Source: a virus. Taken from it: a stretch of 44,570 nt of DNA. Under the pieces are notes generated by a model. It ran no database searches. It had not been told where the DNA came from and worked only from the letters and a program-made list of their open reading frames with translations. Positions 1 through 44,570 of this stretch are shown one piece after another. Numbering within the stretch: the first letter of the stretch is position 1; each line of letters starts with the position of its first letter. The stretch spans positions 1 through 44,570 of IMG/VR virus record IMGVR_UViG_3300031654_000007; one strand, given 5' to 3'. A program made the position numbers and the translations under genes.

Positions 1-32
1 TAGTAACATGTGTTCTTATTATCTGGATAGGT

Positions 33-248
33 ATGAAATTTATAGTAAATCCATATTTAAGGAAGAACGAAATTAAATTAGAAAGTCTTATTAAGAAAAG
101 GGATGAGTTAATTGTTAAGAAGTTAGAATTAGAGTCTAAAAAAGAAGAAGCTGATATAACTATTATATTGTTACAAATAGAAGAAGAAATTAAATTATGT
201 GATAAAGAGATAGCTGAAACAGAAAGAAAAAGGAAGAAGAAAAGATGA
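33..248 (+). CDS. Small charged coiled-coil protein
   Basis: A 71-residue protein, almost entirely Lys/Glu/Leu/Ile, with a heptad-like pattern from about residue 15 to 65, so a long helix or coiled coil is expected. No family is recognised. Its TGA stop overlaps the ATG of the next gene (ATGA), so the two are probably translationally coupled and form one operon. There is no strong ribosome binding site before the ATG, and the gene may be read from an upstream operon outside the window. Function unknown. Confidence 0.6.
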   Translation: MKFIVNPYLRKNEIKLESLIKKRDELIVKKLELESKKEEADITIILLQIEEEIKLCDKEIAETERKRKKKR

Positions 249-631
249 GGGTAAAATGCGATTTTGTAACTAACTCTAGTTCTTCAAGTTTTATTGCTTG
301 GGGTATATGGACAGATGAAGACACATTAAAAAAGCAACTGAAGAAGAAGTTTGATATCTATAAAAGAAAACAAAATTGGATAGTTTCTAAAAATGATGAG
401 TTCGAAGCATTCACTGAGTTTATTAATGAATATTTTGACAAAAATAGTTTAGAAACAAAAAGAAGATTTGGCTATAACGATATTCTTATAGGAAAGTTAG
501 TTACTAAGATGAGAGACAACGAAACATTATTAGACTTTAAAATTGGAGTTGTCAACTCATTGAGAGAAAGTGGCCTTGATATTAAACTTGAAGAAATTCA
601 ATTTATAGAAGAATATTGGATAGACAGTTAG
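245..631 (+). CDS. Hypothetical protein with N-terminal DFVTNSSSSSF tag
   Basis: A 128-residue protein beginning M-R-V-K-C-D-F-V-T-N-S-S-S-S-S-F. The same tag opens four other proteins in the window (24777, 25301, 25690 and the broken copy at 26202), at the same distance from the start codon, while the rest of each protein is unrelated by eye. The remainder here is a charged alpha/beta-looking domain without a recognised fold. No signal peptide or membrane segment is visible. It overlaps the preceding coiled-coil gene by 4 bases and is followed by a methyltransferase-like gene. The tag probably marks the protein for a shared modification, processing or targeting step; that is inference. Confidence 0.8.
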   Translation: MRVKCDFVTNSSSSSFIAWGIWTDEDTLKKQLKKKFDIYKRKQNWIVSKNDEFEAFTEFINEYFDKNSLETKRRFGYNDILIGKLVTKMRDNETLLDFKIGVVNSLRESGLDIKLEEIQFIEEYWIDS

Positions 632-643
632 GAGTTTTTAAAA

Positions 644-1243
644 ATGACTACTATACTAAATATAGCAGGTGGAAAGTTAACTCCACCGTGGTTAAGTAAC
701 TATGAAAAATATTTCTTAGTGAATTTAGATCCTATGTACGACCAAATCTTTGTTTTAGAAAAAAGACAGATAGAATATGAATATGAAAAATGGAACTCTT
801 TACCAAAACAAACAGAAGTCCTTTTTTGTAATAATTCATGGGAAAAATTTCTTCCTTCTTGTTTGATAGAATTTGATATTATCATTATTCATAGGTTTTT
901 AGAACACGTTCAGATGACTAATGTTCCATTCTTTATATACTTGCTTTCTACTTGTTTAAAAGTTGGTGGAATGGTTGATGTAGTAGTCCCAAATTATGAA
1001 ACCTTAGCTAAACGAATTCTTAATGAGAATCCTTTTGATGTATATTTTGAAGCACATAATATTTTGACTACAACTGAGCTATTAAACGAACCTTATGATC
1101 CACATGCAAGTATTTGGACTCCAAAAAGAATTAAGTACTTTTTCGAACTGGAAGGAAGGTTTGAAATAGGACTTATTCAAGAGAAATTTGAATTTGAAGG
1201 TAGAGATATTTATATTCATTTTACTGCCAAAAAAGTGAAGTAG
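644..1243 (+). CDS. Class I SAM-dependent methyltransferase-like protein
   Basis: 199 residues. Near the N-terminus ILNIAGGKLTPP looks like a degenerate glycine-rich SAM-binding motif I, followed by an acidic residue after a strand (LVNLDPMYD). FDIIIIHRFLEHV (about residues 78-90) fits the motif IV/V region of class I methyltransferases, and LLSTCLKVGGMVDVVVPN fits the strand after the 'lkpGG' turn. The substrate is unknown; proteins of this type in phages act on small molecules, sugars or nucleic acid. A GGAG precedes the ATG. It lies 12 bases after the tagged gene at 245 and 4 bases before the next ORF, so it is part of the same operon. Confidence 0.6.
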   Translation: MTTILNIAGGKLTPPWLSNYEKYFLVNLDPMYDQIFVLEKRQIEYEYEKWNSLPKQTEVLFCNNSWEKFLPSCLIEFDIIIIHRFLEHVQMTNVPFFIYLLSTCLKVGGMVDVVVPNYETLAKRILNENPFDVYFEAHNILTTTELLNEPYDPHASIWTPKRIKYFFELEGRFEIGLIQEKFEFEGRDIYIHFTAKKVK

Positions 1244-1247
1244 TATT

Positions 1248-1580
1248 ATGACCATTAAATCGTTTAGTGGTTTACTTATTAAAAATAAACCTAATATAAT
1301 TGAAAGTGTACATTATTCTGATGTACTTATTGCTATAAAAGATAATAAAGTTAAAATTATAAAAGATAGGTATGGGATTTATGAGAAGGAGGGTGAAAAT
1401 GATGATGAAAGAATTATAAATATTTGTATCCAGTTACTTACTGGAAGATATTTCAATATTTCTTCTAACGTATTTAAAATTATTTTTGAACGTGACTTAG
1501 AAAAAGCAATTCGAGAAGTTTTAAACTTCCATAACGTGAGGACTTCTAAAAAGAATTTAGGAAGTTTACAAAAGAAATGA
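1248..1580 (+). CDS. Hypothetical protein
   Basis: 110 residues, beta-rich in the first half (repeated short Val/Ile strands such as DVLIAIKDNKVKIIKDR) and helical in the second. No family is recognised. It starts 4 bases after the methyltransferase-like gene without a clear ribosome binding site of its own, so it depends on translation of the upstream gene. The short spacing places it in the operon 33-2501. Confidence 0.55.
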   Translation: MTIKSFSGLLIKNKPNIIESVHYSDVLIAIKDNKVKIIKDRYGIYEKEGENDDERIINICIQLLTGRYFNISSNVFKIIFERDLEKAIREVLNFHNVRTSKKNLGSLQKK

Positions 1581-1595
1581 AAAAGAGGTTAGAGA

Positions 1596-2501
1596 ATGAG
1601 CTTTGAAGAACGAGCACATATCATGGGTTTGAATAATCTTGGGGATGGTTGTTTTTACTATACAGATAGATATGGAGAAGTTATCTATAGAACTTTGGTC
1701 ACAAGGACTGGTTCTCAAACTGACTTTAGCGATGAATTTGAAGTTTTAGACAACTTTGAAGTACCCTATCTTGCTTTGTTTACAAGAAAACAAGGAGACC
1801 AACGTTTTAAGTTAGTTGGAATACTTTCTGATTTATATAAATTTATTGGCAATGATGCACTTAACCAAAAAATTCGAGATCCGATTAATGAAACTGGAAA
1901 TTTGATTTTAACTGAGCAACCAGTATTCTCTTCAAACTTTACACAAATGTATAATATGATTGTTATACAGAATGCTTCTAATGTTCCAAGAGTTGGAGAC
2001 GTTTTTCCAACGATTATAATTAGAAATAGTTATAATGGAACTAAAAGGGCTTTTATTGATTTTGGTATCTCAATGTTAGAAGTAGATAGTTTATCTACTA
2101 GATGGATAGGTTTTGGATTTCGAACGAAATTGGGAAATATATCTCAAGTACATATAGACAGTTCTACAACTTTAGTAAGTACAGCGGTTGGAAACTATGT
2201 CTCTGTTTTTTCACAAAATATATTATTACTTGTTGAAAGTAATTTTAATAATCTACTATCTGAAGATGATGTACTACGAGTTTTAGATCTTGTTGAAGAA
2301 ATTGGTAAAAAGAGAAGAGAAGGCATCTCGTCAATATTAGAAGAACTATCTAGTGATTCGCCTACGAAGTCTAGTTGGAACATGTTTCTCGCAATAACGA
2401 AGTTTAGTAGTCGTGAGAAGAATCTGAATGCTAAAGTTCTATTAGAGAACATTGCTGAACGTGTACTAATCGTTCCAGCCCAAATGATGTCTTTCATATG
2501 A
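1596..2501 (+). CDS. Hypothetical protein, possibly DUF932-like
   Basis: 301 residues with a clear upstream AGAGGTTAGAG. The central part (about residues 100-190, with SSNFTQMYN, GDVFPTIIIRNSYNGTKRA and GFGFRTKLGN) recalls the DUF932 phage/plasmid-like family, in which a conserved 'nSydG' strand is followed by a Gly-rich core, but the match is from memory and weak. The C-terminal 90 residues are helical and rich in Ser/Glu. It is the last gene of the first operon; a strong intrinsic terminator follows 10 bases later. Role unknown. Confidence 0.5.
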   Translation: MSFEERAHIMGLNNLGDGCFYYTDRYGEVIYRTLVTRTGSQTDFSDEFEVLDNFEVPYLALFTRKQGDQRFKLVGILSDLYKFIGNDALNQKIRDPINETGNLILTEQPVFSSNFTQMYNMIVIQNASNVPRVGDVFPTIIIRNSYNGTKRAFIDFGISMLEVDSLSTRWIGFGFRTKLGNISQVHIDSSTTLVSTAVGNYVSVFSQNILLLVESNFNNLLSEDDVLRVLDLVEEIGKKRREGISSILEELSSDSPTKSSWNMFLAITKFSSREKNLNAKVLLENIAERVLIVPAQMMSFI

Positions 2502-2510
2502 CTTTTAAGA

Positions 2511-2543
2511 AAAAGAAGGGAGTGACATTTCCTTCTTTTTTTT
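2511..2543 (+). terminator. Intrinsic terminator after the first operon
   Basis: AAAGAAGG (2512-2519) pairs with CCTTCTTT (2531-2538) around an 11-base loop and runs into a T tract ending at 2543. It lies 10 bases after the stop codon of the gene at 1596 and separates the accessory operon from the hub-like gene. Confidence 0.85.
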
Positions 2544-2585
2544 GTACATTTAGATTTCTTGAAATTCTAACAGTATAACTATTTT

Positions 2586-2600
2586 GAACAAATATAAAAA
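2586..2600 (+). promoter_or_regulatory. GAACAAA-type upstream element (variant)
   Basis: TGAACAAATATAAAA matches the recurring AGAACAAA-n3-WAAA element seen before other first genes of this phage. It ends about 10 bases before the ATG at 2611 and abuts the ribosome binding site, which is close for a promoter; a leader-RNA element is an alternative. Confidence 0.45.
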
Positions 2601-2610
2601 GGAGAAGTTT

Positions 2611-3876
2611 ATGCCTGCAAAAAGATATGTAATTCCAAGTAGAAGTTACGATATTCAGATGACTATTAAAGATTTAGATTTTACAAATGATCTTCTTTCA
2701 GTTAGAATTCTTTCTTCATTAACTACTGCTTATCAAGTTGTTTTATTACGATTACTATCTGATCCCAGTGATTTTATTTTACAAGATATTTTTGGTTCTG
2801 ATCCGATAAAATTAAATGTTAAGTATATTGGTCAACTAGAAGTTCCACCAATGGAGGAAGTTGACCTTGAATTGATGTATCTTAAGTCAGAATCTAAACT
2901 TATTGAAAGAACAGAATCTTCAATCAATGTACAAAAAGAAAGAACTCCAGTTACTATAGTTACTGTTTGTAGAAAACCATTTAAAACTATGAATAGTATT
3001 GTTAATGAAGTTTATATTGGTGTTACTTTGAGACAAATTATAGAAGATTTGGCAAAGAAAATTGGAGTAAGTGTTGAATATGATTCTACAGGTGAAAATA
3101 AAGAAGTGATTGACCAAGTTTGTGTTCCACCAACCACTTTCTATAAAATTATAAAAGAAGGAACACCTACAAGTCGTGATGAGTTTGATGGATTTTTAGA
3201 TACAAATTTTGGTCTGTTTGATGGAGTTCCAGGAGTTTTTTGTCAACATGATAATAAAGTTTATATAAAGAATCTTTCTTCGAAATTTAATAAGAACCAG
3301 ACCTTTACAGTATATCAGCTTAGTTCTTCAGTAAATAACGAAAACATAATTAAAAAAAGTATTGATGGCAAGAATTTTTACACATATACAGAAATAAATA
3401 ATAACTTCTATGGAAATACTAAGTTTGCAACTGTTGCACCAACACTTAGATTTATTGCCAAACCCTCTGATAAGCTATTCTATGTAATTGAACGAGACTT
3501 ACAAAATGTTTGTGCTAATTATGGATTGATATATAAAAATAAAACTATTTCGATAGATCCATATATCTCTAAAGAAAAAAGAATTCGATATTACAATGAA
3601 GACACTGGTTATGAAACTTCGTCAATTCAGTTTAATTCAAGAATTTCAAGAATGATGGCAGATTTAGCAACTGTTAGTATCGATCTAGAAAGAAATTTAC
3701 CAATTCTAAATTTGATGAATGTTGGAGAGACAGTTAAATTTAATACTCAAATAACGGACTACATTGATTTGTCTGGTAAGTATATTTTATGGTCTAGTGA
3801 GTTAAGATTTAATAAGTCTGGAGAATGGCAAGCTACTGCTAGAATTAATTTAGTTAGAACAAACAAAAAAATATAA
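2611..3876 (+). CDS. Probable baseplate hub protein (gp27-like)
   Basis: 421 residues from ATG 2611, chosen because AAAAAGGAG precedes it; a TTG nine codons earlier lacks one. The layout resembles baseplate hub proteins of myophages: an N-terminal beta barrel, then a middle segment with QVCVPPTTFYKII followed by FLDTNFGLFDGVPGVF and the strand DNKVYIKNLS, and a C-terminal beta domain. The 'PP-x-t-x-y-x-i ... LD-x-x-f-G-l-f' pattern is typical of large-phage hubs placed at the centre of the baseplate under the tail tube. The assignment rests on pattern memory. It stands alone between two intergenic regions, just before the terminase. Confidence 0.5.
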   Translation: MPAKRYVIPSRSYDIQMTIKDLDFTNDLLSVRILSSLTTAYQVVLLRLLSDPSDFILQDIFGSDPIKLNVKYIGQLEVPPMEEVDLELMYLKSESKLIERTESSINVQKERTPVTIVTVCRKPFKTMNSIVNEVYIGVTLRQIIEDLAKKIGVSVEYDSTGENKEVIDQVCVPPTTFYKIIKEGTPTSRDEFDGFLDTNFGLFDGVPGVFCQHDNKVYIKNLSSKFNKNQTFTVYQLSSSVNNENIIKKSIDGKNFYTYTEINNNFYGNTKFATVAPTLRFIAKPSDKLFYVIERDLQNVCANYGLIYKNKTISIDPYISKEKRIRYYNEDTGYETSSIQFNSRISRMMADLATVSIDLERNLPILNLMNVGETVKFNTQITDYIDLSGKYILWSSELRFNKSGEWQATARINLVRTNKKI

Positions 3877-3890
3877 CATTTGTACAAAAA

Positions 3891-3930
3891 AGTTTTTCTG
3901 GTCACATATTAGTGACTTATCAGAAAAACT
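3891..3930 (+). other. Compound hairpin after the hub-like gene
   Basis: AGTTTTTCTG (3891-3900) pairs perfectly with CAGAAAAACT (3921-3930); inside, GTCAC (3901-3905) pairs with GTGAC (3912-3916). On the + strand no T tract follows, whereas on the - strand the hairpin is followed by a run of Ts. It lies 15 bases after the stop codon at 3876 and may work as a terminator or RNA 3'-end protector. Confidence 0.6.
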
Positions 3931-4020
3931 CAAACAAAAACCATAATTTTTATAAGGTTTACGAAAACTACCTTTTTTGTCAAACTCTAGAATAACCAAA
4001 AATTCTGCCATTTCGAAGCT

Positions 4021-4055
4021 CCTCTATTAGAGGTTAACTAGATAGTTAAAAAAAA
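4021..4055 (+). other. Two tandem short hairpins
   Basis: CCTCT-ATT-AGAGG (4021-4033) is followed at once by TTAACTA-GA-TAGTTAA (4034-4049) and an A tract. Both arms are perfect. They lie in the 290-base gap between the hub-like and terminase genes. Operator or RNA structure is possible; no function can be assigned. Confidence 0.4.
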
Positions 4056-4080
4056 CAACCTTACCTTTATTCTACTTATT

Positions 4081-4140
4081 TATATATATAGAATTTTCAG
4101 ATAAATAAGAATACGTTTAAATAACAGAACAAAATATAAA
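4081..4140 (+). promoter_or_regulatory. Predicted promoter of the terminase operon
   Basis: TTATATATATAG (4081-4091 with its flank) lies about 35 bases before AGAACAAAATATAAA (4126-4140), which is followed by GGAAAG and the terminase start. The same pair of elements, with similar spacing, occurs on the - strand before the genes at 19254 and 29384. The repeated arrangement suggests a phage-specific promoter; which half is the core is not known. Confidence 0.6.
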
Positions 4141-4167
4141 GGAAAGTCTTTTCGGTTGGAAAGAAAA

Positions 4168-5838
4168 ATGAATATAACAATAGAAAAATCTAAACAGGAC
4201 GCAGAAAGTAAAGTTTCTGAGTATATTAGATGTAAGAATGATTTCAAACATTTTTGTGAGAACTACATATATTTAGAACTCCCTGGTGGTGACGTTCTAA
4301 TGACACCTTACCAGAAACAATTAGAATTAGTCGATCTTATAACTACTAAAAAGTACGTTTTAGTTCTAAAAAGTAGACAAATAGGAATTTCTACTGTAAT
4401 TCAAGCTTATGCGGCTTGGTTAGCTTTGTTCTATGATAATGTAGTGGTTGGAATTATCTCAAAAGATGGAAAAGAGGCTACTGATTTTGCTAGAAACATA
4501 AGAGGGATGATTGAGAAAGTTCCAGATTGGATGAAACCACCAAAAGGGATTGTAGGAAGAGGATTCTCAAAAAGAACAGAACAATCGTTTATTTTGACGA
4601 ACGGAAGTAAAATATATGCTTCACCAGTAGCACCAACTGCACCAGAGAAAACTCTTAGAGGTAAGGCAATAACGCTTCTAGTTATCGATGAAGGGGCATT
4701 TATCAAGTTTATCGATACTGCTTGGACTGCTATAGTTCCAGCGCTTTCTACAAATCAGATGATGGCTAAGAAAAATAACATTCCATTTGGTACTGTAATA
4801 TTATCAACTCCTAATAAGACTCATGGAGTTGGAAGATGGTTTTTTGACAACTACTCAAAAGCAATAACTGGAGAAGAAATATTTTTTCCATTTAAGATAC
4901 ATTGGAAACAAATACCACAATTAGCAAGTGATCCAAATTGGTTTAAAGATCAATGTAGGTTATTTGGTAATGATTTAAGAAAGATCCAGCAAGAATTGGA
5001 ATTAAAGTTCTTATCTACTACTGGATCATTTTTTGATAGTGATACTGTGGAGAAACTTCAAGAAATAGATATAGATCCAATTGAAAAGATAAAAATGTAT
5101 AATGGTGAGATTTGGAAGTTTGTAGAGCCAGATCAAAAAAGATTTTACTTGATAGGAGTAGATACTGCTCCAGAACATGGTATTGATAAATCAGCGATAA
5201 CAGTTTGGGATTATGAAACTTTAGAGCAAGTTTGGGAGTATCAAGGAAAATGTAGGGTTCTAGACTTTGTAAAAATAGTTAAACTTGCTTGTGCTTTATA
5301 TCCTGGATGCTTAGTTATTGAGTCTAATTCTTATGGAAACCAAGTAGTAGAGGAACTAAATGCATCTGAATTTTCTTTGATGTTATATAAAGAAACAAGA
5401 GGTTTAGGAAAGTTAGTTCCAGGTTTATCTACTAATTCCAAAACAAGACCCTTAATGATTGATGCTTTATATTCATATGTTACAGAGTTTCCTAGATCTA
5501 TTAAATCAAAACGACTAGTTTTAGAGTTAATTAGTTTAGTTTCAAAAGCTAGTGGGAGAGTAGAAGCTGATACTGATAGTAATGACGACCTAGTACTCGC
5601 TACTTCTTCTGCTTTCTATGTTCGAAAGTGGGATCCTCCACTAATGATTCAAAGTACTACAAAAGTGCAATTAGGAGACTTAACTCAAGTATTAGACTTT
5701 AATATTAGTGAAACAGAAATTTCAAATCGATCAGTTTTAAGACATGTTAAAGATAATATTGATGAGATGGGAGGATTTGTTGACATTCTTTCTATGTATA
5801 ATCGAGGGAATCTAAATGATATACAACCAAAGAAATAA
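4168..5838 (+). CDS. terL: Terminase large subunit
   Basis: 556 residues from ATG 4168 (GGAAAG upstream; an in-frame TTG at 4156 is less likely). It is the ATP-driven motor and nuclease that packages DNA into the prohead. ATPase domain: Walker A-like KSRQIGIST at about residues 68-76, Walker B LLVIDEGAF with catalytic Glu at about 170-178, coupling motif ILSTPNK at about 211-217. Nuclease domain: acidic residues in IGVDTA (about 330-335), VIESNS (about 384-389) and SNDDLVLA (about 472-479), as in T4 gp17. Full length. The next gene overlaps its last 23 bases, so the two are coupled. No small subunit gene was recognised next to it. Confidence 0.95.
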   Translation: MNITIEKSKQDAESKVSEYIRCKNDFKHFCENYIYLELPGGDVLMTPYQKQLELVDLITTKKYVLVLKSRQIGISTVIQAYAAWLALFYDNVVVGIISKDGKEATDFARNIRGMIEKVPDWMKPPKGIVGRGFSKRTEQSFILTNGSKIYASPVAPTAPEKTLRGKAITLLVIDEGAFIKFIDTAWTAIVPALSTNQMMAKKNNIPFGTVILSTPNKTHGVGRWFFDNYSKAITGEEIFFPFKIHWKQIPQLASDPNWFKDQCRLFGNDLRKIQQELELKFLSTTGSFFDSDTVEKLQEIDIDPIEKIKMYNGEIWKFVEPDQKRFYLIGVDTAPEHGIDKSAITVWDYETLEQVWEYQGKCRVLDFVKIVKLACALYPGCLVIESNSYGNQVVEELNASEFSLMLYKETRGLGKLVPGLSTNSKTRPLMIDALYSYVTEFPRSIKSKRLVLELISLVSKASGRVEADTDSNDDLVLATSSAFYVRKWDPPLMIQSTTKVQLGDLTQVLDFNISETEISNRSVLRHVKDNIDEMGGFVDILSMYNRGNLNDIQPKK

Positions 5839-6736
5839 TTTACAAGTAAACGTAAATGAAGTTTTTGTTGTTCCTATTGGTTTACGAGTAGTTGCTGTAT
5901 TTGATGGAGTTGAACTATTTGGTTCTGATAATTTGAATCGAAGTTTCATTAAAGCTCTTACGAGATCTAGTAGAACTAAACCATCAGTAAACAAAATTCA
6001 GTCACTTGTTAAAAAGAAAGAAATTATTCCGTGTTTTTTATCAAAAACAATATTAGGATTTGTAACAAGAAAATTTTTTACTCCAAGATCACAACGAGCC
6101 ACTGTAGCATTTTTTGAACCTGTAAAAACTAAAAAAGTGTATGTTCTTATAGATAATAATGTAAACTTTTTTGCTCATGTTTCTAACAATTATATAGCTG
6201 CTGTTACTGTTCATGAACTTATGCATATGTCAGCCAGTAGAAAACCTGTTACTTTCTTTAATATATTTAAAGACGACTTAACTTCTTATTATAGAAATTT
6301 ATGGAAAATTATCTTTAGTTTAGATAAGGATAAAATAGATGATTCAAAAATACAGGATGTAGTTTATTTTATATTTAAGAAATTAGAACTAAAAGGAGGC
6401 GAAATTACAAATAGTGATTTATCTAAGTATTTCGATTTACTTAATTCTACCTTTTTTGAAATTACAACTTTAGATGAAGAAAGATTTAATAAACAACTTA
6501 GAGACTATATAGTTACTGTAAAATTATTTCTACGTAACTTTGATATTTTCTACTTAGTAGCAAGGAAGTTCTCAAATATTATAGGCCCTATATATGACAC
6601 TTATAAACAAACTTTTGGTTACAAGAATTTAAATGTTTTCTGTATACAAGAACTGATCTATCCATCTGAAGTAATATGTATATGTTCTGAACATGGACTT
6701 AGATCAAAAGTAACTAAAACGATTAATCAGTTATAA
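5816..6736 (+). CDS. HExxH-motif protein next to terminase, putative metallopeptidase fold
   Basis: 306 residues; ATG 5816 is preceded by GAGGG and overlaps the terminase end by 23 bases. VHELMHMSA (about residues 132-140) is a zinc-metallopeptidase-type HExxH motif inside a helix that follows a strand, as in zincins. No clear third zinc ligand could be fixed. The N-terminal 100 residues are beta-rich and basic; the C-terminal part is helical. No signal peptide. Its place between terminase and tape measure suggests a role in virion assembly, for example proteolytic maturation, or it may be a structural protein that kept the fold. Confidence 0.55.
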   Translation: MIYNQRNNLQVNVNEVFVVPIGLRVVAVFDGVELFGSDNLNRSFIKALTRSSRTKPSVNKIQSLVKKKEIIPCFLSKTILGFVTRKFFTPRSQRATVAFFEPVKTKKVYVLIDNNVNFFAHVSNNYIAAVTVHELMHMSASRKPVTFFNIFKDDLTSYYRNLWKIIFSLDKDKIDDSKIQDVVYFIFKKLELKGGEITNSDLSKYFDLLNSTFFEITTLDEERFNKQLRDYIVTVKLFLRNFDIFYLVARKFSNIIGPIYDTYKQTFGYKNLNVFCIQELIYPSEVICICSEHGLRSKVTKTINQL

Positions 6737-6757
6737 AAGTAAGGAGATAGAAATTAG

Positions 6758-9505
6758 ATGCCTATCAAACCACCAGATATGCCACCAAAAACAAAAGCTC
6801 TCGTTGAAGAAGTAGATACGGAAACTTCTGATAGAGTAAAAAGAATAAGCGGTCTTGCCGATAAAATGAATAGAATGAACAAAGAAGCTGAGGTTGCTAC
6901 GAAAAAAATAACATCTCAGATTAGTTCTGTTGCAGTGAAACAAAAAGAGACAGATAATATATTAAAAGAAATAAGAGAAACACCATCAAAAGAAATAGAA
7001 TCAATGGTTCCAGCAGTTAAGAGAATATTAGAAAACCTTGGATTAACAGTTCAACATTTAGCAACTGGAATGAAGAATATTACGGTTACTACTGCAAGGG
7101 CTACAAAAGATGCAGTTTCTCAATATGGAAAAGCTATAAGTGAAGATATCAGTGTAAATAAACAAAGTTTTGTTGCAATGACCCTTGCTAAGACAACTCC
7201 AATTTTTGGGTATTTTGCTGCTAAGTTTATGGAGACTGACGTTTTCAAAAACGCAGCTAGAAAAATCAGAGAACGAATTAGCTCTACTATTTCTTCTGTT
7301 GCAACTGCTGCTGGATCTAAAATACGAAGTCTGTTTAGTAGAAAACCAAAAGGAATTGGCGAAGTAGCAGAAAAAGTAACTGAAGAAGAAGAAGGAGTTC
7401 CAGAATTACAACGAGGTGGGTATATTGAAAGAGGTGGTTTAGCCAGACTTCATCCAGCTGAAGCTGTTGTACCAATTGACGATTTATTGAACCGTATTGA
7501 TGAGCGAGTAAAACCTGCTGAAGAAACTAAAGGTTTAATAGAGAAAGGTATCGGTTCAATTTCAACAACTAGTGCTCGTCTTGAGAAGTATGTTGGTGCA
7601 GAAGGTGAACGAAGAAAAGGTTTAGTTCGTGATTTCTTATCTGGTTTTGTAAAAGCTACTAATTTACAACAAGGAACTTGGCAAGATAGAATGTTAAGAG
7701 CTACTCTTGACCTGAAAGTTGGTTTGCTTGGTATGTCATCTCGTTTGAGATTAGCTTGGCAAAGAACATTGGTTCTTCATCCTGTTTTTAGAACTTTGAT
7801 AATGTTAACTACTCAACTTACAAAAGCATTTGCTTTTCCTTTTAGATTCCTTTTTGCCGCTCGTGGTAAGTATATAAGTATGCTTCGAAAAGCTACAAAG
7901 TCTGCAAGCGCTTATGAAAGAATGACTGGCATTTTAGGATTAATATTTACAGAAGGAATGTTTAAACTTGACCAATTAAACTCTTACATGAAACAACTTC
8001 TTGAATTTCAGGCAGGTGAAGCAAAAGAACTGAAATCACCAACGTGGCGAGTTGCTAGAAAGATGTTAAAAGGGGCTGCTATACCATTTGAATTTGCTGT
8101 AAAGAAACTTGGTGAAAAACAAATGCTTTTTTCAAAAGAACAAGCAGAAATGTTAACACGAGAAAGAAAAGGTATCTTAGGTCTTTTTAGAAAGAAAAAA
8201 GAAGTAGTAGCACCAGGGCGGGCAGCAATAGATATCATTGCTGACGCTTCAGTTAAAACGACAGAACAGCTTGAATTTTTTAAAAGCTTTTTTCCTCGAA
8301 TAGAAAAAAAGTCCCTCGAAGTGTCTAAAGAACAAGCTCTTGAAATGAAGAAGACTAGAAAAGGAGTTTATGAAGTAAGCAGTGGAATTGGAGGAATGAG
8401 AAGTCGGTTAAGAAAACTAGGTGGTTCGGTTTGGAAGTATATTATGATGGGTCTTATGATGATTAAGAATTTTATATCTCCATTCACTTCAAAAATATCT
8501 TCTCTTGCTGGGATGTTTCTTAAAGGTGGTTTGCGTGTATTAATGTCACTAGGAAAGGGATTGGCGTCTGCAATTGGTCCGTTCTTGGGACCTATAATGG
8601 CAGTAGCTTTAGCTGGAGCATTTGGTGCTGCAGTTGGAACTCTTATTAACAAGTATCTAATAAATCCACTTGTTAATAAATGGTATGAAGCGTTGGATAA
8701 GAAGACTAAAGAGTATACAGACTCAGCTATGAGATCAGTTGAAGAAGCTAGAAGAAAAGCAACAGAAGGAAAAACCCCTGAAGAACAAAAAAGAGGTAAA
8801 GAAGAGATAGGGCTGAAAACAGGTATGACGAAAGTTTTTAAAAAAGGAGAACGACAGGAAGCGTATGGAAAATGGGGGGCAACGAGTCTTGCTTTAATTC
8901 AAGGTGCTCAAGAGAAATTTATGGATGAAAATTTAGAGGATTATCTTGTATTTGGAGCTGATCAAGTAAATCAATTAAGAGCTGAGTGGATCGCAAAAGG
9001 AGGTTTTAGAAAGAAAAAACTCTTTGAAAGTCCAGAAGTATATGGAATAGGACGAGAAAGATCATTTTATAATTACATGAGAGAACATGGTAAGGAAAAA
9101 AGTCTTAAACTTGGAGCAGAAGAAAAACTAACTTTTGAAGAAACTGTACAAAAACATGGGAAAGAGAGAGGATTAAGACAATCTGACATAGATTTTGTAT
9201 CTAAATATTATGCTGGAAGAGCTGAAGAAAAAAGAAAAGGCATAACTGTTCCTAAAGCTGAGTATCTACGGCGTGAGACAGAAATCGATATGGCTGGTGA
9301 AAAGATGTTAACAGAAAGAATAGGTAAGAAGATTACGGAAGGAGCGAAAGAAACTGGAGAAATGGTGGGCAAAATAGCTTCTTCAACTATAAATTTGGCT
9401 TTGTCAAACTCAGCTAACTCTAATGTAACGGTACCTCAAATGGGAAATGAATCTTTTGGCGAAAGTATAGATATGTCACAAGTGATGAGATGTGAGACTC
9501 AATAA
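6758..9505 (+). CDS. Probable tail tape measure protein
   Basis: 915 residues, with AAGGAG before the ATG. The N-terminal 130 residues are a charged coiled coil. At about residues 218-245 GGYIERGGLARLHPAEAVVP resembles the 'GG...l...gEaGPEaVvPl' signature of tape measure proteins. Long amphipathic helical stretches follow, and hydrophobic segments lie near residues 335-360 and 600-645 (Gly/Ala-rich). The C-terminal third is highly charged. Tape measures set tail length and pass through the tube during infection. About 900 residues would specify a tail of roughly 130 nm by the usual 1.5 Å per residue rule. An internal virion protein with a membrane role is an alternative. Confidence 0.6.
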   Translation: MPIKPPDMPPKTKALVEEVDTETSDRVKRISGLADKMNRMNKEAEVATKKITSQISSVAVKQKETDNILKEIRETPSKEIESMVPAVKRILENLGLTVQHLATGMKNITVTTARATKDAVSQYGKAISEDISVNKQSFVAMTLAKTTPIFGYFAAKFMETDVFKNAARKIRERISSTISSVATAAGSKIRSLFSRKPKGIGEVAEKVTEEEEGVPELQRGGYIERGGLARLHPAEAVVPIDDLLNRIDERVKPAEETKGLIEKGIGSISTTSARLEKYVGAEGERRKGLVRDFLSGFVKATNLQQGTWQDRMLRATLDLKVGLLGMSSRLRLAWQRTLVLHPVFRTLIMLTTQLTKAFAFPFRFLFAARGKYISMLRKATKSASAYERMTGILGLIFTEGMFKLDQLNSYMKQLLEFQAGEAKELKSPTWRVARKMLKGAAIPFEFAVKKLGEKQMLFSKEQAEMLTRERKGILGLFRKKKEVVAPGRAAIDIIADASVKTTEQLEFFKSFFPRIEKKSLEVSKEQALEMKKTRKGVYEVSSGIGGMRSRLRKLGGSVWKYIMMGLMMIKNFISPFTSKISSLAGMFLKGGLRVLMSLGKGLASAIGPFLGPIMAVALAGAFGAAVGTLINKYLINPLVNKWYEALDKKTKEYTDSAMRSVEEARRKATEGKTPEEQKRGKEEIGLKTGMTKVFKKGERQEAYGKWGATSLALIQGAQEKFMDENLEDYLVFGADQVNQLRAEWIAKGGFRKKKLFESPEVYGIGRERSFYNYMREHGKEKSLKLGAEEKLTFEETVQKHGKERGLRQSDIDFVSKYYAGRAEEKRKGITVPKAEYLRRETEIDMAGEKMLTERIGKKITEGAKETGEMVGKIASSTINLALSNSANSNVTVPQMGNESFGESIDMSQVMRCETQ

Positions 9506-9521
9506 TTTGGAGGCAAACAAG

Positions 9522-10679
9522 ATGATAAAAATTGATGGGATCATAGGATTACCACCAGGCAACTATGTAAGTAGTCATGTAATTGAAAAGTCTATGCCAA
9601 TTGCAGAAATAACACCAGGATTACCAAATATTACAAAAGGAATGACTGTTTTTAAAGTAAGTCCAGCTCCTGCTATATATAGAGAATTATTAAATTCTGT
9701 TGGGTTTGATAGAACGGAAAAATCAGTCAACGTAGCTTTTCTAGCTGACAGTTTTCCAACAGACTCTTTTACTAATGAATATGGAGAATCCTTTCTACAA
9801 AAATTTACAGATATAGCTTCTCAAGGAGTAAGAGATATAATGCAAGCTACTGGAACTGAATCTGCTTCAGCAGGAGTAGGAAAACTTTCTGAAATGGTAA
9901 AAGGGTTTGGAAAGGCTGGAGGTGGAACATTTGGTTCAATGCTTGAAGCAGCAGGAGCAATGGGGGGAAAAATTGAAACTGCCTTACACACTATCGAATC
10001 AAAATTTGGAGGTGCTAAAACAGTTGGTGCTATGTTGGCTGGTGCTAGAGTTGATTTTCCGCAACTTTGGAGAAATAGCGGTTTCTCACCGTCTTATACA
10101 ATGACTGTTAGACTATACAATCCAAAACCAGGCAGTAAAGAATATACAGAAAGGTATATAGTCGGACCACTAGCTGTTCTTCTTTGTTTAGCACTTCCAA
10201 GGACAAAAGAAGGGAACACATATAGTTGGCCATTTTTTCAAAAAATAAAAGCCCCTGGAATTTATAATTTAGATCCTGCGATGATTACGAATCTAACAGT
10301 GATAAAAGGCGGTGATCAACAACAGATTTCTTTTAATCAAGCACTAGGTATAGTTGATGTAAGAATAGATTTTGGAAGTTTATTCAATAGTATATTAGCA
10401 GGTTCTAAACAACCAAATAGACCAACTTTATACTCATATCTAAAAGCGATGAAAGACACGTTACCACCTATTAAAGATTTTTATTCTACAACTGAAAAAA
10501 TAGTTGGATATGTAAAACCAGAGTCTACGGAAGTTTCTGGAATTACAAGTGAGGAATCACAACTAATAAATAATCAACTTGGAAGAAGAAGGGTATCTGC
10601 GTCAAGACCTCCTACATTAATACCCAATCGAGTGAGTAATGAAGACAAAGGTAGTTACGACGATTTAGTATGGTGGTAA
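9522..10679 (+). CDS. Probable baseplate-tail tube junction protein (gp48/gp54-like)
   Basis: 385 residues from ATG 9522, chosen for the upstream TTGGAGG; a GTG at 9492 lacks such a site. The segment from about residue 185 to 300 (FPQLWRNSGFSPSYTMTVRL, then IVGPLAVLLCLALP, WPFF and a final beta segment ending IDFGSLFNSI) resembles proteins that cap the T4-type baseplate and start tail tube growth. A Gly/Ala-rich helical insert lies at about residues 95-165. It is the last gene of the rightward block and its TAA lies one base from the stop codon of the leftward baseplate operon. Confidence 0.5.
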   Translation: MIKIDGIIGLPPGNYVSSHVIEKSMPIAEITPGLPNITKGMTVFKVSPAPAIYRELLNSVGFDRTEKSVNVAFLADSFPTDSFTNEYGESFLQKFTDIASQGVRDIMQATGTESASAGVGKLSEMVKGFGKAGGGTFGSMLEAAGAMGGKIETALHTIESKFGGAKTVGAMLAGARVDFPQLWRNSGFSPSYTMTVRLYNPKPGSKEYTERYIVGPLAVLLCLALPRTKEGNTYSWPFFQKIKAPGIYNLDPAMITNLTVIKGGDQQQISFNQALGIVDVRIDFGSLFNSILAGSKQPNRPTLYSYLKAMKDTLPPIKDFYSTTEKIVGYVKPESTEVSGITSEESQLINNQLGRRRVSASRPPTLIPNRVSNEDKGSYDDLVWW

Positions 10680-10680
10680 G

Positions 10681-11793
10681 TTAACAGATTGTATTTCTGA
10701 GAGTCATGGTGAGGTAATAAGCCAGGAATAGATTTATCAAAGATTTTGTTTGGCTTGTGAGTAATTCGAACCTCTTTTTGAACTTAATATCTTCTAGAAC
10801 TTTTATTAATAAAATATTAATACGTTGTTTAAAGTATACAGTAGACTTAGTTCTTTTTATAGCCATTAGTCGTCTCACATACTCGTAGTAAGTTTTCCCA
10901 CAAATTACGTTCACATTTTTTAGGTCTTTAACGAATAACTGTAGAATAATTCTAACGTCATCTGAGTACTTTGTGTTTGTAATTCCAGAAGAAATTAATT
11001 CCACTAGTTCATAACTAACTCTAGTTAGTTTCTTCGATTCTTCTTTTGCGTTCTTATCAATATATTTATAGATTGTTATTTTCCTTGTAACTTCATCTAC
11101 TGATCTAGTGCTTTTTTCTATAACTTGATATTGATAAGTATCTTCTTCTGTTTCTGGAGGTTCAGGTAAAGTTGTTATTCCAGATCCTTCTTTACTAGCT
11201 TTGTAATATGTTTCTGCAAAACTCTTCACACTTTGACTTATTCTTGTTCTACTTTCTTGAATAAATTTTGAAATCTCGTCTAAGTTGTCTTCTCTTAAAC
11301 TTCTTTGATATTTCTTTATCATTTCATTAGAAAGATAATATAACGCATTAGGTATTGTTCTTTCTCGTGAAAATAAATGTGTTTTTGTTAGATGTTCTAG
11401 AGCATACCTAAATAGAGAGGGATTACAAAATTGGATTTGTTTAAACATAAGATTTGCATAATATCGTATTATGAAGAATACCATCATTGTTTGAAAAGAT
11501 GGTTGATCTCTTTCTAAAAGAAAATATTGCATTAAAAAAATATAGAAGTTAGTTTTTGAATCCATATGAACTTTGAATCTAGATTCTTTTCTATTTCCCC
11601 AACGTCTTTTTGTAAATTCTTTAGTATCTTTCTCAGTTAGATTACAAAGTCGAAGGAATTCATGAAAGTTTTTCCTTACAGCAGGATAAAAACATGGTTC
11701 AGAAAGTCTGGATAAGTTCGTAGCAGCTACCTTAGTTAAAATACGTTTTAAATTCGACTTATCAATTTTAGACTTTAAAAGTAATTCTTTCAC
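10681..11793 (-). CDS. Hypothetical helical protein of the baseplate operon
   Basis: 370 residues, GTG start at 11793 that shares one base with the stop of the gp6/J-like gene (TAGTG), so it is translationally coupled. Mostly helical and basic, with a Pro/Glu linker near residue 210 (TTLPEPPETEEDT). No signal peptide or enzyme motif is visible. Its place as the last gene of the baseplate operon suggests a baseplate wedge or assembly protein, but I recognise no family. It ends one base from the convergent gene at 9522-10679. Confidence 0.55.
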   Translation of the reverse strand: MKELLLKSKIDKSNLKRILTKVAATNLSRLSEPCFYPAVRKNFHEFLRLCNLTEKDTKEFTKRRWGNRKESRFKVHMDSKTNFYIFLMQYFLLERDQPSFQTMMVFFIIRYYANLMFKQIQFCNPSLFRYALEHLTKTHLFSRERTIPNALYYLSNEMIKKYQRSLREDNLDEISKFIQESRTRISQSVKSFAETYYKASKEGSGITTLPEPPETEEDTYQYQVIEKSTRSVDEVTRKITIYKYIDKNAKEESKKLTRVSYELVELISSGITNTKYSDDVRIILQLFVKDLKNVNVICGKTYYEYVRRLMAIKRTKSTVYFKQRINILLIKVLEDIKFKKRFELLTSQTKSLINLFLAYYLTMTLRNTIC

Positions 11794-14270
11794 TATAAGA
11801 TCCTTACTGTAATACTATCTTCTGTAAAATAAACATATTCAGGACCGTATTCTAACAGTTCGTCTTCTGTTAACTTGTCTAACCTAAAACTATAGAATAT
11901 ACTTGACTCTGGTTTTACTATTCTACAGTGGTCGACTCCCTCTATGTTTTGGACAGTTTCATCGATTTCTGATCTATAGATCTCTACGTTTGGACCAAAC
12001 CTATCGTTAAACTCAGTTACAATTGCATCTCTAACGGCGTTTACAAGGTCGTTATAAGTTCCAGAATAGCCCTCATCTTTAAAAACTTCTACTTCTATCT
12101 CTAGAGGCATTTGGTAATCTGGAATTGGTAACCAACCTCTACCTGAATATATATATTTTGTACTACCTACGAAAAGAATATCATCAGTTACTGCTTCAAT
12201 ATACATCCAAGTAACTGAAGTAGTATCTACACAATAAGCTATTTCATTACCATGATCAACCCAAGCTCCTGCAGGTCGATACGGAGCAACTATATATCTA
12301 TCGTTTAAAGATGGACTAACTGGTGGTGTAGATAGAATATCTAGCGCAGCCCTTTTAGTAACTGGATTTAGTTTCATATTTTCCATGGTTCCAGTAGTAT
12401 TACATAATTTAACGTTAGCAAAGTCTGTTAACATTTTATAACCAACAAAATCCATAGAAGTCATCATTATTTGGAGAACTTGGTTTTCAAAGTCTTCTTT
12501 TGTTATTCCATTATACCAACTATTTTTTACTACTGGAATGTCATAAACTGTTGTATTAGTAGAATCAGAAACTGTATTTGATCTCATAAAATCAGTTAAG
12601 TTTTTTCTAAAAACTAGTGATCCGGAATATTTCGCAATTAGGGAGTCAGTTATATCACTGATTGTAAAATAGTAAGTTTGATTATTTTCTGGAACAGATG
12701 TGTAGGGGTTGATAATTAGTACGAAATTATGTGAAGTTGTATCGTTTACCATACTATATTTCATACTAGTAGATTCTACTTCCATCTCACAAGTAGTAAG
12801 ATCATAGTCTGACTCAGTTGAAGTATAATGCAATTCAAAAACAGCAGTATTTCCAACCTTTGAAACTGTTAAATTATCTGAAACCAAATCGTAAGAAGAA
12901 TTGTAACTAGTTACAAGAATTGGAGTTTGATATGTAGAATATACTGTGTAGTTATAGTTTGCTACAGAGTTTAGTAAATCTATAGTCATATCAAACAGAG
13001 TTATATAGTTTACTCCATTAAGAGTTATTATTGTTTCTCTGGGTATGAAGGTTGTTGTAATTGGAACTGTATACTTTACATTTCTTGATGGTACTAAGTT
13101 TTCTATTGTAGTAACCCCAGTACCAAAAAGCAAAGTAGTAAAAATTTCTATTTCATTGACTTTAACGTCAGATCTTTTTAAAACTGGTAGAGAGTTCGCT
13201 GCTAATGGCGAAGTCGGTATTACAACATCAATATTTTTGTAGTCACTTTCACTTACTAGTCTTCCAAGGGCAGTTAGACTTGCAATAGCGTTTTTCCTGA
13301 TATCTTCCATTGATTCTTCATCTTTTCCGTTGGTAGCTGGAGATGGATTTGTAACTGTATAGTTTACTATCTGTGTAGTAGTACCAGTAGATGTATATAT
13401 TCTACCACCAGTTTTTATAGAACCGGCTATTGCATTCCCGTCCGCACCTTCAGTTTCTTTAACGGTTACTCGTATAGTAGCTCCTGGTACTGGTTGAACT
13501 CCAATCAGACTATTTCCAAAATAAAGTTTTTGTCCTTCGTCTGTTCTTCTAGAAACATAACCTTTATCAGTGGATGACATTAAATAAATGCTGTTAAACT
13601 CTGTCCATGTTGTGAATGATGAGTCGCCTGGATTTTTTATTTCAACTATCATTTCTGCAACTTTACCAGAGATTGGAACATCAAGAGTTACGAACTGAAA
13701 AAGTGGAGTATCTTCATCAATCTGAAATTCTTGTTCTGTAACTTTATATTGTTTTAGTGGAAGTACAAAGGAAAGTACGTTATTTGTAATAGAAAAAGGG
13801 ACGTTATATCTTTTACTTCCCTCGGACAGAACTATTGTTACAGAAGTATTGTTAATAACTGTAACTGTAACTGTATAGTGTGTAATAAAGTCTATATCGT
13901 TAGCATAAAACTTAAACTCTTCTGGTATCGTGAAAGTTGCTGGAGAAACTTGAAATGTAAGAGGAACTTTTATTAAGATATTTGCAGAAGCGTAAGATGC
14001 ATCTTGAGATGAGTATCCAAGAAAAGCAGAAAGGTTTAAAATTGACTCTGGTAATTGTGCTTTTGTTAAGAAAAATTCCTTGTATGTAGAGATTTGATAA
14101 AACATCAAATTTCCTGTAAGAGTAGAAATGATATTTATTAAGAAAGAAAGAAAGGACGACTTTGTAAGATCTACATTTTCTAACTCAAGATATGTTTTTA
14201 CATGGTCAGTTATTTGTTGTCTTATTGCATCTCTAGATAAATGAATCTGAGTTGAAATTGACTGAGTCAT
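11793..14270 (-). CDS. Baseplate wedge protein, gp6/J family
   Basis: 825 residues. Typical Baseplate_J features: an N-terminal helical region (LSFLINIISTLTGNLMFYQI), a beta domain, then YVSRRTDEGQKLYFGNSLIG and VKETEGADGNAIAG (about residues 235-285), which correspond to the conserved 'r-x-D-e-G-x-x-x-x-FG-d-x-x-x-G' and 'y-x-x-g-x-G-N-v-x-aG' motifs. In T4, gp6 joins the wedges into the inner baseplate ring. The central region (about 410-600) is an extra beta-rich insert. The C-terminal end has the 'V...i......F......i..Seid..i....GV..c.iv.P' pattern of the family. Confidence 0.85.
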   Translation of the reverse strand: MTQSISTQIHLSRDAIRQQITDHVKTYLELENVDLTKSSFLSFLINIISTLTGNLMFYQISTYKEFFLTKAQLPESILNLSAFLGYSSQDASYASANILIKVPLTFQVSPATFTIPEEFKFYANDIDFITHYTVTVTVINNTSVTIVLSEGSKRYNVPFSITNNVLSFVLPLKQYKVTEQEFQIDEDTPLFQFVTLDVPISGKVAEMIVEIKNPGDSSFTTWTEFNSIYLMSSTDKGYVSRRTDEGQKLYFGNSLIGVQPVPGATIRVTVKETEGADGNAIAGSIKTGGRIYTSTGTTTQIVNYTVTNPSPATNGKDEESMEDIRKNAIASLTALGRLVSESDYKNIDVVIPTSPLAANSLPVLKRSDVKVNEIEIFTTLLFGTGVTTIENLVPSRNVKYTVPITTTFIPRETIITLNGVNYITLFDMTIDLLNSVANYNYTVYSTYQTPILVTSYNSSYDLVSDNLTVSKVGNTAVFELHYTSTESDYDLTTCEMEVESTSMKYSMVNDTTSHNFVLIINPYTSVPENNQTYYFTISDITDSLIAKYSGSLVFRKNLTDFMRSNTVSDSTNTTVYDIPVVKNSWYNGITKEDFENQVLQIMMTSMDFVGYKMLTDFANVKLCNTTGTMENMKLNPVTKRAALDILSTPPVSPSLNDRYIVAPYRPAGAWVDHGNEIAYCVDTTSVTWMYIEAVTDDILFVGSTKYIYSGRGWLPIPDYQMPLEIEVEVFKDEGYSGTYNDLVNAVRDAIVTEFNDRFGPNVEIYRSEIDETVQNIEGVDHCRIVKPESSIFYSFRLDKLTEDELLEYGPEYVYFTEDSITVRIL

Positions 14271-14343
14271 ATTTTATCCTCACTAAACTTAAGAACTTTA
14301 TTTATGAGACGTTTTGTATCTCATGTTCCAAACTATTAAAGTT

Positions 14344-14473
14344 TCATATTCCCCTTAGTTTTGAAATATTATATTCTTTCTGTTCATTCTCTTCTAACTG
14401 TTGGACAAAGAATTTCTACTTTTTGAACAGTATCATTTTCCATTTTTAAGCTGATATTTTGCTTTTCTCCCAT
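14344..14473 (-). other. Intergenic stretch with a short, possibly shifted ORF
   Basis: The 230-base gap between the gp6-like gene and the gene at 14501 holds a 29-codon ORF on the - strand (ATG 14473, stop 14384) and, in another frame, a coding-looking tail (QQLEENEQKEYNISKLRGI, stop at 14344). It may be a small broken gene. No terminator or promoter was recognised. Confidence 0.3.
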
Positions 14474-14500
14474 AACCTGATTCATATAACATTATATTTT

Positions 14501-15145
14501 CTAACAAAGATAGAAACCTGAGTTTTCATCATACAGATTTTTTAATGTTCCTCTAAGAGTCTCATTTTTAGTAAGAAGTTTGGTTAGAGATTCAGAGTCA
14601 GCTAATGTATGTATTTTTTTGTCGTAGTCAAAAAATACCTGTGTTTCTTCTACTTGTTGCTCGATTTGAGTAGTAGTTTTGCTTTGAAAAATTTCTAACT
14701 TTAATTTCCAAAATCTTTTATCTGTATTTGTAGAAATTTCTGCACCTGTAATTACAAAAGTTGGATAAGTATCGTTTGTAGGTCTTAGATATTCTTGTTC
14801 TAATTTAACTAAATCTCTAGGATATGGAGTTATTCCATAACTATATGGTATTACAATGTTTGTTTCGTTCTCTTTGATATATCCTATATCTTGTGCATCG
14901 AAAGGTGTAGTTATTTCTTCAATGAAATAAACAGGTAACAGTAGTATTTTATTAAACTTTATTCCTGTTAGATCTCCTACTTCTTCATAGGCTCCTCCCA
15001 TTAAATCTTCATTTTCCCATACAGTAACTTTAGTATTTATATTGTAGTAAGTAGTTAGAAACGCAATTCCATGTTTACTATAGTAGTCGTAAACTAGATG
15101 TTGATATTCATGAATATAATCATATAGTCGGGTATATCTTTGCAT
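14501..15145 (-). CDS. Hypothetical baseplate protein
   Basis: 214 residues; ATG 15145 is preceded by GAGGAAC and sits directly against the stop of the gene upstream. Beta-rich middle (VTVWENEDLMGG, KILLLPVYFIEE, ETNIVIPYSYGI, FVITGAEIS) followed by a helical C-terminus. The order gp25-like, unknown, this gene, gp6-like fits the wedge genes of T4-type phages, so a gp53-like role is possible, but sequence alone does not show it. Confidence 0.55.
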   Translation of the reverse strand: MQRYTRLYDYIHEYQHLVYDYYSKHGIAFLTTYYNINTKVTVWENEDLMGGAYEEVGDLTGIKFNKILLLPVYFIEEITTPFDAQDIGYIKENETNIVIPYSYGITPYPRDLVKLEQEYLRPTNDTYPTFVITGAEISTNTDKRFWKLKLEIFQSKTTTQIEQQVEETQVFFDYDKKIHTLADSESLTKLLTKNETLRGTLKNLYDENSGFYLC

Positions 15146-15658
15146 TTAAGTTCCTCGTAATTTCTTCAAACCTTTATAGAACGCCATTTTCTTAAATAAA
15201 GTTGTTTTCATTGTAATTAAGTCTGACACTTCAATATTAACATTAATATCTCCAGTTAGTTTATAGGTTTTAACATCTTTATTACTTTGTTCAGGATTAA
15301 ACTCTAACAAAAGTTCTGACTCTATGTATTTACCAACTTTTTTAGGAGTTACTACAAAACTTGTACCTACTTTCTTAGCTGAACATTCTAGAGATTCAAC
15401 TATTAACCATTCAGTTTTTTTCTGTTCTTTATTATATTCTAGTTCCTTTTGTACACGTTGCTCAATTTCTGAAGTAAGAAAACTAGCTGTTCTAGGACAG
15501 TAGTATACATTTTCTTCTGTCATTGATTCTGCTCCAATAATAAACAGAGCGCCATATGTATTTGTTAGTGGAGTTAGTAATAATGGAATGTAACTTCCAG
15601 TCCACTTTGGTGAGAACCGTCCTTTAAGGGTTTTTAACGCAACGAGATAGAGTCTCAT
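15146..15658 (-). CDS. Hypothetical protein of the baseplate operon
   Basis: 170 residues with ATG 15658 overlapping the stop of the gp25-like gene by 4 bases. Begins with a short hydrophobic beta segment (RLYLVALKTLKG) and contains two Cys residues; the second half is beta-rich. No family recognised. Tight coupling on both sides places it among the baseplate wedge genes. Confidence 0.55.
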   Translation of the reverse strand: MRLYLVALKTLKGRFSPKWTGSYIPLLLTPLTNTYGALFIIGAESMTEENVYYCPRTASFLTSEIEQRVQKELEYNKEQKKTEWLIVESLECSAKKVGTSFVVTPKKVGKYIESELLLEFNPEQSNKDVKTYKLTGDINVNIEVSDLITMKTTLFKKMAFYKGLKKLRGT

Positions 15659-16095
15659 TGTTCATTACTCTCCATAAAGTTAAAGAACGTATTTTCATCT
15701 ATTGTTAAAGTAAGGTCTGATTTCTCACCTAAGTAATTTACATTTACTGTTATATTGAAACCCTTTAAATTTGATAAAAACGTTACATCAACTCCAGTGA
15801 TTTCAGCTCTATCATCGTATTCTTGAAGACTATTTATGACTTCATCTCTAATCATATTAGAAGTTTCTGCATCTGCTGGTTCGAATACCATTTTATATAA
15901 GTCACTACCATATTCGGGGTCCCATACGTAACTTCTTTTAGGAGTAAGCAGTATGTTATTCCATGATGCAAGTATTACATTTATATTAGTAGCTCTTTCA
16001 AAATCTCCTTTTGATGAGATTTTTGATAAGTAGTCAGCTATTCTTCCTTTTGATCCAACTACTTCTTTATTAAATCTGTCAAGTAAGTTTGCCAT
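15655..16095 (-). CDS. Baseplate wedge protein, gp25 (GPW/gp25) family
   Basis: 146 residues, normal length for the family, AAAAGGA before the ATG. The core matches GPW_gp25: NINVILASWNNILLTPKRSY, then WDPEYGSDLYKMVFEPAD (about residues 58-76), DEVINSLQEYDDRAEI and a final pair of beta strands (GFNITVNVNYLGE). In T4 and in the P2 W protein this small domain is a sheath-like initiator on the baseplate from which the contractile sheath grows. It stands between the gp26-like and wedge genes as in T4-type clusters. Confidence 0.9.
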   Translation of the reverse strand: MANLLDRFNKEVVGSKGRIADYLSKISSKGDFERATNINVILASWNNILLTPKRSYVWDPEYGSDLYKMVFEPADAETSNMIRDEVINSLQEYDDRAEITGVDVTFLSNLKGFNITVNVNYLGEKSDLTLTIDENTFFNFMESNEQ

Positions 16096-16114
16096 GAAAT
16101 TATCCTTTTATTTT

Positions 16115-16252
16115 TTATTTACTACTTTCTTCTCGTATCATTTTTCTCCTCTCTTCTTCGAGTTCTGATTTCCATTTTAAATAATCTTGAAATCTTTTAA
16201 CTGGCATCATGATAGTTTCTATGTATGACTGCCTACTCATTTCCATACACAT
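16115..16252 (-). CDS. Small helical ORF after the gp26-like gene, possible frameshift extension
   Basis: 45 codons from ATG 16252, Met- and Lys/Glu-rich, with MMPVKRFQDYLKWKSELEEE. The open frame continues upstream without a stop into the end of the gp26-like gene, where it is in the +1 frame relative to that gene. It may therefore be either an independent small protein (weak GAAG before the ATG) or the C-terminal extension of the gp26-like protein made by a ribosomal frameshift, as tail assembly chaperones of many phages do. The 'M-P-x-x-x-F/R-x-x-Y-L' pattern fits the latter class. Confidence 0.5.
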   Translation of the reverse strand: MCMEMSRQSYIETIMMPVKRFQDYLKWKSELEEERRKMIREESSK

Positions 16253-16295
16253 AAAAATATCTTCAGAATTTGTTTTCTTAAAATCTATAATGTGA

Positions 16296-17087
16296 TTATG
16301 ATGTGTACACCATACGAAAAAAGTTTTCCACTAGATCAATATCTAAGGTTTCTTCTGCTCCACAAGATGGACAAAAACTTTTCATTTTTAACTCTATTCC
16401 GTACTTCCCAAAATTTTCCATATAATCTTCATGAATCTTTCTTTTGTCTTTCGCAGGAAGTGACCTATAAGCGTCAATTATATCTTGTCGATCTTTATAT
16501 ACTATTGGTTCTGTTTGGTCTTGAATATCTTGTTCGAAACTGTCGATGATTAGAGTTTCTGTAATTGTATCAATATTAGAACCGGGAGTATTTAATAACT
16601 CCTTCATAGCGAAGATTTCATCAAGAAGACTTGGTTGTTTTATAATAACACTAACTGTTTTAGAAACAGGTAAATTTGTTTTGAATTTTTTAGTAAGTAT
16701 ATCTTTTCCTGGATAAGACATAAAATTAAATGTACTTGAAGCTTTAACTGTTATTGGATATTCAATACGACATTTACCACATCTTACTTGATAATTTCTT
16801 ATTTCTTCATATGTTATATGATAAAGTCCGTACAACAAAGCATCTCTATCTTTTATTGTTATATTCCTTAAAAAGGCGTCGTAATCTTTAATTGTATCAG
16901 GTTTCTTCGCTATTGCGTCAAAAATACACTTATTGAGATGTTCAGTTATTTTGGTTGGTGTCATTAAACTTCCTTTCATTTGTTCTTCTTCCTGAACGTT
17001 TAATGACCGTACTGTAAATGATTGATGTGTTTGAGGTGTAATTACTTCATATTCTGGAAACTTCAAATTGAAACCTGTAAACGTCAT
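16296..17087 (-). CDS. gp26/gp51-like baseplate hub assembly protein with zinc ribbon
   Basis: 263 residues, AAGGAGATAATC before the ATG. The protein carries two Cys pairs, CGKC (about residues 122-125) and CPSC (about 242-245), and ends in LVENFFRMVYTS. A C-terminal Cys knuckle followed by '...NFF' recalls the T4 baseplate family of gp26 and gp51 in large myophages. T4 gp26 and gp51 act in building the central hub. The end of the gene contains a T6 run (TTTTTTC) where a shift to the +1 frame would join the ORF at 16115-16252. Assignment from pattern memory. Confidence 0.55.
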   Translation of the reverse strand: MTFTGFNLKFPEYEVITPQTHQSFTVRSLNVQEEEQMKGSLMTPTKITEHLNKCIFDAIAKKPDTIKDYDAFLRNITIKDRDALLYGLYHITYEEIRNYQVRCGKCRIEYPITVKASSTFNFMSYPGKDILTKKFKTNLPVSKTVSVIIKQPSLLDEIFAMKELLNTPGSNIDTITETLIIDSFEQDIQDQTEPIVYKDRQDIIDAYRSLPAKDKRKIHEDYMENFGKYGIELKMKSFCPSCGAEETLDIDLVENFFRMVYTS

Positions 17088-17351
17088 GATTATCTCCTTT
17101 CTTTTCTCTTTCTAATGTTAGTTTTATATTTCGTAATTGAGATTTCAGGTTATTCATTTTGATTTTTAACTTACGATTTTCATAAGTTCTTGTTTTATTT
17201 TTTGTTGACTTCTTAATTATAATAGTTGGAAGTCATAATATGTTTATACTGTTTGCCTCTCATCTCTTCTTCTAGTTGATTGATCATTTTGATTATTCGT
17301 TCTTGTCCTTTTTTGTAAGTCTTTAGATTGTTTACAATCTCCTAAAGTCTT
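17088..17351 (-). other. Intergenic stretch with short coiled-coil ORF remnants and a hairpin
   Basis: On the - strand a frame open to a stop at 17213 encodes a charged helical peptide (RIIKMINQLEEEMRGK) but has no usable start except an internal ATG; a second frame further on encodes another helix (MNNLKSQLRNIKLTLEREKK). Just after the stop at 17352 the DNA can fold as CTTTA-GGA-GATTG-TAAA-CAATC-TAAAG, which would hide an AGGAG site. One or two small broken or coupled genes are likely; nothing firmer can be said. Confidence 0.35.
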
Positions 17352-17615
17352 TTAGTAGTTAATAGTATCAATTTTTCTTTGAAGAACTTCGATAGAGGCT
17401 TTTCCAAATCGGGAATTTGAAAACCTTTCATTGACTATTTGCTCTGCTTGTTTATCTAATTGAACTATACTTCCGTCTAACAATAATGCTTTAATTTGAG
17501 CGTTAGTAGCTTCTTTTTGTATAAAATTAAGTAATTGTAACTTACTTGCTTTACTTAATTTAGATCCAACTACAACTCCGCCTGCTAAGATCTTTAATTT
17601 TTTACTATCTACCAT
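17352..17615 (-). CDS. Hypothetical protein of the tail operon
   Basis: 87 residues with a strong AGGAGG before the ATG. Helical; contains a Gly/Val stretch (LAGGVVVGSKLSK) and ends with a charged helix. No family recognised. It lies between the tail tube region and the gp26-like gene, where tail assembly factors are usually found. Confidence 0.55.
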   Translation of the reverse strand: MVDSKKLKILAGGVVVGSKLSKASKLQLLNFIQKEATNAQIKALLLDGSIVQLDKQAEQIVNERFSNSRFGKASIEVLQRKIDTINY

Positions 17616-17635
17616 TATCTTTTCCTCCTAAACTT

Positions 17636-18025
17636 TTATCTGGTTCTAACTAACTGTGCGATTTTATCAGAATTGTCCCTTAAAGACATCTGCATTTTAT
17701 TGATTTGTTCATCTATTTGTTTTTCACATGATTCTGGTTGTTTAGCTAGTCTGCAATCAACTGTATTTAAGAAAGCGATTTTTCTTCTTGCTTCTGTTAC
17801 TTTTACTCGATACTTACATATTTTTCTTTCAACTGGTGTTCTTAATCTCATACAACCTTCAGCAGTAGTTGTGATGTCTAATAGAATTCTTTGCCACGCA
17901 GGCCAACCACCTGTTCCTAATGATATCGTGTATTGTGAGATCTCAGATATATGTAAACTTTCTAAGTACTTTTGTATAATCGACATTTTATTTCTTTCCA
18001 TAATGTCAGCTTTATTTTGATTCAT
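17636..18025 (-). CDS. Hypothetical cysteine-containing protein of the tail operon
   Basis: Up to 129 residues. The start is uncertain: Met9 and Met14 are alternatives, and the Met14 codon is preceded by GGAAAG. Four Cys residues (EGCMRLR, RKICKYR, TVDCRLA, ESCEKQ) are spread over the second half, which is otherwise helical. No family recognised. Located 10 bases after the tail tube gene, so expressed with it. Confidence 0.55.
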   Translation of the reverse strand: MNQNKADIMERNKMSIIQKYLESLHISEISQYTISLGTGGWPAWQRILLDITTTAEGCMRLRTPVERKICKYRVKVTEARRKIAFLNTVDCRLAKQPESCEKQIDEQINKMQMSLRDNSDKIAQLVRTR

Positions 18026-18035
18026 TGATTACAGA

Positions 18036-18758
18036 TTATTGTTCTCTTTCACCGTATCTCTTAACTACTTCTTTCGCTGCCATAAATGTAGATGTAAACG
18101 AATCACATTTAGCTTTTACCCATGGTTCATGCCATGCATAATCAACGTTAAATTCAATTTCTACATCAAGTCTTCCAACAGTTTCTACGTCACTTGTAAA
18201 TAAGTCTTGTGGATCTTTCGCAGGAAACATTCCATCATAAGCTGCGTAGTATTCAACTGTTTTTCCATCTGGAGCAGTTGTCCAATAATACATCAACGCT
18301 GCATAAGTTTTTTTAGTATAACCTTCACCTTGGTCACCATCTTCTAATATATCACTAATACCTGTTCTATAGTCACGAATCATTTTTACCCAACTATGCA
18401 TAATATCAAGGATTGGTGTTTTGTTGAACTCTAAGAATTTTATCGTAACTGTATTTCCATAGTCAATATTTGATGGAACTCCCCACTTTGTTCCTCCTAA
18501 ACCGGTGTATTCAATTTTACCCAATGTTCCTCCAGGAGGAGTAACAGATAGGCATGAAGCTGCTAGAATGTTTTGGATCTCTGAAGTGCTAGAAATTCCT
18601 GAGATACCTTGTTTAGTATAATTGACTAGTTTTGGAGGTAGTTTTGAAAACCATATGAAATGATAACCTGTAATATAGGGGTCAGCAACTCCAACAGTAG
18701 TTCCTCCAAACCTTCTAGAAATTATATTTTGACCAAGTTCGGCAAATGAATACTTCAT
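18036..18758 (-). CDS. Tail tube protein (gp19-like)
   Basis: 240 residues with AGAGGAGGA before the ATG. The order of features fits T4-type tube proteins: N-terminal segment with a 'fxvxfxxLP' strand (YHFIWFSKLPPKL), GGTLGKIEYTGLGG, then an IKFLEFNKTPILDIMHSW helix, YYAAYDGMFPAKDP and a closing strand pair (GRLDVEIEFNVDYAW). Tube proteins stack as hexameric rings inside the sheath. Its place first among the tail genes of the operon agrees. The sheath gene itself is elsewhere, at 26616. Confidence 0.75.
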   Translation of the reverse strand: MKYSFAELGQNIISRRFGGTTVGVADPYITGYHFIWFSKLPPKLVNYTKQGISGISSTSEIQNILAASCLSVTPPGGTLGKIEYTGLGGTKWGVPSNIDYGNTVTIKFLEFNKTPILDIMHSWVKMIRDYRTGISDILEDGDQGEGYTKKTYAALMYYWTTAPDGKTVEYYAAYDGMFPAKDPQDLFTSDVETVGRLDVEIEFNVDYAWHEPWVKAKCDSFTSTFMAAKEVVKRYGEREQ

Positions 18759-18780
18759 CTTACTTATCCTCCTCTAAGGA

Positions 18781-19254
18781 TTAATCCTCTATTTTACTAA
18801 AGTCTTCTAAAACTTGCTTCCAGTTTTTAAACCGAATCGCTCTATCATCAATATAGGCGACTGCTGATAACTTTTCAGCAGTAATAAAATCGTAATAAAT
18901 GTTACGTATTTGCAAGTAGTCTTCTAAATCTTCTACTAGTCTGGAAGCAGGCGGACCATTTTGTGAAGTAGACGCTCTAGTAGTAAATATAACTATTTCA
19001 TATCCTTTATTATGTAATTCATCTATTGCTTCTTTAGAACCAAGATTTGGTTCGTCCACTAACTTTCCGTTCATCCAACCATGTTTATAATTACTAATAG
19101 TACCGTCAAAATCTATCATTATTCGTTTGTTCTTAATAGAAGGACTAGTTTGTTCAGGATAAACAGGTCGCAAAACATTCTTTTTCTCGAATGAATCAAT
19201 AGGAAATATAGATTCGTCTTTATGTAACCACTCTAAATATTTTTTTAGATTCAT
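18781..19254 (-). CDS. HAD-superfamily phosphatase
   Basis: 157 residues. Motif I IMIDFDGTISN (Asp48 and Asp50), motif II FTTRAS (Thr91) and a C-terminal AYIDDRAI with the acidic pair of motif IV (about residues 134-140) are all present, so the enzyme should be active. The small size and the motif spacing suit nucleotide or polynucleotide 3'-phosphatases, for example the phosphatase half of T4-type Pnkp, but no kinase P-loop is present. First gene of the leftward tail operon, although its job is more likely nucleic acid metabolism. Divergent from the CCA-adding enzyme, with which it may share a repair role. Confidence 0.75.
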   Translation of the reverse strand: MNLKKYLEWLHKDESIFPIDSFEKKNVLRPVYPEQTSPSIKNKRIMIDFDGTISNYKHGWMNGKLVDEPNLGSKEAIDELHNKGYEIVIFTTRASTSQNGPPASRLVEDLEDYLQIRNIYYDFITAEKLSAVAYIDDRAIRFKNWKQVLEDFSKIED

Positions 19255-19278
19255 AGCCTGATACCAACAACGTATTAA

Positions 19279-19335
19279 TTTATATTTTGTTCTAAAGATA
19301 CTAACAGTTTAGTTCGCATTTTACTATATATATTA
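19279..19335. promoter_or_regulatory. Divergent promoter region between HAD and CCA genes
   Basis: On the - strand AGAACAAAATATAAA (19293 to 19279) faces the HAD gene; on the + strand CTATATATATTA (19324-19335) faces the CCA gene. About 60 bases here, including TTAGTTCG between the two elements, resemble 29421-29476, another divergent intergenic region. The conserved arrangement suggests a two-way promoter used by this phage. Confidence 0.6.
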
Positions 19336-19427
19336 CTATCTAATAATCTAATTAGTTGGAGGTTGTTTATATAAAAAAAGATTCACTTGGGAAAAAAATT
19401 TATGCTATATAAAGTTTGGAGATAATA

Positions 19428-20765
19428 ATGAAATCACATCCAATAATTGAACGACTACATTCTTATAGTTATGAAGCCTATCTAGTTGGAGGAACAGTTA
19501 GAGATTATCTTTTAGGTGAAGAACCTCATGATATTGATATAGTAACTTCTGCTAAACCAAATGAAATTGAATATATATTCCAAGATAGAACTGTAAAAAC
19601 AGTTGGAAAAAATTTTGGAGTTATATTAGTAGATGGTGTAGAAGTAGCTACTTATAGAATTGATAAGTATGGGGGATTTAGTGATAAAAATGTAGAAATT
19701 GCTTATGCTGGAACTTTGGAAGAAGATTTATCTAGAAGAGACTTTACAATTAATGCAATGGCTTTCGATGTGAAAAATTACAAGTTAATCGATCCATTTG
19801 GTGGGTCAGAAGACCTTCAACATAAAGTAATAAAGTTTGTTGGAGAACCGCAAAAGAGAATTTTTGAAGATCCAAACCGGATAATAAGAGCTTGTAGGTT
19901 TGATGCAAAATTGGACGGTATAATTGAGAAGGATACATGGAATGCTCTCAGAAAATACGCTGACTATGTAGAAACTCTTATTTCTCCAGAAAGAATTCGT
20001 CTTGAAATTATTAAAGCTATGAAGATAAAAAAGGCTTCAAAGTTTTTTAGAACTCTTCATCAAATTGGCGCTTTAATATATATTTTTCCATCACTAGAAG
20101 ATTGTGTTGGACATCCACACGGACCACATCATTGTGAAGATGTTTTTGAACATAGTATGTTATGTGGTGACTGTATTTCAACAAGGTATCCTCTACTAAA
20201 GTTAGCAACTTATCTACATGATGTAGGAAAACCTGATGCGTGTAAGATAAATCCAAGAACAGATGACTTAACATTTGTTGGTCATGTTAATATTGGAGTT
20301 GATTTAATAAGAAATGAACTAACTACTTTGAAGTTCTCAAATAAAGAGATAGATTATATTTCAAAGTTAGTGTTCCTACATATGCGAAAAATAAGTCCTG
20401 GTTATCCAAAAGCGCTTCGACGAGTACTAAAGGAACTACATGAAGCTGGAATAGATTACAAAGATTTAGTAAGGTTGATAGTTGCTGACAAACATGGAAA
20501 TCTAAAACAGTCGCTATATAGCGTTAGTGAAGTTAAAACGTTACTAGAGTTTATACAAAAAATTATTAGTGAGAAATCACCAAATAGACTCAATGATTTA
20601 GCATTAAATGGAAGTGAAGTAATGGAAATAACTGGTTTCAACCCTGGTCCTATAATTGGAAAAATTCTTAATTTTCTCTTGGAGAAAGTTCTAGATAAAC
20701 CAGAGTTGAATACTAAAGAAGTTCTAACTAAATTAACGGAGGAGTATAGAAATGGACTTTTATGA
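19428..20765 (+). CDS. cca: CCA-adding enzyme / tRNA nucleotidyltransferase with HD domain
   Basis: 445 residues from ATG 19428 (TTGGAG upstream; an in-frame TTG at 19416 overlaps that site). Class II nucleotidyltransferase head: GGTVRD (21-26) and catalytic DID (35-37), then RRDFTINAMAFD and the DPNRIIRACRFD neck motif. A C-terminal HD domain is visible (HHCEDVFEHS and YLHDVGKP). The enzyme builds or repairs the CCA tail of tRNAs; the HD part gives phosphohydrolase activity in bacterial relatives. Full length. Overlaps the next gene by 14 bases. With the RlaP-like gene downstream it suggests defence against tRNA damage or care of phage tRNAs. Confidence 0.9.
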   Translation: MKSHPIIERLHSYSYEAYLVGGTVRDYLLGEEPHDIDIVTSAKPNEIEYIFQDRTVKTVGKNFGVILVDGVEVATYRIDKYGGFSDKNVEIAYAGTLEEDLSRRDFTINAMAFDVKNYKLIDPFGGSEDLQHKVIKFVGEPQKRIFEDPNRIIRACRFDAKLDGIIEKDTWNALRKYADYVETLISPERIRLEIIKAMKIKKASKFFRTLHQIGALIYIFPSLEDCVGHPHGPHHCEDVFEHSMLCGDCISTRYPLLKLATYLHDVGKPDACKINPRTDDLTFVGHVNIGVDLIRNELTTLKFSNKEIDYISKLVFLHMRKISPGYPKALRRVLKELHEAGIDYKDLVRLIVADKHGNLKQSLYSVSEVKTLLEFIQKIISEKSPNRLNDLALNGSEVMEITGFNPGPIIGKILNFLLEKVLDKPELNTKEVLTKLTEEYRNGLL

Positions 20766-21120
20766 TATTAAGAACCCGTTTGAAATTGATGATGAATTAC
20801 TTAACATACACATTAAAACTATGGTGTCAATTCTTTCAATCCCATCCGGATTTAGATTATGGGAAGGTGAAAAAGAAGATTCTCCAGTTTCTTTAGAAAT
20901 TCCTCAAGAAATAACTAGAAGAATTAAAGAAATTTGTACGGAAGAAAATTTAAGTCAGTGGGAATTTGAAAAGAAGTTCTTTAGTTCGTTAGTTTTAGAC
21001 GGTTTGATGTTTCGTTATATCCTGGCAACTTATCCGAAAGTTTCTATGAGTATAGCAACTGAAATGCTTATAGGAATGAGAGAGCGTTTTAAAGAAGAAG
21101 GAAAAAATGATACCATATAA
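20752..21120 (+). CDS. Hypothetical acidic protein between CCA enzyme and RlaP-like gene
   Basis: 122 residues; the ATG lies within the end of the cca gene, after GGAGG, and the stop overlaps the next start by 14 bases. Acidic N-terminus followed by helices (EITRRIKEICTEENLSQWEF). No family recognised. Because it is coupled on both sides to RNA nucleotidyltransferases, a partner role in the same pathway is plausible. Confidence 0.6.
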   Translation: MDFYDIKNPFEIDDELLNIHIKTMVSILSIPSGFRLWEGEKEDSPVSLEIPQEITRRIKEICTEENLSQWEFEKKFFSSLVLDGLMFRYILATYPKVSMSIATEMLIGMRERFKEEGKNDTI

Positions 21121-22168
21121 CTTTAAATTAATTTTCGAAGCCATAACAGGAAGTAATTTATATGGAACTAATACGGAAGAGTCAGACATTGATGTAAGAG
21201 GAGTTTTCATACCAAGTAAAGAATATTTTTATGGTTTTTTAAATGTTATTCATTTAAAAGACTATGAAGACAGGGAGAATGATAAAGTTTATTATGACAT
21301 TTGTAGTTTTATGAAAATGTTACTAGCTAATAATCCTATGATTCTTGAGTTTCTATTTATTCCAGAAAAACTATGGAAAGTACAGTCAAAAATGTGGATT
21401 GAAATAGTTTCTGCTAGAGACAGTATTGTTTCTAAACTATGTGTTAACACATTTATTGGTTATGCTAATGAACAACTAAAACGTATCAATCGTCACAGAG
21501 GTTGGCTTTTAAATCCACCAAAAGAATTTCCAACAAGAAAGAAGTATGGTCTCCCTAGTAATCATTCTTTAATTTCAAAAGACCAGATTGGAGCTTTTAA
21601 TAAGTTGTTATCTTTATACCTACAGCAGATCGGAAAGTTTCATGAGTTAAATGAACAATTGAAATTGATGGAAGAATATGTTTCTTTTATTAGTCTAACT
21701 CAAAACTTAATGGAACCTGATTACGAAGCTATAAAAAGTGTAATACCTGTGAGTGATAACTTTATTGAAGCTCTTGATAGAGAAAAATCATATATGAATG
21801 CAATGAGAGAATGGAAATCATATCAAAATTGGAAGAAAAATAGGAATCCTACTAGGGCGAAATTAGAAGAGAAATTTGGTTATGATTTAAAGCATGCTGT
21901 AAATTTATATCGTTTATTAACAGAGGGAGAAGAAATATTATTAAACAGATATATTACTTTTCCCAGACCAGATTTGGATATGTTAAAATGGATCTTGGCG
22001 GGAAATGTTTCTTATGACGAACTAGTAACATTAATGAATGATCGGACAAATCAACTAAAGGAACTTAAAGAATTTAGTCCTTTACCTGATAGACCAAATG
22101 AAAAGTTATTGGATGAGATGTGTATAATAATAGTAGAGAACTACTTAACTAAGGAGATAGATAAATGA
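21107..22168 (+). CDS. RlaP-like nucleotidyltransferase (RNA repair pathway, pol-beta superfamily)
   Basis: 353 residues. The N-terminus has the pol-beta nucleotidyltransferase signature GSNLYGTNTEESDIDVRGVF (Gly-Ser at about 15-16, DID at 27-29), followed by YYDICSFMKMLLANNPMILEFLF, which is characteristic of the YcgL/RlaP group. Proteins of this group occur in bacterial and phage RNA repair operons with RNA ligases. No ligase gene is visible in this window. The C-terminal half is helical with a repeated 'W...L.G..sY.El' type segment. GAAGGAA precedes the ATG. Third gene of a tightly overlapping operon starting with cca. Confidence 0.75.
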   Translation: MIPYNFKLIFEAITGSNLYGTNTEESDIDVRGVFIPSKEYFYGFLNVIHLKDYEDRENDKVYYDICSFMKMLLANNPMILEFLFIPEKLWKVQSKMWIEIVSARDSIVSKLCVNTFIGYANEQLKRINRHRGWLLNPPKEFPTRKKYGLPSNHSLISKDQIGAFNKLLSLYLQQIGKFHELNEQLKLMEEYVSFISLTQNLMEPDYEAIKSVIPVSDNFIEALDREKSYMNAMREWKSYQNWKKNRNPTRAKLEEKFGYDLKHAVNLYRLLTEGEEILLNRYITFPRPDLDMLKWILAGNVSYDELVTLMNDRTNQLKELKEFSPLPDRPNEKLLDEMCIIIVENYLTKEIDK

Positions 22169-22374
22169 CAATCTTACAATTAATAATAATAGAATGGTTA
22201 TTTATTGGTTTTATCTCTGCTATTCACTTTTTTATAATGAAACTTAAAACTTATAAATATATAGTGGCAGCGGATTTTATAATTGGTATTATAATCTTTG
22301 TTGGTGGTATTATTTTTCCAATTGTATGGTTTATTCGACGAAGAGTTAGACTGAGATCGAAGATCAAACTTTGA
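22165..22374 (+). CDS. Small membrane protein with two transmembrane segments
   Basis: 69 residues, start overlapping the RlaP-like stop by 4 bases (ATGA) after AAGGAG. Two hydrophobic segments are visible (about residues 3-24 and 34-56), joined by a short basic loop (KLKTYK) and followed by a strongly basic tail (RRRVRLRSKIK). By the positive-inside rule, loop and tail would both be cytoplasmic only if the first segment is short, so the topology is uncertain. No family recognised. Confidence 0.6.
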   Translation: MTILQLIIIEWLFIGFISAIHFFIMKLKTYKYIVAADFIIGIIIFVGGIIFPIVWFIRRRVRLRSKIKL

Positions 22375-22415
22375 GGAGATACACTGGTATTTAAACAATT
22401 ACTTAATCATTAATG

Positions 22416-22473
22416 GTTCAACTTGTAGTAATCATGATAAGAGAAAATAGAAGTTAGTTACTACAAGTTGAAC
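22416..22473 (+). other. Perfect 16-bp RNA hairpin next to a ribosome binding site
   Basis: GTTCAACTTGTAGTAA (22416-22431) pairs without mismatch with 22458-22473 around a 26-base loop. The right arm ends directly before the AGGAGA of the gene at 22484. No T tract follows, so it is not a standard terminator. It may control translation, act as a processing site or protect an RNA end. Confidence 0.75.
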
Positions 22474-22483
22474 AGGAGAAAAT

Positions 22484-22570
22484 ATGAACATGGTAATTAA
22501 ACAAGATCTAATTTCGTGGTTCAAAAGAAGGAACGGAACAGAAAAAAGATCATATGATAGTTCTTTGTGA
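22484..22570 (+). CDS. Short peptide ORF after the hairpin
   Basis: 28 residues, basic, starting MNMVIKQDLISWFKRRNG, with AGGAGA at the right distance before the ATG. The end overlaps the start of the next ORF by 17 bases. The good ribosome binding site and the hairpin before it argue that it is translated; it may be a leader peptide for the gene at 22554. Confidence 0.5.
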   Translation: MNMVIKQDLISWFKRRNGTEKRSYDSSL

Positions 22571-22766
22571 TCGAATTGATTGGTATGATTATCCTATTTT
22601 TACTAGTGACTTGGAATGCTTCAAACAGGAGTTTGAGAAGCATTCCAAGTCACATAGTGCGATTAAAATAATAGAAGTTTACGATCTTAATATAGATATG
22701 CATGAACAAATGGAAGAGGGAAAAGCATTTCATTATCCAGAAGGATTTGACGGAATGGAGGTTTGA
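22554..22766 (+). CDS. Small acidic hypothetical protein containing a 17-bp inverted repeat
   Basis: 70 residues, start inside the preceding short ORF. Mixed alpha/beta composition (MIVLCDRIDWYDYPIF, then a Lys/Glu/His-rich helix). The middle of the gene is a perfect inverted repeat (22606-22653) coding for the segment SDLECFKQEFEKHSKSHS. Stop codon TGA overlaps the next ATG by a base. No family recognised. Confidence 0.5.
   Translation: MIVLCDRIDWYDYPIFTSDLECFKQEFEKHSKSHSAIKIIEVYDLNIDMHEQMEEGKAFHYPEGFDGMEV
22606..22653 (+). repeat. Perfect 17-bp inverted repeat inside a small ORF
   Basis: GTGACTTGGAATGCTTC (22606-22622) is repeated in reverse complement at 22637-22653, with a further AAAC/GTTT pairing in the 14-base spacer. 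A perfect 17-bp stem in coding DNA is very unlikely by chance. It could be a target of RNase III, a regulatory stem or a mobile-element remnant. Confidence 0.8.
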
Positions 22767-23200
22767 ATGGAGAATTTAGTAGACACATTTATTCTAGTTC
22801 CAAAAGAAAAGTGGCGAGAAGTTATATGTAATGTACACTGCGAAGAAAATCGACGTAAAGTTTTAAAAGAAATTGGAAAAAATGGAAATCAATCTTAGAA
22901 CTATTACTTCGAAGCTTCGCTGATCTTAATGATATAGTAAAACAAGATATTGAGAACGCAGACAAGATTGAAGGAATATTATATAATAACGGTTTTAGTT
23001 GGAGTGATTTTCATAATAGATATCGAGGAAATTGTTTACGACAAGTTCTTAGAAAAACATTTTATGAAACATTGTTAATTATACAGAACGATTATGATCC
23101 AAATGAAGAGAACAAGTTTATCATCTTAAGTTCTAATGAAGTTATTAGTGAGAAAGAATGGGAAATTTCGATACCAGAAGACCAAGAGTCTTTTACATAA
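22767..23200 (+). CDS. Frameshifted small gene with an A AAA AAT slippery site
   Basis: The first frame starts at ATG 22767 (MENLVDTFILVPKEKW) and stops at 22896. The second, -1 frame is open from 22883 to TAA 23198 and reads like coding sequence (ADLNDIVKQDIENADKIEG, EVISEKEWEISIPEDQE) but has no start codon. The frames meet at GGAAAAAATGG (22876-22886), in which A AAA AAT fits the -1 slippery heptamer pattern. A shift there gives one protein of about 144 residues. A lost A in the A6 run, by mutation or sequencing error, explains it equally well. Function unknown. Confidence 0.5.
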
Positions 23201-23241
23201 AATTGCTCCATTAATTTTAGATATCAAAAAGGATATTAAAC

Positions 23242-23307
23242 ATGCTAGAACAATTTGACGGTGTAGTTTATACTAGGTTTGGTAAAAAAGATGGAAACCA
23301 ACAGTAA
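23242..23307 (+). CDS. 21-residue peptide ORF overlapping the radical SAM start
   Basis: ATG 23242 follows AAAAAGGA by about 9 bases. The peptide starts MLEQFDGVVYTRFGKK and ends DGNQQ; its last 17 bases lie over the start of the radical SAM gene in another frame. It could be a translational coupling leader or, since it sits directly before a radical SAM/SPASM enzyme, a short peptide substrate. It has no Cys and no obvious leader/core structure, so the second idea is weak. Confidence 0.4.
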   Translation: MLEQFDGVVYTRFGKKDGNQQ

Positions 23308-24349
23308 GTCCAATATGGAATTTAGAACATTAAGAGATGAAGATACTAAAATAGAGATACTTGGTTATTTCGATAAACATTTTAAAAATGACTATTATGA
23401 ATTGTTATTTAACACAAAAACAGGTTTTGAAATACTTCGTGGTATTAATGGTTATCCAGACCCATTTTCTCTTGTTATGCCATCGATGATCGATTGTGGG
23501 ATAATGGGGCATTGTAAGAACAGATGTGAATTCTGTTATCAGGGCGATGTTCAAGAACCCAATATGAAACTTGAAGATTTCAAACGAATTGTTGACGAGT
23601 GTAAACAATATACAAATCAAATAGCTCTTGGAGGACGGGGTGATCCAAACTTACATGAAAACTTTAAAGAGATAATTGAGTATGCAAGGGAAAACAATGT
23701 AGTTCCAAACTATACAACAAGTGGAATTGGGTTAACAGACTTTCAGGTAGAAGTTTCGAAACTATGTGGTGCTGTAGCAGTTTCTGATTATCAGAAAGAT
23801 TTCACGTATCAAGCATTAAATATGTTTATGGATGTTGGAATCAAAACTAATATACATCTTGTATTTACAAGAATATCTGCAGAAAGATCCATCAACATAT
23901 TACAAGGATTTGATGTGTGGGATAAAAAAGTAGATCTAGAAAGACTCAATGCAGTTATTTTTCTTTTATTTAAACCACAAGGTAGAGCTAAGAATCTTTT
24001 ACATTGGATTCCAAAAACGAGTCAGTTACTCCAATTTAGTAATTTACTTCGAAAACCGAAGTGTAAATTTAAAGTTGGGCTTGATAGTTGTATGGTAAAC
24101 AAAACAAAAAAGTTTGTTAAGTTTTCTCCTCTTCAAAAGATGTCAATTGATACTTGTGAATCTGGAAGAATGTCAGTTTATGTTACTCCAGACATGAAAT
24201 TAGTTCCATGTTCTTTCGCTGATCATGAGAAATATGGAACTTCTATAAGAGATAAGTCAATCGAAGAAGTATGGAATAACTCGTCTCCATTTATTATATG
24301 TAGACGACAATTAAGAAAATATTCGGATATATGTCCTTACGAATTTTAG
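23291..24349 (+). CDS. Radical SAM enzyme with SPASM-like C-terminal domain
   Basis: 352 residues from ATG 23291 (a TTG at 23279 would add 4). The CxxxCxxC [4Fe-4S] motif is CKNRCEFC (Cys75, Cys79, Cys82); GGRGDPNL (about 108-115) matches the 'GGEP' SAM-binding strand. The C-terminal part has several Cys (DTCESGR, LVPCSF, IICRRQ, ICPYEF) around SIRDKSIEEVWNNS, the usual SPASM pattern 'gni-xx-sl-xei-W-n-s' that holds auxiliary Fe-S clusters. SPASM enzymes commonly modify peptides or proteins. Four tagged proteins with an N-terminal TNSSS motif follow within 2 kb. Alternatives are tRNA, cofactor or sugar chemistry. Confidence 0.85.
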   Translation: METNSKSNMEFRTLRDEDTKIEILGYFDKHFKNDYYELLFNTKTGFEILRGINGYPDPFSLVMPSMIDCGIMGHCKNRCEFCYQGDVQEPNMKLEDFKRIVDECKQYTNQIALGGRGDPNLHENFKEIIEYARENNVVPNYTTSGIGLTDFQVEVSKLCGAVAVSDYQKDFTYQALNMFMDVGIKTNIHLVFTRISAERSINILQGFDVWDKKVDLERLNAVIFLLFKPQGRAKNLLHWIPKTSQLLQFSNLLRKPKCKFKVGLDSCMVNKTKKFVKFSPLQKMSIDTCESGRMSVYVTPDMKLVPCSFADHEKYGTSIRDKSIEEVWNNSSPFIICRRQLRKYSDICPYEF

Positions 24350-24366
24350 GATAGGAGATGGGAATT

Positions 24367-24540
24367 ATGAATGATAATGATTATATAAAACAAGCTGTTA
24401 GAAGATTCGTGTGGTTTTTGTTCTTCTTTAACTTTTGTATTGCAATATATTTTTCGTCAGCAACTAATTTGGCTGTAAGTATTTTTCTTCTTCTTTGTTT
24501 GATAATGAGCAGATCACAAATAACAGAAGGAGAAGAATGA
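24367..24540 (+). CDS. Small membrane protein
   Basis: 57 residues from ATG 24367 (AGGAG 13 bases upstream; ATG 24358 sits too close to that site). A hydrophobic region at about residues 15-48 (VWFLFFFNFCIAIYF, then LAVSIFLLLCLIM) forms one or two membrane helices; the N-terminus is acidic and the C-terminus ends EGEE. No family recognised. Its stop overlaps the next, broken ORF by 4 bases. Confidence 0.55.
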   Translation: MNDNDYIKQAVRRFVWFLFFFNFCIAIYFSSATNLAVSIFLLLCLIMSRSQITEGEE

Positions 24541-24723
24541 GTATCTATTGAGTAAAAGCAGTTTGCCCAAGTTGTGGAAAATACTATTTAGTTAGACTAC
24601 AATATAGGTGGAATTGGAAGAGGTCTTCTACGAAAGTTCTGTACTAGGTGTAGTGAGACAGAACGACGTAGAGATACTAAAATTAGATTGTGGCTAAAAG
24701 TTAGGTGGTTACTTAATGTTTAG
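24537..24723 (+). pseudogene. Broken zinc-ribbon gene
   Basis: ATG 24537 overlaps the previous stop (ATGA). After four codons there is an in-frame TGA, then VKAVCPSCGKYYLVRLQYR, and in the +1 frame KFCTRCSETERRRDTK up to TAG 24721. Joined, the pieces give a zinc ribbon with CxxC...CxxC. At least one frameshift and one UGA separate them, so the gene looks decayed unless recoding occurs. Confidence 0.55.
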
Positions 24724-24730
24724 TAACCAC
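24705..24730 (+). terminator. Terminator-like hairpin
   Basis: GTGGTTACT (24705-24713) pairs perfectly with AGTAACCAC (24722-24730) around an 8-base loop. Only a weak T-containing stretch follows (about 24745-24755). It separates the radical SAM part of the block from the tagged genes and could end or attenuate transcription. Confidence 0.5.
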
Positions 24731-24776
24731 TGTAAATAAATATCTATTTTAGTTTTTAGTGAGATTTAGGAGGATT

Positions 24777-25298
24777 ATGAAGGTTCGAACAGATTTTATA
24801 ACTAATAGTTCTAGTGCTGCTTATATTGTAAGATATAAAAACCCCATTAATACAGCTAAAAAGATGTTGGATATATTTTTTAAAAATTGGAAAGATTCTT
24901 CACAAGATGAATCACACCCCTGCGAAGAAGAAGTTCGAAAGTGGTTAAAAGATAATCCAAATTTTGATGGAAATATTATTATTCCATGGACTTGTAATTA
25001 TGAAACTTTTATTTATGGTGGAGATTGGATTGATGTTGCTAGAGGACGAAGAGTTCGAGTAGATACATGTAATAATGAGGACTGGATAAGTAATGGATTA
25101 GAGATAGAACGTTATGTCGGTGAAGAAGAATATTATGATTATATAGAGTATGATAAAGAAGAGTTGTTCTTAGACTTAACTGACTTTAAGATCAAGACAA
25201 GAGCAAAGTTTAATAAAGAAAGAGAGGAATTATTTGATATAGAAATAGAACAACTAGAGAAAGAAAGAGAAAAAGAGGAGAAAAGAAAGAAGGAATAA
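24777..25298 (+). CDS. Hypothetical protein with N-terminal DFITNSSS tag
   Basis: 173 residues from ATG 24777, with TAGGAGG upstream; a GTG at 24759 is in frame but would add residues before the tag. Begins MKVRTDFITNSSSAAYIV, matching the other tagged proteins at the same position. The body is acidic with many Trp and Asp/Glu (NEDWISNGLEIERYVGEEEYY) and ends in a long Glu/Lys/Arg helix (about residues 135-173). Next gene starts 2 bases later. Function unknown; likely same processing or targeting as its neighbours. Confidence 0.8.
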   Translation: MKVRTDFITNSSSAAYIVRYKNPINTAKKMLDIFFKNWKDSSQDESHPCEEEVRKWLKDNPNFDGNIIIPWTCNYETFIYGGDWIDVARGRRVRVDTCNNEDWISNGLEIERYVGEEEYYDYIEYDKEELFLDLTDFKIKTRAKFNKEREELFDIEIEQLEKEREKEEKRKKE

Positions 25299-25300
25299 AA

Positions 25301-25678
25301 ATGAAGATAAAAACAGACTTCGTAACAAATAGCTCAAGTTGTAATTTTGTAATGTTGGGTTTTAAAATTAAAACTAAAAAAGATGTATATAAAATACCAT
25401 TTAATAAAATACTGAGGTTAGTTTTCCAGGATAAAAATGATGAAGAAATAGATAAGTTACAAGAGAAATTTATCGAAAGATACTTTCTTATCGGAACCGA
25501 AGCAGGAGCACCAAATGATCATACTATTCTAGTGGGGGCTCCAATTTTTGTATATGATTGCGATGTTGAGGATTTTAGTGAAGAAAACATAGAAATAATT
25601 AATAACGTAAAACAAGATCTTGAAACTATTTTTGGATCTAGAAAATATAAGTTATATTTTGGAACTAGAACGTGTTAA
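25301..25678 (+). CDS. Hypothetical protein with N-terminal DFVTNSSS tag
   Basis: 125 residues beginning MKIKTDFVTNSSSCNFVM. The tag is followed by an unrelated domain with two acidic stretches and alternating strands (HTILVGAPIFVYDCDVED, KYKLYFGTRTC), ending in Cys. It starts 2 bases after its tagged neighbour, so both are co-translated. No known fold recognised. Ser-to-Cys change at the fourth Ser position of the tag shows that the first three Ser and the preceding Thr-Asn are the most constant part. Confidence 0.8.
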   Translation: MKIKTDFVTNSSSCNFVMLGFKIKTKKDVYKIPFNKILRLVFQDKNDEEIDKLQEKFIERYFLIGTEAGAPNDHTILVGAPIFVYDCDVEDFSEENIEIINNVKQDLETIFGSRKYKLYFGTRTC

Positions 25679-25689
25679 GGAGTAATACA

Positions 25690-26193
25690 TTGAAAACAAA
25701 GTCTGATTTCGTTACAAACTCGAGTTCTTCTAGCTTTATAGTAGCTTGGGATAAAATAGTAGAAACGTTTGATGACGTTAAGAAACATTTAACGTGTACC
25801 GACCATGCAAAAATAGTTCTAGGTGATATACTTAATCAAGAACCTTTAGTTCTAAAAGAAGGTAATTTTGACTTTGATTTAGATCCAGTGCTTAAAGGAA
25901 TAACTAATCGAATTGTTGTAGAACTAAAAACAGGAACTTTTCCAGAAGACATAAGTTGGAGGGAATATGACCATCTCGTTAAGAGTGGTTTGACTACACA
26001 ACAGGCTAGTAAGATAGTTAAGAAAGAACGTATGGAAAAAGCAGAACAAATCGCCATAAATTTTATAAAAAATAATATAGGTCGAGTAATCTACTTCTTT
26101 ACTTATGCTGATGAAGACGGAGAAATATCTTCTGATATGGAGCATGGTGATATATTTAGGAAACTTCCAAATATTTGTATAAATAAACATTAG
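25690..26193 (+). CDS. Hypothetical protein with N-terminal DFVTNSSSSSF tag (TTG start)
   Basis: 167 residues if started at TTG 25690, which has AAGGAGT 6 bases upstream and puts the tag (KTKSDFVTNSSSSSFIV) at exactly the distance from the start seen in its neighbours; a GTG at 25672 would overlap that ribosome binding site. The body is acidic and helical (DHLVKSGLTTQQASKIVKKE) with a Phe/Tyr-rich strand (GRVIYFFTYADEDGE). No known family. Third consecutive tagged gene. Confidence 0.8.
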   Translation: MKTKSDFVTNSSSSSFIVAWDKIVETFDDVKKHLTCTDHAKIVLGDILNQEPLVLKEGNFDFDLDPVLKGITNRIVVELKTGTFPEDISWREYDHLVKSGLTTQQASKIVKKERMEKAEQIAINFIKNNIGRVIYFFTYADEDGEISSDMEHGDIFRKLPNICINKH

Positions 26194-26201
26194 ATACTAA
26201 T

Positions 26202-26569
26202 ATGAAGATAAAAAGTGACTTTGATACTAACAGTTCGTCAACTAATTATCTAGTGACGATACCACTTTCTTTAGAATTTGAAACACTATTTTTCAATAAG
26301 GGAATAAGTTGGAATAATAACGAATATGTACGATTGTGAAGTTAACATTGAAAAGTTATCTGAAATTTTTTTCATAAACTAATGGCACAGTTTACGAACA
26401 TCTAGATGAAGATGGCGAATTTTACGCACTTCACTAATTGTTAAAAGAAATGGGATTAGTCATTGTTAAAATCGAGGGTAGTCCAAGTACATGTTGTATC
26501 ATAAATGTTTTATACGAAAAATTTCAGGAAAAAATTAGTGATATAAAGAAGGAGTATGAGAGCAAATAA
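26202..26569 (+). pseudogene. Broken fifth copy of the tagged gene type
   Basis: ATG 26202 opens MKIKSDFDTNSSSTNYLV, the family tag with Val to Asp at one position, but the frame stops at 26337. Coding-looking sequence continues in other frames: YDCEVNIEKLSEIFF, then NGTVYEHLDEDGEFYALH and finally LLKEMGLVIVKIEGS up to TAA 26567. At least three disruptions are needed, so this is a decayed gene rather than programmed recoding. It shows the tag is ancient in this block. Confidence 0.65.
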
Positions 26570-26573
26570 GATT

Positions 26574-26611
26574 ATAAAGTAGAGAAATGACTACTCATTC
26601 CTCTACTTTAT
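26574..26611. terminator. Hairpin between convergent transcripts
   Basis: ATAAAGTAGAG (26574-26584) pairs perfectly with CTCTACTTTAT (26601-26611) around a 16-base loop. It lies between the decayed tagged gene on the + strand and the tail sheath gene on the - strand and may end transcription from both sides. Confidence 0.65.
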
Positions 26612-26615
26612 TAGT

Positions 26616-28604
26616 TTACTTAATAAAGAAGTTAAGTTCGATCTTCTCAACAACTCTAGTTGGATTCAAAATTACGTTAACATGGAACGTTTTCCGTTTC
26701 TTCTCATAATCTGTAGCGCCAACTTCAACACTATAATCATATAGACCTCTTTTTTTCTTGATTGCTTCTAAGAACTCAACTATATCACCAGATACTAGAT
26801 TCCATGTTATGGCGTCATTTTGTTGGAAAATAAAGTATCTACAATATTCTGATAGTGCTCGTTTACAATACAGTACTAGTCTTACAATATTTAGATCTTG
26901 TAATGCACTAGTTTTCGCTTGTGTGGTTAGTTGCCCCCAAACTACATATCCAGGATTGAACTTAACGATTGGATTCAACTGTTTTAGATACATCGTATCT
27001 CTTTGATCAAGATTTGGATTAAACCTAAGTTCTTTAATTGAGTCAATAGAAGCTCTGTTGAATCCTGCAGCGGCATACCAAAGTTCAGATACAGTATCGC
27101 TTCTTGGAAGTATATAGGACATATGATAAACTGGTGAAAACCATACATCTTTTCCAGTAAATATATCATTAACTTTATTGTACTCTTCATAAAGAGCTAG
27201 TAAGAAAGTATTATATGTGTGGTTATGTAAACGTTCATAAATAGCACCACTAGGACTACTTGGTCCACCAACAACTGAGTTATCACCGTTATCCAAAATA
27301 CCAACACAATCTCTCCTTGTTTGAACTAATGAACTAATGCTATTTTTAACTTCATCTGGATAACCACAATCGAAAACTAAAGTAAAGTAGATATTTTCAT
27401 CATCAAGAACTTGATCATCGATTGCTCCAGCATAACCTTGCGCTAGAATATTTTCCGCTTCGTCAGTATCAAGATCACCAGCACTATCAATAAGGGAACC
27501 ATCAGAACCACGTTTTAGTGGAACTGGTTCGCTAGAAGTAAAAGCAGTTGCTATATTTGTGTTAGCTTTTTTGATTATATAACTGATTTCGTTTCCTGTT
27601 CCAGCGACAGTATCAAATAACGTGATATCTCCCTTCCAAGATTGTGTTGCTGAAGCAGAATGTCGTTCGTCAAAAACATTAATTGTTTCATTATCTCCAC
27701 CACTATAATCTCCTAACCAACCCCAAACTTTATTTCCTTTTCCATCAGTTGCTATTACTACATATTCAAATGTAGCACCAGGAGCTTCAGTAGTTGCCCA
27801 ATCAGAAAAGTTTTGTTTATTATCGGTAATAGTCGCAGACCCAATAGTTTCCACTATTGATACAGTTCCAATATCTTTGTCATAAACTTTAGACACTAAT
27901 TCATAACCGCCAGTATAAGATCCAGAAGTCAAAGTCATATCAGCTCTTAGTACTGAAGAATATGTATTTAGAATATCCACGATAAAGATAGACTCACCAG
28001 CGTCATCAACTGCTTTAGGATTAAATGAAACTTCGAATGATTCGATAATTACGTCATCACCATCTGATTGTCTCTCATATATGTCCATAACATAAACATC
28101 ATTAAGTAGTGGATTAGAATGTTCTGTAAATCTAACTCCAATTCCATTGTAATATTCTCCTCGTCCAATTGGATATAAGAAAGCGATAGGATAGTTTGGA
28201 GTAGCGTTGGCAAGATTTGTATTTAACTCAGCCAATGTGTTTATTGAATCAACATAAGTAATAACTATTGACGCAGTTGCGTCAGCAGCGGCTATCTTAG
28301 CATCAATTCTCATATTTGCAAAGGAAGCGTCATCTGAAAGACATCTCATAAAATATAAACTTCCAGACTCTCCTAGAAAATTATATGAACAATAAAGACC
28401 TTGTCCATAATTTTTTCCATAATCTTGAATATTTGGTTCACCAAATTCGTTAACCAGATCAGCTCTAGATCCAACAAGAAGTAGTTCATTGTCTCTACCT
28501 TTTTTAGCAAGAGAACATATGAACCCAATAGTACTTGGAACTACTTGGACATATGTTGAGAGGTCAATTATTTTAGTATAGACTCCAGGCGAAATATTTG
28601 CCAT
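26616..28604 (-). CDS. Tail sheath protein
   Basis: 662 residues, GGGAGG before the ATG. N-terminus ISPGVYTKIIDLSTYVQVV is the typical sheath start, followed by GFICSLAKKGRDNELLLVGS and FGEPN. The C-terminal part (about residues 470-660) has the conserved sheath core: SPVYHMSYILPRSD, YAAAGFNRASI, LNPIVKFNPGYVVWGQLT, LNIVRLVLYCKRALSEYCR and the final strand. The middle carries an inserted beta-rich domain exposed on the tail surface. Sheath rings contract to drive the tube through the envelope. Start upstream shows two tandem AGAxAAACTAATAA sequences, related to the promoter element. Confidence 0.92.
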   Translation of the reverse strand: MANISPGVYTKIIDLSTYVQVVPSTIGFICSLAKKGRDNELLLVGSRADLVNEFGEPNIQDYGKNYGQGLYCSYNFLGESGSLYFMRCLSDDASFANMRIDAKIAAADATASIVITYVDSINTLAELNTNLANATPNYPIAFLYPIGRGEYYNGIGVRFTEHSNPLLNDVYVMDIYERQSDGDDVIIESFEVSFNPKAVDDAGESIFIVDILNTYSSVLRADMTLTSGSYTGGYELVSKVYDKDIGTVSIVETIGSATITDNKQNFSDWATTEAPGATFEYVVIATDGKGNKVWGWLGDYSGGDNETINVFDERHSASATQSWKGDITLFDTVAGTGNEISYIIKKANTNIATAFTSSEPVPLKRGSDGSLIDSAGDLDTDEAENILAQGYAGAIDDQVLDDENIYFTLVFDCGYPDEVKNSISSLVQTRRDCVGILDNGDNSVVGGPSSPSGAIYERLHNHTYNTFLLALYEEYNKVNDIFTGKDVWFSPVYHMSYILPRSDTVSELWYAAAGFNRASIDSIKELRFNPNLDQRDTMYLKQLNPIVKFNPGYVVWGQLTTQAKTSALQDLNIVRLVLYCKRALSEYCRYFIFQQNDAITWNLVSGDIVEFLEAIKKKRGLYDYSVEVGATDYEKKRKTFHVNVILNPTRVVEKIELNFFIK

Positions 28605-28718
28605 CTTTGTTTTCCTCCCAAATTATTAGTTTTTCTAAGTTATTAGTTTCTCTAAAAGTTATGTAACCTTTCTGTCGGAGTCTATCTTTACATTTAGATC
28701 CTTTGCGATTTGTTTAGT

Positions 28719-29384
28719 TTAGAAATATAAATACCAAACAAAAGTAAGTCTCCTTACGTCAGTTTTTAAAATTGTAGGGAATGTAACTCTTGCAAATAAA
28801 TGGAATGGTTCAGAAGCACCACCTGCGTTAGTTAAGTTAGTGAAAAGTCCAGCCTCACTTATCTCTTCGTCATTTGCTTTGTCTGTTTCAATTGTGACAA
28901 CAACTTTTGCAATTAACCATTTACCATCATTATCTGAATCTTGTTCATAAATTATACTATCAAATGGATGTTTGTAATAGGCTCCATCATGATAGTCTCC
29001 ACAAGTTGTGTCAGTAGCACTTAATGGAATTTCTTCATATAAATCGGTATCGCTGTTTACTGGAGGAAATGGATCAAATGGATCTGCTGGATTAACACCC
29101 CCGCTACCTAGTCCAAACCAGTAAAGAAACTCATCTTTATCAATATCTATATTTGTATTTTGTGTATTAAATATTTTTTGAGTAATTAGTTCTCTTCCAT
29201 CATATACAACTAAATTACTCTTTCTAATTAAACGTTTAATTCCATTATCACCAACTTCAAATATTTCTACAATACCTTGAGGTTTTCTTACTCCACAACA
29301 TAGATTTCCTTGTGAATCAGAAAGACATTGATCCCCATATTTCTCTTCTATTTGAATTAAAATGTTCTCTACTTTTTTTTCCAT
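28719..29384 (-). CDS. Virion structural protein, function unknown
   Basis: 221 residues with AAGGAA before the ATG. Beta-rich: LVVYDGRELITQKIF, FGLGSGGVNPADPFDPFPP, EISEAGLFTNLTN and a closing FARVTFPTILKTDVRRLTFVW. The 'G-R-x-x-i-t-q ... FGLG-GG ... EaGLF ... lFAR-v-FP' pattern occurs in structural proteins of large phages and resembles tail or collar fibre domains. It lies upstream of the sheath gene in the same leftward transcript. Confidence 0.6.
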   Translation of the reverse strand: MEKKVENILIQIEEKYGDQCLSDSQGNLCCGVRKPQGIVEIFEVGDNGIKRLIRKSNLVVYDGRELITQKIFNTQNTNIDIDKDEFLYWFGLGSGGVNPADPFDPFPPVNSDTDLYEEIPLSATDTTCGDYHDGAYYKHPFDSIIYEQDSDNDGKWLIAKVVVTIETDKANDEEISEAGLFTNLTNAGGASEPFHLFARVTFPTILKTDVRRLTFVWYLYF

Positions 29385-29420
29385 GTTAAATTCCTTACTG
29401 AGAAACAGTTAGTGATAAAC

Positions 29421-29476
29421 TTTATAATTTGTTCTAAAATTTAGAACAGATTAGTTCGTAGTTACTATATATATTA
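29421..29476. promoter_or_regulatory. Divergent promoter region, second copy
   Basis: On the - strand AGAACAAATTATAAA (29435 to 29421) faces the gene at 29384; on the + strand CTATATATATTA (29465-29476) faces the gene at 29536. TTAGTTCG lies between them, as at 19279-19335. GTTCTAAA-A-TTTAGAAC (29431-29447) forms an inverted repeat that could bind a dimeric regulator. Confidence 0.6.
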
Positions 29477-29535
29477 ATTAACAAGAAGGGGCTTTTGAAA
29501 ATGTTTTAAAAAAATATTTGAAGGAGGATATTACT

Positions 29536-29856
29536 ATGATAACTAACCCATTAAGATTCAAGATGTTCAGTTGGATAGGTTTATTTACTGCGATGTTCTA
29601 CTTTGGTATAATAGCAGTATGTATTAACCTCGCAAGATTGAGCATGAATACCGGATCGACTATGCAACGGATCCTAAATCAGGGTCTGATCTATGACCTT
29701 CTAATAGAGACTTTGGCTTTCTCTTGTTTCGCAATCATCTGCTGGACTGTAAAACACTGGTTACAACGGAGGGGATCCCACTCGTTAGAGCGAGAGGTTC
29801 GATCTGAATTGGCGGGAATAAAGAAAGAGGTCGCCGATCTTAAGGTTGAAACGTAA
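29536..29856 (+). CDS. Moron-like membrane protein with coiled-coil tail
   Basis: 106 residues from ATG 29536 with AAGGAGG eight bases upstream. Two membrane segments (about residues 10-32, FSWIGLFTAMFYFGIIAV, and 51-69, LIETLAFSCFAIICWTV) are followed by a charged coiled coil (SLEREVRSELAGIKKEVADLK). The only intact gene on the + strand in this stretch, with its own promoter and a strong terminator; its base composition is visibly less AT-rich than its neighbours. A holin, superinfection exclusion or other host-interaction protein is possible. Confidence 0.6.
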   Translation: MITNPLRFKMFSWIGLFTAMFYFGIIAVCINLARLSMNTGSTMQRILNQGLIYDLLIETLAFSCFAIICWTVKHWLQRRGSHSLEREVRSELAGIKKEVADLKVET

Positions 29857-29862
29857 GTGTTT

Positions 29863-29926
29863 AAAATTGGTAGTCACCCATTCGAAAGAACTAGCCCCTT
29901 AAATATATTGTGACTACCAATTTTTT
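29863..29926 (+). terminator. Long-stem terminator after the moron-like gene
   Basis: AAAATTGGTAGTCAC (29863-29877) pairs perfectly with 29910-29924 around a 32-base loop and is followed by Ts. The stem starts 7 bases after the stop codon at 29856. Confidence 0.75.
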
Positions 29927-29957
29927 GATAAAATGGTTAGTTAAACGGAGATTACTA

Positions 29958-30165
29958 ATGTCTTTAACGCCTATTCCAGAAGTGGAAGAAAGATCGAAGA
30001 AGAATGAAGATCCTTTTGATTTAATAGTGAAGAAATGAACTAGAATCAAAAGGTTTGTAGAAACTGCAGTTGACTTTGGAATGATTACGACGAATCAGGA
30101 CTAATTGTATCTATAAATGTGTTTGTAAGGAATGTCTACTAATAGAAATATGTGATTATGGGTAG
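29958..30165 (+). pseudogene. Decayed small zinc-ribbon-like ORFs
   Basis: CGGAGATTACT precedes ATG 29958; the frame (MSLTPIPEVEERSKKNEDPF) ends at a TGA at 30036. Coding-looking pieces follow in other frames: QKVCRNCS, an in-frame TGA, LWNDYDESGLI, then YKCVCKECLLIEICDYG to TAG 30163. The Cys pairs would make a zinc ribbon if joined. Multiple disruptions point to decay. Confidence 0.45.
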
Positions 30166-30185
30166 ATAAGAAATTCTCTAAGATT

Positions 30186-30312
30186 ATGAGAGTTATTATT
30201 ACTTACGCGGAAGCGGGAAACATTCTTTCAAAAGAAACATTACTTACTGAACTTGACTCATTCATATGAATTAGAGTTAGTTCGAGATAAAAATAAGGGC
30301 GATATTCATTGA
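30186..30312 (+). pseudogene. Short broken ORF
   Basis: ATG 30186 opens 27 codons (MRVIITYAEAGNILSKETLL) to TGA 30267. A second frame overlapping its end (SYELELVRDKNKGDIH, TGA 30310) looks like the continuation after a single-base shift. Located directly before a long hairpin. No function assigned. Confidence 0.35.
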
Positions 30313-30315
30313 AAA

Positions 30316-30347
30316 CGAGGGATGATACTGTAGTGTATCATCCCTCG
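30316..30347 (+). terminator. Perfect 13-bp hairpin between convergent units
   Basis: CGAGGGATGATAC (30316-30328) pairs perfectly with 30335-30347 around the loop TGTAGT. The T-rich stretch after it is loose (ATCTTATTACACTTTTTTG), so termination may rely on stem strength. It lies between the decayed + strand ORFs and the end of the - strand gene at 30370. Confidence 0.65.
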
Positions 30348-30369
30348 ACAATCTTATTACACTTTTTTG

Positions 30370-31176
30370 TTACTCTAAGAATGTTCCACAATTAGAACAG
30401 AACTTAGAACTGGATACTGATCTTTTACCACAAGTAGGACATGTAAGTTTGGTTTTCACAGTAACTGGTTTTGAAACTACAGTATTATTGTTTTTTGTTC
30501 CTCTTAATATGATAGTTATTACTTGAGGTGATTCTAGTTCTCCTATTGACCCATAAACAAAGTCTTGTCTTGTTTCTTCACCTTTTACAGTTATTCCTTC
30601 ATCTACTATTGGTTGAGAGTAAAGGGACTTGGAGAATCCTAAAGAACTCGCACTTGTATTAAAGCCTCTTACTTCATCCGCTCCACTGGAAGCTCCTTCT
30701 CTACTATCAACTAAATTAGAAGAATTAAAAGTAAAACGAGGTTCAAAAGGCCAATAAGGATAGTAAGGATAGTTGTTACAGTGGGGGTAAATATCATAAT
30801 GATCATGAAATATACTTCTTCTAATTACTTGTTTTTCAAAAGCAAATTCTACTCTGATAATACCATCGTCAATTCTATCACCTCTATGTTCTTGGATCTC
30901 TTTTGTTTTTTGTATAAACTTAAATTTGTTTTTAACTGTCGTACCTTCTAGAAATCCCAGTAGCTCAAGATCAGAGTTTGGTTCCACAATAAGAGACGAA
31001 CTACTTAGAACATCTTGTCCGTCAATACTTATTTTTACGTTAGTTCGTCTAGATTCTAGATTTTTTAATTGAAGGGAATAATGACTCCCAAAGGGTAGGA
31101 TAACGACATTGTCTCTCTCTCGAAGGATTTGACCGTTATGTTTTACAATAACTATAAAATTGTCTCTGAATACCAT
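30370..31176 (-). CDS. Beta-rich protein with C-terminal zinc ribbon
   Basis: 268 residues, AAGGAGGAA before the ATG. The N-terminal 125 residues are beta-rich (FIVIVKHNGQIL, SHYSLQLKNLESRRTNVKIS, IIRVEFAFEKQVIRR); the middle has a Tyr/Pro/His-rich patch (about residues 124-145) and a Ser/Gly-rich linker; the end is a zinc ribbon, CPTCGKR-x6-FCSNCGTFLE (about 248-267). Similar beta-domain/zinc-ribbon proteins are annotated as structural in large phages; a virion or regulatory role is open. Confidence 0.6.
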   Translation of the reverse strand: MVFRDNFIVIVKHNGQILRERDNVVILPFGSHYSLQLKNLESRRTNVKISIDGQDVLSSSSLIVEPNSDLELLGFLEGTTVKNKFKFIQKTKEIQEHRGDRIDDGIIRVEFAFEKQVIRRSIFHDHYDIYPHCNNYPYYPYWPFEPRFTFNSSNLVDSREGASSGADEVRGFNTSASSLGFSKSLYSQPIVDEGITVKGEETRQDFVYGSIGELESPQVITIILRGTKNNNTVVSKPVTVKTKLTCPTCGKRSVSSSKFCSNCGTFLE

Positions 31177-31240
31177 GATAAATTCCTCCTTTTAAGGTTC
31201 CCCGTCTAAAACCTCACTTTTTTTATTGACGGTTTAAATG

Positions 31241-32353
31241 TTAATAATTTAGACTAAAGTAAAAAATTGATCCTTTAGTCACCCTTTTCGAATTTGTAGT
31301 AATAGAAACAAACTTTCTAAGATATTTTGATAGATGTTTTAAATAAAATATTAATTGTTCATTACTAAAATTAAATTCTTGAACTTGCCCGATTGAATTA
31401 CAGGCACTAGTAAGTTCTTTTACCTTCCAATATACTTTACCATTTTTTAGAACTCCATAGACAATACTCTTTAGTAGTTGCTCTTCACGTTTTGATGGTA
31501 ACCATCTTGCCTTCTTATTTTTTATATCTTGTTCAAGTTTTAAATAAATTTGTAGTTCTACTTCTTCTAGAGGTCGAACCTCCTCTTTGAATTTGTCAAA
31601 AATTTGGAGAATATTTTTATATAAACTAACTTTGTCTTTCATATATTTAGAAATTAAAAAGTCACTTTTTTTAAATCGTTGTTTTTTAATTTCAACTTTT
31701 ATTTTCTCAGTTAACTCTTCTCTAATTTCTCGATTTAACACTACAAAATTCGGAATTCTAATAACTGAAATTCCATAATTTTGTTTAAGATATCGATCTC
31801 TATTTTGGTCATAAAAATATTGTCTCAAGTTCTCTGCATGATGTTTTCCATCTATTTCGATAGCAACTTTATATTTTGGAAAATAGTAATCTAAAATATA
31901 GAATGAAAATTCATTAAAAAATACAGCCTGTTTTTCATAACTATAACCCGTATATTCTGAAATATTTTTCATTATTTGTTCTGCTGGTGTTTGAGAACTA
32001 AGATTTGACAACCTATATTCAATTGCTTTATCAATTGGTCTTACTTTACATTTTCCAGTTCTTCCCACAATACTCTGACTAGAAATGAGAATATTATCTG
32101 CAGAAGTATTTAACAAATCTCTATCTTTATAATAAATGTATGAGTTTAAAACTTTTAGAAGTAAGAAATGTCTTATTAATCTATCTACAATTGGAATTTT
32201 TCTAGTAGAAAAAACTGCGTAACATCTATCGTTTATAATCTCCTTTTTGGGATATTCAAATTTATTGAAATCAATTACTTCTCGTATATTACCTAAAGTA
32301 CTAATTTGAAAGTTATCATCTTTAATAGAGAATGATATCCACTCTTCGATCAT
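31241..32353 (-). CDS. NUMOD4-DUF559 protein, probable homing endonuclease
   Basis: 370 residues. The N-terminus EEWISFSIKDDNFQISTLGN matches a NUMOD4 module ('E-W-k-x-i ... y-x-V-S-n-l-G'), a DNA-binding part found in homing endonucleases. The middle holds a Vsr/DUF559-type nuclease core: LDYYFPKYKVAIEIDGKHH (Glu166, Asp168, His171-172), RDRYLKQNYGISVIRI, the PD-(D/E)xK/EDxHD fold. The C-terminal 120 residues are basic and helical, probably more DNA contact. A free-standing homing endonuclease inserted between phage genes is the best explanation; its codon use is as AT-rich as its neighbours. Confidence 0.75.
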   Translation of the reverse strand: MIEEWISFSIKDDNFQISTLGNIREVIDFNKFEYPKKEIINDRCYAVFSTRKIPIVDRLIRHFLLLKVLNSYIYYKDRDLLNTSADNILISSQSIVGRTGKCKVRPIDKAIEYRLSNLSSQTPAEQIMKNISEYTGYSYEKQAVFFNEFSFYILDYYFPKYKVAIEIDGKHHAENLRQYFYDQNRDRYLKQNYGISVIRIPNFVVLNREIREELTEKIKVEIKKQRFKKSDFLISKYMKDKVSLYKNILQIFDKFKEEVRPLEEVELQIYLKLEQDIKNKKARWLPSKREEQLLKSIVYGVLKNGKVYWKVKELTSACNSIGQVQEFNFSNEQLIFYLKHLSKYLRKFVSITTNSKRVTKGSIFYFSLNY

Positions 32354-32432
32354 CCATAATCCCTTATATAATTTTAGTTTAAAGTTTATTGATTTATAAT
32401 GTAATGAGTAAATTTATAGTAATATGTTCTAT

Positions 32433-32444
32433 CTATATATATTA
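32433..32444 (+). promoter_or_regulatory. CTATATATATTA element
   Basis: Third copy of the 12-mer, in the divergent region between the endonuclease gene (-) and the small gene at 32494 (+). A degenerate AGAACA element (32430 to 32414 on the - strand) lies beside it. Confidence 0.5.
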
Positions 32445-32493
32445 GTTAGTAGATAGAAAGTAACTGTTTTTAAATACTAGAGGAGGAATTAAA

Positions 32494-32618
32494 ATGAACT
32501 TATCGTTAAATATGTTAGTATTTTCGCTAACTCTAAAGTTGAACAGATTGTAAAGGTTACGCCAAAGTTTGTAAGTACTAACGAAAAGTGGCTAAAGAGA
32601 ATTACAACAAGTTCATAA
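32494..32618 (+). pseudogene. Small gene broken by a frameshift near its start
   Basis: A very strong AGAGGAGGAATT precedes ATG 32494, but that frame ends after 19 codons at 32553. The -1 frame is open through VSIFANSKVEQIVKVTPKFV to TAA 32616 and has no start codon. One extra A right after the ATG would join them. It is followed at once by a terminator, so the transcription unit is intact although the reading frame is not. Confidence 0.5.
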
Positions 32619-32620
32619 AG

Positions 32621-32646
32621 ATAGGAATCTCGTATTCCTATTTTTT
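32621..32646 (+). terminator. Intrinsic terminator
   Basis: ATAGGAAT (32621-32628) pairs with ATTCCTAT (32634-32641) around a 5-base loop, followed by TTTTT. It follows the frameshifted small gene by 2 bases. Confidence 0.85.
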
Positions 32647-32676
32647 ATATAAATTTTTACATAATAAAAGTAGCAA

Positions 32677-32688
32677 CTATATATATTA
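32677..32688 (+). promoter_or_regulatory. CTATATATATTA element
   Basis: Fourth copy of the 12-mer, 30 bases after a terminator and before the small genes at 32693-33328. Here no - strand gene faces it, which supports a rightward promoter role. Confidence 0.5.
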
Positions 32689-32692
32689 ATTA

Positions 32693-32845
32693 TTGGTAAT
32701 AGATGTTGGTTTTGAAAAATTTATCTTACAATTATATGAAGTCATTGGTATGGGATTTCTTCATTATATATCAGGAGATATGGACAAAATAGAGGTCGCT
32801 GGCTTCTTTGAGCAAGTGACTGCCGTGTTATATATAAATTTATAA
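32693..32845 (+). CDS. Possible 50-residue protein, TTG start
   Basis: Open frame from TTG 32693 to TAA 32843 with coding-like content (VGFEKFILQLYEVIGMGF, GDMDKIEVAGFFEQVTAVL). No ribosome binding site precedes the TTG, which lies 4 bases after the CTATATATATTA element, so a leaderless message or a lost N-terminus are the options. ATG codons inside (for example before GFLHYISG) are alternatives. Confidence 0.35.
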   Translation: MVIDVGFEKFILQLYEVIGMGFLHYISGDMDKIEVAGFFEQVTAVLYINL

Positions 32846-32860
32846 TGAGGAGAGGTTAAA

Positions 32861-33079
32861 ATGATTTGTCCTAAATGTAAAGGCAGATGGGCACCATTTC
32901 CAGAAGATGATTTTAAATTTATAGCAGGGCAAGGATTCGTCTCTAAAAATCCAGGTGCTGAGGCTAAAAGAGGTATCATTTTTGATTCTGATAACTCTAA
33001 ATATTGTGGATGCGAAGATGAGGATTGGGAATATGACAAACATTATAGAACACAACATAAGGTTGGAAGTATGTGGTAA
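32861..33079 (+). CDS. Small zinc-binding-type protein
   Basis: 72 residues with GAGGAGAGG before the ATG. Begins MICPKCKGRWAPFPEDD and contains YCGCEDEDWEYDKHYRTQH, so CPKC plus CGC and later His residues could bind one zinc. Acidic in the second half. No family recognised. Its stop directly precedes the next ORF region. Confidence 0.6.
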   Translation: MICPKCKGRWAPFPEDDFKFIAGQGFVSKNPGAEAKRGIIFDSDNSKYCGCEDEDWEYDKHYRTQHKVGSMW

Positions 33080-33106
33080 ATGTCTGATAAATTAAAGGAG
33101 GATAAG

Positions 33107-33328
33107 ATGGCATCAAAAGAAACTAGTATTCCTGTTGTAGCCAAACAAAGTTTTGGTGAAGTAAAAGTTGGTGACCCTGGAGTTTTGAACATTGCTAAAG
33201 ACTCATTCGTTGTAAACACGGAAAAAGATTCGTTGGTTTATGCTACCATTAACAACTTCAGAGAACATTGGGGAATAAACAAACAAGGAGGACTAAGAAG
33301 TAGAACTGACAGATCTAAAAAAAACTAA
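33107..33328 (+). CDS. Small hypothetical protein
   Basis: 73 residues from ATG 33107, chosen for AAAGGAGG five bases upstream; an ATG at 33080 lacks a site. Beta-rich (SIPVVAKQSFGEVKVGD, DSFVVNTEKDSLVYATI) with a basic tail (GGLRSRTDRSKKN). No family recognised. Last gene before a clear terminator. Confidence 0.6.
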   Translation: MASKETSIPVVAKQSFGEVKVGDPGVLNIAKDSFVVNTEKDSLVYATINNFREHWGINKQGGLRSRTDRSKKN

Positions 33329-33377
33329 TTACGAAATGAATCTTCAAGGACGAATTAGTCCAGTAAGTTGCCGATTA

Positions 33378-33407
33378 AAAAATGGGAGACTATTTCCCAT
33401 TTTTTTA
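33378..33407 (+). terminator. Intrinsic terminator
   Basis: AAAAATGGGA (33378-33387) pairs with TCCCATTTTT (33395-33404) around a 7-base loop, continuing into Ts. It ends the small-gene unit 32693-33328. The following 100 bases to 33513 are AT-rich and show nothing further. Confidence 0.85.
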
Positions 33408-33513
33408 TTCCAATTTATTTTTGTTAATTTTTCATTCCCTTCTAATATCTAATTTTCTTTTTGTGGAGTTAGATGTAAATTTCGTTTGATCTAAATAAAT
33501 GTGTACATATATT

Positions 33514-34779
33514 TCACTTTTCATTTCCATTACTGAAGAGTGGTTTTGTTATTTTTAGTTCGGGTACACTATGTTTATAGTTCTTCCAATCATTCTGTGT
33601 TTCTTCAAAAATATAGAATTTGGCTTCAAAATTCTTTAACAGTCCATTCTTTCCAATTAGTGCTTCTATAATATACCCACCAACATGCGGAACAAGACCT
33701 TTTCTTTTTAGATAATTTGTTTGACCTTCAAAACAACCACATTGAATTCCAAATATACTTCCAAACATTGCTTGCATTTGTATATGAAGATGTCCTGAAA
33801 GAATAAATCTTATAGTTGGTCTTGATTTAACTCCTCTTACTATAGAAGTAAGCTCATCAAATGCAACTTGTTCGACTCCTTTTTGTAAACGATATGATAT
33901 TGAATATGGCACTCCTCCGCTTGGATGCCACATTTTTAAATCGACTCCCGGTAGAATTGGAACGTCTGCTTCATCGAATCCAACATAATGAAAATCTTCT
34001 CTCTGACTAGAAATTGCTAGTAAGGGATTATGTCCACCACCTCGTTTTATAAATGAGTAATCATGATTTCCACCAAGAGCATACCATTCAAAACCGTAGG
34101 GCAAGTTCGTAATTACAGAACTTTCTTGCTCCTCAGAACTAATAGCATATAAGTCAAATACTTGACCTGGATATACATTATATCCAGCAACTATATCTCC
34201 GGGAATAAACATGTGTTTTACATCTTTCTTTCTAGCTAGTTCACAAAACTCATTCAATGACGTTATTTGAACTGACTTTGAACCAAAATGAAAGTCACTA
34301 GCTACACCAAATATTATTTCTTTTTCTTCTAGAGGGTGTGTTCTAAACTCACCATTTGATACAACTCCTTCTGAAAAGATAACTTTATTATCGTCGATAG
34401 TAATTTCGTATCCTTTGGATCTATAGTGATCAACAAAATCATTTACAATTTTTGGAGGGCAGTTTAATTTATTGCAAAGATCATCTATTTTTAAAACTCG
34501 ATATTTAGATATTGTTTCTAGAAATTTTATATCATCTCGACTACTTTCTTTTATTTTTTTGTATCTTTTATCTAAAGTATCAATATCTTCTGGTTCTATA
34601 TTTATTTCTGCATCTGCTTTTTTATGCTGTACGTAGTTTATATATTTAACAAATGATATATAGTCACTAGCGTAACCAAATTCTTTTCTAATTAAGTTAT
34701 ATATTTCTTTATTTTTTAATCCGTTTTCCTTTTGTTTTTGAACAAAATCCAACATTCCTGGATAACGAATATTAGCCAT
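33514..34779 (-). CDS. Calcineurin-like metallophosphoesterase with N-terminal helical domain
   Basis: 421 residues, AAAAAGGAG before the ATG. Metallophosphoesterase motifs are in order: VASDFHFG (about residue 153), FIPGDIVAG (about 189-197), GGNHDYS (about 233-239) and LSGHLHIQ (about 320-327), so the two-metal site is complete. The N-terminal 130 residues are helical with helix-turn-helix-like character (NKEIYNLIRKEFGYASDYIS; NKLNCPPKIVNDFVDHYRSK), perhaps for DNA binding. The fold covers nucleases such as SbcD/Mre11 and phosphatases; which one applies here is not clear. It has the AGAACAAA element upstream. Confidence 0.75.
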   Translation of the reverse strand: MANIRYPGMLDFVQKQKENGLKNKEIYNLIRKEFGYASDYISFVKYINYVQHKKADAEINIEPEDIDTLDKRYKKIKESSRDDIKFLETISKYRVLKIDDLCNKLNCPPKIVNDFVDHYRSKGYEITIDDNKVIFSEGVVSNGEFRTHPLEEKEIIFGVASDFHFGSKSVQITSLNEFCELARKKDVKHMFIPGDIVAGYNVYPGQVFDLYAISSEEQESSVITNLPYGFEWYALGGNHDYSFIKRGGGHNPLLAISSQREDFHYVGFDEADVPILPGVDLKMWHPSGGVPYSISYRLQKGVEQVAFDELTSIVRGVKSRPTIRFILSGHLHIQMQAMFGSIFGIQCGCFEGQTNYLKRKGLVPHVGGYIIEALIGKNGLLKNFEAKFYIFEETQNDWKNYKHSVPELKITKPLFSNGNEK

Positions 34780-34804
34780 TATACTCCTTTTTAAATTTAT
34801 TTTA

Positions 34805-34875
34805 TTTATTGTTTGTTCTAACCCACTATAGGTAACGGTTTTAAGTACTTAACTATTTTAAGTTAGATCGTTACC
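34805..34875 (-). promoter_or_regulatory. Promoter-like element and inverted repeat before the phosphoesterase gene
   Basis: AGAACAAACAATAAA runs on the - strand from 34819 to 34805, 26 bases before the ATG. Next to it GGTAACG (34831-34837) and CGTTACC (34869-34875) form an inverted repeat that contains the palindrome TTAAGTACTTAA. This may be the terminator-like end of the glycosyltransferase operon or an operator. Confidence 0.5.
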
Positions 34876-34904
34876 AATTAGATTAGAACGATACGTCTTG
34901 TAGT

Positions 34905-35495
34905 TCACTTATGGAGAATCTTGGATTCTTCCATTTCACGAGTGTAGAAACAATAATGTTTTATTCTCGATTCTGCTCTGTATCTATTAGTATGGTAGGT
35001 AGGCTTTGGCTCACCGGGAAAGTCTGGTATTGCGTATCCATGATATGGTTGATATTTTATTCCGGGCATCCATTTATAAGCTTTACAATGTCTAGCTTTA
35101 GGATATTTCATAACTTGACGATTATCATCAGTAATCATTCGATAGTCAAACATCATCATTGGAAATTCAGAAAGTCTAAATCTTTTAAAGTCCTCATCGA
35201 AATTACTATCATATTCTTCATCTTCGTCAATGAAGAGAACATATTCTGGTCTGATATGATCAAGTGATCTTAAGAGCTCACTCCTCCAATTCCAACGGTT
35301 CCACTTTATATCTGACTCGAAAAAGTGAGTTGATGGACATATTTCTTTTATATCTTTCTTACATTCTTCCCAGATTTTTCTGTCACCATTTACTTTGTCG
35401 AATCTTAAACTCATATGATCTACTTTTTTGGCTAGTTCTCTAGACAAAACTGGTGCTAATGGAAAATTACAAATTGCCATAACTCCTGCTATCAT
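34905..35495 (-). CDS. Glycosyltransferase family 2-like protein
   Basis: 196 residues from ATG 35495, which overlaps the previous stop (ATGA) and has GGAGAG upstream. EYVLFIDEDEEYDSNF (about residues 87-102) is the metal-binding acidic motif of GT-A folds, followed by MMMFDYRMITDD; HWTHNRYRAE-type and KHYCFYTRE features near the end suit an acceptor site. Shorter than usual GT2 enzymes, so it may be a compact single-domain type. Directly follows the GT4-like gene and lies downstream of the Ser/Thr-repeat fibre genes; a role in glycosylating those fibres is an inference. Confidence 0.65.
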   Translation of the reverse strand: MIAGVMAICNFPLAPVLSRELAKKVDHMSLRFDKVNGDRKIWEECKKDIKEICPSTHFFESDIKWNRWNWRSELLRSLDHIRPEYVLFIDEDEEYDSNFDEDFKRFRLSEFPMMMFDYRMITDDNRQVMKYPKARHCKAYKWMPGIKYQPYHGYAIPDFPGEPKPTYHTNRYRAESRIKHYCFYTREMEESKILHK

Positions 35496-36718
35496 TTTTT
35501 CTCTCCATAAAGTAGTGGTTTCAGTTGTCCAAACCAGATTCGTTCGTATGAAAATTCCCATAATTGTTTTCTACTTGGAAGTTGACTAACTACTCTTTTA
35601 GTCAATTCATCAAAATAGGATGTTTCATTATGGTATGTAACTGTTTGTAAGTCACCTTCTTCTCCACTTGGAACGCCAGGAGTTCTAAATGTTGCGTCAA
35701 AATAGATTGCGTTTGGACCACCAAATTCAGCAAGCGACGGAAGTCGATTACTTAGAACTAATAGATTTCCACTTATCTTCGCTTCCATTAATGCGTTTGG
35801 AGAAACTTCACTGTATGTTGCATATACGAATACATTAGCAATCCTATAAATATCTGCTACGGCTTTTCTTGGAAGTGGTCGGTTCTCATTTATATCTGAA
35901 GTGAATAAGAAGTCCTCGTTTTCTATAAGACCCATTGAAGTTATAAAATTCTTTTTAATAAGAAGTTCTTGCGGTACTTGTCTTGCATTAGCATTTGCGA
36001 AAACTAGTGCAACCTTTAGTCCATTTCTTTTGAAAGCAGAAAACGCCTTAATTGTTACATCAATTCCTTTTGCGTTCATTCTTGTACTACAATGAGGAAG
36101 TATTTGTACTATATCTTTTTCTGGTATTTTAAGACGTTTTATAATTTCCCAAGATAATGGATGGAAGTCAGAAAATGATCTAATGTCTTTTGGATTATAC
36201 ACACAAGCAACTTCTTCTATTGGAACTCCATACATTTTAGACACACCAGCTTTTTCTGAACTATTCATATAAACAATTGTTGACTTCTCCATTGGAGTAA
36301 ATCTAAGACTTTCGGGAAAGTTAGGATTTTTTGGTGGGTTTATCCAAGATGAATGTATCCAATGATACCAGTGAGCTTTAAGATCTGGAGTGACTTTTCG
36401 TATAGCTTGGTTTTGTACTAAGAAGTCTCCACGACGTTGATAAATTAAATCTGCTGTTAGTATAGCGTCGTATTCTGTTAGAAGTTCTCTATACTGACTT
36501 TCATAATGTTTTACTTTATTCTCAAAACCTTGTCCACTTTTAGCTGGTTGCAAAACTGCTTTCATATGCGGATAAATATCAGACGTACATCTTTCATTAA
36601 CTAAAAAATCGAAGTCTTGATTAAAATATTCTAAAAGTTTGGCTCGTTCGAGCCAGCCAACATGGAGAGCATAACCATCTTGAAATGAACCGAAGTGTGT
36701 TAAGATTCCAATTTTCAT
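35492..36718 (-). CDS. Glycosyltransferase family 4-like protein
   Basis: 408 residues from ATG 36718 (AGGAG upstream; ATG 36742 has none). Two Rossmann-like halves: an N-terminal half beginning MKIGILTHFGSFQDGYALHV, and a C-terminal half with IVQILPHCSTRMNAKGIDVT, then ADIYRIANVFVYATYSEVSP-N-ALMEAKISGN, the characteristic E-x7-E region that holds the nucleotide sugar (GT-B fold, 'SxxEgfgl..lEAma.G'). The donor and acceptor are unknown. It forms a two-gene unit with the GT2-like gene after the fibre genes. Upstream lies AGAACAAATAAA (36763 to 36752). Confidence 0.8.
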   Translation of the reverse strand: MKIGILTHFGSFQDGYALHVGWLERAKLLEYFNQDFDFLVNERCTSDIYPHMKAVLQPAKSGQGFENKVKHYESQYRELLTEYDAILTADLIYQRRGDFLVQNQAIRKVTPDLKAHWYHWIHSSWINPPKNPNFPESLRFTPMEKSTIVYMNSSEKAGVSKMYGVPIEEVACVYNPKDIRSFSDFHPLSWEIIKRLKIPEKDIVQILPHCSTRMNAKGIDVTIKAFSAFKRNGLKVALVFANANARQVPQELLIKKNFITSMGLIENEDFLFTSDINENRPLPRKAVADIYRIANVFVYATYSEVSPNALMEAKISGNLLVLSNRLPSLAEFGGPNAIYFDATFRTPGVPSGEEGDLQTVTYHNETSYFDELTKRVVSQLPSRKQLWEFSYERIWFGQLKPLLYGEKK

Positions 36719-36751
36719 AATTTCTCGTTCTCCTCTCTTCATTTATTTTAG

Positions 36752-36763
36752 TTTATTTGTTCT
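36752..36763 (-). promoter_or_regulatory. AGAACAAATAAA element before the glycosyltransferase genes
   Basis: One of the recurring upstream elements, 34 bases before ATG 36718, continuing as CTAAAAT towards the gene. Confidence 0.5.
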
Positions 36764-36835
36764 TTTATTTTCGAAAAAATTCTGTTAATTCTGACACTCA
36801 AACAATTCCCACTTGCTAGATCAGATTCCCAATCT

Positions 36836-38455
36836 TCATAGAACTGTTGTTGTAGTACTAGTAGAAGTCGATGTAGAGGTACTAGTAGAGGTTGTTGTTG
36901 TAGATGTACTCGTTGAAGTTGACGTACTAGTAGAAGTCGACGTAGATGTACTTGTACTAGTAGAAGTCGATGTAGAGGTACTAGTAGAGGTTGTTGTTGT
37001 AGATGTACTCGTTAAAGTTGACGTACTAGTAGAAGTCGACGTAGAGGTACTCGTACTAGTAGAAGTCGACGTACTAGTAGAAGTTGACGTAGATGTACTT
37101 GTACTAGTTGAAGTTGACGTAGATGTACTTGTACTAGTAGAAGTTGATGTAGAAGTACTAGTAGTTGTTATCAAACATGGAGCAAAAAATTCTATGTTTG
37201 TTATAACTGCTCCAATAGAAGATTCAAATTGTATAAAGAATATAACATCTGCTGTTTGGTCGATCTGATTAATATCTACTTCTTCTCCAGATAAGTATCC
37301 AGACTTACTAGCAACTAAGTTAATATCTGAGTCATAAAGTGAGAAATTAATTACTGCTGTACTATCAAGTTCTATTCTTATTTTAGTAGGTGTATAACCA
37401 ACTCTCCAATCTTCAGCTACTAAAGTGGCATCTTCATTAATTATAGTCCAAACTTCTGAAGTTGAATCCCAAACAATTTCCTCGCTATTAATCCAGTCAG
37501 TAGGATAGAAATGTTGCGTCCACTCAAAACATTCTGTAGTTGTTGAAGAAGATGTAGTAGATGTACTAGTTGAAGTAGAAGTTGACGTTGAGGTAGAAGT
37601 ACTTGTACTAGTTGAAGTAGAAGTCGACGTTGAAGTAGATACACATGGCATAAGAAACTCAATATTTGTTAAAACTATTCCAGTTGAGTCAAGGAAACTA
37701 AGTACATTTATATCATGTCCTATAAATGTAACATCTTCTGTAGTTCCAGAAATGTAATTAGAAGCTTGTACAATTACATTATAGAAAGTATCCCAAAGAG
37801 TAAAGTTTATTGTAGCAGTCCCATCAAAAGTAATTCTTATAGTAGGCGATCTAAAACCAACCTGCCAATCTAGAGGTTCTAAGTGGGCAAATGGACTGAT
37901 AATTGTCCACGTATCATTTATATCATTCCAAATCATTCCAACAGAAGTAGAATCAGACCAATAAGTGTTATCAAAATATGAGAACCACTCAAAACATTCA
38001 GTAGTTGTTATTGAGGTAGAAGTAGAAGTAGAAGTAGAAGTAGAAGTAGAAGTAGAGGTAGAAGTTGACGTTGAAATACTTGTACTCGTAGACGTAGATG
38101 TACTTGTAGAAGTTAAAGTACTTGTACTTGTAGAAGTGGTTGTAGTAGTAGATGTAGAAGTAGTTGTAGTAGTACTTGTTGAACTAGTTGAAGTTGTAGA
38201 AGTAGTTGTAGCTTGTATGAACTCAGCTCCAGCAATATATCTACTATTCTCTAAAGAGAACATAGTTAGAACTTTTGTGTTATGGGGAATTCCAGGAAGT
38301 TCAGTGTACCATTCACCATTGACAGCTTTTGATTTACTACTTCCTATTCGAAGGGAATGATCATCTTTATCATATACATCAATGTTACATTGTACACCTG
38401 TTATTACATTTCCATCTCGATCTTTAACAATTCCCTTTATTACAGGATTTGACAC
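36836..38455 (-). CDS. Ser/Thr-repeat fibre protein with duplicated Cys-bounded domain
   Basis: 539 residues, GTG start with AGGAGG upstream. N-terminal domain (about residues 1-85, GIVKDRDGNVITGVQCNIDV) is a carboxypeptidase-regulatory-like beta sandwich also present in the protein at 41033. Then alternate Ser/Thr repeats and two copies of a domain of about 115 residues (starting CFEWFSYFDNTYWSD and CFEWTQHFYPTDWIN, each ending '...T-N-I-E-F-x-x-P-C'). A Ser/Thr tail of more than 100 residues closes the protein. The composition fits an extended, surface-exposed, possibly glycosylated fibre. Confidence 0.65.
   Translation of the reverse strand: MSNPVIKGIVKDRDGNVITGVQCNIDVYDKDDHSLRIGSSKSKAVNGEWYTELPGIPHNTKVLTMFSLENSRYIAGAEFIQATTTSTTSTSSTSTTTTTSTSTTTTTSTSTSTLTSTSTSTSTSTSISTSTSTSTSTSTSTSTSTSTSITTTECFEWFSYFDNTYWSDSTSVGMIWNDINDTWTIISPFAHLEPLDWQVGFRSPTIRITFDGTATINFTLWDTFYNVIVQASNYISGTTEDVTFIGHDINVLSFLDSTGIVLTNIEFLMPCVSTSTSTSTSTSTSTSTSTSTSTSTSTSTTSSSTTTECFEWTQHFYPTDWINSEEIVWDSTSEVWTIINEDATLVAEDWRVGYTPTKIRIELDSTAVINFSLYDSDINLVASKSGYLSGEEVDINQIDQTADVIFFIQFESSIGAVITNIEFFAPCLITTTSTSTSTSTSTSTSTSTSTSTSTSTSTSTSTSTSTSTSTSTSTSTSTSTLTSTSTTTTSTSTSTSTSTSTSTSTSTSTSTSTSTSTSTTTTSTSTSTSTSTSTTTTVL
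36850..37160 (-). repeat. Ser/Thr codon repeat tract (C-terminal tail of fibre)
   Basis: Low-complexity DNA encoding almost only alternating Ser and Thr. Codons for both residues are mixed (TCT, AGT, TCG and ACT, ACA, ACG), giving blocks such as GTACTAGTAGAAGTCGACGT on the + strand rather than a simple hexanucleotide run. Shorter tracts in the same gene lie at about 37548-37640 and 38008-38210. Confidence 0.85.
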
Positions 38456-38475
38456 TGTTTATAAACCTCCTAGAA

Positions 38476-38490
38476 TTTTAGTTTTGTTCT
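38476..38490 (-). promoter_or_regulatory. AGAACAAAACTAAAA element
   Basis: Copy of the recurring element on the - strand, 21 bases before the GTG of the fibre gene at 38455. The rest of the 286-base gap up to 38741 shows no gene; it holds part of the 3' flank shared with the gene at 41033. Confidence 0.55.
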
Positions 38491-38720
38491 CTTTATAAAA
38501 TGTCTAGTTATATTACACTAATACTATCTTAGTTCTATTACGAGTTATTTTCAAGAACTTTGTCAATCTCCATCATTTATCTTCTGATATTTGTTTAGTA
38601 TACAATTCTACATTTAACTATAAAATTATATCTTAATTAAATAGACACTTCTTTAAATAACAATATTGTTTTTTCTATCTACTACTTAAGTTAAAACATT
38701 AGTAATAGATCCATTACGCT

Positions 38721-38744
38721 CGATTACAAATTCTCTAAAAATTA
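38721..38744 (-). repeat. 24-bp direct repeat at the 3' end of the SPRY fibre gene
   Basis: Starts CGATTACAAATTCTCTAAA and is identical to 41012-41035 at the end of the other SPRY gene. Similar but diverged sequence extends a further 30 bases away from the genes. The repeats bracket the stop codons, so they could be homology for exchange of SPRY cassettes. Confidence 0.75.
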
Positions 38745-40826
38745 GCAAGCAGCAGAGAAGCCAGCTGGAATTGTGTATACGAATTCTGAAGCGCCAAAAT
38801 TGGCGGTGCCGATATGCGTGTTGTCAACAGTGCCAGCACCCGGAAATAATGGAGTTACGTCAATATCGTCTCTCGTTTCACCGGTGCCGGCGCCTGGATC
38901 TCCTCCACCTTCCCATGAGCCGTTTTTCCCTACCCAAAGTTTACCGGCGTCAATATCTATAGCGAACATTATGATATCGCCCTCGGAGAAAGCTGTAATA
39001 CTATCATATGAATTATTATGGTACAGCCTGCCGAGCCCGTGATAACCCCAACCATTGCCGGTCGTAGACCTCCCAGGTTGATAGTCGAGTGGTTGCACAG
39101 AGTCACACCACCCGACGCAATGCTTATTGGAGCCCGGCATCGAATCTACGGACCATTCCCAATATAGTTTGCCTGTGCTGAAGGACTGTATTGCTCGCAC
39201 AGCCTTCTGGCCAGCATTGCCGGTGTCAGTAACGGTAAGATCCCCGTTGGACAGCGAGAGGTCGGCATGTTTATCCAATGGATTCCATGTACAAACGGCG
39301 CCGCCACTTGTAGTTGTAGAAGTCAAAGTCGACGTAGATGTACTTGTACTAGTTGAAGTCGTTGTTGTAGATATACTTGTACTAGTAGAAGTCGATGTAG
39401 ATGTACTTGTACTAGTTGAAGTCGTTGTTGTAGATGTACTTGTACTAGTAGAAGTCGATGTAGAGGTACTTGTACTAGTTGAAGTCGTTGTTGTAGATGT
39501 ACTTGTACTAGTAGAAGTCGATGTAGAGGTACTAGTAGTTGTTGAAGTTGACGTACTAGTAGAAGTCGATGTAGAGGTACTAGTAGTTGTTGAAGTTGAC
39601 GTACTAGTAGAAGTTGTTGTTGTAGTACTAGTAGAAGTTGTTGTTGTAGTACTAGTAGATGAAGTAGAAGTACTTGTTGTAGAGTACCAACAAGGTGGAT
39701 ACAATCTTTCATTATCTACTCCAGGATCAGGTCTTAATACTCCACAACCAACTAAGAACTCTGTTGTTGTAGTGCTTGTTGTAGTAGAAGTAGTTGTAAT
39801 AGTTGTAGTTGATGTAGAAGTCGTACTAGTAGTCGTAGTAGTTGTAGTTGAAGAAGTAGACGTACTAGAAGTACTTGTCGACGTAGTAGTAGTTGTTGTA
39901 GTTGGAACAGTAACAGTAATTTCACATATATCGCTTGTGAAAGGGCAGTCAAAAGACCAACCCCCATCATAGTCAACTACTCCTCCATCTTGGTATATAA
40001 TTTTTATACAACTAGTGGAGTCAGTTAGATGTGACGGATCGTACATCTCATATTTATTATGAACCATAATATTATATGAAGAAGTTGAGTCTCTACTAGT
40101 TACTGAAGCGTTTCTACAAATATAAGGATCATGAATGAGATGTGTAATATAAATTTCAAGTGGTCTTATATCAAGACAATAACCAATATCGTAGTAAGAA
40201 CCACAATCGTAAGTTATTCGTGAGTACCATTGTATAGCAGTTGAATCTGGGCATAATAATAATGGGTCTGGACAACAAGAATTACTGTTAGCAGTTATCC
40301 AATCACGAACTATTTGAGCAACATCAATGATATAAGAGTCATCTAAACGAATTGAGTTCATTAATCTATTTTTGAACTCAATCATTTCTAGTGGTAAAAT
40401 TCTTGCTCTGTATGGTTTAAAGAAGTTTATTACATCTCCCAGTTCTTTTATAATCGCTTCATGACCAAGAAAAAGGAAAGCAAGATCTAGATATCCATAT
40501 CCAATATTCGTTCGTACCCAGTCTCTAAGATTTTTCAAAAGAGATAGTAATAACTCATCTTTTTCAGTCTTATTATACAAATCATCCAGAGCTGACTTTA
40601 AGTCAGTATTTACTAATTTTAGAACCTGACCTACAGAGTCTTTATTTACTAAAAAGTTTCTTGATATATGACGTGTAAATAAATCAAAAAATTGGAAGTA
40701 CTTAATTTGTTTATCGTCTCTTGACAACGGATTCCCGATCAATGTATTATATTCATTTATGATTTCTATGTAGTTGGTGGAAGTACCATCATAACATAGA
40801 TAATATTGACCAGGAGGTATTACCAT
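38742..40826 (-). CDS. Large fibre/adhesin protein: N-terminal virion domain, Ser/Thr linkers, SPRY domain
   Basis: 694 residues, GAGGAG before the ATG. The N-terminal 310 residues form a helical then Cys-rich virion-attachment region (FFDLFTRHISRNFLV; SCCPDPLLLCPDS; FDCPFTSDICEITV). Two Ser/Thr linkers flank a short Cys-containing piece (VGCGVLRPDPGVDNERLYPP). The last 185 residues are a SPRY/B30.2-like domain (CTWNPLDKHADLSLSNGDL, KLYWEWSVDSM, GWGYHGLGRLYHN, KLWVGKNGSWEGGGDPGAG, TANFGASEF), often a ligand-binding tip. The DNA for this domain is much more GC-rich than the rest of the gene, a sign of recent acquisition. Confidence 0.75.
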   Translation of the reverse strand: MVIPPGQYYLCYDGTSTNYIEIINEYNTLIGNPLSRDDKQIKYFQFFDLFTRHISRNFLVNKDSVGQVLKLVNTDLKSALDDLYNKTEKDELLLSLLKNLRDWVRTNIGYGYLDLAFLFLGHEAIIKELGDVINFFKPYRARILPLEMIEFKNRLMNSIRLDDSYIIDVAQIVRDWITANSNSCCPDPLLLCPDSTAIQWYSRITYDCGSYYDIGYCLDIRPLEIYITHLIHDPYICRNASVTSRDSTSSYNIMVHNKYEMYDPSHLTDSTSCIKIIYQDGGVVDYDGGWSFDCPFTSDICEITVTVPTTTTTTTSTSTSSTSTSSTTTTTTTSTTSTSTTTITTTSTTTSTTTTEFLVGCGVLRPDPGVDNERLYPPCWYSTTSTSTSSTSTTTTTSTSTTTTTSTSTSTSTTTSTSTSTSTSTSTSTTTSTSTSTSTSTSTSTTTTSTSTSTSTSTSTSTSTSTTTTSTSTSTSTSTSTSTSISTTTTSTSTSTSTSTLTSTTTSGGAVCTWNPLDKHADLSLSNGDLTVTDTGNAGQKAVRAIQSFSTGKLYWEWSVDSMPGSNKHCVGWCDSVQPLDYQPGRSTTGNGWGYHGLGRLYHNNSYDSITAFSEGDIIMFAIDIDAGKLWVGKNGSWEGGGDPGAGTGETRDDIDVTPLFPGAGTVDNTHIGTANFGASEFVYTIPAGFSAAC
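38745..39303 (-). other. GC-rich segment encoding the SPRY domain
   Basis: This stretch has frequent GCC, GGC and CCG codons (for example CCGGCGCCTGG-type runs), unlike the surrounding AT-rich DNA. The boundary lies at the junction with the Ser/Thr repeats. Its counterpart at 41040-41600 encodes the same domain with phage-like AT-rich codons. Confidence 0.75.
39304..39680 (-). repeat. 63-bp tandem repeat within the Ser/Thr tract
   Basis: Copies starting with GTTGAAGTCGTTGTTGTAGA occur at 39352, 39415 and 39478, exactly 63 bases (21 codons) apart, inside the Ser/Thr linker. A second, shorter Ser/Thr tract of the gene lies at about 39770-39905. The period is a whole number of codons, so copy number can change without breaking the frame. 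Confidence 0.8.
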
Positions 40827-40842
40827 TAAGATTTACTCCTCT

Positions 40843-40857
40843 TTTTAGATTTGTTCT
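40843..40857 (-). promoter_or_regulatory. AGAACAAATCTAAAA element
   Basis: Copy of the recurring element on the - strand, 17 bases before the ATG at 40826, directly followed by the ribosome binding site GAGGAG. The 206-base gap to 41032 holds no gene. Confidence 0.55.
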
Positions 40858-41011
40858 TCTTATAAATTAATATAAGGAACTCTATATTAGTAGTATAAAG
40901 ATCGTTAGGAGACTCAGACCCAACTTAATAGCAAGTCTATCTAAGTATATCTATACTCCACGAAATTACGTGACTTTCATCAGAACTTAAGTTAAAGCAT
41001 CAACAACAGAT

Positions 41012-41035
41012 CGATTACAAATTCTCTAAAAATTA
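41012..41035 (-). repeat. 24-bp direct repeat at the 3' end of the second SPRY gene
   Basis: Identical to 38721-38744; it overlaps the stop codon of the gene at 41033 and extends into its 3' flank. Confidence 0.75.
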
Positions 41036-42253
41036 ACAAGTAGCAGAGAAACCAGATGGTACTGTGTATGTGAATGCTGAAGCACCAAAATTCGCAGTTC
41101 CTTGATGTGTGTTCTCATAAGTACTCATTGCTGGATACAGAGTGCCCGACACACCTGACCATTGGTACCCTGTACCATTTGCCGGATCTCCGCTCTCTGC
41201 CCACGTTCCATTTTTACCCACCCACAAATTTCCGTTGGTTAGGTCAAGAACAAACATGTAAATATCTCCAGTACCACCTACAAGAGCTTCTACAATTCGA
41301 TTAGAAGTGTTATGATATAGTCTTCCTGTGAAAATGTGAACTCCCCATCCATTTCCAGATGAATTTATTCCTATATGGGTTGTAAGTGGATGACCTGCAT
41401 CGCACCATCCAGCGCACAGAGAGTTAGCAGGCATGTTATTAACAGTAAACTCCCAATACAACTTTCCAGAAGAAAAAGAAACTGTGGCTCGGACAGCCTT
41501 TTGAGCATCTGACCCATCATCATCAATGGTTAGATTCCCGTTGGATAAGGTTAAATCAACGTGTTTGTCATTTGGATTCCATGTACAAACAATACCACTA
41601 CTCGTAGTTGTAGAAGTCAAAGTTGACGTAGATGTGCTTGTACTAGTTGAAGTCGTTGTTGTAGATGTACTCGAACTAGTTGACGTAGAGGTACTAGTTG
41701 AAGTCGTTGTTGTAGATGTACTCGTACTAGTAGAAATTGTTGTAGTACTAGTTGAAGTCGTTGTTGTAGATGTACTCATACTAGTTGATGTAGAGGTACT
41801 AGTTGAAGTCGTTGTTGTAGATGTACTCGAACTAGTTGACGTAGAGGTACTAGTTGAAGTCGTTGTTGTAGATGTACTCATACTAGTTGATGTAGAGGTA
41901 CTAGTTGAAGTCGTTGTTGTAGATGTACTCATACTAGTAGAAGTCGTTGTCGAAGTCGTTGTTGTAGTACTAGTAGATGAAGTAGAAGTCGTTGTTGTAT
42001 AAGCAGATAAGAACTCAGCACCAGCTATGTCAATGTCTCCACCATAATTTCCTTCAAAAGAATATAAAACTATTATCTTCTCTGCGTGAGAAATTCCTGT
42101 TAAATCTATTTCCCAGGAACCATCTACAACACTTGATATACCACTCGCAACTCGTACATTACGGTTATTCTTATAGTAAACGTCAATATTACATTGAACT
42201 CCCACTATAGGATCTCCGTTTTTGTCTCTAACGATTCCGTTTATTTTAGCCAT
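41033..42253 (-). CDS. Fibre protein: carboxypeptidase-regulatory-like domain, Ser/Thr linker, SPRY domain
   Basis: 406 residues. Three modules: N-terminal beta domain (about 1-88, GIVRDKNGDPIVGVQCNIDV) homologous to that of the protein at 36836; a Ser/Thr linker of about 130 residues with occasional Met; and a C-terminal SPRY domain (about 222-406, CTWNPNDKHVDLTLSNGNL, KLYWEFTVNNMP, LWVGKNGTWAESGDP, TANFGASAF) homologous to that of the protein at 38742. So the three neighbouring fibre genes share parts in different combinations. TTGGAG precedes the ATG at about 11 bases. Likely a receptor-binding or tail-tip decorating protein. Confidence 0.7.
   Translation of the reverse strand: MAKINGIVRDKNGDPIVGVQCNIDVYYKNNRNVRVASGISSVVDGSWEIDLTGISHAEKIIVLYSFEGNYGGDIDIAGAEFLSAYTTTTSTSSTSTTTTTSTTTSTSMSTSTTTTSTSTSTSTSMSTSTTTTSTSTSTSTSSSTSTTTTSTSTSTSTSMSTSTTTTSTSTTTISTSTSTSTTTTSTSTSTSTSSSTSTTTTSTSTSTSTSTLTSTTTSSGIVCTWNPNDKHVDLTLSNGNLTIDDDGSDAQKAVRATVSFSSGKLYWEFTVNNMPANSLCAGWCDAGHPLTTHIGINSSGNGWGVHIFTGRLYHNTSNRIVEALVGGTGDIYMFVLDLTNGNLWVGKNGTWAESGDPANGTGYQWSGVSGTLYPAMSTYENTHQGTANFGASAFTYTVPSGFSATC
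41600..42000 (-). repeat. 51-bp tandem repeat in the Ser/Thr linker
   Basis: Units starting GTTGAAGTCG occur at 41646, 41697, 41751, 41802, 41853 and 41904, mostly 51 bases (17 codons) apart. Two unit variants alternate (CTCGAACTAG and CTCATACTAG), giving a higher-order period of 102 bases, which points to repeated duplication of two-unit blocks. Confidence 0.8.
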
Positions 42254-42381
42254 AAATTATTTACTCCAATTAGTATATCTTGAAAGTAGTAACTACTCTA
42301 TTTGTTGATCATTTAATAAGTTATTCTTAAATTATTTTAACATATAGAACATGGTTCTTCTTTTATCCCCTTGCTGAAACC

Positions 42382-42696
42382 TCAATTCATTTTGCTTGTT
42401 TTGTGGACAGTCAAAGATTCTTGTTTTTCTTTTATAATTTGCTCTTCCTCATCCAGAGGTTTCTTTTTTTCCCTTCATGGTTTCCTCTTCCCCCATTGAA
42501 CCTTTTTAAAGACTTTTTCTCTATCTTCCTTTTTTATTTGTCTTGTTTGACTTATTTTGAAATTGATTTTATCCTGCAATATTTTTTCAACATCGCACCG
42601 TTGTAAAATATCAACATTCAGGACTTTCATCAAGGTTAAAATATCCTGAAAGAATCCATGAGGAAAGACATTTAATTTTTTTCTTTCAAAATCCAT
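42382..42696 (-). CDS. Small charged protein with an in-frame UGA
   Basis: ATG 42696 overlaps the region of the previous stop; the frame (MDFERKKLNVFPHGFFQD, later KEDREKVFKKVQWGKRK) reaches a TGA at 42477-42475 after 73 residues. The same frame continues without another stop for 30 codons (REKKKPLDEEEQIIKEKQES) to TGA 42384-42382 and keeps the same charged helical character. Either a recent nonsense mutation or UGA readthrough would explain this. No family recognised. The 128 bases from 42254 to 42381 show nothing. Confidence 0.5.
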
Positions 42697-42698
42697 TT

Positions 42699-44528
42699 TT
42701 ATTCACCACATATCCAAAATCTAACCGCAGTGTTTTGAAGACATTTATTACCCGTACTACAAATAACATCTCTACCGAATGATCCACTTGGACCATCATA
42801 CATCGAACAATCATAGTTAACAGATTCAAAACCACTTGTTTTACAATGAGAATATACTTGTATTCCTATTTCTATTTCAAACCAGTTTTGAATATATCCA
42901 CCGGAGCCACTTACGCTACAATCATCAACTAAAGTAGAATCACAAACTAACCATTGTCCCGTAGTGCATTTAACAGTACCCATTACTTCTGTACCACATG
43001 CATCAATTACTGTTATAAAAGCACATCCACAAGCAGATTCATCAGCATATAATATATTTGAAATTCCTTCAGTTACACTAGATTCTAAAGAAAATCCTAC
43101 TCCGCTGACTCCCCAAGTAAAAGGTCCATAACAATTTACATCGCTAGTTGAAATAATTATCGTTACGCCATCATCCCGATTAACAGTTGTCGGATTTCCA
43201 CTAAACCAAGTAAAATAATATTCAGCCGAACCTATCGTCAAACATTCATCCAAATCACCTTCATCATTAGGATCACAACTATCAGTTTCAAAACTGGTTT
43301 CTTCTGCATCTTCAGGACACGCAGATGCTCTATAATAATAAGATTCACATGGACAAATTACTTCAACTCCTATTTCTTTCGAACTAGTTTTTACTATCGT
43401 TTGCCATTCTGTATCTCCCTCTTTTCTTTTTTGAATAAAATAAGGAGACGAAGCATCTGTGTTAATAACCAAACATTTTGTTTCGTTATTATATGAAACA
43501 GCGATAGGTGCCACAAAACAGGAAGTTGTTGACGAAGTTGTACTTGTACTAGTTGTAGTACTTGTAGTTGTAGAAGTCGAAACACTTGTTGTAGAAGTAC
43601 TAGTAGAAGTCGAAGTACTAGTAGAAGTCGAAGTACTAGTAGAAGTACTTGTAGTTGTATAACCAGTAAGGTGATCTTTATTGAAAATATAGATACAAGA
43701 TAAATAGAGTTCTAACAGTGACGCTTCTATACCCACAGCGTCTATTGAAACATTACTTTCATCAATTGTTCCAGTTGTTAACCATTCTTCATATTCATCT
43801 GAGACTTTCCTAAATACGATCGACATTACGGCGTTTAGAATGTCATATTTTGGTCGTATTGAAAAGTAAGGAGTTTTTGATGGAAGATTTATCTTATTTA
43901 ACTTATGTAATATCTCTACTTGTTCTTTAGTTATCATCCAATGTGGATCATTCTCAGTGGCTTTCTCAAAAGAAAGATCATGTGTTACTGGACTTACAGT
44001 AGGAGTGCCACTCGCTACAACTTCTCCATGAAAAACCAACTTTCCTGGATTAGCACTATATTGTAACCAAAACTCTAAAAGATCTAAGTCTTTTATTCCA
44101 TAATATTGGAGTACTTCTACTATAGACTGTGGAGTTCCTTTTATTTTATAGAGATTTACTAAGTCCAGAAAGAAACTCGCTTTATTAGTATTTACTTTAT
44201 AATTATAAGTGGAAAGTTTCGTAAAATAGTCATAACCAAAACTTCTAAAAAGTTCGTCAAGATAATCTTCTGGCAAAGAGAATGGATCAGATACTTGAGT
44301 TTGTATTGTTATTCCTGTTCTAAGCGATGCATATAAATCAACCAAGAAACTTCTAAGTCTTCTATAATCTTCACTAGAAAATACATTTTGATCTAATATT
44401 CCTGAAAATAATCTACTGGATTTTCCTTGTTCAGATACTGCAGTAGCTTTCACTGTATCAGCTAGATCTGTTACAGTTTCGCCTCTTATTACTTTAAGTA
44501 TCTTCCAGAGATCATCTATATTAAACAC
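42699..44528 (-). CDS. Baseplate/tail protein with Ser/Thr linker and C-terminal Cys-rich domains
   Basis: 609 residues, AAGGAGATAAC before the ATG. The N-terminal 280 residues (RSFLVDLYASLRTGITIQTQ, SDPFSLPEDYLDELFRSFGY, SFFLDLVNLYKIKGTPQSIV, EVLQYYGIKDLDLLEFWLQY) are of the type found in baseplate/tail proteins of large myophages, and would fix the protein to the baseplate. A short Ser/Thr linker (DNA at about 43520-43670) leads to a fibronectin-like domain (IQKRKEGDTEWQTIVKTSS) and Cys-rich beta domains. First gene of the leftward fibre operon within the window. Confidence 0.6.
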   Translation of the reverse strand: MFNIDDLWKILKVIRGETVTDLADTVKATAVSEQGKSSRLFSGILDQNVFSSEDYRRLRSFLVDLYASLRTGITIQTQVSDPFSLPEDYLDELFRSFGYDYFTKLSTYNYKVNTNKASFFLDLVNLYKIKGTPQSIVEVLQYYGIKDLDLLEFWLQYSANPGKLVFHGEVVASGTPTVSPVTHDLSFEKATENDPHWMITKEQVEILHKLNKINLPSKTPYFSIRPKYDILNAVMSIVFRKVSDEYEEWLTTGTIDESNVSIDAVGIEASLLELYLSCIYIFNKDHLTGYTTTSTSTSTSTSTSTSTSTSTSTTSVSTSTTTSTTTSTSTTSSTTSCFVAPIAVSYNNETKCLVINTDASSPYFIQKRKEGDTEWQTIVKTSSKEIGVEVICPCESYYYRASACPEDAEETSFETDSCDPNDEGDLDECLTIGSAEYYFTWFSGNPTTVNRDDGVTIIISTSDVNCYGPFTWGVSGVGFSLESSVTEGISNILYADESACGCAFITVIDACGTEVMGTVKCTTGQWLVCDSTLVDDCSVSGSGGYIQNWFEIEIGIQVYSHCKTSGFESVNYDCSMYDGPSGSFGRDVICSTGNKCLQNTAVRFWICGE

Positions 44529-44570
44529 TGTTATCTCCTTACATGCCTCTAGCTGAGATTACTTTATAAA
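44529..44570. other. Window end, upstream of the fibre operon
   Basis: 42 bases including the ribosome binding site of the gene at 44528. No AGAACAAA element is visible, so the gene may be read from further upstream. Confidence 0.4.

Follow-up and report, generated by a model that had tools for sequence, protein, structure and literature searches.

An N-terminal Asn-Ser-Ser-Ser tag on otherwise different proteins accompanies one radical SAM/SPASM enzyme family in phages, bacteria, and archaea

The radical SAM/SPASM maturases of RiPPs such as SuiB (streptide), SkfB (SKF), and PqqE (PQQ) combine a radical SAM domain with a SPASM-type C-terminus and are encoded beside a conserved peptide segment, two features that recur in the locus described here. 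In VMAP ternary conflict systems, a radical SAM/SPASM enzyme is found with the FxSxx peptide (Kaur et al. 2020, PMC7159879), and there, too, enzyme and short conserved motif are attached to NTP-dependent conflict systems. A further precedent is the anaerobic sulfatase-maturating enzyme (anSME), a radical SAM/SPASM enzyme that acts in trans on a folded protein and alters a Ser or Cys in it (PMC8326336), as we propose below for a different target. We here report the pairing of one radical SAM gene with many otherwise different proteins that share a single N-terminal tag, a previously undescribed arrangement that looks like an enzyme modifying a universal tag. We found neither a curated family nor an open-access paper that describes this pair, and the unnamed PHROGs clusters phrog_7293 (the enzyme) and phrog_7397 (a tagged protein) do not record the link. 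Within the open-access literature, we retrieved nothing relevant on the motifs FVTNSSS and TNSSSSSF, no paper that connects SMEK to either radical SAM or ABC-3C, no work on the substrates of phage SPASM enzymes, and nothing relevant on a radical SAM protein of phage RB43, the item retrieved being QueE of another phage.

The window, i.e., the whole 44,570-nucleotide stretch of viral DNA analyzed (IMG/VR record IMGVR_UViG_3300031654_000007), carries the enzyme gene and five tagged genes, whose products are small accessory proteins in the phage:

245..631, + strand: distal tagged protein (MRVKCDFVTNSSSSSFIA...), ca. 23 kb from the radical SAM gene
23279..24349, + strand: radical SAM/SPASM enzyme, 356 aa from TTG 23279 (ATG at 23291), assigned by Pfam, phrog_7293, and alignment A1
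24777..25298, + strand: tagged protein 1 (MKVRTDFITNSSSAAYIV...), mechanical ORF start at GTG 24759, relatives in L005 and L124
25301..25678, + strand: tagged protein 2 (MKIKTDFVTNSSSCNFVM...)
25690..26193, + strand: tagged protein 3 (MKTKSDFVTNSSSSSFIV...), phrog_7397-like, mechanical ORF start at 25672
26202..26569, + strand: broken tagged gene (MKIKSDFDTNSSSTNYLV...), stop at 26339, remnant to ca. 26569

The first-pass annotation of this DNA had proposed a radical SAM gene with SPASM-like cysteines, which is borne out for the gene at 23279–24349 by matches to Pfam Radical_SAM (PF04055; 1.6e-7, 32 bits at a cut-off of 29.5) and SPASM (PF13186; 5.6e-5, 23.8 bits at a cut-off of 21.5) as well as to phrog_7293 (1.3e-22). 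Its CX3CX2C cluster motif lies at residues 79/83/86 (C79-x3-C83-x2-C86), and 4 more cysteines (271, 293, 311, and 352) are invariant in alignment A1 of 47 relatives. The phage clade, including the enzyme of the window, terminates after ...CP-E/G-L, keeps only C271, C293, C311, and C352 in its SPASM part, and does not have the full SPASM cysteine set for two auxiliary clusters (the CX2CX5CX3C stretch), which is present in the bacterial clades; a Firmicutes-type clade carries C-x7-C-x6-C in place of CX3CX2C. A domain profile search of the window enzyme gave no recognized leader-binding (RRE) domain. The enzyme family is closest to peptide-modifying radical SAM enzymes: The only solved structures matched by its profile were SkfB, PqqE, and 5v1q (Radical SAM), which we take to be SuiB, and these nearest solved enzymes all modify peptides.

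The tag spans ca. 17 residues with the consensus M-K-[IV]-[KR]-x-[DG]-[FY]-[VI]-[TS]-N-S-S-S-x-x-[FY]-[IVL]. Reading the sequence directly, we indeed found all five tagged starts that had been listed earlier, at 245 (MRVKCDFVTNSSSSSFI), 24777 (MKVRTDFITNSSSAAYI), 25301 (MKIKTDFVTNSSSCNFV), 25690 (MKTKSDFVTNSSSSSFI, from a TTG start), and in the broken gene at 26202 (MKIKSDFDTNSSSTNYL), each with the tag asparagine as residue 10. The broken gene reaches a stop after 45 aa and leaves remnants to ca. 26569; an intact relative lies at 10893–11267 of L005. A distal tag is likewise present in the related record of L005, and the protein encoded at 25690 has a C-terminal motif resembling coliphage RB43 CCK73969. 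Chance can be ruled out as the origin of the motif in the window, where a degenerate DNA pattern for it occurs 4 times against 0.01 expected from dinucleotide shuffles. Which serine codons the tag uses, TCN or AGY, differs from one gene to the next, so the conservation is at the protein level and a DNA- or RNA-level repeat is ruled out as its source.

A tblastn search of phages with a 45-residue tagged start gave no match, the tag alone being too short; named records were searched with a pattern instead. Across 355 motif starts, the asparagine lies exactly 9 residues past the methionine in 298, and 34 starts outside the pattern, ca. 31 of them clear tags, retain this register. Identity is far higher in the tag than in the body (0.88 versus 0.31, and 0.79 versus 0.27), though tags were gathered by pattern and their measured conservation is partly ascertained. 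An alignment of 100 proteins has only four invariant positions, N10, S11, S12, and S13, all inside the tag.

Behind this constant start, the proteins (100 to 700 aa) differ widely. That their bodies look unrelated, as had been remarked for the window, holds by BLAST, which sorted 445 tagged proteins into 94 body clusters, and no acceptor residue or motif is shared across these clusters. Searches of 100 representatives against Pfam, NCBIfam, annotated PHROGs, and PADLOC mostly gave no known identity, with LRR_5 in 5, BRCT in 4, and a sulfatase family in none; phrog_7397 was matched by 13 of them and by the 25690 protein. In AlphaFold models of two families (pLDDT 88.8 for 167 aa and 86.8 for 138 aa), the body is folded and the tag forms a disordered arm, with low confidence at residues 1 to 10 and a compact soluble fold predicted from residue 13. 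Neither family had a PDB or viral structure match below E 0.001, and their profile–profile alignment is limited to residues 1 to 33. The similar order of elements in the two models, which belong to unrelated families, makes it possible that some bodies share a very remote ancestor.

The tag and one radical SAM/SPASM family go together in phages, bacteria, and archaea, often side by side. Scanning bacterial and archaeal genomes with a DNA pattern for the tag alone kept recovering this enzyme family: It is encoded in 98 of 117 tag loci (up to 8 kb) and elsewhere in the genome for 14 of the remaining 19, so that 112 of 117 tag genomes carry it, compared to a background of 4/488 (4 of 242 Clostridia and 0 of 246 Bacteroidia genomes; Fisher p of ca. 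1e-80). Viewed from the enzyme, all 4 unselected Clostridia members of the family have an adjacent tagged gene, while neither of two distant radical SAM proteins (E of ca. 1e-32) does. Tag status does not cluster beyond chance on the enzyme tree, and tagged loci are found throughout it. The first-pass annotation had taken the tag to mark substrates of shared machinery and had suggested checking for enzyme genes near tagged genes, the lack of any enrichment there counting against it; with so strong an enrichment, that view passes this check and is now well supported. The pair is spread over phages, Bacillota, Bacteroidota, Pseudomonadota, Myxococcota, Cyanobacteria, and archaeal bins.

On viral contigs, all 148 tag–enzyme gene pairs share the same strand, with the tagged gene downstream in 142, and the enzyme gene lies within 3 kb of 97 of the 136 tagged genes that have 3 kb of upstream sequence. 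RB43-type phages encode the enzyme in 174 records and two tagged proteins in 175 and 174, with the genes ca. 20 kb apart. In bacterial genomes, the pair adjoins STAND NTPases (SMEK or NACHT), FecCD transporters (in one subgroup only), or tagged proteins bearing LRR or BRCT. One type of cassette combines genes for a SMEK NTPase, a small protein, a tagged protein, and the enzyme. PADLOC models matched no named defense system to the enzyme, the tagged proteins, or the small proteins; the only cross-hits were viperin pVip to the radical SAM domain and Avs2 and the pAgo-associated REase to the SMEK NTPase.

We consider it likely that the radical SAM/SPASM enzyme recognizes the N-terminal tag in trans on various folded proteins and modifies it. 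The dedicated enzyme would bind the ca. 17-residue tag and alter it post-translationally, the most likely site being the Asn-Ser-Ser-Ser at the junction of flexible arm and first beta-strand. Such an activity would resemble that of a RiPP maturase on leader and core, except that the modified stretch would remain attached as the start of a protein of 100 to 700 aa. Operon linkage by itself does not prove contact between enzyme and substrate.

Following the usual logic of RiPP leaders (PMC8326336), the tag could instead serve for recognition only, with the enzyme modifying residues in each body. The tag is indeed conserved far more than the bodies, but these, LRR and BRCT proteins among them, have no acceptor in common, and every invariant position falls within the tag, making this an unlikely solution. 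It also seems improbable to us that the tagged proteins serve the enzyme as partners or regulators, e.g., adaptors or substrate carriers docking via the tag, while the true substrate is another protein or a small molecule. Docking alone would also hold the pair together, and contexts ranging from FecCD transporters to STAND NTPases make a common substrate elsewhere conceivable. However, a single enzyme often has 3 to 7 different tagged proteins in one genome, which would be odd for a subunit, the neighbor survey found no further gene family recurring across phage, Firmicutes, and immune-like contexts, and peptides are the substrates of the closest relatives with a solved structure.

It is very unlikely that the tag is an independent signal for localization, packaging, or partner binding and the enzyme a mere fellow traveler in accessory cassettes. 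Some phage contigs with the enzyme lack a tagged gene in the part that is available, and the enzyme is missing from 17 of the 39 viral records with a tag, but the latter are mostly short fragments, and of 12 records of at least 100 kb without the enzyme near the tag, 11 carry it elsewhere. Beyond its near-constant presence in tag genomes, the enzyme co-occurs with the tag across clades with differing enzyme subtypes and gene orders and at the 20 kb separation of RB43-type phages. The earlier suggestion of an N-glycosylation sequon, like the further option of a secretion signal, can practically be set aside: N-S-S fits N-x-S, but a sequon would require neither S11 and S13, as invariant as S12, nor a fixed register from the methionine, the predicted folds are soluble with a disordered N-terminal arm, and no glycosyltransferase family recurs nearby.

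Returning to modification of the tag itself, the attachment of the pair to immune-like STAND-NTPase and metal-uptake-like loci in bacteria leads us to speculate that the modified tag is probably a general switch or docking element and not the cofactor of one pathway. More tentatively, and with somewhat less than even confidence, we suggest a general prokaryotic and viral tagging system in which a single radical SAM enzyme gives the universal NSSS tag of dozens of unrelated proteins one and the same unusual modification, serving phages as an accessory-protein toolkit and cells in STAND-NTPase immune-like, metal-uptake, and other loci. If right, this would be a new layout of post-translational modification, in which one enzyme acts in trans on many folded proteins that all start with the same constant tag. 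Two phage families without a name and many hypothetical proteins would thereby gain a function, and the accessory proteins of phages would be tied to immune-like NTPase loci of bacteria; the system may also add new radical chemistry and possibly offer a portable means of N-terminal protein modification. Cultured coliphage RB43, like its relatives, makes the idea directly testable because it encodes the enzyme together with two tagged proteins whose tags lie in convenient tryptic peptides (SGFVSNSSSSSFIVR of CCK73969 and SGFVSNSSSSSFIIGIGLVRPGK of CCK73964).

How does the pair compare to the systems introduced above? RiPP precursors are short and release a core, and their loci hold a leader protease or exporter, whereas the partners here are predicted to be folded, have diverse bodies, carry the segment at the very N-terminus, and come several to an enzyme, with no protease or exporter family recurrent among their neighbors. 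As in FxSxx/VMAP systems, the pair is attached to NTPases, here of SMEK and NACHT type, but the motif is a different one, an N-terminal NSSS in fixed register on folded proteins; the pair is also found in phages and at loci that have no NTPase, and vWA-MoxR genes are not recurrent neighbors. While the target of anSME is an internal active-site motif (C/S-x-P/A-x-R-type) in a single enzyme family, the sulfatases, the putative target here is the N-S-S-S at residues 10 to 13 of an N-terminal tag found on many protein families.

The complete 44,570-base IMG/VR record of the window combines tailed-phage genes with a radical SAM/SPASM enzyme (rSAM, also used here for its family relatives) and with genes for otherwise different proteins that start with a shared N-terminus of about 17 residues (the tag):

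245-631, tagged gene, distal
4156-5838, terminase-like gene
16296-17087, T4-type baseplate gene
23279-24349, rSAM, 356 aa, Pfam Radical_SAM and SPASM matches both over cut-offs
24777-25298, tagged gene downstream of rSAM
25301-25678, tagged gene downstream of rSAM
25690-26193, tagged gene downstream of rSAM
26202, broken tagged gene downstream of rSAM
26616-28604, tail sheath gene

The first-pass annotation had described an enzyme of this class beside tagged genes, which the Pfam matches confirm, and a common start of five proteins, which is real: the motif M-[KR]-x-[KR]-x-D-F-[VID]-T-N-S-S-S is common to the four genes 3' of rSAM and the distal gene, with four occurrences observed in the window versus 0.01 expected. 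Since its serine codons vary between TCN and AGY, the motif is conserved as protein. Between rSAM and the tagged genes lies a gene for a 60-aa hydrophobic, probably membrane protein (24358-24540), and upstream of rSAM are genes for a CCA-adding/poly(A) polymerase-type (19416-20765) and an RlaP-type nucleotidyltransferase (21107-22168); L297, a contig binned as Thermoplasmatales, has this gene order too, from the nucleotidyltransferases through the tail sheath.

Scanning IMG/VR and GTDB species genomes with the DNA pattern of the tag alone, without using the enzyme, gave at least 119 viral stretches, many of them short, and at least 117 stretches from GTDB. Among the matches listed, 64 of the 119 often short viral stretches contain a relative of the window rSAM; in all 148 viral tag-rSAM gene pairs both genes share a strand, with the tag downstream in 142 and a separation of at most 3.7 kb in nearly all, and of the 136 tagged genes with 3 kb or more of sequence upstream, 97 are preceded by rSAM within 3 kb. 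Again among the matches listed, rSAM is encoded elsewhere on 22 of the 39 viral records that lack it at the tag locus, including 11 of 12 such records of at least 100 kb, and it is present at 98 of 117 GTDB tag loci and elsewhere or past the stored 8 kb in 14 of the other 19 genomes (112/117 in total). The proposed enrichment of rSAM near tagged genes is thus borne out against unselected genomes, of which 4/242 Clostridia (membership at E < 1e-100) and 0/246 Bacteroidia carry the family (Fisher's test, p about 1e-80 among the matches listed, with loci partly redundant and many genomes being bins). The strict tag occurs in two of the 242 Clostridia, both with rSAM, and because tagged genes (MKYRTGFVTNSSSSSN, MKIRKGFVTNSSSTNF) adjoin the two remaining rSAM loci as well, all four Clostridia family members have a tag; none was found beside two distant rSAMs (E about 1e-32) used as negative control. 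At another locus, L008, a tag-like start (..KTDFVTNSSSTL, then stop; about 3200-3260) stands alone right after rSAM and is probably a decayed tagged gene.

Within ORFs of rSAM-bearing loci, the Asn of an N-[STC]-[ST]-[ST] near the start falls exactly nine residues past Met in 298 of 355 cases. Register and consensus are shared by 34 starts that the scan pattern does not cover, of which about 31 are clear tags. When 100 body-cluster representatives are aligned, only N10, S11, S12 and S13 are invariant, and mean pairwise identity in two body families is 0.88 and 0.79 in tag columns versus 0.31 and 0.27 for body columns, a conservation that partly reflects how the pattern selected the tags. AlphaFold models of the same two families (pLDDT 88.8 and 86.8) show disorder over residues 1-10 and place a strand from residue 13 onward, so the tag is predicted to be an exposed arm with NSSS meeting the first strand. 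The bodies, previously called unrelated, largely appear so: 445 tagged proteins form 94 body clusters, the only recurring known domains are LRR_5 (5/100) and BRCT (4/100), only residues 1-33 align between the profiles of the two modelled families, and neither has a match below E 0.001 in PDB or viral models. The order of secondary-structure elements is similar between the two models, which qualifies that description and makes an ancient common fold possible for part of the set.

Across 47 rSAM relatives, cluster cysteines 79 and 86 and auxiliary cysteines 271, 293, 311 and 352 are invariant; a second auxiliary-cluster stretch is present in bacterial clades and absent from the phage clade, and CX3CX2C is replaced by C-x7-C-x6-C in the Firmicutes-type clade. 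Every main clade in a tree of 87 enzymes includes tagged loci. An NCBIfam search gave sub-threshold matches only, and the relatives of solved structure that were found are limited to 5v1q (PDB name Radical SAM, also known as SuiB), SkfB and PqqE, all of them peptide-modifying. An in-frame intein-like insert appears to interrupt rSAM in a viral contig (L116:3795-6131), and a distant rSAM on Deferribacter desulfuricans megaplasmid pDF308 (L284:5377-6924) starts with tag-like MKLINYQIGNNTNSSSSHC, so that enzyme and tag-like segment are joined in one polypeptide, in cis.

Among cultured phages, those of RB43, KP15 and Miller type, together with Vibrio phage D479, encode distant rSAM relatives, at about 25% identity in tblastn. 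No tag adjoins the enzyme gene in RB43, Matisse or Miller; by whole-record pattern searches these three carry two tagged genes apiece and D479 carries five, and the reversed pattern matched nothing in the four records. RB43 CCK73969 (MKIRSGFVSNSSSSSFIVRF...) and the window 25690 protein have a C-terminal ...EHGxxFRxL...H motif in common. Of 50,697 phage records, 174 contain the RB43 enzyme, while its tagged partners occur in 175 and 174, respectively, with identical host genera, showing that enzyme and tagged genes are kept together despite about 20 kb of separation in what is one lineage and hence not independent evidence. Between RB43's two tagged genes lies a gene for a large protein with a von Willebrand factor A domain (RB43 69359-71578; L299:2360-4579).

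In bacteria, about 21 loci, including Rhizobium and Rhodobacter plasmids, have the order NTPase, small protein, tagged protein, rSAM, with SMEK_N and Avs2-like matches for the NTPase of Rhodobacter. This SMEK-domain STAND NTPase cassette, conserved on rhizobial and Rhodobacter plasmids (L282:2566-7017, L283:2562-7017), is a candidate defence system without a PADLOC model. In Bacteroidota, one or two tagged genes and rSAM precede the gene for a NACHT protein of about 1350 aa (L298:7119-13061; also L211, L237, L250, L200), a few loci have FecCD-type metal-chelate transporter genes adjoining or NifH-/nitrogenase-like genes near (L229, L251, L257, L258; L166, L232), and at Firmicutes loci rSAM adjoins at least one tagged protein, long in some cases. 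Given such varied settings, the pair is a portable module.

A constant segment on diverse proteins, a peptide-modifying enzyme class, a fixed register and very strong linkage together make an enzyme with its substrate tag the best overall reading, and a probable one. That the enzyme recognises the tag is likely; that it modifies residues within it we favour with more reserve, with anSME-like Ser oxidation, crosslinking through the backbone or a side chain, and epimerisation as candidate chemistries. In view of the immune-like settings, the tag may plausibly serve as a switch or for docking. The closest published idea found, rSAM/SPASM enzymes with FxSxx peptides in ternary conflict systems (Kaur et al. 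2020, PMC7159879), differs in motif, position and partners. The partners here are folded proteins, with no recurrent protease or exporter, which sets the pair apart from RiPPs as well. The pair would belong with rSAM/SPASM enzymes that act on an encoded partner, and there is a substantial chance that it is a distinct tagging system.
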